Shown here in pieces: positions 1-43,608 of a stretch of 43,608 bases of DNA. Source of the DNA: Bacteroidota bacterium (GTDB lineage Bacteria > Bacteroidota > Bacteroidia > B-17B0 > Aurantibacillaceae); assembly GCA_025363015.1 (NCBI GenBank), contig JANYEQ010000045.1:1-43608 (forward strand), written 5' to 3'. The translations under genes and the position numbers were made by a program. The number at the start of each line of letters is the position of its first letter. Position 1 is the first letter of the stretch. The notes beneath the pieces were generated by a model. That model saw only the letters and a list, made by a program, of their open reading frames with translations, was not told where the DNA came from and did not search any database.

Positions 1-1
1 T

Positions 2-139
2 ATAAGAGAAGAAGAAATTACCTTTACAGAAAATAAAGCTTTAATTAATACAAAAGATTTGCCCATTGGGGTGTATGTTTTAAATCTAAAAAGCACCAAC
101 TCACAAACCGTTAGTAAGCGTTTTGTAATAGCGAGGTGA
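2..139 (+). CDS. 3' end of a T9SS-secreted protein (C-terminal sorting domain only)
   Basis: An open frame enters from the left edge and ends at TGA 137-139. The 45 residues seen include PIGVYVLNLKS, then SQTVSKRFVIAR, which is the usual end of a type A T9SS sorting domain (G-x-Y-x-L-x-I, then a basic tail). The part upstream, including the cargo domain, lies outside the window, so the function of the protein is unknown. In this family the domain guides the protein through the outer membrane and is removed by the PorU sortase. The assignment of the tail is fairly secure because six complete genes in the window end the same way. Confidence 0.75.
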   Translation: MREEEITFTENKALINTKDLPIGVYVLNLKSTNSQTVSKRFVIAR

Positions 140-185
140 TAGTGCGTAGGCATGGCTTGGCGTTGAGCGTGTGCGGGCATGAATT

Positions 186-361
186 AATTTCTTAAATAAG
201 AAATTCGACGAAGGGGCTTGTCCTCTAAATTCTGTGCATTTAAAAAATAATTAACGGCACAGAATTTTATACTTCGCTTAAATTTCTTTAAAAAATTAAG
301 AGTGCGTGGCAAATTGCCGAGCCTTAATTTTTTGTTTCTTTTTTATTTAAGAAAAAAGAAA
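186..361. repeat. Cluster of four inverted repeats in an intergenic patch
   Basis: Four perfect or near-perfect inverted repeats lie within 176 bases. They are 186-194 with 197-205 (9 bp, 2-base loop), 227-237 with 257-267 (11 bp), 290-300 with 323-333 (11 bp, holding an inner 308-312/314-318 stem), and 335-344 with 352-361 (10 bp). The bases just before (140-180) are unusually GC-rich for this genome. No gene is visible in 140-388. Some of these hairpins could terminate the gene ending at 139, but their number suggests a REP-like or miniature-element remnant. Confidence 0.6.
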
Positions 362-388
362 GTAGAGTATTTTTATACCTTTATGTAA

Positions 389-808
389 TTGAAAAAAATT
401 AATCACATAATTTTTAGTATTATTTTGGCTGTAACACTTAGTTACAGTCAAGGTGGTTTTAAACGCAAATTTAAATTACCAAATGCTTTAAATAACACTA
501 CAAAAGCTGTTTTTGAAACCACAGCAAACAACTATATAGTAGGTGGCATTGTGGTTGACACTTTAAATGGCTTTACTACCAACCGTTTAACCCGTATTAC
601 AAAAAATGGTACTGTTTTGGATTAAATATTATAGTTATCCGACCAATCCTTTACTAGATAATTCACAAAGAATGCTTTCGTTAAATAAAACAAGTGATAA
701 TGGATTTGTAACAGCAATAGAACAACTTTATACCAACCCTAACCGTTTTTAATAGTAAAATACGATAGTACATTTTGCGACAGTAGCGCTTTTTATTGTA
801 AAAGCTAA
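389..808 (+). pseudogene. Frameshifted and truncated remnant of a secreted (probably T9SS) protein
   Basis: A TTG start gives a signal peptide (ILAVTLSYSQ) and 78 residues, ending at TAA 623-625 after the residues NGTVLD. Adding one base near 616-621 would give NGTVLWIKYYSYPTNP and continue the protein to about 749. A second added base in the T run at 746-750 gives NRFLIVKYDSTFCDSSAFYCKS, stopping at 806-808. The text fits the start of the long repeat-containing secreted proteins common in Bacteroidota (VGG...NRLTRITKNG, then a VKYDS-type motif), but no sorting domain or downstream body follows. Two frameshifts plus truncation make a dead gene much more likely than two sequencing errors. The product family is inferred. 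Confidence 0.7.
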
Positions 809-853
809 TAAATAATATTGTAATTATTCTACCTTCAATTTTTTAAATGCAAG

Positions 854-1474
854 TTAATTTTGTTTCCGTTTATTTTCGTTATATTTCTGTATAATTAAAT
901 ATAAATCTCGAAAAACAAGCGATTTTTCTTCTACTAATTTTTTTACCTCGGCATCATCGCTAACGTATTCTAACATAAATTTTTTAAAATCTAAATAGCG
1001 TACCCTCCCTGATTTATTAGTCCCCCTTTTTTTGATATAATAGCTAGTAGTTGTTCCACTACCGCTAGTGTGTATTCCTCCACCATAACTCCCACCAAAA
1101 CCACCACCAGCATACGAACCGCCTCCGGAATTCATACTACTATTTGTAGCACGAGTATAAGCTAGTAGTATTAAATTGCCGTATTCAACAACTTGCATAA
1201 AACATAATTTAGTGCCAAATGTACCTCCAGGAATTACTAAATATTTTAGTAAGCCTAATTTTGTGTAGCCTGTTATTTGATTAACGCTGTATTTTTTGAT
1301 TTTACCACTTTCGTCAATAAATTTTATTTTTCGTGTCGAAAAAAATAATTGGTCTTTAATTTTTCCTACAAGAGTATCGTTATTACGAAGGTATATAACA
1401 CCAGGTACGTATCGGCGTTGTGCTATTGAAAGTTGAATAGAAATTAATAAAATAAATAAAATAATTTTTTTCAT
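854..1474 (-). CDS. Secreted glycine-rich hypothetical protein
   Basis: A 206-residue protein from the ATG at 1474. An upstream in-frame ATG at 1495 sits inside the likely -7 promoter element, so it should not be in the mRNA, and the shorter form starts directly with a clean signal peptide (MKKIILFILLISIQLSIAQ). The first half is beta-rich (GVIYLRNNDTLVGKI, a pattern seen in many uncharacterised Bacteroidota envelope proteins). It is followed by a low-complexity Gly/Ser/Tyr stretch around residues 115-140 and a charged C-terminus. There is no sorting domain, lipobox or recognised catalytic motif. It is probably periplasmic or surface-associated; the function is unknown. Confidence 0.7.
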   Translation of the reverse strand: MKKIILFILLISIQLSIAQRRYVPGVIYLRNNDTLVGKIKDQLFFSTRKIKFIDESGKIKKYSVNQITGYTKLGLLKYLVIPGGTFGTKLCFMQVVEYGNLILLAYTRATNSSMNSGGGSYAGGGFGGSYGGGIHTSGSGTTTSYYIKKRGTNKSGRVRYLDFKKFMLEYVSDDAEVKKLVEEKSLVFRDLYLIIQKYNENKRKQN

Positions 1475-1492
1475 GTAAGTAATTTTTTGAAC

Positions 1493-1523
1493 CAAATATA
1501 CACATATATCAAAAACGTTTAAA
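1493..1523 (-). promoter_or_regulatory. Bacteroidota-type promoter for the gene at 854-1474
   Basis: Read leftwards, TTTA (1523-1520) is followed after 19 bases by TATATTTG (1500-1493), an exact TAnnTTTG match. Transcription would begin near 1488, leaving a leader of about 14 bases to the ATG at 1474. This is what decides the start of that gene. It was found by pattern only. Confidence 0.5.
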
Positions 1524-1552
1524 TAAGCCTAAAAGGTTTGTACTTAGATTTA

Positions 1553-2704
1553 TTACCCAAACTGTTCCACATCCTTATCCGTAATTTCTTTACCGCTTAA
1601 AATAATAAGGCGTTCCATTACGTTTCTAAATTCGCGTATGTTACCAGGCCAGTTTCGGTTTTGTAAAAAGTTAATGGCTTGGATTGTTATATTTTTTTTA
1701 GCAATTCCCATTTCTTCACATACTAATTCTAAAAAATAATTGGCTAATAAGGGTATATCTTCTTTGCGTTCATTTAAACTTGGCACATGAATAGGAATAA
1801 CGGCTAACCGATGAAACAAATCTTGCCTAAAGTTACCAAGTTCAATTTCTTTTTCTAAATTTTTATTTGTAGCAGCAATAACGCGTACGTTTACTTTAAA
1901 TTCCTTATCGCCCCCTACGCGCGTAATTTTATTTTCTTGTAAAGCTCGTAATACCTTTGCTTGGGCGCTTAGGCTCATGTCTCCAATCTCGTCTAAAAAC
2001 AAGGTGCCGCCTTCTGCCAATTCAAACTTGCCTTTGCGTTGCGCTACAGCGCTTGTAAAAGAGCCTTTTTCGTGCCCAAACAATTCGCTTTCAATTAATT
2101 CGCTGGGTATGGCGGCGCAATTTACTTCAATTAAAGGACCATTAACGCGATTACTTTTTTGATGTAATAGCTTTGCAACCAATTCTTTACCGCTACCATT
2201 ACTACCAGTAATTAAAACGCGAGCATCGGTGGGTGCTACTTTTTCTATAAGTTGTTTTACATTTTCAATGGCGGTAGAATTTCCAATCATATCTACCGAT
2301 TTAAAAATTTTCTTTTTTAAATTTTTTGTTTCGGTTATTAATTCGGTTTTTTCTAAAGCATTTTTAATAGATACCAGTAAGCGGTTAAGATCAATAGGTT
2401 TAGCTAAATAATCGTATGCACCTTTTTTTACGGCATTTACGGCGGTTTCAATACTGCCATGCCCACTCATCATAATTATGGCGCTGCTAATATTATTTTC
2501 AATTAATTTGTTAAGTAACTCTTCGCCATCTAATTTTGGCATTTTAATATCGCTTAAAATAATATCGTAATTATTTTTTAGGGCTAAGTTTAAAGCGGTA
2601 ATGCCATCTTCAGCCTCATCAATAGTATGCTTTTCAAATTCTAAAATTTCTTTTATTGAGCGACGGATTGCTTTTTCATCGTCTATTACTAATATTTTTG
2701 CCAT
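1553..2704 (-). CDS. Sigma-54-type response regulator (NtrC/AtoC family) lacking a DNA-binding domain
   Basis: A 383-residue two-component regulator. The receiver domain (about 1-120) has acidic D8 and D9, phospho-acceptor D52 and K102. The AAA+ domain (about 140-375) has Walker A GSNGSGKE at 167-174 and Walker B around GGTLFLDEIG at 232-241. The sigma-54 contact loop reads GSFTSA at 214-219 where the family consensus is GAFTGA. The protein ends about ten residues after the last AAA+ helices, so the Fis-type helix-turn-helix normally found at the end is missing. From memory, Bacteroidota orthologues of about 385 residues share this short form. It starts 21 bases after the ppx-like gene on the same strand, so the two are probably co-transcribed. 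No partner histidine kinase adjoins it. Confidence 0.88.
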   Translation of the reverse strand: MAKILVIDDEKAIRRSIKEILEFEKHTIDEAEDGITALNLALKNNYDIILSDIKMPKLDGEELLNKLIENNISSAIIMMSGHGSIETAVNAVKKGAYDYLAKPIDLNRLLVSIKNALEKTELITETKNLKKKIFKSVDMIGNSTAIENVKQLIEKVAPTDARVLITGSNGSGKELVAKLLHQKSNRVNGPLIEVNCAAIPSELIESELFGHEKGSFTSAVAQRKGKFELAEGGTLFLDEIGDMSLSAQAKVLRALQENKITRVGGDKEFKVNVRVIAATNKNLEKEIELGNFRQDLFHRLAVIPIHVPSLNERKEDIPLLANYFLELVCEEMGIAKKNITIQAINFLQNRNWPGNIREFRNVMERLIILSGKEITDKDVEQFG

Positions 2705-2725
2705 ATTTTTTTTATGTAAATAGTA

Positions 2726-3652
2726 CTATTTATTATTTATAAACTCTACCAAAGCGCCTTCTTTTAATGAATAAGTAGAGACGAGTAAGCTGTTTATTGA
2801 AAACGATTTTAAAATAAAATTAATTAATAGCGTTGAAATTACAATCATATCAAAACGCATGGGAATTAAGCCTTTTATGTTTTTTCGTTGGCTTAAGGTT
2901 GATTTGATTACTAATTGAGCTACAGTATTATAATCTAAAATATTTATAGTGTAGCATATTTTTTCTTTTACTAATTCTTCACCATTTAATTCGCCATGTA
3001 TCATTTCAATAATAGAATCGAATGCACCCGACGAGCCTATTAATTGTGTGGTAGGAAATAATGTTATGGCCTTAAACAAAGGTTGTAATTGTTGTGTTAA
3101 GTATAAATTAAGTGTATTAATTTCGGGTTGGGTTATTGGGTTTGAAATTGTAAACATATCTAAAAGTCTGGCAGCCCCTAATAAAAAACTTTGTTTCCAA
3201 AAAATTTGCTGGCCATTGGCTAAAATAAATTCGGTACTTCCTCCGCCAATATCCATAATTAATGCGGTGCTACTATTTAGTTTGCTAGCTTCTTTATTAC
3301 CTAAATAAATTAATTCGGCCTCGCGATTACCATCAATAATATTAATATCAATGTTAAAATTATGTTTAGCGGTAGTAACAAACTCCTCGCCATTTTTAGC
3401 ATCTCTAATTGCCGAAGTAGCATAGGCTAATGTTTTTTGTACATTGTAATTTATTAAATGTGTTTTAAATTGGGCTAAGGCAGCAATGCCTCTATTAAAC
3501 GGAAGAGAGGCGATATAACCTTGGTTAATTGTTCCTTCGCCCAATTTAACAGCCACCCGGGTATTAAAAACTTTGGTATACTGTAGTCCATTAATTTTTA
3601 CAATTAATAAATTAAATGTATTTGTGCCACAATCTATAATTGCTAAAATCAT
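2726..3652 (-). CDS. ppx: Ppx/GppA-family exopolyphosphatase or guanosine pentaphosphatase
   Basis: A 308-residue ASKHA-fold phosphatase. The N-terminus MILAIIDCGTNTFNLLI is the family's phosphate-1 loop (D-x-G-[ST]-N-[ST]), and MDIGGGSTEFIL in the middle is the second phosphate loop. The length equals the two-subdomain core, without the HD-like C-terminal extension of E. coli Ppx, which is usual in Bacteroidota. It hydrolyses polyphosphate or pppGpp in the cytoplasm; sequence alone does not say which. It is transcribed leftwards, away from the divergent subtilase at 3748, and probably leads an operon with the downstream response regulator, a hint of a link to stress or phosphate control (inference). 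Confidence 0.9.
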   Translation of the reverse strand: MILAIIDCGTNTFNLLIVKINGLQYTKVFNTRVAVKLGEGTINQGYIASLPFNRGIAALAQFKTHLINYNVQKTLAYATSAIRDAKNGEEFVTTAKHNFNIDINIIDGNREAELIYLGNKEASKLNSSTALIMDIGGGSTEFILANGQQIFWKQSFLLGAARLLDMFTISNPITQPEINTLNLYLTQQLQPLFKAITLFPTTQLIGSSGAFDSIIEMIHGELNGEELVKEKICYTINILDYNTVAQLVIKSTLSQRKNIKGLIPMRFDMIVISTLLINFILKSFSINSLLVSTYSLKEGALVEFINNK

Positions 3653-3688
3653 AAAAACCTAAAAATAGTAAAAAATTACACCAACGGT

Positions 3689-3720
3689 TTTGCTTTTATA
3701 ATAATTATTTAGTAATTTTA
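3689..3720 (+). promoter_or_regulatory. Bacteroidota-type promoter for the subtilase gene
   Basis: TTTG at 3689-3692 is followed after exactly 20 bases by TAATTTTA at 3713-3720, one mismatch from TAnnTTTG. The start of transcription would be near 3727, 20 bases before the ATG at 3748. Pattern evidence only. Confidence 0.5.
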
Positions 3721-3747
3721 TTAAACTAACTACTAAACAACATTTAA

Positions 3748-6700
3748 ATGAAAAAAATTTTATCCTTAATTGCATTTATAAGCATATGCAATATTTCTAA
3801 AAGCCAAACGGTTTATAAGCACCAAGTAGATGGTGAAGTATATGTAAAGTTTACACCAGCGGCACTAAAAAGTGTATCAAAAGATAATCCAAACAACATT
3901 CAAATTACAAAATTAACTAATGTTAGTAAAGTATTATTTAAATATGGTGCTACAAAAGCTTATAAACCTTTTTACCAAGCAGATGATGATGCAAAATTAC
4001 CTTATATATTAAAGGTAGAATTTTCGCAAATTAATCAAGTAGAAGATTTAATACGCGAATTAAAAGCGATACCAGGCGTGGAATATGCCGAAAAAGTAAG
4101 TTTAAACAAAACCTGTGTTACTCCTAACGACCCAACATTTGGTGTGCACCTTACACAAATTAATGCACAAAATGCTTGGGCTATTTCTACCGGAAGCGCA
4201 AATATTACAGTTGCTGTAGTTGATAACGCTGAAGATCGTTCTCACCCAGATTTGGCTGCTAATATTTGGACTAACCCTGGCGAAATTGCTGGTAATTTAA
4301 TTGACGATGATGGAAATGGTTATGTAGATGATGTAAACGGCTATGATGTGGCCGATAATGATAATAATACCATTCCCTCAAACAATGCCATGAGTCATGG
4401 AACACATGTTAGTGGTATTGCTGCTGGTGTTACAAATAATAGCACAGGTATGGCTTCTATTAGTTGGAATATAAAACTTATACCTGTAAAAGCTCAAACC
4501 AATACGGGAAGTACTACAGGTATTTCAGCTGGTTATCAAGGTATAGTATATGCTGCAAAAGTAAAAGCGCGAATTATTTCTTGTTCGTGGGGTGGGGTAA
4601 GTACTGCTGCTGCTGCCGAACAATCGGTTATTGATTATGCATGGGGCAAAGGTTGTATTATATTTTGTGCGGCTGGTAACGATGGCGGAACTGCAAACGA
4701 AACAGTTTTACATTATCCTGCTGCTTACAATAATGTATATTGCGTTGCTTCCGTAGCTACAAATAATGTAAAATCAAGCTTTTCATGTCGTGGTCCTTGG
4801 GTAGACATTTGCGCTCCGGGCGAGAATATTTATAGTACTTATCCTGCAAATACGTATAATTCTATTTCAGGCACATCAATGGCTACGCCTTTGGTAGCAG
4901 GTATGGCAGGTTTAATGTTATCTAAAACACCTTTTATGACACAAACTGATGTTTTAAATTGTATTTCATCATCTGCGGCTAATGTATATTCTATAGCTGC
5001 AAATAGTGCCTATACCCCAAGTTTACAGTTAGGTGCTGGTAGAATTGAGGCATTTCAAGCTATGAATTGTGCAGCAAGTTTTTCAAATACTCCAGTAATT
5101 TCTAATTTCTTTTCACTTTTTCAAAATACCTGTCCAAGTACACCTATTTCGTTTTACGATAGTTCATTATATATTCCTACAGCATGGAGTTGGACATTTC
5201 AAGCAGGAATTCCGGCAACCTCTACTTCTTCTAATCCATCAGTTCAGTGGGCTGCACCAGGCACTTACTCTGTGGCCTTACAAGCAACCAACGTAAATGG
5301 AGGAAATACAAAAACAAAATTAGCGTACATTACTGTTGCAGGACCTATAGCTTTACCTTTGGTAGAAGGCTTTCAGGGTGCAGCATTTGTGCCAGTAAAT
5401 TGGTCGCAAAATAATATAGGAAACGATAACGTACTCTGGACAAAAGGAGTAGGGTATGGTGGCTTTGGTACTAGTACCCTAAGTGCTTTGTTTGATAATT
5501 ATAATTTAGATGCTGCTGGTGATAGAGATGAAATGAGAACGCCAAAGTATATTTTTTCGAGCATAGCATCTGCTACATTAGGTTTTGATGTAGCTTACAA
5601 AGAATTTGATAATCAATACTCCGATACATTAGAGGTAAAATTATCCACTAATTGTGGTGTTTCATGGACAAGTATTTACAGTAAAGGAGGCTCTGTTTTA
5701 TCAACATCGGCTGGTACTTTACAAGCAAATACATTTACTCCAACTCCTGCAGCATGGCGTACTGAAACAGTAAACATTAGTGCGCTAACAAGTGGGCAGA
5801 GCAATGTAATGATTAGTTTTGTAAACCATGGGCATTATGGCCAAGCCTTGTATGTAGATAATGTAAATATTGCTACCACCGCAATTACAAGTCCTACAGC
5901 CAATTTTAGTTTACAAAACCCTGTTTGTAGTGGTGCTGTTACAACTTTAACAAATACAAGTGTTGGCGCTACAAGTTATAATTGGAGTATGGTTGGAGGA
6001 ATACCTGCTACATCAACTGCCACTAACCCTACTGTTAGCTATGCTACGCCGGGTAATTATAGCATTACCTTAACGGCAATAAATGGCACATTAACTTCTG
6101 TTTTAACAAAAACATTAACCGTTACAGCTACACCAACTGTGGCTGTAAATTCGCCCACAATATGTTCGGGTAATAGTGTATTACTAACAGCCAGTGGTGC
6201 CACTACATATAGTTGGAACACAAGTGCCACCACTAATACAATTTTAGTATCGCCATTAACTACCACAAACTATACCGTTACGGGCACTAACGCTACTTGT
6301 GTTAATACTAAAACAACAACTGTTATTGTAAATGCAACGCCTACTGTAGCAGTAAGTAACCAAACAATTTGTGGAGGTGGTACTGCAACAATTACAGCAA
6401 GTGGTGCTACTACTTATAGCTGGAATACAGGTTCAACAGCCAATCCATTAATTGTTAGCCCTGCAGTAACTACAAATTATACCGTTACAGGTACAAGTTT
6501 AGGTTGTACAAATACAAAAACAGTAAGTGTAACAATTGGCACTGCCTTAACAATACTTATTAGCCCTGCTAGCCCATCAATTTGTACGGGTGCTAGCACT
6601 ACTGTTACAGCAAGCGGCGCCACTACTTATACTTGGAGCACAGGCTCTAACGCTACATCGGTGGTATTTACTCCAAGTGCAACTACAGGTTATGCCGTGG

Positions 6701-7695
6701 CTGGTAGCGTTGGTACGTGTACAGGCTCAACTACGTTTTCGGTAATAGTAAATGCTAATCCTATAGCAAGTACATTTAGTACTACTAACGTATCGTGTTT
6801 TGGCGGAAGTAATGGTAGCGCTATTGCAAATGCAAGCAGTGGCACACCAGCTTATACTTATTCATGGTCTCCAAGTGGGCAAACCACACCAACATTAAAT
6901 GCTGTTAGTGCTGGTAATTATACTTGTTTGGTAACAGATAGCAAAGGTTGTAAAGCAAATACTACTGCAAATATTACACAACCTAGCGCTTTAGCTATTA
7001 GCTCATCGTCTACTATAAATACAAGTTGTGGGGTGTGTAATGGCTCATCTATATATAATATTAGTGGTGGTACTCCAGCTTATACTTATTCGTGGAGTAA
7101 TGGTGTTACAACAAATAGCGTGGCGGGTTTATGTGCAGGAGCTTATACACTTGTTGTAACAGATATTAAATTATGCCAATTAACTGCTACAGTTGCTGTT
7201 GCAACAAGTAGCTCATTAACAGCTACAGCAAGTGCTACTAATGCAAGTTGTGGTACTTGTAATGACGGTGTGGCTACAGTAATTGTAGGTGGTGGCACTG
7301 GCCCATACACATATACGTGGACACCAAGTGGTGGTAATGCTGCAACGGCTTTAGGCTTAGTACCAGCTTGTTATACAGTAAGTATAAACGATGCAAGCGG
7401 TTGTGCGGTAAATACAACAACCTGTGTAAGTTTTGCTACAGGTATTAGTAATACACTGTATACTACTAATGATTTATTAATTTACCCTAACCCTGCAAAA
7501 ACGAATGTAACTGTACAATTTTTAGGTGCCCAATTTAATTATACTATTTATAATAATTTAGGGCAATTAATAGATAGCAAACAACATAACTTAAGTGTGG
7601 CAAACATAAACTTAAATAATTATGCTAAAGGTGTTTATTTAATTGCTATTGAAATTGGCAAACAAACACTACACAAAAAATTAATTGTAGAGTAA
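3748..7695 (+). CDS. Large S8 (subtilisin-like) serine peptidase with PKD, Ig-like and SprB-type repeats and T9SS sorting domain
   Basis: A 1315-residue secreted protease. After a signal peptide (ending near SKSQ, residue 20) and a prodomain-like segment (about 22-120), the catalytic domain holds D159, H217 (SHGTHVSG), oxyanion N311 and S377 (GTSMATPLVAG). A PKD-like domain follows (about 445-530), then a jelly-roll choice-of-anchor J/MAM-like domain (about 532-712) and a second PKD domain (about 717-797). Next come threonine/serine-rich Ig-like repeats with ICSG motifs (about 800-1010), SprB-type repeats (VSCFGGSNGS, PAYTYSWSPSG; about 1015-1230) and the sorting domain (YPNP near 1250 to the end). 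It should be exported by Sec, moved to the surface by T9SS and act on external proteins. The Asp motif reads VVDNAED, not the usual D-[ST]-G, but the triad is present, so activity is likely. A promoter and a terminator bracket it as a single-gene unit. Confidence 0.93.
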   Translation: MKKILSLIAFISICNISKSQTVYKHQVDGEVYVKFTPAALKSVSKDNPNNIQITKLTNVSKVLFKYGATKAYKPFYQADDDAKLPYILKVEFSQINQVEDLIRELKAIPGVEYAEKVSLNKTCVTPNDPTFGVHLTQINAQNAWAISTGSANITVAVVDNAEDRSHPDLAANIWTNPGEIAGNLIDDDGNGYVDDVNGYDVADNDNNTIPSNNAMSHGTHVSGIAAGVTNNSTGMASISWNIKLIPVKAQTNTGSTTGISAGYQGIVYAAKVKARIISCSWGGVSTAAAAEQSVIDYAWGKGCIIFCAAGNDGGTANETVLHYPAAYNNVYCVASVATNNVKSSFSCRGPWVDICAPGENIYSTYPANTYNSISGTSMATPLVAGMAGLMLSKTPFMTQTDVLNCISSSAANVYSIAANSAYTPSLQLGAGRIEAFQAMNCAASFSNTPVISNFFSLFQNTCPSTPISFYDSSLYIPTAWSWTFQAGIPATSTSSNPSVQWAAPGTYSVALQATNVNGGNTKTKLAYITVAGPIALPLVEGFQGAAFVPVNWSQNNIGNDNVLWTKGVGYGGFGTSTLSALFDNYNLDAAGDRDEMRTPKYIFSSIASATLGFDVAYKEFDNQYSDTLEVKLSTNCGVSWTSIYSKGGSVLSTSAGTLQANTFTPTPAAWRTETVNISALTSGQSNVMISFVNHGHYGQALYVDNVNIATTAITSPTANFSLQNPVCSGAVTTLTNTSVGATSYNWSMVGGIPATSTATNPTVSYATPGNYSITLTAINGTLTSVLTKTLTVTATPTVAVNSPTICSGNSVLLTASGATTYSWNTSATTNTILVSPLTTTNYTVTGTNATCVNTKTTTVIVNATPTVAVSNQTICGGGTATITASGATTYSWNTGSTANPLIVSPAVTTNYTVTGTSLGCTNTKTVSVTIGTALTILISPASPSICTGASTTVTASGATTYTWSTGSNATSVVFTPSATTGYAVAGSVGTCTGSTTFSVIVNANPIASTFSTTNVSCFGGSNGSAIANASSGTPAYTYSWSPSGQTTPTLNAVSAGNYTCLVTDSKGCKANTTANITQPSALAISSSSTINTSCGVCNGSSIYNISGGTPAYTYSWSNGVTTNSVAGLCAGAYTLVVTDIKLCQLTATVAVATSSSLTATASATNASCGTCNDGVATVIVGGGTGPYTYTWTPSGGNAATALGLVPACYTVSINDASGCAVNTTTCVSFATGISNTLYTTNDLLIYPNPAKTNVTVQFLGAQFNYTIYNNLGQLIDSKQHNLSVANINLNNYAKGVYLIAIEIGKQTLHKKLIVE

Positions 7696-7711
7696 TACTT
7701 AGTTTAATTTT

Positions 7712-7750
7712 AAAAGCCCTCAAAAAAATATTTTTTTGAGGGCTTTTTAT
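7712..7750 (+). terminator. Strong intrinsic terminator after the subtilase
   Basis: A perfect 17-bp inverted repeat (7712-7728 with 7731-7747) with a GC-rich core (agccctc/gagggct) followed by T residues. It lies 17 bases after the stop codon and separates the protease from the glycosyltransferase. Confidence 0.85.
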
Positions 7751-7805
7751 TTTCTGATTTTTATGTTTTTTATATGACTGTTATTGATTATTTTGCATAG
7801 CTAAA

Positions 7806-9245
7806 ATGTTATTTAAAAATAAACAGTTTATATTTATTATACTTACAATTTGTGTCAGTTTGGCTTTAATAATGCCGAGCATAGTGCAACAAGGTATGTT
7901 TATGGATGGAATACAATATGCAATTGTATCAAAAAACTTAGCTATTGGTAAAGGTACATTTTGGTTACCTTTTTTATCTGATTCGTGGAACAGACATGGT
8001 ATAAATTATTTTTTAGAACACCCACCTTTAGTTTATTTTTTACAATCGTATTTTTTTAAATTTTTCGGAAATGGATATTGTACCGAAAAAATATATAGTG
8101 TTTTTACATTTATTGTATGTGCTATACTAATAAATAAAATATGGTTGCATTTGTTTAAAAATGAACCAGAATTAATAAAATATAGTTGGTTACCTATTTT
8201 AATATGGCTAATAATACCATCGGTGCATTGGGCTTTTGTAAATAATATGCACGAAAATACAGTAAGTATTTTTGTTTTAGGTAGTATTTTATTTTCATTA
8301 AAAGCAATTAATAATTTTAAACTTTATGATGTTATTATTTCTGGTATTTTAATTTTTTGTGCTACCCTTTGTAAGGGATTACCTGGCATGTATCCATTAT
8401 TATTTTTTATTATTTATGGTTTTTGTTATGAAAATATAAATATTAAACGTGTAATAACTTATACTTTTATACTTGTAGCAATTCTAATTTTAACATACAC
8501 ATTTATTATATTATTAAATAACGAGGCATTGTTTAGCTTAAAATTTTATATACAAAATAGGCTTTTTGATAGATTAACTAACGATCATTTAGTGGAGTAT
8601 AGATTTTCAATTATTTTTTGGTTGTTTACTGACTTATTAGTGCCATTTATTTTAGTAATAGTATTACTTTTTATTTTTAAATTAAAAACATTTTTTAATT
8701 CAGGCACTATTGCTTACAAAAATGATATTTTGTTTTTTATTTTATTAGGTTTAGCAGGTGTTATTCCTTTAGCGTTTACGCATGTGCAGCGCGCAGTATA
8801 TTTTATGCCAGCTTTACCCTTATTTGCCATTGCTATAAGTTTGTTTTTAGTAAATGGTATTAGTAATTTAATATATAAAATAAATATTAACAGTAAGTTA
8901 TATATAAACAGTAATTATTTTATTTGTATTTTATGTATAGGTTTAATAACTTATAATATTTTTTTGGTTGGAAAAATAGAACGAGATGGAATTGAAATTA
9001 ATGAAGCAAATTTAATAAGTAAAGTTGTTTTAAGCGATGCCACGTTAATAGTTGAACCAGAAACATACACTAATTGGGCGCTTCAGTTTTATTTATTACG
9101 TAACCATAATATTACCATAAATTGTAATAAAGGGAGTTCAAATTTCTTTCTTTATAAAAAAAATAGTTTGCTTGATAGTACAATTAAAGTTTCAAAATTA
9201 AATTTAAACTCTACAATTTATAGTTTGTATAAAAAAAATAATTAA
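7806..9245 (+). CDS. PMT/ArnT-like (GT39/GT83-type) membrane glycosyltransferase
   Basis: A 479-residue polytopic membrane protein with about ten hydrophobic segments. The first periplasmic loop carries MFMDGIQYAIVSKNLA and, later, FLEHPPLVYFLQ. The acidic residue after the first helix and the H-P-P-L stretch are hallmarks of dolichyl/undecaprenyl-phosphate-sugar transferases (PMT_2-like). Such enzymes move a sugar from a lipid carrier onto lipid A, protein or glycan on the periplasmic side; the acceptor cannot be told here. Its stop codon overlaps the convergent GH16 gene by four bases. It has no operon partners. The family call is good; substrate unknown. Confidence 0.8.
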   Translation: MLFKNKQFIFIILTICVSLALIMPSIVQQGMFMDGIQYAIVSKNLAIGKGTFWLPFLSDSWNRHGINYFLEHPPLVYFLQSYFFKFFGNGYCTEKIYSVFTFIVCAILINKIWLHLFKNEPELIKYSWLPILIWLIIPSVHWAFVNNMHENTVSIFVLGSILFSLKAINNFKLYDVIISGILIFCATLCKGLPGMYPLLFFIIYGFCYENINIKRVITYTFILVAILILTYTFIILLNNEALFSLKFYIQNRLFDRLTNDHLVEYRFSIIFWLFTDLLVPFILVIVLLFIFKLKTFFNSGTIAYKNDILFFILLGLAGVIPLAFTHVQRAVYFMPALPLFAIAISLFLVNGISNLIYKININSKLYINSNYFICILCIGLITYNIFLVGKIERDGIEINEANLISKVVLSDATLIVEPETYTNWALQFYLLRNHNITINCNKGSSNFFLYKKNSLLDSTIKVSKLNLNSTIYSLYKKNN

Positions 9246-10474
9246 TTTGTTAAAGTATAATTAATTTTTTTATCGTAAGCTGTAATTTCTATTAAAAGGG
9301 TTTGGTTTTTAAATTCACTGTAATTAATTGTAGTTTCTCCATAAACTAAGTTTTCTCTTTTTAACTCTACTTGTTTCGTATTAATTATTCTAAACATAGC
9401 ATCGGCAGGAATTTCTTTTCCCAAAACAACTAACTGAAAGCTGTTATTTAGTAATTTTATTAATGAAACAGTAATACCTTCATTTTTATGAATAGATTTT
9501 TTACCATAAATAAATTTATTTTTAGACTTTAATTTAGAGGTATTTAAATCGTATTTTTCCTCAGATAATTTATTTACTTTAATTGGTATTGTTTGTTTCT
9601 TTAAATCATTTTTTCCATTTACCCACACTCTAATATAATCAATATCAAACCCTCCCGAATTTAAGGTGGTATCGCTTGGGCCTGGCTTAAAAGGCCCATT
9701 ATTAGAGGGTACAGCAATATTAGCCACTAATTTTTTTGGCACATTTAAACTTAAAGCGGTATAAGCAATGGGTTCGCCATTTAAGTAATATTTAATATAG
9801 TCTTTTGTCCACTCACCTGCAACAATATTATACCCCTCATTTAAATTACCTTTAAATTTTACCCAAGCGCCCCAATGTTTTTTTGCAAAAAATTCTCGGT
9901 ATTCATTTTCTTTATTGTTGGTACTATGTCTTCCTACGTGAATTTGATTTGGTTTATCTGTTTTTAATTCCATAAAATCTATTTCTTCGTTGGGTGTTCC
10001 ACCATATAACCAAAAGGCAGGCCAATAACCATTTTGTTTTGGTAGTTTAAATTTTATTTCAAAGTAACCGTATAAAAAATCATACCTACTTTGTATTAAG
10101 CCTGCGGTATATTTAAACTCGCGTTTATTTAATCCATAAAAGGTTTTACCTGCTATTATCGAGTCGTTATCGTTTATATAATCAACAATTTTTTCGTTTA
10201 CTTTTTCTTTTTTTGCATTTAAACTAAGTAAGCCGTTTTTTATAATGTGATTTTTTCCTTCGCTATAATATTGTTGTTCTTTTTGTGAATAAATAGAGCG
10301 CCCCCAACCGTAGGAAAAAATCCATTTGCCTTCATCTACTATATCGCCATTAAACTCATCGCCATCAAAGTAATTCCAAGTTACAACAGTATCTTTTTTA
10401 AATTGCCACATTACTTGGGCATTAGCAATAATACAAGTAAACAGCAGCAGTATAAATAGTTGATTTTTTTGCAT
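9242..10474 (-). CDS. Secreted glycoside hydrolase family 16 (beta-glucanase/laminarinase-like)
   Basis: A 410-residue enzyme from the ATG at 10474, which begins a signal peptide (MQKNQLFILLLFTCIIANAQ). The in-frame ATG 24 bases upstream (10498) lies within the terminator hairpin of the preceding gene, so I reject it. The GH16 domain spans about residues 20-290. The catalytic signature EIDFME places the nucleophile at E164 and the acid/base at E169, with YGYFEIKFKLP and GYWPAFWLYGG before it as expected for the jelly-roll fold. It should cut beta-1,3/1,4-linked glucans or galactans; the exact substrate is not evident. The last 110 residues are lysine-rich and end in YDKKINYTLTN. They could be a divergent sorting domain but lack YPNP, so I leave this open. 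Confidence 0.85.
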   Translation of the reverse strand: MQKNQLFILLLFTCIIANAQVMWQFKKDTVVTWNYFDGDEFNGDIVDEGKWIFSYGWGRSIYSQKEQQYYSEGKNHIIKNGLLSLNAKKEKVNEKIVDYINDNDSIIAGKTFYGLNKREFKYTAGLIQSRYDFLYGYFEIKFKLPKQNGYWPAFWLYGGTPNEEIDFMELKTDKPNQIHVGRHSTNNKENEYREFFAKKHWGAWVKFKGNLNEGYNIVAGEWTKDYIKYYLNGEPIAYTALSLNVPKKLVANIAVPSNNGPFKPGPSDTTLNSGGFDIDYIRVWVNGKNDLKKQTIPIKVNKLSEEKYDLNTSKLKSKNKFIYGKKSIHKNEGITVSLIKLLNNSFQLVVLGKEIPADAMFRIINTKQVELKRENLVYGETTINYSEFKNQTLLIEITAYDKKINYTLTN

Positions 10475-10490
10475 AAATAGTTTTAAACAA

Positions 10491-10523
10491 AAAAGCATTT
10501 TAAAGTAAATTTAAAATGCTTTT
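10491..10523 (-). terminator. Intrinsic terminator of the gene at 10553-10987
   Basis: A 14-bp perfect inverted repeat (10491-10504 with 10510-10523) with a five-base loop. Read leftwards it ends in a T-rich run, and it lies 30 bases past the stop of the small secreted protein. Only about 16 bases separate it from the GH16 start, so GH16 expression may depend on read-through or a promoter overlapping the hairpin. Confidence 0.65.
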
Positions 10524-10552
10524 AAAATGTATAATTTAATTTTTAAAAATTA

Positions 10553-10987
10553 TTAATCATCAGTAGGTTCAGGTGCAGTAGTTGCCTTGGCTTTTTTAGC
10601 TTTAATTTTGTTAATCCACATAACGTTTATTAATTCGTTATGTACCGAAATCATACTTTTACTAATGCCATTAATAATGGTACAGTTTTCGTTCGATTTA
10701 TTTTTCCAAGTGCGTTTTACCTCTTCGTAAGTCCCATCGCTTAGTAAAATAAAAAAATTAGTCACTTTTCCTTTTACAACTTGCGCTTTACCATTGTTGC
10801 AAATAGCTTTTGAACCCTGCCTGTTAGTAATAATTACATCTTCATAAATACCATCTTTTATTTCTTCAGCGCCACGGTCTTCAAACTTAGCAGCCCATTT
10901 ATTGTAGCAGTTTAATTCGGTTGCTTTTTCTTGTGAAACAGCATTTAATGCTAATAATAATAGTATAATTATACTTGAATTTTTCAT
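10553..10987 (-). CDS. Small secreted hypothetical protein
   Basis: A 144-residue protein with a signal peptide (MKNSSIIILLLLALNAVSQ). The mature part has four Cys residues (LNCYNKW, AICNNG, NENCTI region) and a beta-rich look (DGIYEDVIITNRQG, FILLSDGTYEEVKR), then an Ala/Lys/Pro-rich tail ending PEPTDD. I do not recognise the family. It is probably periplasmic, since no lipobox or sorting domain is visible. It has its own promoter upstream and a terminator downstream, so it seems to be a single-gene unit. Confidence 0.7.
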   Translation of the reverse strand: MKNSSIIILLLLALNAVSQEKATELNCYNKWAAKFEDRGAEEIKDGIYEDVIITNRQGSKAICNNGKAQVVKGKVTNFFILLSDGTYEEVKRTWKNKSNENCTIINGISKSMISVHNELINVMWINKIKAKKAKATTAPEPTDD

Positions 10988-11009
10988 CGTTTTTTAATCT
11001 TAAGAAATT

Positions 11010-11040
11010 CAAACATACAAAAAAAATTAATTATTATAAA
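11010..11040 (-). promoter_or_regulatory. Bacteroidota-type promoter for the gene at 10553-10987
   Basis: Read leftwards, TTTA (11040-11037), 19 bases, then TATGTTTG (11017-11010), an exact TAnnTTTG match. The predicted start near 11005 leaves a leader of about 17 bases. Pattern evidence only. Confidence 0.45.
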
Positions 11041-11076
11041 GCTATTTATAATAATAAAAAATATTAATTTGGCAGT

Positions 11077-12618
11077 ATGTTGGTTAAAACATTTGGATAT
11101 GCTGTACAAGGCATTAATGCTACAAAAATTACAATTGAAGTAAGCATTGGTATTGGTATAAATTTTTATTTGGTAGGTTTACCCGATAATGCCGTAAAAG
11201 AAAGTCAGCAACGCATTGATACGGCTCTAAAACAAATTGGACTTAAAATACCCGGCAAACAAATTACAGTAAATATGGCTCCTGCAGATATTCGTAAAGA
11301 AGGTTCAGCCTATGATTTACCAATAGCCATAGGTATTTTAGCAGCTAGCGAACAAATTGCTGACGTTAAAATTAAGGATTACGTAATTATGGGCGAATTA
11401 GCCTTAGATGGAGAAATACGCCCTATTAGAGGCGCGTTACCCATTGCCATTCAAGCAAAAAAAGAGGGGTTTAAAGGAATTATTTTACCCACTCAAAATG
11501 CCGATGAGGCTGCTGTTGTTGAAGGTTTAGATGTGTTGCATGCCAATAACTTGAAACAAGTAATTAATTTTTTTAACGATACAGAAACTTTACCAAAAGC
11601 TAAAATAGATTTAAACGATGCCTTTTTAACTAATTTAGAAAGTATTGAATTTGATTTTAGCGATGTAAAAGGACAAGAAAATATAAAACGTGCATTAGAA
11701 ATTGCTGCTTCGGGCGGACATAATTTAATTTTAATTGGTCCACCAGGTGCTGGTAAAACAATGCTTAGCAAACGTTTGCCAAGTATTTTACCTCCTTTAA
11801 CGGTTGATGAAGCGCTTGAAACTACTAAAATACACAGCGTTGCTGGCCGTATGGGTAAAGGTAATACTGGTTTAATTACACAGCGCCCCTTCCGCAGCCC
11901 ACACCATACTATTAGTGATATTGCTTTGGTGGGTGGCGGTAATAACCCACAACCCGGTGAAATAAGTTTAGCACATAACGGTGTTTTATTTTTAGATGAA
12001 TTACCCGAATTTAAACGTACCGTTTTAGAAGTAATGCGCCAACCTTTAGAAGATAGGGTTGTAAGCATTAGCCGTGCAAAATTTACGGTTGAATATCCCG
12101 CAAGTTTTATGCTAGTTGCCAGTATGAATCCCTGCCCTTGTGGTTTTTATAACCATCCCGAAAAAGATTGCGTATGCGCTCCAGGTGTAGTACAAAAATA
12201 TTTAAGTAAAATTAGCGGGCCGTTGTTAGATAGAATTGATTTACACGTTGAGGTAACTCCTGTGCCGTTTAGCGAATTAATTACACCACAAACTAACGAA
12301 GTAAGTAAAACCATTAGAGAGCGCGTAATTAAAGCGCGAGCGATACAAAGCTTACGCTATAAAAATGATGCCAACATACATTGTAATGCGCAAATGAGGA
12401 CCAAAGATTTAAAAATCTATTGTAGTTTAAACGACGCTAGCAATGCACTTTTAAAACAAGCCATGGAACGCTTAGGATTAAGCGCTCGTGCTTACGACCG
12501 TATTTTAAAAGTAGCACGCACCATTGCCGATTTAGATAATGAAACAAATATAGAAACCAATCACATTGCCGAAGCTATTCAGTACCGCAGTTTAGATAGA
12601 GATGGCTGGGCAGGATAA
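11077..12618 (+). CDS. yifB: YifB/ComM-family AAA+ ATPase (Mg-chelatase-like)
   Basis: A full-length 513-residue protein. The N-terminal ChlI-like domain (about 20-140, with VGLPDNAVKESQQR) precedes the AAA+ core. Walker A GPPGAGKT is at 221-228 and Walker B VLFLDE at 303-308. The Cys cluster PCPCGFYNHPEKDCVC and a C-terminal Mg_chelatase_C region with LSARAYDRILKVARTIADL follow. In the family, ComM is a hexameric helicase that promotes branch migration during natural transformation; its role in non-competent bacteria is unclear. It is the first gene of a tight run: three bases separate its stop from the sensor kinase start. Confidence 0.95.
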   Translation: MLVKTFGYAVQGINATKITIEVSIGIGINFYLVGLPDNAVKESQQRIDTALKQIGLKIPGKQITVNMAPADIRKEGSAYDLPIAIGILAASEQIADVKIKDYVIMGELALDGEIRPIRGALPIAIQAKKEGFKGIILPTQNADEAAVVEGLDVLHANNLKQVINFFNDTETLPKAKIDLNDAFLTNLESIEFDFSDVKGQENIKRALEIAASGGHNLILIGPPGAGKTMLSKRLPSILPPLTVDEALETTKIHSVAGRMGKGNTGLITQRPFRSPHHTISDIALVGGGNNPQPGEISLAHNGVLFLDELPEFKRTVLEVMRQPLEDRVVSISRAKFTVEYPASFMLVASMNPCPCGFYNHPEKDCVCAPGVVQKYLSKISGPLLDRIDLHVEVTPVPFSELITPQTNEVSKTIRERVIKARAIQSLRYKNDANIHCNAQMRTKDLKIYCSLNDASNALLKQAMERLGLSARAYDRILKVARTIADLDNETNIETNHIAEAIQYRSLDRDGWAG

Positions 12619-12621
12619 AAT

Positions 12622-14589
12622 TTGAAACAGAAAATAACATATTTATTTTTTTTAATTGTAATAAGTAATTTGTGTAAAGCACAAATTAACGAACAACAGT
12701 TTATAAAAGAATTTAATAGCTCTAATTATAAAAACAAAGTACGGTTAGTAGCTAATGCTAATTTTAACGAGATAAATACCATTTATCCAAAAATAAAAGA
12801 TTCGTTACAAATAATAAAAAAGCTTATTTATAATAATACGGAAAGTAAAGAAGCAAAATTTTTATTCGATAAAATTGAAGCAGATATTGAAATGTATAAC
12901 AGTCATTATGCAAAAGCCATTTTTATTTTAGAAAACAGTTTAAATAGCCATGCTCAAAATGTAAACGATTCTTTAAAATGCTTGGTATTACTAAAAATAT
13001 CGTTAATTAAAATACAAGATTATATAAAAGCATTTGAAGCAAATAGACTAATTGAAAAAATTATACCCAGAAAATCATCTGATTTAAAACTTAATTTTGG
13101 CGAACCTAAAAGCACACTATATAATTTACTAGGCTTAACCAACGAAGCTATTCAATGGCGCCGTAACGAGTTTAATCAGCAAACAAATAAAAGTGATACA
13201 ACTGCTACAATAAACTATTACAATGATATTGGCGTATTTTACAATCGTTTAAAAAATGTAGATAGCGCTCAATTTTATTTTTTAAAAGCTAAAACTTTAT
13301 TAAATATTAAAAAAATTCCAGCAAATAAAGTTATTTATTTTACTTTTTTTAAAGCCTTAGTAGATGGCAATTTAGGTAACAGTTATTTTATTAGTGGCGA
13401 GATACGTGCAGCCATTCCTTACATTAAAAACGATATTTATGGCAGCCTCTTATCCGATAATTTTGAAAGTGCAGCTAATGCTTACCAATTATTATCGCAA
13501 TGCTATATAAAACTAAACGAACCAAAAATAGCAAAACAATATATCGATTCGCTGAGTGGTTTGTTAAATAAAAAAGGAGTAGGTTCAAAATCTACATTAG
13601 ATTATATGCTATTAAAAGCCGATTATTATAACTTAATATCCGATTACAAAAAAGCTTCCGAAAACTATTTTTTATTTATAAAAATAAAAGATAGTATTAG
13701 TATTACCGAAAAAGAACGGCAATTAGTAAATGAAGAAGTTGCCTTTAACGTTGAACAAAAAGAAATTGAAATACTTGAAAAAAACAAAGTCTTAGAGCTA
13801 AATAGATTAAATAACGCTAAACAAAAAACATTTAAAGCCTATTTATTAACGGGTATATTATTACTAGTTACTATAATTATTTTTTTAGTATTAAATAATA
13901 GGTTTGTTAAAAAACGTGAGGCGGAACTCGAGATTAAAAACATAAAAATTAATAATCAAAATACATTAATTGAACAATCGCTAAAAGAAAAAGAATTATT
14001 AATAAAAGAAATACATCATCGCGTAAAAAATAATTTACAAATTATTACCAGTATGCTTAGCCTACAAATAGGTAAAATTTCTAACAATGAAAAAACACAA
14101 GCCATTTTGCGCGAAGCTCAGCAACGTATAAGTGCTATAGCATTAACACATCAAATGTTGTATCAAAAAGATAATTTATCACATGTTTTTTTGGGTGAGT
14201 ACATCGAAAAATTAGTTAGGCAAATTGAAAACACAATGCCTAATAGTACCATTAAATTAATGACTAATATTGAGTGTAATCAAAAAAAAGTAAGTATTGA
14301 TAACGCTGTACCATTAGGTTTATTAATAAACGAAGTACTTACCAATGCCTATAAACACGCTTTTCCTAATATAGAAAATGGTGAAATAATAGTAAGTTTA
14401 ACCGAGCAAAACTTAAATTTTAAACTTACCATATACGATAATGGCGTAGGTATACCAACTAAAATTACTGAAGCTGAAAATGTATCTATGGGTATGGAGT
14501 TAATATATATATTGGCTCAACAATTGGATGCTAATTTAATTATTGAAAATAATAATGGCACTAAATTTATTTTAGAAATAAAAAAATAA
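12622..14589 (+). CDS. TPR-containing sensor histidine kinase (HisKA_2 type)
   Basis: A 655-residue kinase starting at TTG, chosen because it begins a good signal peptide (MKQKITYLFFLIVISNLCKA) just after yifB. The periplasmic part (about 25-370) is helical and has tetratricopeptide-like repeats. A short coiled stretch leads to a transmembrane helix at about 407-427. The cytoplasmic part has the HisKA_2 motif IHHRVKNNLQ (phosphoacceptor H466 or H465), then a HATPase_c domain with NEVLTNAYKHAF and YDNGVGIP. It would sense a periplasmic signal or partner by its repeats and phosphorylate a separate regulator. No receiver gene adjoins it, so it is an orphan kinase. It lies between yifB and holA in an apparent operon, an odd setting. 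Confidence 0.88.
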   Translation: MKQKITYLFFLIVISNLCKAQINEQQFIKEFNSSNYKNKVRLVANANFNEINTIYPKIKDSLQIIKKLIYNNTESKEAKFLFDKIEADIEMYNSHYAKAIFILENSLNSHAQNVNDSLKCLVLLKISLIKIQDYIKAFEANRLIEKIIPRKSSDLKLNFGEPKSTLYNLLGLTNEAIQWRRNEFNQQTNKSDTTATINYYNDIGVFYNRLKNVDSAQFYFLKAKTLLNIKKIPANKVIYFTFFKALVDGNLGNSYFISGEIRAAIPYIKNDIYGSLLSDNFESAANAYQLLSQCYIKLNEPKIAKQYIDSLSGLLNKKGVGSKSTLDYMLLKADYYNLISDYKKASENYFLFIKIKDSISITEKERQLVNEEVAFNVEQKEIEILEKNKVLELNRLNNAKQKTFKAYLLTGILLLVTIIIFLVLNNRFVKKREAELEIKNIKINNQNTLIEQSLKEKELLIKEIHHRVKNNLQIITSMLSLQIGKISNNEKTQAILREAQQRISAIALTHQMLYQKDNLSHVFLGEYIEKLVRQIENTMPNSTIKLMTNIECNQKKVSIDNAVPLGLLINEVLTNAYKHAFPNIENGEIIVSLTEQNLNFKLTIYDNGVGIPTKITEAENVSMGMELIYILAQQLDANLIIENNNGTKFILEIKK

Positions 14590-14605
14590 TATTAAATTTT
14601 ATTGT

Positions 14606-15670
14606 GTGAAAGAAGTAAATGAAATACTATTAGATTTAAAACGAAAAATTTATAAACCTATTTATTTTTTGTGTGGCGATGAAGCCTATTACATTGATTT
14701 AATTAGCGATTATATTGAAAATAATGTTTTAGAGGAAGCCGATAGAGAGTTTAATCAAAATATAGTATATGGTAAAGATGCAGATTTGGTAAGCATTTTA
14801 GGCTTGGCAAAACAATTTCCTATGATGAGCGAATACCAAGTTGTAATTGTAAAAGAAGCTCAAAATATAAAAGAATTAAATAAAAGTGCTGGTGACGAGG
14901 TAGATACTAAAGTATCTAAAACAAATGCCAACAGCGCTACGCAGCAATTTATAAATTACATAGCTAATCCACAACCCACCACAATATTAGTATTTTGTTT
15001 TAAATACAAAAGTTTAGATAAGCGAAGTGCCATTGCTAAAGTATTAAATAAGCACGCCGTTTTTTTACAAACTTCTAAACTATACGATAGCCAAGTACCC
15101 GATTGGATTAGTAATTATGTGAAAGATAAAGGTTACAGCATTAACCCAAAAGCATCGTTTTTATTAGCCGAATTTTTAGGAAATGATTTAAGTAAAATTA
15201 CAAACGAAATAAATAAATTAGTAATAAACATACCTGCTGGAAAGGAAATTACACCCGACTTGGTACAAGATAACATTGGTATTAGTAAAGATTTTAATGT
15301 GTTTGAGCTACAAGATGCGCTCGCAAAAAAAAATATTTTAAAAGCTAACCAAATTATAAATTATTTTTCGGCTAACGAAAAGGAGCATCCTTCGGTATTA
15401 ATTATAAGTTCGTTATATAGCTATTACGCAAAAATTTTAAAATACCATTTTATACCCGATAAAAGTAAATTTGCCGCGGCTCAAGCTTTGGGTGTTAACC
15501 CTTTTTTTGTGGATGGCTATGCAAAAGCAGCACAAAACTATAACACCAATAAATTAAAACTAATTTTTACGTATTTAAAAGAAACCGATTTAAAAACCAA
15601 AGGGGTAAATAATAGCGGTATTAATAATGGCCAACTTTTAAAAGAATTAATATTTAAAATTTTGCATTAA
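14606..15670 (+). CDS. holA: DNA polymerase III subunit delta
   Basis: A 354-residue protein, normal length for HolA, starting at GTG 16 bases after the kinase stop. It opens with IYKPIYFLCGDEAYYID, the family's N-terminal AAA-like nucleotide fold without a working Walker A. It then has SILGLAKQFPMMSEYQVVIVKEAQ, the central QDNIGISKDFNVFELQDAL segment and an all-helical C-terminal collar domain (ALGVNPFFVDGYAKAA). Delta is the wrench of the clamp loader that opens the beta sliding clamp on DNA. The gene is essential in most bacteria and probably shares a transcript with the upstream kinase and yifB. Confidence 0.92.
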   Translation: MKEVNEILLDLKRKIYKPIYFLCGDEAYYIDLISDYIENNVLEEADREFNQNIVYGKDADLVSILGLAKQFPMMSEYQVVIVKEAQNIKELNKSAGDEVDTKVSKTNANSATQQFINYIANPQPTTILVFCFKYKSLDKRSAIAKVLNKHAVFLQTSKLYDSQVPDWISNYVKDKGYSINPKASFLLAEFLGNDLSKITNEINKLVINIPAGKEITPDLVQDNIGISKDFNVFELQDALAKKNILKANQIINYFSANEKEHPSVLIISSLYSYYAKILKYHFIPDKSKFAAAQALGVNPFFVDGYAKAAQNYNTNKLKLIFTYLKETDLKTKGVNNSGINNGQLLKELIFKILH

Positions 15671-15865
15671 GTAATATTAGTTAAAGTTTTTAAACAATTG
15701 TAGTTGCAGAATTTTAATTAAGAGTAATATTAATTATACATATAGTTTTTTATAGCATAGGATTTTTCAGTTTCTGTAAACGAATTATAGATATACTAAA
15801 AATTGGCTTTCTGTTATAGCAAACAAATTAAATCAATACCTTTGGTTTGATTGCTATGGTTACTT

Positions 15866-16362
15866 TTAATTATTTTTTGTTGTATTTCTATGATTTTTCT
15901 CAGGTAATTCATTTAGAGGAAATTGTTTTTCGAAAAAATTATTTTTGGTAAAATCCATTTCAATAAACAACTTACCCATATTATACATATCTCTTTTAAA
16001 GCGTTCCAAAAAAAAGCCCTTCTTGTAAAAATCGTATTTTAATAACGTATCTTGAAAGAAAAAATCATCAAAAAATGGTGTATTTGAAAAAGGATATTGT
16101 ATTTGGAATTGATTTCTAAATTTATTAAACATACTATCGGCTAAGTGGGCGTTATTTTTATATTAGAATAATAATATGAATAAGTTGAATCATACTTAAT
16201 TAAATTTCCATTCTTCTCAAACTCCTTATTTACGCTAATATTTTTTTTGGGGAGATTAGAATTTAGTTCATTCTGATTTTTGGGTTCATCTTTTTTTGTT
16301 TGCGCATTGCAGCTACTAAATAATAACATAAGAGTAATGTTCAATAACTTAACTGTTCTCAT
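15866..16362 (-). pseudogene. Lipoprotein gene split by a one-base frameshift
   Basis: Two adjoining leftward frames read as one protein. The first (16362-16141) starts with a lipoprotein signal (LLNITLMLLFSSC, lipidated Cys at residue 18), then a polar linker and KYDSTYSYYYSNIK, before stopping at TAG. The second (15866-16132) carries FNTPFFDDFFF-like text: NTPFFDDFFFQDTLLKYDF, then KGFFLERFKRDM. One extra base in the A run near 16152-16157 (minus-strand AAAAA) would read SNIKNNAHLADSMFNKF and join them into about 165 residues. The Phe-rich FFDDFFF...KYDFYKKGFF pattern resembles uncharacterised Bacteroidota lipoproteins I have seen. A recent mutation, phase variation or an assembly error in the homopolymer are all possible. 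Confidence 0.65.
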
Positions 16363-16692
16363 ATGCTTAGTTTTTAATTGTTAAACAATTTAGAATTATT
16401 TTTTAAGAAAAAATTATCAATAACTTTTAGTGAGAATAATTATCTGGCTTTTAAAAATACTGCATTAAGCAAAAGGTAATAATTAATCCTGCTGCCAATC
16501 CTTCAAAAAATAAAACACCAGTTATTATAATTGGATTTAAGTATATATGAAACAAACTATTTTGCCCTAATATTTGAGTGTAAAAAACTGTGTAAATTCC
16601 AGTTATCTTCAAAAAAGTATTCTAGTAAATAATTTTATAATGTAATTTAATGTTGTACATTCGTTATACATATATATTTAATAAAAAAAACA
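16363..16692. other. 330-base intergenic region, AT-rich
   Basis: It lies between the start of the leftward lipoprotein gene and the start of the rightward Omp28-like gene, so it must hold promoters for both. Candidates are poor: TTG at 16653-16655 and TATATTTA at 16673-16680 are separated by only 17 bases, short of the usual 19-21. The one coding candidate is a short leftward hydrophobic frame at 16451-16612, listed separately. I see no RNA gene or strong hairpin. Confidence 0.5.
16451..16612 (-). CDS. Possible small membrane protein (53 residues, TTG start)
   Basis: A leftward frame with a TTG start at 16612-16610 and stop at 16451-16453. It is strongly hydrophobic, with two segments, around IYLNPIIITGVLFF and EGLAAGLIITFCLMQYF. 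It has no ATG, no clear promoter and no recognised family. It could be a small membrane protein, a remnant of a longer one, or chance in AT-rich DNA; a second frame over the same bases also looks passable. Low confidence. Confidence 0.28.
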   Translation of the reverse strand: MKITGIYTVFYTQILGQNSLFHIYLNPIIITGVLFFEGLAAGLIITFCLMQYF

Positions 16693-18645
16693 ATGATAAA
16701 AAAAATACTTACCTTAAGTTTAATAGCTACAGCACTTGTTGCTACTGCGCAAGTACCACGCACAACCTTATTTGAAGAGTTTACTGGCGAAAACTGCGCA
16801 CCCTGTGCTTCTACTAACCCTGCATTAAATGTTACCCTTGCTGGTAACCCCAATGTAATTGCTATAAAATGGCAAGTGCCTATTCCTAGTGCCCCTTCGG
16901 CAACTTGGTCCTTATACCAAACAAACATTACCGAAATTAACTGGCGTTACCAAGGTGGTGGCTATGGTTACCCAAGCCAAAATACCGCCACAAATACCAT
17001 TACAAGTGGTATTAACTCAGCGCCAAGTGGGCGTTTTGATGGCCAACACGCTTGGACTTTTGGTGCCACATCCGATCACCCTTTTTACGTAAACAACACG
17101 GTAATAAATAATGCCGCAGCAGTAAGTACTCCCTTTTCTATTAACATGGGCACCACCTGGGATGCCACTTTTAGTAATGCCGTGGTAACTATTACGGTTA
17201 CTGCTGCTTCGGCATTTACTTCTAGCGCTAATTTAGTGTATCGCCTGTGTTTAACCGAGCGCGCTATTAATTTTAGTACCGCCCCAGGTAGTAATGGCGA
17301 AAAAGATTTTTACGATGTGGTTCGTAAATCATACCCATCCATACAAGCTGGCACGCCTTTACCTACAAACTGGACAGCCGGACAAACTCAAACGTATACT
17401 ATTAATTGTGCCGTACCAAGTTACATACAAGATAAAGGGCAAATGGCTTTTGTAGGTTTTATACAAGATGATGGCACAAAAAAAATATGGCAAGCTGCAC
17501 GCACAAGTCAACCCTTAATTACTAACGAAGCCAAAGCTGTAGCCGTAAATATACCTTCGGTTACTTGCTCGCAAAGTTTAACGCCAATGGCCACTATTAA
17601 AAACAATGGCGTAAATGCAATTACTGCGCTTACTATCAGTCCAATCCTTGATGGTGTAGCAGGTGCTAGCATTTTTTGGACAGGTAATTTAACACCGGGT
17701 ACCACTACTTTAATATCAATGAATGTTATTAATTACGTGAGTGGTTCGCATACGTTTTCGTTTGATATTACAGGCGTAAGCGGTGGCGATGTGGTAACCT
17801 CTAACAACTCAGCTAAATTCCCCTTCTTTAATCCATCTACAAGTTTTGTAGCTCCAATAAATGAAGGCTTTCTTGGCACTACGTTTCCCCCCTTAAACTG
17901 GATGTTGTTTAATTTAGATGGCGGGCAATATACCTTTTCACGCTCAACGTTAGCTGGCGGTTATGGTACTAGTAGCGAATCTATTTTGTTTCAAGTAAAC
18001 TCAGCCGCTAATGGCGATATGGATGAACTTTACCTTCCTCCAAGCGATTTAACAGGCATTACAGCTCCTGAATTAAGTTTTGATTTCTCGTATTGCCAAG
18101 TAGCCACTTCAAATAAAGATTCAATAAACGTATTTGCATCAGCCGATTGTGGCACTACTTGGACAAAAATTTATGGTAATGGAAGTACCGGAATGATTAC
18201 TGCACCAACAAATAGTGTAAGTTTTTTTGTGCCAAGCGCATCGCAATGGAGTACTACAACTTTACCATTACCAACCTATGCTAACAACACTAACCTTTTA
18301 GTTAAATTTCAAGTAAAAGGTAATAAAGGCAATAGATTGTTTATTGATAATATAAATCTACAACAATCTACCATCACAAGTATAAAAAGTAATGCTACAA
18401 CTAATAATGTATTTAGCATTTACCCCAACCCCGCTAATACTTTTGTATATGTTAATTTTTTAGGATTAAATAATAGCCCTGCTACTTTAAAAATAACAAA
18501 TAGCATAGGGCAGGTTGTTAATACAACTAATGTGCTACAACAAAAAATAAGTTTAAATATTAGTGAGTTACCAAATGGTATTTATTTTGTAAACATAGAA
18601 AGCGCTTCCTTTTCAAAAACACAAAAACTAATAATAGCTAAATAA
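16693..18645 (+). CDS. Omp28-like T9SS-secreted protein with CAPC motif (copy 1)
   Basis: A 650-residue protein. Signal peptide MIKKILTLSLIATALVATAQ, then an Omp28/thioredoxin-fold domain (about 21-255) opening TLFEEFTGENCAPCAST, with a CxxC pair at C35/C38. A CARDB-like beta domain (about 270-375), a choice-of-anchor J/MAM-like domain (about 390-555, from INEGFLGTTFPPLNWM) and a T9SS sorting domain (about 575-650, SIYPNPANTFVYV to TQKLIIAK) follow. Omp28 is named after a Porphyromonas gingivalis outer-membrane protein and has a thioredoxin-like fold; the biochemical role is unsettled. It is a close paralogue of the next gene, most alike over the first 230 residues. A terminator follows. Confidence 0.88.
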   Translation: MIKKILTLSLIATALVATAQVPRTTLFEEFTGENCAPCASTNPALNVTLAGNPNVIAIKWQVPIPSAPSATWSLYQTNITEINWRYQGGGYGYPSQNTATNTITSGINSAPSGRFDGQHAWTFGATSDHPFYVNNTVINNAAAVSTPFSINMGTTWDATFSNAVVTITVTAASAFTSSANLVYRLCLTERAINFSTAPGSNGEKDFYDVVRKSYPSIQAGTPLPTNWTAGQTQTYTINCAVPSYIQDKGQMAFVGFIQDDGTKKIWQAARTSQPLITNEAKAVAVNIPSVTCSQSLTPMATIKNNGVNAITALTISPILDGVAGASIFWTGNLTPGTTTLISMNVINYVSGSHTFSFDITGVSGGDVVTSNNSAKFPFFNPSTSFVAPINEGFLGTTFPPLNWMLFNLDGGQYTFSRSTLAGGYGTSSESILFQVNSAANGDMDELYLPPSDLTGITAPELSFDFSYCQVATSNKDSINVFASADCGTTWTKIYGNGSTGMITAPTNSVSFFVPSASQWSTTTLPLPTYANNTNLLVKFQVKGNKGNRLFIDNINLQQSTITSIKSNATTNNVFSIYPNPANTFVYVNFLGLNNSPATLKITNSIGQVVNTTNVLQQKISLNISELPNGIYFVNIESASFSKTQKLIIAK

Positions 18646-18661
18646 AATTAGGTTTAAAATT

Positions 18662-18698
18662 AAAAAGGCTATTAAAGTTTAACTTTAGTAGCCTTTTT
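18662..18698 (+). terminator. Intrinsic terminator after Omp28-like copy 1
   Basis: An inverted repeat of about 17 bp (18662-18679 with 18681-18698, one G-T wobble) with core aaaaaggcta/tagccttttt, ending in five T residues, 16 bases past the stop codon. Confidence 0.75.
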
Positions 18699-18759
18699 GT
18701 TAATTATAGACACTTATAATATGCTAAAATTGCCGTTTAAACTTTTAACAAAAATGCAC

Positions 18760-18790
18760 TTGACAATACTAAATTTATGTTATATATTTG
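18760..18790 (+). promoter_or_regulatory. Near-consensus Bacteroidota promoter for Omp28-like copy 2
   Basis: cTTGac at 18759-18764 (TTG 18760-18762) is followed after 20 bases by TATATTTG at 18783-18790, an exact TAnnTTTG match. The predicted start near 18797 leaves a leader of about 36 bases. This is one of the best promoter matches in the window, and together with the terminator before it shows that copy 2 is transcribed separately from copy 1. Confidence 0.6.
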
Positions 18791-18832
18791 TATAGACAAT
18801 TTAACTAAATCAATTTAAAAAAACCAAGCAAC

Positions 18833-20809
18833 ATGAAAAAAAATTTATTAACCCTAGGTTTAATGGTAGTAGCAGGTGCTGTAGCAATAGCTCAAGTACC
18901 ACGCAAAACATTATTCGAAGAATTTACTGGAGAAAATTGTGGTCCTTGTGCCTCAACTAACCCAGGTTTAAACGTTATACTTGCAGGTAATGCAAATGTA
19001 ATTGCTATTAAATGGCAAGTGCCTATTCCTAGCGCGCCAACTACAACTTGGTCGTTATACAAAACAAACCAAACCGAAATTGATTGGCGTTACCAGGGTG
19101 GCGGTTACGGTTACCCAAGCCAAAATGACGCTACAACAACAATATCAAGTGGTATTAATTCGGCTCCATCTGGTCGTTTTGATGGACAACATCAATGGAC
19201 TTTTGGTGCTACTTCCGATCATCCGGCTTATGTAACAAATGCTGTTATTAATGCTGCGGCAGGAATTACAACACCTTTTGCAATTAATATGACTACAGCT
19301 TGGGATGCTACCTACAGTAATGCCGTTGTTTCGGTTACTGTTGCTGCTGCATCTGCATTTACATCAAGTGCTGCATTAGTATATCGTTTAGTGTTAGTTG
19401 AGCGTACAATTAATTTTGCAAGTGCCCCAGGTACAAATGGCGAAAAAGATTTTTACGATGCTGCTCGTAAATCATACCCTTCTATTCAAGCTGGTACATC
19501 TTTACCAACTACTTGGACAACAGGTCAAACGCAAACATTTACAGTAGCTTGTGCTATCCCTACTTATATACAAGATAAATCGCAAATGGCATTTGTTGGT
19601 TTCATACAAGATGATGGTAACAAAAAAGTAATGCAAGCTTACCGTACCACTCCAGTTTCTATTCCTAATGATGCTAAATGTGTTAGTATTGTAGCGCCAT
19701 CTTTTTCTTGTGCTACTTCAATTGCTCCATCAGTAGTTGTTAAAAATAATGGTGGTAACTCTATTACTTCTTTAACTATTACCCCTTATGTTGATGGTAT
19801 TGCTCAAACGCCATTTACTTCTGCTGCAACAATAGCTGGTGGTGCAACATCAACCATTGCATTAAGTTCTTACCCTGCAGGTAGTGGTGCTCATACGTTT
19901 TCAGTAAACATTAGTGGTGTTAGTGGTGGCGATGTGAATACTGCAAACAATACAGGTTCATCTGCATTTGTTTTAGTGCAAACGTATTTCCCTGGCCCAG
20001 TAAATGAAGGATATGTAGGTGTTACTTTCCCTCCAACAAATTGGTTTAAAACGAATTCTGATGGTGGTGCTTCAACATGGTCGCGTAATGCTACTGCTGG
20101 AATTGCTCCGTCAGGTGCAGGTGCTGCTAAATACGACTTTTATAATAATTCTGTAATTGGCGATGCTGACGATTTATTTTTACCTCCTACAAATTTATCA
20201 TCGGTTGCTAACCCATCTATTACGTTTGATGTAGCTTATGCATTTTATACAGCTGCGCCAAGTAACGAAAATGATAAATTAGAAGTATTTTGTTCAACAA
20301 ACTGTGGTACAACTTGGACGAGTATTTACATGAAAGCTGGTACAACGTTAACTACGGCCCCATTAACTACTGCTGCCTTTGTTCCAACTGCAACACAATG
20401 GCGTAACGAGGTTGTAGCTTTACCAGCTGGTGCTAGTAACAACCCAAGTGTTTTAGTGAGATTTACTGCTACATCTGATTACGGTAATAACCTATATATT
20501 GATAACGTAAATTTAGGTGCAATACCTACTTCAATTAAAGCTACTGCTACAACTGATTTTAATGTGTCTTTATACCCTAACCCAAGCGCTGATTTTACTA
20601 ACTTAAATGTTACAACTAAAACTGCAACAAGTGCTAAAGTTTTTGTTTACAACACAGTTGGTCAATTAGTGTTTGATAAAGCAATTACTTTAACCGAAGG
20701 CTTTAATAATGTTGTTATTGATACTAAAAACTTTAGTTCTGGTATTTACAATGTAGTTTTATCTACATCAAACGGCAGCACAGTTAAAAAATTAACAGTT
20801 AATAAATAA
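18833..20809 (+). CDS. Omp28-like T9SS-secreted protein with CGPC motif (copy 2)
   Basis: A 658-residue paralogue of the gene before it, with the same order: signal peptide (ending VAIAQ, residue 21), Omp28/thioredoxin-like domain (about 22-256) with TLFEEFTGENCGPCAST, CARDB-like domain, choice-of-anchor J-like domain (from VNEGYVGVTFPPTNW) and T9SS sorting domain (SLYPNPSADFTNLNV to KLTVNK). C36-G-P-C39 is the classical thioredoxin active-site tetrad, but the flanking Trp of WCGPC is replaced by Asn. Shared blocks such as IAIKWQVPIPSAP and RFDGQHQWTFGATSDHP (one residue apart between the copies) point to a tandem duplication. Its near-consensus promoter suggests high expression. Surface thiol-redox activity is an inference. 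Confidence 0.88.
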   Translation: MKKNLLTLGLMVVAGAVAIAQVPRKTLFEEFTGENCGPCASTNPGLNVILAGNANVIAIKWQVPIPSAPTTTWSLYKTNQTEIDWRYQGGGYGYPSQNDATTTISSGINSAPSGRFDGQHQWTFGATSDHPAYVTNAVINAAAGITTPFAINMTTAWDATYSNAVVSVTVAAASAFTSSAALVYRLVLVERTINFASAPGTNGEKDFYDAARKSYPSIQAGTSLPTTWTTGQTQTFTVACAIPTYIQDKSQMAFVGFIQDDGNKKVMQAYRTTPVSIPNDAKCVSIVAPSFSCATSIAPSVVVKNNGGNSITSLTITPYVDGIAQTPFTSAATIAGGATSTIALSSYPAGSGAHTFSVNISGVSGGDVNTANNTGSSAFVLVQTYFPGPVNEGYVGVTFPPTNWFKTNSDGGASTWSRNATAGIAPSGAGAAKYDFYNNSVIGDADDLFLPPTNLSSVANPSITFDVAYAFYTAAPSNENDKLEVFCSTNCGTTWTSIYMKAGTTLTTAPLTTAAFVPTATQWRNEVVALPAGASNNPSVLVRFTATSDYGNNLYIDNVNLGAIPTSIKATATTDFNVSLYPNPSADFTNLNVTTKTATSAKVFVYNTVGQLVFDKAITLTEGFNNVVIDTKNFSSGIYNVVLSTSNGSTVKKLTVNK

Positions 20810-20830
20810 TAATTAGTTTAAACTATAACT

Positions 20831-20862
20831 AAAAAGCCTTACCTTTATGGTAAGGCTTTTTT
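20831..20862 (+). terminator. Intrinsic terminator after Omp28-like copy 2
   Basis: A perfect 13-bp inverted repeat (20831-20843 with 20849-20861), core aagccttacc/ggtaaggctt, five-base loop and a T tail. Only 28 bases separate it from the next start codon, so the next gene either depends on read-through or uses a promoter overlapping this hairpin. Confidence 0.85.
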
Positions 20863-20890
20863 AATAAACAAAAACACTAAAATTAAACCT

Positions 20891-21649
20891 ATGAAAAAAC
20901 TTTTATTTTGTATACTTTCAATAGCATCAATAGTTGCTACAGCTCAAAACAGTATTTTTTTAACTAATACCAGTAGTGCTAGCACTATTACACCAAACTC
21001 AAATATTAATTTAGTTACCACTGCAGGCGGTAACACAAATATTGTTGTAGATATTAAAAATACAAGCGGTACTACAAAATCGTATAACGTTAAACGTTAC
21101 GATATACAATTAAATAGCGCAGGCTCAACAACTGCATCGGCATATTTTTGTTTTGCTGGTAATTGTTATGGTTCAGGTATAATAGTTTCTCCAACTCCCA
21201 TTACATTAAATAGTAACCAAAGTGCCTCTCAATTAAGTGGATCATATAATATGCTAATTGCCGATTTAGATGAAGCTTCCTCTGTGGGGGCAAGTATAGT
21301 AAAATATACGTTTATAAATACAACTACAGCTAGCGACTCGGTTCAATTTACAGTAAAATATAACGCACCATTAGGTGTTAACGAAATTACAAACACAATT
21401 TCATCGTTTGAGGCATTTCCTAACCCTGCCACTGATTTTACAAACTTTAAAATTAATAGTAAAGTTAGTACTGATGCTAAGTTTGAAGTGTATAATGCTT
21501 TAGGAGCATTAATTTCAACAAAAACTATTACTTTAACTGAAGGAAAAAATAAATTAGATTACAGTGTTGAAAATTTGTCTTCAGGTATTTATTTTGCAAG
21601 TATTAAAATAGGTACTTCTACAATTACCAAAAAATTTATAGTAAAATAA
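20891..21649 (+). CDS. Small T9SS-secreted protein
   Basis: A 252-residue protein with signal peptide MKKLLFCILSIASIVATAQ. A single beta-sandwich-like domain (about 20-165, with VDIKNTSGTTKSYNVKRYD and a lone pair CFAGNC) is followed by a T9SS sorting domain (EAFPNPATDFTNFKI to ITKKFIVK). The sorting domain resembles that of the gene upstream (PATDFTN against PSADFTN; TITLTEGKN against AITLTEGFN), which suggests shared ancestry of the tails. The cargo domain looks like a CARDB/DUF-type fold that often carries protein-binding roles, but I do not recognise it. No clear promoter lies between it and the preceding terminator. Confidence 0.8.
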   Translation: MKKLLFCILSIASIVATAQNSIFLTNTSSASTITPNSNINLVTTAGGNTNIVVDIKNTSGTTKSYNVKRYDIQLNSAGSTTASAYFCFAGNCYGSGIIVSPTPITLNSNQSASQLSGSYNMLIADLDEASSVGASIVKYTFINTTTASDSVQFTVKYNAPLGVNEITNTISSFEAFPNPATDFTNFKINSKVSTDAKFEVYNALGALISTKTITLTEGKNKLDYSVENLSSGIYFASIKIGTSTITKKFIVK

Positions 21650-21680
21650 AACACATTTTATTTTTTTTTAATCTTTATTT

Positions 21681-21712
21681 AAAAGAGGCTGTTTTAAACA
21701 GTCTCTTTTTTT
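21681..21712 (+). terminator. Intrinsic terminator before porV2
   Basis: An inverted repeat aaaagaggctgttt/aaacagtctctttt (21681-21694 with 21696-21709, one G-T wobble) followed by T residues, about 30 bases past the stop codon. Confidence 0.75.
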
Positions 21713-21756
21713 ATTTGGTTTAGCACAATAAAACAAATAAATACCCGTTAAAATAA

Positions 21757-21786
21757 TTGAAAACATACATTTTTTTTGTAATTTTA
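21757..21786 (+). promoter_or_regulatory. Bacteroidota-type promoter for the porV2-porU2 operon
   Basis: aTTG (TTG 21757-21759) is followed after 19 bases by TAATTTTA at 21779-21786, one mismatch from TAnnTTTG. The predicted start is only a few bases before the ATG at 21797, so the mRNA would have a very short leader. Pattern evidence only. Confidence 0.42.
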
Positions 21787-21796
21787 ATAAATAATT

Positions 21797-22879
21797 ATGC
21801 GCCATTATTTTTCTATTTTATTGCTATGCTTAACAGTAGTAGTTAGTGCTCAAATTCGTAAATATAGCAACGAGTTTTTAAATATAGGCGTTGGTGCTCG
21901 TGCTTTAGGTATGAGTAATGCTAACATTACCTCGGTAGAAGGCGTAAATGCTGGTTATTGGAATCCTGCAGGTTTATTAAAACAAAAAAGCGATTTAGAA
22001 GTAGGTTTAATGCACGCCGAATACTTTGCTGGCATTGCCAAGTACGATTATGTGGGGGTAAGTAAACGTATAGATAGTTTAAGCGTTGCGGGGATATCAC
22101 TAGTTCGTTTTGGAGTAGATAATATACCTAATACCTTAGATTTGGTAGATGCCAATGGCAATGTTGATTATAATCGTATTAGCACCTTTAATGCTGTTGA
22201 TTTTGCTGCCATATTAAGTTACGCTCGTAAAATACCACAATTAAAGGGTTTTGATGTAGGTGGTAACTTTAAAATAATTCGTCGTAAATTAGGTCAGTTT
22301 GGTGGTGCTTGGGGTTTTGGCTTAGATTTAGGAACTATGTATAACTACAAAAACTGGAAATTTGCCGCTATGGCACGTGATATTACGGGTACTTTTAATG
22401 CTTGGAGTTATAATATAAGCGATAAGGATATAGCTACCTTTCAGCAAACAGGAAATGAAATACCAACTTCATCCATTGAGGTTACCGCACCAAAACTAAT
22501 TTTAGGCGGCGCACGTACCTTTTTATTTTGGAAAGATAAAATTTCTGTTTTGGGAGAAGTGAATTTAATCAACAGCTTTGATGGCAAGCGTAATACCGTT
22601 ATTAAAACTAATTTATGGAGTTTAGAACCTGCCTTTGGTGCCGAAATTGGCTATAAAGGTTTTGTATATTTACGCGGGGGCATAGGCAATATTCAAAAAC
22701 AATTAAATGATAAAGCCACACAATACATTACTACCTTACAACCCAATTTTGGCGTAGGTATAAAATATAAAATATTTAGTTTAGATTATGCTCTAACCGA
22801 TATTGGCGACCGCTCAATAGCATTGTACTCTAATATTTTTTCATTAAAAATAGACTTTAATAAAAGTATGATTAAATGA
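21797..22879 (+). CDS. porV2: PorV/PorQ-family outer-membrane beta-barrel (PorV2-like T9SS component)
   Basis: A 360-residue outer-membrane barrel. After the signal peptide (ending VVVSAQ) it has the family hallmark FLNIGVGARALGMSNANITS, then GVNAGYWNPAGLL, both typical of PorV/PorQ/LptO-like proteins of the FadL fold. Amphipathic beta strands continue to the end (DYALTDIGDRSIALYSNIFSLKIDF). PorV proteins carry secreted cargo from the T9SS pore to the PorU sortase as part of the attachment complex. The gene overlaps the downstream PorU-like gene by four bases (ATGA), which is strong support for a joint role. I call it PorV2-like, not PorV, because its partner has the long PorU2 form; the exact subfamily would need profile scoring. 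Confidence 0.8.
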   Translation: MRHYFSILLLCLTVVVSAQIRKYSNEFLNIGVGARALGMSNANITSVEGVNAGYWNPAGLLKQKSDLEVGLMHAEYFAGIAKYDYVGVSKRIDSLSVAGISLVRFGVDNIPNTLDLVDANGNVDYNRISTFNAVDFAAILSYARKIPQLKGFDVGGNFKIIRRKLGQFGGAWGFGLDLGTMYNYKNWKFAAMARDITGTFNAWSYNISDKDIATFQQTGNEIPTSSIEVTAPKLILGGARTFLFWKDKISVLGEVNLINSFDGKRNTVIKTNLWSLEPAFGAEIGYKGFVYLRGGIGNIQKQLNDKATQYITTLQPNFGVGIKYKIFSLDYALTDIGDRSIALYSNIFSLKIDFNKSMIK

Positions 22880-25800
22880 AAAAACTAAAACTCATAATTT
22901 TATTTTTTATGCTTGCTTTTTTAGCAAATGCACAATACAATAATGAGTGGATTCGTCATAATCAAAAATATTTTAAATTTACTGTTTCGCAAGAAGGCAT
23001 TTATAGAATAGACTCAACTACCCTTGCCCAATACTATAATTTAAGCACCTTAAACCCAAAAAATATACAACTATTTTTTGGTGGAAAAGAGCAGTTTTTA
23101 TTTATAAAAGGCGAAGGCGATAATAAAATTAATACAAACGATTATATAGAGTTTTACTTAAATCCTAAAACTGTAAATCCCGATTCGGTACTTTATACGC
23201 ATATTAATTATCTTCCTAATCCTTATCAAGCTTTAATACCAGGTGCTACCGACCCTTGTGCCTTTATAACAATTAACAATAGCACCGCCAACAAACGTTT
23301 TACTTTAGAAACCGATACCGCTTGGGCAAATTACTCGCCTACTAATTATTTTTATTCTGAAAAAATATTTACATCTTCTAATAATTATAACGCTGTAATT
23401 GAATACCCTTATGGTATTAGCGACCCACACTATACCCAGGCTGAAGGTTGGGGGTATAATATAGTTAAAGGTACGCCCTTTAGTACTTCATTTGGTAACT
23501 TAAATGTTTACACGCTTACACCATTAACAAGCACAGTAACTATCAATTACTCTGGTAATAGTTTAGAGGCCAGTCAGTTTATCGATCATCAAATACAAAT
23601 AAATTATAGCGATGTAAATAATAATACTGTACAATTAGCTGATACGCTGTTTAGAGGTTTTCAACCTGTAAAAAAAACATTTAAAATAAGTACTTCAAAC
23701 ATAGGTAGTGCTACTAATTTTAGTTTAGTATCGGTGGCAAATGCGTCTTTTAGTGCCTTTACAAATAATACCCTATTACATTATGTAAATTTTATATATC
23801 CTCAAACATTAAATTTAAATAATTTTAATTCTGCTAAATTATTTATTGACGATAACACCACTACACCAAAAGGTTATTTTTTTTTTACAAATGTTAATAC
23901 TTCTACTTCCGCAAATATGTTGTTTTACGATATTACCAATGGCAAGCGTATTACCAATGCTATTAACGGTAGCACAATTAAAGTTATTGTTCCAAACTCA
24001 GGTGCGCGTAAATTGTGTATTTTATCTGCCGAATCTAATACCATTGCTATAACTTCGTTTACTGTAGCCAATCAAAATAATTTTTATACCAATTTTAAAA
24101 ATCCAGCCGTTACAAAACCTTATGTAATTATTTACCATAACGATACTAAAAGTGGGGCAATGGCTTATAAAGCCTATCGCCAAAGCGTTACAGGTGGCAG
24201 CTATAATGTTATTGATGCTAATATTGATGAACTATACGAACAGTTTAGCTTTGGTATTACTAAAAATCCTGCCGCCATGCGAAATTTTATTCGCTTTTTA
24301 AAAGATAGTTTACCTAAACCTCCAGAATATGTTTTTTTAATAGGCAAAGGAATTAAAAATGATGATATAAGTTCTGTAGCCGAACCTCAAAACCTAATAC
24401 CAGTAATGGGGCAATCAAGTTCCGATAATTTATTAACCTCTGCTTTAACACCCTCTTTGGGTAATTTTTTTAGCCCCGAAATACCCATTGGGCGCATCGC
24501 TGCACTTACAAATTCTCAAGTGACTACCTATTTAGCAAAAGTACAGCAACACGAAACCAGCCCCGCTGCCGCTTGGAAAAAACGGGCCTTATTTTTTATA
24601 GGCGGCGATACACCTTCGTTAACAGGGTTGCTTAATAGTTTTATGATAAATTATGGCAAAACAATTGCCGATACTTTATTTGGAGCCGATACACTTTTTT
24701 TTAGAAAAAATACCACTGCCCCCATTCAGCTTACCGTTAGCGATAGCGTAAAAGGTGCCATTAGTAATGGTGCAGCGCTCATTAATTTTTTTGGGCATGG
24801 AAGCGACCAAGGCTTTGACCAAGCCATTGACGACCCTAAAGAATATAATAATACTGGTCGCTACCCTTTTATTATTGCCAACTCATGTTACTCAGGTAAT
24901 ATTTTTATTTATGGCCGTCCGTCCGTTAGTGAGCGTTTTGTGTTTGAAGACCAAAAAGGAAGTATTGGCTTTTTAGCTTCGGCTAACTTGGGTTTTGTGG
25001 GTACTTTAAATTTATATAATATTGCTTTTTATAAGGCTATATCCAATACAAAATACAACCAAGGCATTGGCGATATTATTAAAGAAACTACAATTAAAAA
25101 CGCATTAGTCCCCGATTCGTTTGTGCGCTTTACAAGTTTAGATATGACTCTGCATGGCGATCCGGCTGTGAAAATTACCAACGGCGCATTACCCGATTAT
25201 GCTATAAAAAATACCGATGTTAGTTTTAATACAAAAACCTATCCCGATAGTATTGGCATAAAAATTAATATATCTAATTTGGGTAGGGCGGTTCTCGATT
25301 CGTTTTTTGTAAAAATAGAACGCTACTTTCCTAATGGCGATTCAACACTAATTTCAAAAAAAATACCCGCTCCGTTTTTTAAAGACAGTTTAAAGTTTTT
25401 TATGCCTTTAGATTTTAATCGAGGCATTGGTTTAAACAAATTTAAAGTAGTAGTTAATAATCTTAATTTTATTGCCGAAAGCACCACTACAAATAATGCT
25501 ACTTCAGGTACAGTAGATTTATTTATTAGTGGAGGAGATATCGTTCCAGTATATCCATACAAATACGCTATTGTGCCTAAAACTGCTACTATTGTTTTAA
25601 AAGCCAGCACTGGCGATCCTTTTGCGCCGCTTACTACCTACCGCTTTCAGTTTGATACTTGCGATAAATTTACAGCACCCATACAAACACAAGTAATATC
25701 AAGCAAAGGAGGGGTTGTTCAATTTACAGTAAACTTGCCTTTTGCCGATAGTACTGTTTATTTTTGGCGTGTAAGTCGCGATAGTATTAGCCCCACTGTT

Positions 25801-27885
25801 TCGTTTTTGTGGCGCGAGAGCTCGTTTCAAACCATTGGTATTAAAAGAGGCTGGGGGCAAGCCCATTTTAACCAATTTAAAAATGATGGCTACCAATTTG
25901 TTAACTATAACGTGGTACAACGCAAATTCTTATTTCAAAACAATAAAATTGGCATTGTGTGTCGTAATGCACAATACCCATATATTGACCCTAATGCCAT
26001 TAACCTAATATACAACAATGCCATTATTGAGCATTGGGGTTGCGCACCAAACGGTTGGAATATTGCAGTGTTTGATAGCGTAAGCGGCCTACCTTGGCAA
26101 ACTGTAGGTATTAATTATCCTAATGGTGGCCCAGCCATAAATAACAATTGTATATGTTACGACAATCAAATATTTAACACCTTTTCGTTTGGTTCGGCGG
26201 GCAGTGGTGATATAGATTGTAGCAACCCAAATTGGCGCAACGATTTACAAAACTTTTTAAATACCATACCTGTAAATAATTATGTGTTGGCTTACACCCT
26301 ACAAAACGCACAAAAATCAAGCTATAGTAGTAATCTATACAAAGCTTTTGATGCCATAGGCGTAAATAGTATTAGAACCACTGCCGATACAGTACCCTAT
26401 ATTTTATTTGGTAAAAATGGTAGTCCACAGCTTGGGCAGGAAGTAAAAGGTACATTTAAGTATAGCACCATATTGTTAAAAGATAGTTTGGTAACTAAAT
26501 GGAATAAAGGTTACGTAGCCTCAGAAATTATTGGCCCTGGTTATAAATGGAATAGCTTACACTGGCGAGTACAAAGTATTGATGCCACTTTGGGCGACAC
26601 CACTATTTTAAAATTAGTAGGTATTAAAAATAACGGACAAATAGATACCCTACAAACATTTACCCAAGACAGTATAGATATATACGACCTTGATACCTAT
26701 GTAAAAGCTACAACTTACCCGTATATAAAACTAGTTGCCTTTATGAAAGACAATATTCATCATACATCGCCACAACTAAAACGCTGGCAAGTATTGTATG
26801 ATGAAGCCCCCGAGTGTGCCATAAACCCTTTAAAAGGCTTTGCCAGCATTAACGATACCTTACAAGAAGGCGATGTGGTTACCTTCAAATTTCCAATCGA
26901 AAATATTGGCATTAAAAATTTTGACGATAGCCTTGTAGTTACTTATTGGATTGAAGATAATGCCCGTAACAAACATTACTTGCCACAAAACTTAAAACGC
27001 AAACCATTTTTACCAGGGCAGGTAATTATTGATACCGTTAAAATAAATAGCTATCAATACAGCGGTAACAATATTTTATGGATATACGTAAACCCATCAT
27101 CTAACAATAAATACCAAAAAGAACAATATCAGTTTAATAATATCGGTAGGTTTCCGTTTAAGGTTAATAAAGATATAACTAACCCCTTATTAGATGTAAC
27201 CTTTGATGGTGTACGTATTTTAAATGGCGATATTATTTCGGCAAAACCAAACATATTAATTTCCTTAAAAGACGAAAACCAATTTTTAGCACTAAACGAT
27301 ACCAGCGCTTTTAGCGTATTTATACAAGCACCCAACCAGCCACAAAAACGTCTATTTTTTATTAACGATTTACATTTTACCCCTGCCAATTTACCAAAAA
27401 ACAGTTGTAGCATTACCTATAATCCCACTTTACCAATTGATGGAAAATATTGCCTTTTAGTTCAATCAAAAGACAGAAGTAAAAATAACAGCGGCTCGCA
27501 AGATTACCGCATACAATTCGAAATAAATAATAACCCCACCATTACTAACGTTTTAAATTACCCCAATCCATTTAGCACCAGCACACGCTTTGTGTTTACC
27601 TTAACCGGTAGCGAAATACCCGAAGTATTTACCATACAAGTAATGACAATAACAGGTAAATTGGTGCGCGAAATTACCAGAGCGGAGTTAGGCAACTTAC
27701 ACATTGGGCGTAACATAAGCGATTATGCCTGGGATGGTAAAGATAACTATGGCGATAAATTAGCCAATGGCGTTTATTTATATAAAATAGTAACCAAACT
27801 AAATGGCCAAAATATTGATAAAGCAGGCACTAGCGCCGATAAATTTTTTGTAAAAGATTTTGGTAAAATGGTGCTAATGCGTTAA
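22876..27885 (+). CDS. porU2: PorU-like gingipain-family (C25) sortase of the T9SS, long PorU2 type
   Basis: A 1669-residue protein with signal peptide MKKLKLIILFFMLAFLANAQ. The N-terminal 400 residues are beta-rich. The C25 peptidase domain runs from about 415 (PYVIIYHND) to 770, with likely catalytic H641 (INFFGHGSDQG) and C671 (IANSCYSGN). CARDB-like domains follow (about 775-885 and 1330-1430). The end (about 1556-1669, LNYPNPFSTST, then YAWDGKDNYGDKLANGVYLY) is a FlgD-like Ig domain. In the family PorU cleaves sorting domains and joins cargo to lipopolysaccharide. PorU proper is usually about 1150-1300 residues; about 1650 fits the PorU2 form. Its four-base overlap with the porV2-like gene shows translational coupling. 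Confidence 0.83.
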   Translation: MKKLKLIILFFMLAFLANAQYNNEWIRHNQKYFKFTVSQEGIYRIDSTTLAQYYNLSTLNPKNIQLFFGGKEQFLFIKGEGDNKINTNDYIEFYLNPKTVNPDSVLYTHINYLPNPYQALIPGATDPCAFITINNSTANKRFTLETDTAWANYSPTNYFYSEKIFTSSNNYNAVIEYPYGISDPHYTQAEGWGYNIVKGTPFSTSFGNLNVYTLTPLTSTVTINYSGNSLEASQFIDHQIQINYSDVNNNTVQLADTLFRGFQPVKKTFKISTSNIGSATNFSLVSVANASFSAFTNNTLLHYVNFIYPQTLNLNNFNSAKLFIDDNTTTPKGYFFFTNVNTSTSANMLFYDITNGKRITNAINGSTIKVIVPNSGARKLCILSAESNTIAITSFTVANQNNFYTNFKNPAVTKPYVIIYHNDTKSGAMAYKAYRQSVTGGSYNVIDANIDELYEQFSFGITKNPAAMRNFIRFLKDSLPKPPEYVFLIGKGIKNDDISSVAEPQNLIPVMGQSSSDNLLTSALTPSLGNFFSPEIPIGRIAALTNSQVTTYLAKVQQHETSPAAAWKKRALFFIGGDTPSLTGLLNSFMINYGKTIADTLFGADTLFFRKNTTAPIQLTVSDSVKGAISNGAALINFFGHGSDQGFDQAIDDPKEYNNTGRYPFIIANSCYSGNIFIYGRPSVSERFVFEDQKGSIGFLASANLGFVGTLNLYNIAFYKAISNTKYNQGIGDIIKETTIKNALVPDSFVRFTSLDMTLHGDPAVKITNGALPDYAIKNTDVSFNTKTYPDSIGIKINISNLGRAVLDSFFVKIERYFPNGDSTLISKKIPAPFFKDSLKFFMPLDFNRGIGLNKFKVVVNNLNFIAESTTTNNATSGTVDLFISGGDIVPVYPYKYAIVPKTATIVLKASTGDPFAPLTTYRFQFDTCDKFTAPIQTQVISSKGGVVQFTVNLPFADSTVYFWRVSRDSISPTVSFLWRESSFQTIGIKRGWGQAHFNQFKNDGYQFVNYNVVQRKFLFQNNKIGIVCRNAQYPYIDPNAINLIYNNAIIEHWGCAPNGWNIAVFDSVSGLPWQTVGINYPNGGPAINNNCICYDNQIFNTFSFGSAGSGDIDCSNPNWRNDLQNFLNTIPVNNYVLAYTLQNAQKSSYSSNLYKAFDAIGVNSIRTTADTVPYILFGKNGSPQLGQEVKGTFKYSTILLKDSLVTKWNKGYVASEIIGPGYKWNSLHWRVQSIDATLGDTTILKLVGIKNNGQIDTLQTFTQDSIDIYDLDTYVKATTYPYIKLVAFMKDNIHHTSPQLKRWQVLYDEAPECAINPLKGFASINDTLQEGDVVTFKFPIENIGIKNFDDSLVVTYWIEDNARNKHYLPQNLKRKPFLPGQVIIDTVKINSYQYSGNNILWIYVNPSSNNKYQKEQYQFNNIGRFPFKVNKDITNPLLDVTFDGVRILNGDIISAKPNILISLKDENQFLALNDTSAFSVFIQAPNQPQKRLFFINDLHFTPANLPKNSCSITYNPTLPIDGKYCLLVQSKDRSKNNSGSQDYRIQFEINNNPTITNVLNYPNPFSTSTRFVFTLTGSEIPEVFTIQVMTITGKLVREITRAELGNLHIGRNISDYAWDGKDNYGDKLANGVYLYKIVTKLNGQNIDKAGTSADKFFVKDFGKMVLMR

Positions 27886-28201
27886 TTATTTTAGGTAATT
27901 AAGCTTATAATTAAAATGTTCAATAGCTATCACTGTTTAATTTTTTTATAAAAAACACTATTATTTATTTTTAATATGTCAAGCATATTTTGCGCCTTCC
28001 GCCAGTATATAAACTGTTCTTTGAATAACCTTAGCTCTTTTATAATAAAATATTATAATTGGTTCATAGCTTAAATTCTCATATTGGTCTAATTTTTTAA
28101 GCAAATAAAAATTAACATTTGTTTTTATTTTTTGTATTTTGTATTTTTGTTAAAATCGTTATTAAACTTCTTTAATACAAACCATTATAAAAATTTAAAA
28201 T
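27886..28201. other. 316-base intergenic region, possibly holding a decayed leftward gene
   Basis: No complete gene is visible. Read leftwards, 28149-27979 is open without a start codon and looks protein-like (KKLDQYENLSYEPIIIFYY, then QRTVYILAEGAKYA, stop). A frame one base away at 27986-27930 also reads sensibly (MLDILKINNSVFYKKIKQ). Together they suggest the tail of a lost gene with a frameshift. The right part holds a promoter for the next gene. No terminator with a clear T tail follows porU2. Confidence 0.4.
28118..28149 (+). promoter_or_regulatory. Consensus Bacteroidota promoter for the gene at 28202
   Basis: TTTG at 28118-28121, 20 bases, then TATTTTTG at 28142-28149: both elements match the Bacteroidota consensus. 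The predicted start near 28156 leaves a leader of about 46 bases. Confidence 0.55.
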
Positions 28202-28579
28202 ATGAGATTATTATGTTTATTCTTAATTTTTGTAACAAGTATTCATAACATAGCATACAGTCAAGTGCCAAAATTAGATGATAAAATTACTTCTACAATT
28301 GTTATTGGTTTTCCTAATATCAGTAATCAGCAATTAAACGCTATAAAAACTGAGTTTTTAAATAAAAATCAAATTATTAGCGCTGTGTTTGTTTATAGCA
28401 ATCATAACGTAATGCTTGTAAATATTGATACTCAACAAAATGAATTCAAACAGTATTACGATTTATTAAAAATTATTAGTCCGTTTTATGACACTGATAA
28501 ATGCTACTTTAAGCCCACTTATGTGTATTCTGAGATAAATAATGATATATCAAAGCTCGCCACTTTTACTTTAAAGTAG
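28202..28579 (+). CDS. Small secreted hypothetical protein
   Basis: A 125-residue protein with a signal peptide ending near HNIAYSQ (residue 21). The mature part alternates strands and helices (STIVIGFPNISNQQLNAIK, FVYSNHNVMLVNIDT), a layout like a small ferredoxin-like/HMA-type alpha-beta fold, but without a CxxC metal site. There is no sorting domain or lipobox. A consensus promoter precedes it. The CUB-domain gene starts 60 bases after its stop with no terminator between, so the two may share a transcript. Function unknown. Confidence 0.7.
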   Translation: MRLLCLFLIFVTSIHNIAYSQVPKLDDKITSTIVIGFPNISNQQLNAIKTEFLNKNQIISAVFVYSNHNVMLVNIDTQQNEFKQYYDLLKIISPFYDTDKCYFKPTYVYSEINNDISKLATFTLK

Positions 28580-28639
28580 CTTAAATGAATAAAAATAATC
28601 ACTAAATTAACTAACAATTAAGAAAAATAATAGTTATAC

Positions 28640-31006
28640 ATGAAAAAAAATTACGCTATTTTATTTTTTATTTTTATTTTTTTTACTTTAAAAAGCCAAA
28701 ATATTAATATGGGTAATGGTTCGGTAGTAATTACCTGCCCTGGCCCTGCTAATTTTTATGATTCGGGTGGCCCAGGTTCAAGCTATAATAATAGCGAAGA
28801 TTTTACATTAACCGTTAGCCCAAGTAATGTTAGTTTATGTTTACAATTAGCGTTTACAACTTTTTCTACAGAAAGCTGTTGCGATAATTTAAAAATTTAC
28901 GATGGTAACAGTGTTGCCGGCACACTACTAGGCACTTTTGCTGGTAATACAATTCCTCCTACTTTAACCTCTTCAACAGGAGCATTTACTTTTGTTTGGC
29001 ATTCTGATGGTTCTATTGTATATCCTGGTTGGGCAGCTACTTTAAATTGTGTAACGTGCCCACCACCGCCAGCATATTATACAATGAGCAATGGCACCGT
29101 GGCCTTAACTTGCCCACCAACTAACACCGTTTTTTACGATAGTGGTGGGAGTGCCAGTAATTATTCAAATAGTGAAGTTTTAATAAAAACATTTACAGTT
29201 CCAGCAGGAAATTGCTTGAGTCTTAATTTTACGGCTTTTAGCACCGAATCGTGTTGCGATTCGTTACGAATTTTTGATGGACCAAATACTTCAAGCCCAT
29301 TAATTGGTGCTTATAGTGGTGCAACTAGCCCTGGTCTTGTAACAGCAAGCGGTACCTCAATTACCTTTAGATTTAGATCGGATGGTTCGGTAACTAACCC
29401 TGGTTGGACAGCTACCATAAGTTGTGTGCCATTATGTAGCGGTATGCCTACAGGTGGTACGGCAAGTTTAATTACCACACCTTGCCCGCCAAGTGGGTCG
29501 GTAAATATTACAGTAACAGGCGCATCCACTGCTGGATGTGGAATAATAACGCAATGGCAATCTGCACCTGCTTTAGCTGGGCCTTGGACAAATGTTGGAA
29601 GTACAAATATTAGTACACTTACTGTACCTACTAGTGCTAGTACATTTTACAGGCAATTAATATCATGTGGTGCCAGTACTGCCAGCAGTAGTGCAGTTGC
29701 TGCTTCTAGTTATTCAATTCCTTGTTCCTTATCTACTTACACAGCGGCAACTACTACTTACAGTTTTGAAAATTTTGTAGGTACTGTATTACCTACAACC
29801 GATGATATTTTATTTGCCACGTTTGTAAATTTTGGGTTTACCTTTTGTTTTGGCGGTAGTCAGTATTTTGGAGGTTATGTAGCTAGTAATTGTGCTTTTG
29901 TGCTTGATGCCGTACCTTGTAACCCAAACATACTTACCAGCACTTATGCCGCAGGTGGTGCAGGTACTGGCTATACAATTCCTAATCCTGCCCCTATAAA
30001 TGGCACCTCTTTGCCAAGAAATGCTATTTTAGGGCCTTGGCATGATATTAACCCTGCTTCAACTGGTACAGTTGCAACATCTCGCATTGCATTTACTATT
30101 TTAGGAGTAGCCCCTAACCGTAGATTTATTGTAAGTTACGAAAACATTCCAATGTACTCTACTGCTTGCGAAACTGTTGTTGCTCAGCGTTTTACCTCTC
30201 AAATTAAACTATTTGAAACATCTAATAAAATTGAAATTCATGTGGGGAATAAACAGGTTTGCTCTACTTGGAATAACGGACAGGCAGTAATGGGTTTACA
30301 AAGTTTTGATGGTACAATATATATTCCACCAGTAAACGCAACAGCGCATAATGCCGTGGTATCACCTGGGCCATACAATCAATGGACAATGACAAACACG
30401 GCTTATAAATTTGATTCGCCGTGCGCCGCCAATAGTGGTCCTTGCGTAGTTTTGCCCATCGGTTTTAAAAGTTTTTATGCCGAAAATATTTCAAGTATTA
30501 ATAAACTTACCTGGCAAACCGAAGAAGAACGTAATATTAAAGAGTTTATAGTGGAACGAAGCACCGATGCCGTTAATTTTAGCACCATTGGAAATCAAAC
30601 AGCAAATAATAAAGCTTCTACCTACATTTATAATGATAATACCTTTAAACCCAACGTTATAAATTATTATAAAATAACGGCTGTTGAATATACTGGCGAA
30701 CGAAAAAGCACATTTATTATTCCTGTGGGAGGTGTTTACGATAACTTAAATATATCAGAAATATTTCCAAATCCTACAAAAGATAAATTTACAATTTCAA
30801 TAACCTCTAAAACAGCAAGTAATTGCACTTTAACAATTAAAGATATGTTTGGAAGAGAACTAAAAAAATCTAATCAACCTATTAATGCTGGGTTTTCGCA
30901 ACTAAATATTAGTTGTAATGAGTTAAATTCAGGAATATATTTTGTTGAAATAGCAGACGTTAATGGTAAAATAATGTCGCAACAAAAATTAATAATTGGT
31001 AACTAA
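28640..31006 (+). CDS. T9SS-secreted protein with two CUB domains
   Basis: A 788-residue surface protein. The signal peptide ends at LKSQ (residue 20). Two CUB domains follow (about 24-135 and 148-262), each with the ITCP/LTCP...FYDSGG...Y.NSE opening, FSTESCCD-[NS]-L-[KR]-I-[YF]-DG and a closing PGW-x-A-T. After a short Ig-like spacer a larger beta domain (about 370-605, with ILGPWHDINP and RRFIVSYENIP) recalls nidogen-like domains. It is followed by a fibronectin-like stretch (LPIGFKSFYAENI, KLTWQTEEERNIKEF) and the sorting domain (SEIFPNPTKDKFTI to QQKLIIGN). CUB domains bind proteins or glycans, often with calcium, so adhesion or matrix binding is a fair inference. No catalytic site is seen. 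Confidence 0.87.
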   Translation: MKKNYAILFFIFIFFTLKSQNINMGNGSVVITCPGPANFYDSGGPGSSYNNSEDFTLTVSPSNVSLCLQLAFTTFSTESCCDNLKIYDGNSVAGTLLGTFAGNTIPPTLTSSTGAFTFVWHSDGSIVYPGWAATLNCVTCPPPPAYYTMSNGTVALTCPPTNTVFYDSGGSASNYSNSEVLIKTFTVPAGNCLSLNFTAFSTESCCDSLRIFDGPNTSSPLIGAYSGATSPGLVTASGTSITFRFRSDGSVTNPGWTATISCVPLCSGMPTGGTASLITTPCPPSGSVNITVTGASTAGCGIITQWQSAPALAGPWTNVGSTNISTLTVPTSASTFYRQLISCGASTASSSAVAASSYSIPCSLSTYTAATTTYSFENFVGTVLPTTDDILFATFVNFGFTFCFGGSQYFGGYVASNCAFVLDAVPCNPNILTSTYAAGGAGTGYTIPNPAPINGTSLPRNAILGPWHDINPASTGTVATSRIAFTILGVAPNRRFIVSYENIPMYSTACETVVAQRFTSQIKLFETSNKIEIHVGNKQVCSTWNNGQAVMGLQSFDGTIYIPPVNATAHNAVVSPGPYNQWTMTNTAYKFDSPCAANSGPCVVLPIGFKSFYAENISSINKLTWQTEEERNIKEFIVERSTDAVNFSTIGNQTANNKASTYIYNDNTFKPNVINYYKITAVEYTGERKSTFIIPVGGVYDNLNISEIFPNPTKDKFTISITSKTASNCTLTIKDMFGRELKKSNQPINAGFSQLNISCNELNSGIYFVEIADVNGKIMSQQKLIIGN

Positions 31007-31155
31007 CTAATGCAAATAAATTGATGAAGTGATTTTTTTAGTAAAATTACTCAGTTTTTAACACCCTGCTACTAACAAAAAAAAATAGCCAAGTATTTGT
31101 TTTATGTAAAAAAGTTTATAAATTCGCTAACAGTAATTTAACAATTTAAAAACAA

Positions 31156-31779
31156 ATGATTCTGGTTTTTATAATTTTAGCTTATTTAATTGGTTCTATA
31201 CCCACTGCGGTATGGCTTGGTAAACATTTTTATAATGTGGATGTACGTGAGTTTGGTAGTGGTAATGCGGGTGCAACAAACACATTTAGGGTATTAGGCA
31301 AAAAAGCGGGTATTCCGGTACTAATTATTGATATTTTAAAAGGTAGTTTAGCTGTAGCTTTAGCTTACTTTAGTAGTTTAACCATACACAATAACGATTT
31401 TATAAACCTACAATTAGGCTTAGGTGTTTCGGCTTTATTAGGGCATATATTCCCTGTATTTGCTGGCTTTAGAGGCGGCAAGGGAGTAGCTACTATTTTA
31501 GGTATAGTTATATGTATTTTACCTTTAGCTTCGGTGTTATCTTTAATAGTATTTTTAATTGTATTATTTAGTTCAAAAATAGTCTCTTTATCTTCTATGT
31601 TAGCTGGTATTGCTTTTCCAATTATATTAATTGTTGGCTTATCAAATACCAACCCCATACTTACAGGCTTTTCAATAACAGTGGCTGTTTTATTAGTTAT
31701 TACTCACCGTAAAAACATTGTACGCTTGCTTAATAAGCAAGAAAGTAAGGTGCAGTTATTTGCTGTTAAGGCAAAATAA
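31156..31779 (+). CDS. plsY: Glycerol-3-phosphate acyltransferase PlsY
   Basis: A 207-residue membrane enzyme of normal size. It has the PlsY motifs: FGSGNAGATNTFRVLG at about 33-48 and GHIFPVFAGFRGGKGVAT at 96-113, plus SLSSMLAG near 141, spaced between about six hydrophobic segments. It transfers an acyl group from acyl phosphate to glycerol-3-phosphate, the first step of phospholipid synthesis, at the inner membrane. It stands alone, between the CUB gene and a convergent gene of unknown function, and pairs functionally with psd further on. I see no clear promoter. Confidence 0.95.
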   Translation: MILVFIILAYLIGSIPTAVWLGKHFYNVDVREFGSGNAGATNTFRVLGKKAGIPVLIIDILKGSLAVALAYFSSLTIHNNDFINLQLGLGVSALLGHIFPVFAGFRGGKGVATILGIVICILPLASVLSLIVFLIVLFSSKIVSLSSMLAGIAFPIILIVGLSNTNPILTGFSITVAVLLVITHRKNIVRLLNKQESKVQLFAVKAK

Positions 31780-31818
31780 GTTCTATAAATTTCTTTAAAA
31801 ATTATAAAAATTACTTCT

Positions 31819-33312
31819 TTAAGAGGCTTTGCGTTTACTTTTAAATAATGGATATTTATACGAAATAGCATAATAACCACAACGCGCTAAAGGAGCACTA
31901 GTGTATTTATTAAATTCATATCTAAAACCCACCGCACCAACATCTGCACCAATAAACCAACCGTGTATTTCGCCTGATTTATTTAAGGCAGGGTTGTTTA
32001 AAATAGTACTTTTATCTGGGTTAGCATTATAATAAGCCTGGTAACTATCACCTAAAGCTTTGTCGTTATACGTGTAATTATTTAAATAACTATGCCCGTA
32101 AATAAGACCTGCACTAATACTAAAATAGGGTGTTTGTCCATTTCTTTTTGCTACAATCCCACCCAACGCAAATAACACAGGTCCAATATCAATACCAATA
32201 TTAGCTGTTACATTGGTTACATCAAAAGTACCTTTAGTATCAATAATATTTGTTCTTATTTTTCTATCTACATCTACTTCGCCCGAAAAACCTGCTGTGC
32301 CTTTATCTACATTTAGGTCTAAACTAAGCAATGTATAACGAGCATGCGCACCAAAACCACCTAATAAACTAGGCATACGGTAACTATTAGTTGCCGCTGG
32401 GCGATATAGTATACGTGGACCAATGCCAATAAATGCACCAATATCTGAAATGGGAATCTCTACGGCTTCAGTATGGTATTGATAAGTAGTTTCTGTTTTG
32501 TATAAGCCTTCTTTTTGAGTTTTTCCAGTTTCTGGAATATAGGTTTCGTTTGCATAATACTTTTTTTCACTTATGTTATCATACACAACCATATTGCCTT
32601 TTATTAGAGAATTTTTAGGATTAAATTTTGAAAACAATCCGTCAACAATAAACGAAACACAAGGTGTAAAGCTAAAATTTTTAAAACTTTTATCTTTTAT
32701 ATAAACATTACTGTTATTTACAAACGTACTACCTGGGTATTTTGTTTCGGTAACATTATTCCAAGTTATATTAAATTTAAAATCAATAATAATATAGGGT
32801 ATTTTAACACGATAACCTGGCGCAATGGATAAATGAAAGGCAGATGCTTGTTTTTCGTCGCCTCGGGTATATTGTTTAAACGATGAATGCCCAAAATCTG
32901 CAGTAAAAAAAGGTAACAAACGAATGCCTTTTGTTGAATTTGCATTACCAATTCCTAAAACAGATATAGGCTGGTTAACCCCCATACTCCAGGTACTTAC
33001 CTGTGTATTAAATACTGTAGTACTAAATGGCGATTGATAAAATGAGTTGCCTATGCCAACTTTAAATTCAAATATATTGGCACGTAAATGTATTTTATTA
33101 AAGTGTATAGGTTGGTAATTAGGCCCATAATTTACATTTGAAACCTCAACCCCAATGCCAGAAGTTGTTCTATCTAACTTTTTTTGATTTTCAGAATAAT
33201 AACGTTTTAAAATGGCCTTTACGCTATCTTTATTTGTATTTTCTTTTACTTGAGAAAATATAGAGTATATTTTAAAAAATAAAATAATCAATACAAAAGC
33301 ATGTTTTTTCAT
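31819..33312 (-). CDS. Outer-membrane or secreted beta-rich hypothetical protein
   Basis: A 497-residue protein with a signal peptide (ILFFKIYSIFSQ). The rest is rich in alternating amphipathic strands with aromatic ends and Gly-containing turns (NIGIDIGPVLFALGG, GWFIGADVGAVGFRYEF, CGYYAISYKYPLF), as expected for an outer-membrane barrel. There is no lipobox or sorting domain. I do not recognise a named family. It starts 26 bases after the lipoprotein gene on the same strand, so the two are probably co-transcribed and may form a surface pair. Confidence 0.72.
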   Translation of the reverse strand: MKKHAFVLIILFFKIYSIFSQVKENTNKDSVKAILKRYYSENQKKLDRTTSGIGVEVSNVNYGPNYQPIHFNKIHLRANIFEFKVGIGNSFYQSPFSTTVFNTQVSTWSMGVNQPISVLGIGNANSTKGIRLLPFFTADFGHSSFKQYTRGDEKQASAFHLSIAPGYRVKIPYIIIDFKFNITWNNVTETKYPGSTFVNNSNVYIKDKSFKNFSFTPCVSFIVDGLFSKFNPKNSLIKGNMVVYDNISEKKYYANETYIPETGKTQKEGLYKTETTYQYHTEAVEIPISDIGAFIGIGPRILYRPAATNSYRMPSLLGGFGAHARYTLLSLDLNVDKGTAGFSGEVDVDRKIRTNIIDTKGTFDVTNVTANIGIDIGPVLFALGGIVAKRNGQTPYFSISAGLIYGHSYLNNYTYNDKALGDSYQAYYNANPDKSTILNNPALNKSGEIHGWFIGADVGAVGFRYEFNKYTSAPLARCGYYAISYKYPLFKSKRKAS

Positions 33313-33338
33313 TTTTTTTTTTGTATAAATATTATTTA

Positions 33339-33830
33339 TTACTTTTTTGGTAAGGCATTAAAGCCAGCTGCAATAGTAGTAACAGTACCGCCAGAAATAG
33401 CTACCGTAAAGTTACCCGAAAGTTGATTACTTGCAAAAGCTGTTACATTTAAGTTTGAGGTGGCATTATTAGTATAAGTAGCAGTGCCTTTTAAAAATGT
33501 AACATCGCTAAGTGCTAAAGGTTTTGTGCCAACAGCTGTATTGTTTTGTGAAGTGCCCCAATTCACTTCAAAGTAATTTGTATAACCTGCTTTATAAGCC
33601 CTAATGCCAGTACCCGAACTCCAAGTTGTCCAATAAGCTGAATCGGCTGTAAGGGTGGTGCCTCCATTCTCTGTCCAAGTAAAACTTGCTGTTGCGCCTG
33701 TTGTTGTGCCGCCAGTAGTAGTTGCAGGTGCTGGTTCAGGAGTAGGGGTAGTTTCTTTCTTTTTACAAGAAAAAATTAATACTGTTGTTAATGCAATTAC
33801 AGTTGAGGTTTGAAAGATTATTTTTTTCAT
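33339..33830 (-). CDS. Small lipoprotein with a Thr/Gly-rich stalk
   Basis: A 163-residue protein with a lipoprotein signal (TTVLIFSCKKK, lipidated Cys at 22). A Thr/Pro/Gly-rich linker (about 26-48) leads to a compact beta-sandwich-like domain (SFTWTENGGTTLTADSAYW to the end). The TW...G...ADSAYW opening is typical of small uncharacterised Bacteroidota lipoproteins. It probably faces the periplasm or the surface. It forms a likely two-gene operon with the downstream beta-rich protein. Confidence 0.75.
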   Translation of the reverse strand: MKKIIFQTSTVIALTTVLIFSCKKKETTPTPEPAPATTTGGTTTGATASFTWTENGGTTLTADSAYWTTWSSGTGIRAYKAGYTNYFEVNWGTSQNNTAVGTKPLALSDVTFLKGTATYTNNATSNLNVTAFASNQLSGNFTVAISGGTVTTIAAGFNALPKK

Positions 33831-34148
33831 GTTGATTTTAAAAATAAAAGATTAGTGAGTAAAAGTGATTTATTATTTTGTGATTTTTTTTGAGTTCAAT
33901 TATAGTAGTTATTTTTTAAATTTGCTATGGGTGATGATAGTTTGAGCAGTAATGTTTAGTAAATAGTGATATTATTGCCAATAATCAATTGTATAATTTT
34001 TTCATTGAGCAAATATATAACGTTTATATCATGTTTGTAATACCCTGCATTGGGTATATTAATATTAAGTTTTGTTATTTTCTTAGCAATAACTCTTATT
34101 AGCTAATTATAATTTTAAATGTATTTTTAGCACTTAAAATTAAAATAA
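33831..34148. other. 318-base divergent intergenic region
   Basis: It separates the leftward lipoprotein gene from rightward lysS and must contain both promoters. I see only partial matches (TATTTTTA at about 34121-34128 towards lysS; a TATATTTG on the minus strand without a -33 element). A short hairpin, ataccc/gggtat, lies at 34040-34057. There is no convincing gene or RNA. Confidence 0.5.
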
Positions 34149-35690
34149 ATGAGCACTTTACATTTAAGCGAACAAGAATTATTACGTCGTCACAAACTTA
34201 TTGAATTACAACAATTAGGCATTAACCCATACCCAGCCGAAGAATTTAAAATAAATGCAAATGCGCTTGATATTAAAGAAAATTACGATCGCGATAAATT
34301 AAACTATAAAGATATTAGTATTGCTGGGCGCATTATGAGCGTACGCGATATGGGCAAAGCCTGTTTTGCGGTAATACAAGATGCTACTGGGCGTGTGCAA
34401 ATTTATATTAGACGCGATGATATTTGTACCGAAGAAGATAAAACCTTGTACGACGTTGTATTTAAAAAACTAATTGATATTGGCGATATTATTGGTATAC
34501 AAGGCTATGTATTTACCACTAAAGTGGGCGAAATTTCTATTCACGTTACAGGTTTAAAACTATTAAGCAAAGCGTTAAAGCCCTTACCTATTGTTAAGAC
34601 TGACGATAGTGGTAATTCCTTTGATGAGGTAAGCGACCCTGAATTTAGATACCGCCAACGTTATGTAGATTTAATTATTAACCCACAAGTACGCGACACG
34701 TTTAAAAAACGATCTCAAATAATAAACTCTATTCGCACAACTTTAAACAATTCTGGTTTATTAGAAGTAGAAACCCCTATACTACAAAGTATACCCGGTG
34801 GTGCCACAGCTAGGCCATTTATTACCCATCACAATGCTTTAAATATGCCTTTGTATTTGCGTGTTGCAAACGAATTATATTTGAAACGCCTTATTGTTGG
34901 CGGTTTTGAAGGCGTTTTTGAATTTGCAAAAGATTTTAGAAACGAAGGAATGGATAGAACTCACAATCCGGAGTTTACGGTACTTGAATTTTATGTAGCC
35001 TACAAAGATTATAATTGGATGATGACGTTTTCTGAAAATTTATTAGAAAAGGTAACCATGGATTTATACGAACAAACCGAAGTAACCGTAGGCGATAAAA
35101 AAATAGATTTTAAAGCCCCATTTAAACGTGTAACCATGTACCAAGCTATTAAAGACCATACAGGCTACGATATTAGTACTATGGACGAAAATGGATTACG
35201 CGATGTATGTAAACAACTTAATATTCATACAGAAGCAAGCATGGGCAAAGGCAAATTAATTGACGAAATTTTTGGAGCTAAATGCGAAGGTAATTATATA
35301 CAACCTACTTTTATTACCGATTATCCTATTGAAATGAGTCCGCTTACTAAAAAACACCGAACCGTTGAAGGTTTGGTAGAACGTTTTGAACTTATGGTAA
35401 ACGGTAAAGAAATTGCAAATGCGTATAGCGAGTTAAACGACCCAATTGACCAACGCGCACGCTTTGAAGACCAATTAGCATTACAACAACGAGGTGATGA
35501 TGAAGCGATGTTTATTGATAACGATTTTTTACGTGCGTTAGAGTATGGCATGCCTCCTACAGCTGGTATAGGTATTGGTATTGATAGATTAACCATGCTT
35601 TTAACCAACAACGTAGCCATACAAGAAGTGTTGTTTTTTCCTCAAATGAGGCCAGAAGCCATAGCAAGTGGGGTAGAGCCGAATTCATAA
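34149..35690 (+). CDS. lysS: Lysyl-tRNA synthetase (class II)
   Basis: A full-length 513-residue LysRS. The N-terminal OB-fold anticodon-binding domain (about 45-155, SIAGRIMSVRDMGKACFAVIQD) is followed by the class II core: motif 1 near IINSIRTTLNNSGLLEVETP, motif 2 FRNEGMDRTHNPEF at about 262-275 and motif 3 with GIGIGIDRL at about 475-483. It charges tRNA-Lys in the cytoplasm. The start MSTLHLSEQELLRRHKL is the usual LysS opening. It is a single housekeeping gene. Confidence 0.97.
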   Translation: MSTLHLSEQELLRRHKLIELQQLGINPYPAEEFKINANALDIKENYDRDKLNYKDISIAGRIMSVRDMGKACFAVIQDATGRVQIYIRRDDICTEEDKTLYDVVFKKLIDIGDIIGIQGYVFTTKVGEISIHVTGLKLLSKALKPLPIVKTDDSGNSFDEVSDPEFRYRQRYVDLIINPQVRDTFKKRSQIINSIRTTLNNSGLLEVETPILQSIPGGATARPFITHHNALNMPLYLRVANELYLKRLIVGGFEGVFEFAKDFRNEGMDRTHNPEFTVLEFYVAYKDYNWMMTFSENLLEKVTMDLYEQTEVTVGDKKIDFKAPFKRVTMYQAIKDHTGYDISTMDENGLRDVCKQLNIHTEASMGKGKLIDEIFGAKCEGNYIQPTFITDYPIEMSPLTKKHRTVEGLVERFELMVNGKEIANAYSELNDPIDQRARFEDQLALQQRGDDEAMFIDNDFLRALEYGMPPTAGIGIGIDRLTMLLTNNVAIQEVLFFPQMRPEAIASGVEPNS

Positions 35691-35892
35691 GCGCAAAAAA
35701 TAATAATAAATGGCTTACTAAATGAGGCTAGAAAAAGTAGAAATTGAGGAGGCGGACTCATAAACGCTAAAACTAAGTAACCTTTGTATTTATTTGGTTA
35801 GATTTAACTTTAAAAACAACGCACTGTTAATTAATTATTTTTTTTAACTTTTTAATTAGCATCTATTTATATAGTTTTAGTAAAATTTTTAG

Positions 35893-36435
35893 TTGAACAA
35901 TATTTTAAAAATAATTTTAGTTGTAATAAGCAGTAGCTTATTGTTTTGTGCTTGTCAGCCAACTAAAAAAGAAGAAGTTAAAACCGTTGTTCGAATTTTT
36001 GAAGGTTTTCATCCTTTGTTAGACCAAATTATAAAATCAACAACAGGTGTGTTTAGGGGGTTAAACTTAAATAGTACCGCTGATAGTATTAAAAAAGTAG
36101 AAAGTAGTTTACCCATCGAAACCTCACAAGGGCATTTATATTTTGAATATAAGGCCGATAGCCTTACCAACTATTCTATAGATTATACTTTAAACAACGA
36201 TAGTTTAACTGAAATTAATTTGCAAATTAATAGCGATGATTTAGAATTAACTTCTTACCTATTTTGTGATTTAAAAGATTATTATACCAATAAATTACCA
36301 AACCCTACCGAAGATAAAGGCTATGTTGTGTATAATTGTTTTGAAGGGCAACGTAAACCTTTTGTGGTATCGTTGAGCGATAATTCAAGCCCAACAAAAG
36401 GTATTATTAACATGGTAATATATAAAGATAAATAA
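35893..36435 (+). CDS. Hypothetical lipoprotein upstream of psd
   Basis: A 180-residue protein starting at TTG, chosen because it opens a good lipoprotein signal (VISSSLLFCAC, lipidated Cys at 21). The mature part contains an amphipathic helix (FEGFHPLLDQIIKSTTGVF), then alternating strands (YFEYKADSLTNYSIDYTL, VYNCFEGQRKPFVVSLSD). I do not recognise the family. It ends 15 bases before psd with no terminator, so the two are probably co-transcribed and it may act in the envelope; that link is only positional. Confidence 0.72.
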   Translation: MNNILKIILVVISSSLLFCACQPTKKEEVKTVVRIFEGFHPLLDQIIKSTTGVFRGLNLNSTADSIKKVESSLPIETSQGHLYFEYKADSLTNYSIDYTLNNDSLTEINLQINSDDLELTSYLFCDLKDYYTNKLPNPTEDKGYVVYNCFEGQRKPFVVSLSDNSSPTKGIINMVIYKDK

Positions 36436-36450
36436 ATTAAAAAAATATAA

Positions 36451-37107
36451 ATGAAATTTCATAAAGAAGGTTACGTAAGTTTAGCATTAGTATTGGTATT
36501 TAGCGCAATTATTATTTTTATTGCCCATCATTTTTTTCCTACATTTTTTATAGCTCATTTATTTGCCTACTTGCTAAGTGGCTTTTTAACCCTTACTATT
36601 TTACAGTTTTTTAGAAACCCTACCCGCCAATTTACCTTAGGCGATAATTTAATTATTGCACCCGCAGATGGTAAAATAGTGGTAGTTGAAGAAACGAATG
36701 AAGGCGAGTATTTTAAAGACAAACGTTTACAAGTAAGTATATTTATGAGCCCTACAAATGTGCATGTAAACCGTTATCCCATTGCTGGCGTAGTTAGTTT
36801 TTTTAAATATCACCCAGGTAAATTTTTAGCAGCTTACGAACCTAAAAGTAGTACCGATAATGAGCGTACAACCATTGTAGTAAAACACGCCAAGGGTACC
36901 GAAATTTTATTTCGCCAAATTGCTGGGGCTTTAGCTCGCCGTATTGTTTGGTATTGTAAACAAGGCGATGTAGCAAGCCAATGCCAACAAATGGGCTTTA
37001 TTAAATTTGGTTCAAGGGTTGATTTATTTTTGCCAATTGGCACAAAACTAAATGTAAAAATTGGCGATGTGGTAAAAGGTTCGCAAACTGTTTTGGGAGA
37101 AATTTAA
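36451..37107 (+). CDS. psd: Phosphatidylserine decarboxylase family protein (short form)
   Basis: A 218-residue proenzyme. Two hydrophobic segments near the N-terminus (about 8-55) anchor it, followed by LIIAPADGKIVVVEE, FMSPTNVHVNRYPIAG and the self-cleavage site FGSR, where S188 would become the pyruvoyl group after the G187-S188 bond breaks. The short form with GS-R rather than LGST is normal in Bacteroidota. It turns phosphatidylserine into phosphatidylethanolamine at the inner membrane. It follows a lipoprotein gene by 15 bases and is pathway-related to plsY in the same window. Confidence 0.93.
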   Translation: MKFHKEGYVSLALVLVFSAIIIFIAHHFFPTFFIAHLFAYLLSGFLTLTILQFFRNPTRQFTLGDNLIIAPADGKIVVVEETNEGEYFKDKRLQVSIFMSPTNVHVNRYPIAGVVSFFKYHPGKFLAAYEPKSSTDNERTTIVVKHAKGTEILFRQIAGALARRIVWYCKQGDVASQCQQMGFIKFGSRVDLFLPIGTKLNVKIGDVVKGSQTVLGEI

Positions 37108-37160
37108 CAGTATAATCAGCTAATAGCATTACCCGTTGTATTTTTTAGTAATTTTACAAC

Positions 37161-37832
37161 ATGCGATATATAGTTTATATATTTTTTGTTTCTTCTTTTA
37201 TATTAAAATCGCAAACAACCAACAATTCTATTTTTAGTATAAAACCATCTATAGGTTTTAATGCTTGCCAAGTGCATGGCGATAGTTACGATGGTTATAA
37301 TAAATTTGGTGGCTTTGGTGGTTTAACGGTTAATGCAAAAATTAGTACAAAAATTAGTTTTGATATTGGCTTTTATTTTTCGCAAAAAGGCGCTAAGCAC
37401 AATCAAAACCCTATAAAAGGTGATTACAGTTATTACCGCTTAAATTTAAATTATATTGATTTGCCTATCTGCCTAAAATACAACGCCAATGCTATTTATT
37501 TTTTAACGCTTGGCCCCTCATTAGCCTATCTTGTAAACTATTCTGAAAATATTAATAATGTAGATTACACGGGTTACTACCCTTTTAAAAAGTTTGAGTA
37601 TGGTATTAATTTTGGCTTAGGCCGCAAAATACAGGATAATTTTTTTGTTGAGGTAAGAACCTCTAATTCTTTCGCATCTATTCGCGATTATGGACAAATA
37701 GCCAATTTGGTATTTTTTCCTAATCCGGTGGCACGCTTTTTTAATAAAGGATTTTACAATAATATTTTAACCTTAATTGTTTCGTATAAACTAAATTTTA
37801 AAAATAAACATGAGTCAGCACTCCAATCATAA
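37161..37832 (+). CDS. Outer-membrane beta-barrel protein (PorT-like fold)
   Basis: A 223-residue protein with a signal peptide ending near ILKSQ (residue 18). It has short amphipathic strands typical of the small outer-membrane barrel family (FSIKPSIGFNACQVHGD, KISFDIGFYFSQKGAK, YIDLPICLKYN, TLGPSLAYLV). The Q-K-G and Y-x-x-L-P-[IL]-x-[LV]-K signatures are those of PorT/outer_membrane_beta_barrel proteins. Its last 23 bases overlap the start of ubiX in another frame, so translation of the two is probably coupled even though their functions differ. Confidence 0.8.
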   Translation: MRYIVYIFFVSSFILKSQTTNNSIFSIKPSIGFNACQVHGDSYDGYNKFGGFGGLTVNAKISTKISFDIGFYFSQKGAKHNQNPIKGDYSYYRLNLNYIDLPICLKYNANAIYFLTLGPSLAYLVNYSENINNVDYTGYYPFKKFEYGINFGLGRKIQDNFFVEVRTSNSFASIRDYGQIANLVFFPNPVARFFNKGFYNNILTLIVSYKLNFKNKHESALQS

Positions 37833-38382
37833 AATAGCTATTGCAGTAACAGGTGCTAGCGGTAGCGTTTACGCTAAAGTTTTGTTAGATAAGTTAGAAA
37901 AAACAAAAGATAAATTTGCCGAAATAAGTTTAGTATTTAGCGATAATGCTAAAACCGTTTGGCAATGCGAGTTACAAAACGACGATTATAAAAACTACAG
38001 TTTTAAAACGTACACTAAAAACGATTTTTTTGCGCCCTTTGCAAGTGGTTCGGCTAAATACAATACATTAATTATTTGCCCTTGTAGTATGGGCACACTT
38101 GCCCGAATAGCAACTGGCATTAGTAACGATTTAATTACACGTGCTGCGGATGTTATTTTAAAAGAACGCAAAAAATTAATTTTAGTAACACGCGATACAC
38201 CTTTAAGTTTAATTCATATAAATAATATGAAAACCATTACTGAAGCTGGAGGTATTATTTGCCCTGCATCGCCTTCCTTTTATTCGTTACCAAAAACCTT
38301 TGAAGAATTGGCGGCTACAGTAATTGATAGAGTTTTAGATTTGGCAGAAGTTGAACAAACCACTTACCGTTGGGGAAGTTAG
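37810..38382 (+). CDS. ubiX: Flavin prenyltransferase UbiX
   Basis: A 190-residue enzyme of normal size. GASGSVYAKVLLDKL opens the flavin-binding fold; CPCSMGTLARIATGISNDLI, then ADVILKERKKLILVTRDTP are the family's core signatures. It joins dimethylallyl phosphate to FMN to make prenylated FMN, the cofactor of UbiD-type decarboxylases. Bacteroidota make menaquinone, so the partner is probably a UbiD-family enzyme elsewhere; none is in this window. It overlaps the barrel gene before it and ends four bases inside the convergent zinc-ribbon gene. Confidence 0.94.
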   Translation: MSQHSNHKIAIAVTGASGSVYAKVLLDKLEKTKDKFAEISLVFSDNAKTVWQCELQNDDYKNYSFKTYTKNDFFAPFASGSAKYNTLIICPCSMGTLARIATGISNDLITRAADVILKERKKLILVTRDTPLSLIHINNMKTITEAGGIICPASPSFYSLPKTFEELAATVIDRVLDLAEVEQTTYRWGS

Positions 38383-38735
38383 TCTGTTTTACGTTTTACT
38401 ATTAATATATAATCGTTTTCTATAGGCAAGTAGCCAAATTCGTAACAGTAAAAATATGTATTGTTAGTTTTAGTAGTAATTATATTTGTATAATAATTAA
38501 AATTAAAACCTTTATCCAATAGTTTTTGTTTTGCAATTTTTGTAGTATCGCCTTGCAAATTTTCTTCTAACACTCTTCTGTTTTTACGTAAACTATTGTT
38601 AATGTTTCTCACGTAATTGGTTGTATCGGCGTTGCGCTTATTATTAAAGGCATTACGGCATAAATCGCTACAAAATTTTTTATCTACTCGGCCTTTTATA
38701 ACCTCGCCACACTCGGGGCATAAACTTTTTTCCAT
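38379..38735 (-). CDS. Small zinc-ribbon protein
   Basis: A 118-residue protein. The N-terminal zinc ribbon C6-x2-C9...C22-x3-C26 (CPECGEV, then KKFCSDLCRNAFNN) is like DUF2116-type ribbons. A helical basic middle (RNINNSLRKNRRVLEENL) and a C-terminal beta segment ending in LIVKRKTD follow. It is probably cytoplasmic and may bind nucleic acid or protein; the true role is unknown. It starts 47 bases after the purK stop on the same strand, so it may ride on the purK transcript. Confidence 0.8.
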   Translation of the reverse strand: MEKSLCPECGEVIKGRVDKKFCSDLCRNAFNNKRNADTTNYVRNINNSLRKNRRVLEENLQGDTTKIAKQKLLDKGFNFNYYTNIITTKTNNTYFYCYEFGYLPIENDYILIVKRKTD

Positions 38736-38782
38736 ATCTTAAATAATAACTATGTTTAAATACTAAAAAACAAGGTAGTTTA

Positions 38783-39922
38783 CTAAGCAATAATTTTTAA
38801 AGTATGTTTTACAATTTTTGCTTTTTGTTTGGCTTTTAAAATATCATCGTCTATTATAGTAGCATGACCCATTTTACGAAAAGGTTTTGTTTTTTCTTTA
38901 CCGTATAAATGCAAATACACGCCACTAAATTTTAAAACATCTTCTAAGCCTTGGTAAATGGCAGTGCCTTCGTAACCAAAATCGCCTAATAGGTTTACCA
39001 TTACGCCTGCTTTTATAATAGAGGTATCGCCTAAAGGTAAATTTAAAATAGCTCGTAAGTGTTGTTCAAATTGTGAGGTTATATTTGCCTCAATAGTATG
39101 ATGACCACTGTTGTGTGGGCGAGGTGCAATTTCATTTACCAACACTTTACCGTCTTTCGTTAAAAAAAATTCAACGGCTAAAATGCCAATTATACCCAAC
39201 TTTTCGGCAATATCAATGGCTTTTTTAGTAGCTTCTATTTCTACAGATTTTTTTATGTTTGCTGGGCAAAATAAAAATTCTACTAAGTTGGCTTCACTAT
39301 TAAACTCGCACTCTACCACCGGAAAACATTTCACCTCGCCATTTTCGCTTCGGGCTACAATTACCGAAAGTTCTTTATCAAAATTTACTAAACGTTCTAA
39401 TACACAAGGTGCATCAAAGGCTTTATCTAAATGGTGCGGACTTACTAATTTTATTACTCCTTTGCCATCGTAGCCACCTTTACGTAGTTTTTGAAAAAAT
39501 GGAAAGTAATCTGTATATTTTTTTATTTGTGCTTTAGTTTCTACTAAAAAAAAATCGGCAGTGGCAATGTTATTTCGTTGATAAAACATTTTTTGTAAAC
39601 CTTTATCTTGTATTAACTCTATCACATGCGGTTGTGGATATACTTTTACACCTTCTTTTTCTAAAGTTTTAAGTGCTTCAATATTTACGTTTTCAATTTC
39701 GATGGTAATAAGGTCTTTATCTTTTCCAAAATCGTAAACGGTTTCGTAATCGGTTAAACTGCCACAGGTAAATTTTTTAACTAAATGTTTGCAAGGGGCA
39801 TTTTTATCAGGGTCTAAAATGGCAATGTTTAAATTTAAGTTGTTGGCATATTGTAACATCATGCGTCCTAATTGGCCGCCGCCCAAAATACCAATATGTA
39901 ACTGTTGTATAGTGTTGCTCAT
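38783..39922 (-). CDS. purK: 5-(carboxyamino)imidazole ribonucleotide synthase
   Basis: A full-length 379-residue ATP-grasp enzyme. The N-terminal GILGGGQLGRMMLQYA, the ATP-grasp domain with RKGGYDGKGV, then VNEIAPRPHNSGHHTIEA are PurK signatures. It uses ATP and bicarbonate to make N5-carboxy-AIR in purine synthesis. No purE adjoins it here, although the two are often paired. It is transcribed leftwards, probably with the small zinc-ribbon gene downstream. Confidence 0.95.
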   Translation of the reverse strand: MSNTIQQLHIGILGGGQLGRMMLQYANNLNLNIAILDPDKNAPCKHLVKKFTCGSLTDYETVYDFGKDKDLITIEIENVNIEALKTLEKEGVKVYPQPHVIELIQDKGLQKMFYQRNNIATADFFLVETKAQIKKYTDYFPFFQKLRKGGYDGKGVIKLVSPHHLDKAFDAPCVLERLVNFDKELSVIVARSENGEVKCFPVVECEFNSEANLVEFLFCPANIKKSVEIEATKKAIDIAEKLGIIGILAVEFFLTKDGKVLVNEIAPRPHNSGHHTIEANITSQFEQHLRAILNLPLGDTSIIKAGVMVNLLGDFGYEGTAIYQGLEDVLKFSGVYLHLYGKEKTKPFRKMGHATIIDDDILKAKQKAKIVKHTLKIIA

Positions 39923-39989
39923 TATAATTATATAAACGGTAAATTTAATTAAAATACATTATCTTAGCTTTGTACCTTAAAATTTATTT

Positions 39990-42050
39990 ATGAAAAAGAT
40001 TTACGCATTGCTACTTGTTTTGGTTTGTTTTTTATCGGTAAAATCGCAATTTAATTGTGGTTTTAATATGGCTCAAAATTACTTATTTAATACTGATAAT
40101 ACAGCAAAAGCACGTTTTGAACAGTTAATGATAGAGGCAGAACAACAGCAACACGCAGGTGTAAATAAAACAAATGCAGTTGCAAATTACACCATACCAG
40201 TAGTATTTCATATACTACATACTGGCGGAAGCGAAAACATTAGCGACGCACAAATTAATAATGCCGTTAGTATTTTAACGCGCGATTTTTTAAAGCAAAA
40301 TGCCGATACTTCTAATATCATTAATCAATATAAAAATTTAGCTGCTAATTGTAATATAGAGTTTAGGTTGGCTACTAAAGACCCCAACGGTAATTGTACC
40401 AATGGTATTACAAGGCATTACGACCCACATACCAATTGGGCGGTAGATTTTAGTTATTACAAATACACGTGGCCTCCTAGTAAATATTTAAATGTGTATG
40501 TTGTAAAAACAATGCAGGCAGGGGCAGCAGGGTATACGTACTTACCAGGGTCGGTAGGTGCAAATGCCGATGCTGTTGTTATTTTAAGTCAATATGTAGG
40601 CAGTATTGGTACGGCAAACCCTTACGTATCGCGTGCACTAACACACGAAGTAGGGCATTGGTTTAATTTACAGCATACTTGGGGTAGCACAAACCAACCG
40701 GGTGTGGCTTGTGGCGATGATGGCGTAAATGATACACCCATTACCAAAGGGCATAGCAATTGTAATTTGTCTTCGGCGGCTTGTACAGCGGGTATTGTAG
40801 AAAATGTACAAAATTATATGGAGTATGCATATTGTAGTAATATGTACACCGTTGACCAAAAAATACGTATGCAAAATGCTTTAAATAGTAGTGTAGGGGG
40901 GCGTAATAATATATGGACAACTGCCAATTTAATAGCTACAGGCATTATTAACCCCAATATAGCCTGTGCGCCTAAGGCCGAATTTATATCAAGCCAAAGT
41001 GTAACCTGTATAGGTAATACTTTAAATTTTACGGATTATAGTTACAATGGCACCATTAATAATTGGAAATGGAGCAGTACCTTTGCTGCAAATACAAGTA
41101 CTTTACAAAATGGTAATTTAACCTTTACCAACTCGGGTATTGCCCCTGTGCAATTAAAAGTAAGTAATAGTGTGGGGGCCGACTCTATTATTAAACAATT
41201 TATTGTTGTAATGGCAGGTGTAGGAAGCGGCACTACAAATGTTATTAAAGATTTTGAAACTGGTGTTTTTCCTGATAATAATTGGATAGAAACTACGCCC
41301 CAATACGGGAGTAATTTTGCAACTTACAGCACATCGGCCAGTACGGGTAGTAATTGTATATGGGTAAATAATTTTTTAGATAACCCCAGCGAAATAATTA
41401 ATTTTTACAGCCCTGATTATAATTTACAAAACAGCCTTAATGCCCAATTAAATTTTAAATATGCCTATACCCAACAAAGCACGGCAAATGATGATAGATT
41501 AACAGTTTACACATCAATAAACTGTGGCGCCAGCTGGGTGGCTGTTTACAACAAAAGTGGTACTGCTTTAAACAGTACGGGTACTATACAAACAACGGCG
41601 TATTTAAACCCAAGCCCTAGCGAATGGATAAGCGAAATGGTAAACTTAAGTTCGGTTATTGGAAACCAAAATGTATATTTTAAATTTGAATTTACGAGTG
41701 ATGTAAATGGGTCGGGTAACAATATTTTTATTGACGATATAAATATTAGTAGCGTTGTGGGAGTAAAGGAATTAAAAATTAAAAATTATGATTTAAAAAT
41801 TTATCCTAACCCGGCTAATGATATTTTAAATATTGAATGGAAAATAGAAAATGGGCTTTTGGCAGGCTTGGCTAACAACCATCAATATACAATTACCAAT
41901 AGTTTGGGGCAAATTGTAAAAGAAGAAAGTATTTCATTTACACATCATCAATCGGCAATTAACATTTGCGAATTAAAAAGCGGTATTTATTTTTTACACT
42001 TAACACGTAATGGGCAATTAATTGCTACAGCAAAAATTATTAAACAGTAA
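39990..42050 (+). CDS. M43-family (pappalysin-type) zinc metalloprotease with T9SS sorting domain
   Basis: A 686-residue secreted protease. The signal peptide ends near SVKSQ (residue 20). The catalytic domain (about 120-310) carries HEVGHWFNLQH at 219-229 (zinc ligands H219, H223, H229; catalytic E220), and a Met-turn at NYMEY. A PKD-like domain (about 325-405), a choice-of-anchor J-like domain (about 415-590) and the sorting domain (KIYPNPANDILNI to ATAKIIKQ) follow. The mature enzyme should cleave proteins outside the cell. TAGCTTTG at 39965-39972, an exact TAnnTTTG match, lies just upstream, although a good -33 element is lacking. The 21-base repeat array starts 44 bases after its stop. 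Confidence 0.92.
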   Translation: MKKIYALLLVLVCFLSVKSQFNCGFNMAQNYLFNTDNTAKARFEQLMIEAEQQQHAGVNKTNAVANYTIPVVFHILHTGGSENISDAQINNAVSILTRDFLKQNADTSNIINQYKNLAANCNIEFRLATKDPNGNCTNGITRHYDPHTNWAVDFSYYKYTWPPSKYLNVYVVKTMQAGAAGYTYLPGSVGANADAVVILSQYVGSIGTANPYVSRALTHEVGHWFNLQHTWGSTNQPGVACGDDGVNDTPITKGHSNCNLSSAACTAGIVENVQNYMEYAYCSNMYTVDQKIRMQNALNSSVGGRNNIWTTANLIATGIINPNIACAPKAEFISSQSVTCIGNTLNFTDYSYNGTINNWKWSSTFAANTSTLQNGNLTFTNSGIAPVQLKVSNSVGADSIIKQFIVVMAGVGSGTTNVIKDFETGVFPDNNWIETTPQYGSNFATYSTSASTGSNCIWVNNFLDNPSEIINFYSPDYNLQNSLNAQLNFKYAYTQQSTANDDRLTVYTSINCGASWVAVYNKSGTALNSTGTIQTTAYLNPSPSEWISEMVNLSSVIGNQNVYFKFEFTSDVNGSGNNIFIDDINISSVVGVKELKIKNYDLKIYPNPANDILNIEWKIENGLLAGLANNHQYTITNSLGQIVKEESISFTHHQSAINICELKSGIYFLHLTRNGQLIATAKIIKQ

Positions 42051-42094
42051 TTTTTTTTTGTAAATGCCTTTTCTAATTTGTTTTAAAACTTTAC

Positions 42095-42409
42095 TTACTC
42101 AAAGTTGGCTGTACCATTTTTAAAGTAGTACTTAGCATACTTAAAGTTGAGCATCACACTTTTACAGTTGGCTGTACCATTTTTAAAGTAGCACTTGGCA
42201 TACTTAAAGTTGAGCATCACACTTTTACAGTTGGCTGTACCATTTTTTAAGTAGCATTTGGCATACTTAAAGTTGAGCATCACACTTTTAAAGTTGGCTG
42301 TACCATTTTTAAAATAGCACTTGGTATACTTAAAGTTGTACTTTACACTTTTAAAGTTGGGTGTACCATTTTTAAAGTAGCACTTGACATACTTAAAGTT
42401 GTGCTTCCT
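42095..42409. repeat. Nested tandem repeat: 15 x 21 bases, grouped as 5 x 63 bases
   Basis: Fifteen 21-base units run from 42095 to 42409 with no insertions or deletions. Each has an aaagt(t/a)g core in the same place. Three unit types alternate, so a better-conserved 63-base period sits on top (starts near 42103, 42166, 42229, 42292, 42355). On the minus strand all 15 units are open in one frame as heptapeptides of the type xxx[NY]FKx (GTANFKS, VMLNFKY, AKCYFKN), ending exactly in TAA at 42095-42097. A GTG/ATG start occurs only from 42283, giving 62 residues. The plus frame also reads as heptads ([IT][FL]KVxxx) but has a stop in unit 8. There is no signal peptide or promoter. It could be a minisatellite or the remains of a repeat protein. 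Confidence 0.85.
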
Positions 42410-42718
42410 CCTGTTAACTGTGTAAATTGTTAAAAAACTTAGCCCTTTTGTTAAATTTATTAGTGCAATTGTTAAAGCCTGTTAAAGCAAGTAACTTTTT
42501 TTAAATTATTACGTTATAAAAGTTATAAAAAAGAAAGGAGCACTGCATGATAATAAACTTGAGAAGGATTACAAAGATTTTGAACAATGAGAAAAAATTA
42601 AAATCTGCGTTAAATCTAAATCAGCAGCAAAAAATAAAATAACGCTAAGTGCAACTTACAGTACTTTATGCCTTAGTGGTTAAACAATAAATTAATTAAC
42701 CAAAAAAAATTAAAAATT
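42410..42718. other. 309-base stretch between the repeat array and the last gene
   Basis: No convincing gene. A 31-codon rightward frame with an ATG lies at 42547-42642, basic and Lys-rich. An overlapping frame without a start is interrupted by one TGA and has coding-like text on both sides (DNKLEKDYKDFEQ, stop, EKIKICVKSKSAAKNK). These may be coding debris. The promoter of the next gene should lie here, but I see no consensus match. Confidence 0.4.
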
Positions 42719-43483
42719 ATGAAAACAATAAGCGAAGTGGGGCATGCAAAAAATGTTGCTAACCTCGAAGATTTAATAAGCTACTGTACTGCCTTTGGTA
42801 GTACCTATAACCCAAGTTTAGCCGCCTTACAACTTAGTAGTTTAGCGGTATTAAACGCTACAGCCAATGGTGCAATTACCACTATGGTAAACTCGGTTAC
42901 AAATTACAAAATTGCAGTAGTAAACCGTACAATTACGTTTAAAAACCTAAAACTATTGGCACCGCGTATTATTAGTGCCTTAAAAGCTGCGGGTGCAAGT
43001 GCCCAAACTTTGGCTAATGCAAAAGCAATTTACAAAAAACTATTGGGGCGTAGTAAAAAAACAAGTAGCACCATAGTACCTACAAGTACTAAAGCGGTTG
43101 ATAATACTACACTACCGGCAATACCAGTAATAAAAACTATTAGCACATCGCAACAAAGCTTTGATAGTAAAATAGAATTTTTTACTGCCTTGGTAAATTT
43201 GGTAAACAGTGTGCCTAGTTATACGCCAAACGAGTTAGATTTAAACATAGCTGGTTTAACTAGTTTTTTGACACAACTAAAAACAGTAAATACCGCTGTA
43301 ATAACTACTACCACCAGCTTAGATGCTGCGCGTACTAACCGTAACCATATTTTATACGATGCAGTAACAGGCCTAGTAGTAATTGCCTTTGAGGTAAAAG
43401 ATTACGTTGCCAGCCTGTATGGTAAAAAAAGCAACGAGTTTAAAAACATAAATAAAATTAAGTTTATAAATATTAAATCTTAA
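42719..43483 (+). CDS. Helical hypothetical protein built of two similar halves
   Basis: A 254-residue protein without signal peptide, lipobox or membrane segment. Two halves look related. The first (about 15-75) has NLEDLISYCTAFGSTYNPS, then LQLSSLAVL and later A-x-x-x-R. The second (about 148-215) has FFTALVNLVNSVPSYTPNE, then LNIAGLTSFL and AARTNRN. A basic linker with KKLLGRSKKTSS joins them. I recall similar proteins with STSQ-SFD and SYTPNE blocks in other Bacteroidota, but not a named function. It is predicted mainly alpha-helical and cytoplasmic. It is followed by a strong terminator and forms a single-gene unit. Confidence 0.75.
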   Translation: MKTISEVGHAKNVANLEDLISYCTAFGSTYNPSLAALQLSSLAVLNATANGAITTMVNSVTNYKIAVVNRTITFKNLKLLAPRIISALKAAGASAQTLANAKAIYKKLLGRSKKTSSTIVPTSTKAVDNTTLPAIPVIKTISTSQQSFDSKIEFFTALVNLVNSVPSYTPNELDLNIAGLTSFLTQLKTVNTAVITTTTSLDAARTNRNHILYDAVTGLVVIAFEVKDYVASLYGKKSNEFKNINKIKFINIKS

Positions 43484-43504
43484 TTTGCGTTTAGGGTGTA
43501 TTAT

Positions 43505-43538
43505 AAAACGAGAGAATGTTTCTCTCGTTTTTTTTTGT
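43505..43538 (+). terminator. Strong intrinsic terminator after the last gene
   Basis: A perfect 11-bp inverted repeat (43505-43515 with 43521-43531), core cgagaga/tctctcg, five-base loop, then a run of T residues. It lies about 20 bases after the stop codon. The last 70 bases of the window are AT-rich with no visible feature. Confidence 0.85.
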
Positions 43539-43608
43539 TAATAGCTTAATTGTATTAATTTAAAATTAAAGTATTTTTTTTTAAATTTGTTTAAATAAAA
43601 AAAGCGAC

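Follow-up and report, generated by a model that had tools for sequence, protein, structure and literature searches.

How should a strictly periodic tandem repeat between two bacterial genes be read when both of its strands hold long open frames: as a gene, as a minisatellite or as a DNA element in its own right? The window, which is the whole 43,608-nucleotide stretch analyzed here, raises this question near its right edge, where such an array lies between a peptidase gene and a gene with no known family. The features of this region are as follows.

39990-42050: gene of an M43 peptidase that ends in a T9SS sorting tail (PF05572 and PF18962; Pfam)
42098-42412, no strand assigned: tandem array of 15 units of 21 bp, grouped in 63-bp super-repeats and interpreted as non-coding (TRF, self-identity)
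42413-42540, plus strand: array-edge "leader" with GTTAA at 42413, 42429, 42450, 42471 and 42481 (spacings 16, 21, 21 and 10)
42719-43483, plus strand: gene for the 254-aa array-associated protein, which is basic, predicted to be all-helical and of no known family
43505-43531, plus strand: intrinsic-terminator-like hairpin after the gene, weak evidence alone (1 found; shuffles give a mean of 1.1)

Structure and setting of the array

The array consists of 15 units of exactly 21 bp, with no indels and a 63-bp super-period. TRF calls a period of 63 over positions 42101-42401 (4.8 copies, 92% matches, 0% indels) and a period of 21 over the same stretch. Self-identity is 0.57 at a lag of 21, 0.58 at a lag of 42 and 0.90 at a lag of 63; the three alternating unit types are therefore real. 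These data bear out the indel-free architecture described in an earlier note on this DNA, which gave the correct length but placed the array three bases too far to the left, at 42095-42409. The note also proposed two rounds of expansion, first of 21 and then of 63 bases, which fits the window, and suggested a search of the genome with the repeat consensus. The window array matches a second array at a contig end in the same genome (G000:C123:10506-10785; 68% identity, E 3.4e-23); over C123:10520-10785, the match has an E value of 2.6e-23. In the C123 array, the rounds would be 21 and then 84. Because the 21-bp units are related and the super-periods differ (63 versus 84), the two arrays expanded separately.

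The array starts 47 bp past the stop of the M43 peptidase gene and ends 306 bp before the start of the 254-aa ORF, beyond which the contig, and with it the window, ends after 125 bp. Two strong matches to solo units elsewhere in the window (12505 on the plus strand and 28493 on the minus strand) lie inside ORFs and were taken as chance. The units recur in 63-bp blocks with no unique spacers, and no recurrent cas-like neighbor was seen at related loci, so the array does not have the make-up of a CRISPR. Heptamer arrays of the type AAAGTTC/AAAGTTT occur in a genome of the same genus (G009, contigs C193, C305, C339 and C169), and a TTTAAGG-like heptamer array occurs in a more distant genome (G072:C84). 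The G009 arrays share AAAGTT with the window array but were rejected as its kin, given that no 7-bp periodicity is present in the window array; the heptamer arrays form a minisatellite class of their own.

The neighboring gene and its arrays across genomes

The 254-aa protein has a pI of 9.8, and all 18 aligned members of its family are similarly basic (pI 9.3-10.0). AlphaFold2 confidently predicts an all-helical structure (pLDDT 86.2, pTM 0.74), with long helices at residues 39-75 and 177-213 and a low-confidence linker at 113-139. The family alignment suggests two related halves. No family is returned by Pfam, NCBIfam or PADLOC, and searches of PHROG (E 0.37) and Rfam (E 0.3-0.9) give chance-level matches only, including a CRISPR match in Rfam that lies inside the gene and far below threshold. 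By sequence, the protein has no solved relative; its predicted fold contains no recognized DNA-binding domain and has no Foldseek match at E <= 0.001. The best VIA-align matches, to TTYH1 (Z 10.2; 4.6 Å over 176) and to an S23-family bundle (Z 9.7; 3.6 Å over 103), were rejected as relatives because such Z scores are common among helical bundles. Searches of 72,556 plasmid and 50,697 phage records gave no match, and a single-protein scan of viral contigs found no relative.

The earlier note left this gene unconnected to the array, and the pairing of the two is the main finding of this analysis. A first search found the protein in 10 of 41 genomes, some with several copies. Tandem repeats of period 21, 42, 63 or 84 lay beside most of the gene copies, with unit sequences that looked unrelated, and TRF detected repeats at 16 of 23 gene loci in this round, as compared to a single locus each among 29 M23-gene loci and 37 others. 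An 18-member profile detects the family in 38 of the 395 genomes examined from the class; a few short family fragments from this search were not counted as loci of their own. Removal of rows that repeat others (L176-L181, L188 and L145) and of two fragments (L137 and L141) reduces 72 loci to 62 non-redundant ones. At 53 of these 62 loci, a 21- or 22-bp array lies less than 1 kb from the gene; among 90 control stretches, the number is 4 (Fisher p 1.7e-26). The controls comprise the 29 M23-gene loci, 24 tiles from the same genome and the 37 loci fetched as weak array matches, and the array finder was open to lags of 8-90. A repeat of another period is also present at 7 of the 62 gene loci and at 2 of the 90 controls. 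Among the nine gene loci that have no array, L211 is cut inside the gene by a contig end, and at four others the sequence beyond the gene on its downstream side is shorter than 1 kb.

The period is held closely. An out-of-phase lag of any kind appears in 4 of 56 arrays, and a 22-bp unit is found at three loci (L204, L214 and L215) that form one clade (support 100/100); two further loci in the same two genomes (L216 and L217) keep 21-bp units. A module contains roughly 5-23 tandem units, which in most cases lie no more than about 0.3 kb from the gene, on one side of it. A search of 602 kb of the window's genome shows five arrays longer than 200 bp with 21-bp lags, three of them beside the gene (C29, C80 and C111) and two without it (C123 and C21). 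Two other long arrays in the same 602 kb have periods of 41/82 (C32) and 62 (C35). Arrays of 21-bp units with no 254-aa gene in sight were seen at L245:14550-14976 (G000:C21), L269:3313-3769 (G075:C56) and L003:10506-10785 (G000:C123). The array at G075:C56 begins about 48 bp after a gene that by eye has a T9SS-like tail, much as in the window.

T9SS genes are frequent neighbors of the family gene, and the window's genome has 118 matches to T9SS sorting domains, a number that points to Bacteroidota. In many cases the gene just upstream of the family gene ends in a T9SS-like tail, as in the window (39990-42050; Pfam) and, judged by eye, at L128, L130, L134, L138, L139, L142, L191, L192, L209 and L211. 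The T9SS genes were nevertheless rejected as the true partner of the array, since only 1 of 30 T9SS-gene loci, examined as a further control, has an array, and this one lies inside an ORF. No recurrent motor, Rep-like or cas-like neighbor emerges from the 62 loci, whose neighbors were intercompared and assessed by eye and partly with Pfam; T9SS tails and guaA-like or Rep-like neighbors were called by eye except where Pfam-scanned.

Coding capacity, unit conservation and co-divergence

The minus frame of the window array is open through all 15 units and stops at the left edge, and the plus frame with the recurring K-V pair has a single stop, TAA, both as the earlier note had described. The note took this openness as a sign of coding. 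However, when a 63-mer of the same composition is shuffled and repeated in tandem, at least one of the six frames is open in 74.6% of cases and at least two are open in 34.4%; for a shuffled 21-mer, at least one is open in 99.8%. The note's proposed comparison of units for synonymous bias reveals no significant excess in any frame: the plus frame of the window has 5 synonymous changes versus 4.3 expected, and C123 has 6 versus 4.0 (p 0.17). The minus frame of the C123 array contains stops, none of the six frames is open in 11 of the 54 arrays from related loci, and some arrays have a 22-bp unit. A decayed or live heptapeptide-repeat protein would be consistent with window periods that are all multiples of three, with a plus K-V frame that is fully open in C123 as well, and with a modest excess of open frames over column-permuted arrays (0.76 versus 0.57 on the gene strand and 0.65 versus 0.41 on the other strand). 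Set against the missing synonymous excess, the closed and 22-bp arrays and the absence of a 3-bp period from the pooled conservation of 42 arrays (p 0.95), this explanation is extremely improbable. Applied to a 126-bp coding repeat as a control, the 3-bp test picks up the codon period (rank 2 of 63); in two short 21-bp control repeats, the signal is absent. The earlier note is thus right in its facts and wrong in leaning to peptides: these data support neither a decayed repeat protein nor a source of a small repeat peptide, and its remaining option, a regulatory array, is the one supported, as an array at the level of DNA.

Conservation within the units follows a different period. Pooling was restricted to 21-bp arrays of at least 8 units, namely 41 family arrays and C123. 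In the mean spectrum of column conservation for these 42 arrays, one peak is significant, at 10.5 bp, with a power of 0.107 versus 0.050 (sd 0.007; 0 of 2000 permutations). The peak is kept under stricter trimming (42 arrays) and when one array is used per protein cluster at less than 50% identity (22 arrays), with 0 of 3000 in each case. It is not caused by sub-repeats of 10 or 11 bp, as lag 10 falls below expectation (z -3.4), nor by dyads (z 0.8). The idea of a single contiguous conserved core per unit was rejected, as 3 of 42 arrays reach p<0.05. Taken alone, the window array does not show the signal (p 0.65), and C123 gives p 0.09. No 11-bp peak appears in the three 22-bp arrays, and arrays away from the gene lie near the null value (C21, 0.064; C60, 0.069; G075:C56, 0.057). 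A control 21-bp repeat with 3.8 copies, L173, has high power at 10.5 bp (0.12). Because L173 scores high and the two 21-bp controls give no 3-bp signal, single short arrays are uninformative either way. Together with the null results for the window array, the 22-bp arrays and the arrays away from this gene, this places the helical evidence in the pool of family arrays and not in the window array.

The units are mostly unlike between loci, and those of close homologues are alike on the same strand. Unit similarity exceeds the 99.9% null level in 12 of 1434 array pairs (1-2 expected); all 12 are same-strand, and most join loci whose proteins are 57-91% identical. Across the 42 downstream arrays, units compared on the same strand become more alike as protein identity increases (Spearman 0.21, Mantel p 0.002), with no such relation on the opposite strand (p 0.15). 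Pairs above the 99% null level make up 55% of the 11 pairs with protein identity above 70% and 2% of the 465 pairs with identity below 35%. These results bear on the idea that the array is a neutral minisatellite, which simply builds up in those intergenic islands that also hold the gene. Units that differ between most loci would be expected in that case, as would super-periods of 42, 63 and 84, which slippage and unequal crossing-over produce; the arrays without a gene and the lack of a helical signal in the window array alone are also consistent with it. It accounts poorly for an association at 53 of 62 loci versus 4 of 90 at a period of 21 or 22, for the pooled 10.5-bp conservation and for the co-divergence with the protein, and we consider it quite unlikely.

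Of the arrays, 46 lie downstream of the gene and 10 upstream. The window has the minority layout, as does L126 (G021), its nearest relative in the protein tree (support 92/89). Intrinsic terminators are enriched in the gap between gene and array (10 of 38 loci, 0.8 expected; seven downstream loci were left out because their gaps are too short) and are found after the array at 2 of 36 loci (0.9 expected). Minimum free energies of RNA folding for 57 arrays are unremarkable, with mean z values of -0.11 and 0.04 and with 3 and 1 arrays below -2; pseudoknots were not scored. This layout recalls type III toxin-antitoxin loci, in which a transcribed repeat RNA would bind the protein. Insofar as ToxIN is covered in the portion of PMC5086642 consulted, such loci likewise combine a tandem array with a single gene for a small protein, in some cases separated by a terminator, and the upstream array of the window has the same order. 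In contrast to the type III order of array, terminator and toxin gene, most arrays in this family are downstream, their 21-bp units give no general RNA-structure signal in the folding energies, conservation follows the DNA helix, and the protein belongs to no Pfam family and no known toxin family. We regard a repeat RNA that binds the protein as a very improbable explanation.

Mobility, known systems and the proposed platform

The leader at the array edge links the window to other arrays of its genome. A 95-bp part of it (42424-42518) recurs at C60 and C21, in each case bordering a 21-bp array whose units differ, and part of it recurs beside the 62-bp array of C35. The GTTAA boxes are spaced by 21, 21 and 10 bp both in the window and at C60. 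A universal leader was rejected, as the sequence is not found outside a few loci of the window's genus. The C60 array (L303) precedes a different gene, which encodes a 203-aa protein of a second family, B. This unannotated family of about 200 aa was seen just twice (L303:1808-2416 in G000:C60 and L258:550-1149 in G000:C35), both times directly downstream of a repeat array (periods 21/63 at C60 and 62 at C35) with the leader whole or in part. A relationship between family B and the 254-aa family is not supported (hhalign probability 0.5%).

Together with the palindromes that flank them, the gene and the array could make up a transposable or cassette-like unit, in which the array would be a recombination or transposition site or a by-product. 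The patchy distribution of the family in 38 of 395 genomes is consistent with movement, as is the partial mixing of genome families in the protein tree (f16, 6 rows and 6 changes; f21, 5 rows and 4 changes). L139 and L142, whose proteins are 87% identical, have the gene, the array and about 180 bp beyond in common, with different upstream genes. A distal stem-loop occurs at three places in a genome, two of them at modules; the distal part of L129 is inverted relative to that of L131 and lies on the other side of the gene; and arrays with the same leader precede the 254-aa gene, the family-B gene or neither. However, inheritance within genome families is also strong (24 changes on the whole tree versus 41 with shuffled labels), searches of Pfam, NCBIfam, PADLOC and PHROG reveal no transposase family at the module, and no convincing terminal inverted repeats of at least 16 bp, a threshold that passes over 12-bp repeats, surround the four modules inspected. 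Mobility alone also leaves the 10.5-bp conservation unexplained. As the sole explanation of the array, a mobile unit is unlikely; it is compatible with a role of the array as a protein-binding platform.

Several further observations concern the ends and the spread of the modules. A large imperfect palindrome, CACATTT-CAAGC ... GCTTG-AAATTT ... CCCGCCTGTGTG, is conserved at the distal end of several modules (L139:2698-2776, L138:2584-2661 and L131 at about 3080-3170). L129 (G014:C2) is 100% identical over 3.8 kb to L180 (G089:C59), and L183 (G093) is 97% identical to L184 (G299) over about 3-4 kb, although the genomes of each pair are assigned to different families. These identities may reflect either recent transfer or contamination of the bins; many of the surveyed genomes may be metagenome bins, and L129 alone of the first pair was counted. 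Units such as AAAGTTGACCA have what we take to be a resemblance to the end repeats of IS21-family transposons (istA/istB elements). This candidate was rejected, as the IS21 loci examined in the window's genome and four relatives carry no unit array, apart from one isolated 13-bit match at L095.

A pattern scan for period 22, which was not a survey of 21-bp arrays, brought up further arrays. The 22-bp arrays with AAAGT cores in Prevotella and related genomes (e.g., Segatella baroniae and Prevotella dentasini) are L058, L061-L063, L067, L071, L073, L078 and L081. The 22-bp AAAGT-type arrays at L053, L054/L076, L064 and L075, from several phyla, stand next to genes that presumably encode plasmid replication initiators, and these arrays are possible iterons. 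Iterons are short direct repeats that lie close to a small-protein gene and recur at, or close to, integral helical turns; Rep proteins bind them side by side. The centromere-like systems ParR-parC and TubR-tubC share this plan, and copies of ParR line up on parC along one helical face, according to the sections of PMC5016525 drawn on here. The family has phased repeats beside a gene as well, and binding by the gene product is putative. It differs from iteron and centromere arrays in having no plasmid or phage match and, across the 62 loci, no recurrent motor or replication-initiator neighbor, in an array that is mostly downstream, in super-periods of 42, 63 and 84, and in a protein without a known family.

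The pair also resembles two kinds of dispersed repeat. BrickBuilt, a MITE of Porphyromonas gingivalis, is a dispersed intergenic minisatellite of the Bacteroidetes with conserved and non-conserved unit positions; the excerpted description in PMC4596501 gives it a 23-nt unit and IS5-like 12-bp terminal repeats and mentions no encoded protein, whereas the arrays studied here have units of 21 or 22 bp and a gene family. Prokaryotic satellite families are likewise tandem repeats dispersed within a genome; PMC6749651 reports such dispersal as rare for non-coding satellites and, in the extracts consulted, names no gene partner and no fixed helical period. Among titles and abstracts, with few subscription papers covered, no description of the gene-array pairing was recognized. 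We thus file the pair neither with iterons and centromeres, whose logic it resembles, nor with BrickBuilt.

The association of array and gene, the 21/22-bp period, the pooled 10.5-bp periodicity, the co-divergence and the absence of coding and general RNA-structure signals are direct observations. The two-turn period, the pooled constraint on one face of the helix, the lack of coding or RNA signals and the co-divergence point to a protein-DNA platform. On balance, we favor the view that the array is non-coding DNA that forms half of a recurrent two-part module, the gene of a basic, helical protein of about 250 aa plus a 21/22-bp array, and that it probably serves as a nucleoprotein platform. 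One 21-bp unit spans two turns of B-DNA, so that protein copies could line up next to each other along a single helical face. The binder would most simply be the product of the neighboring gene, and divergence of protein and unit sequence together would give each locus its own specificity. That the protein binds its own array, how it would assemble there and what it would be for are inferred; candidate purposes are auto-regulation, the organization or bridging of DNA, and the spread of the module. Our best reading is an iteron- or centromere-like platform in a module that moves. A broader proposal, which we hold tentatively and regard as possible but short of probable, is a horizontally moving system in which a helical protein co-evolves with a private, helically phased 21/22-bp satellite, with at least two protein families (254 aa and about 200 aa) on the same array-leader chassis. 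If true, this system would be previously undescribed and a bacterial analogue of satellite DNA with its own binding protein.

Intergenic minisatellites of bacteria are easily dismissed as products of slippage or misread as small repeat proteins. Here, one class of minisatellite is linked with an unannotated gene family, holds to a two-turn period, bears in the pool the mark of selection on one helical face, and changes in step with its gene. The gene-array module could also explain orphan repeat ORFs and assembly breaks in the genomes of this group.
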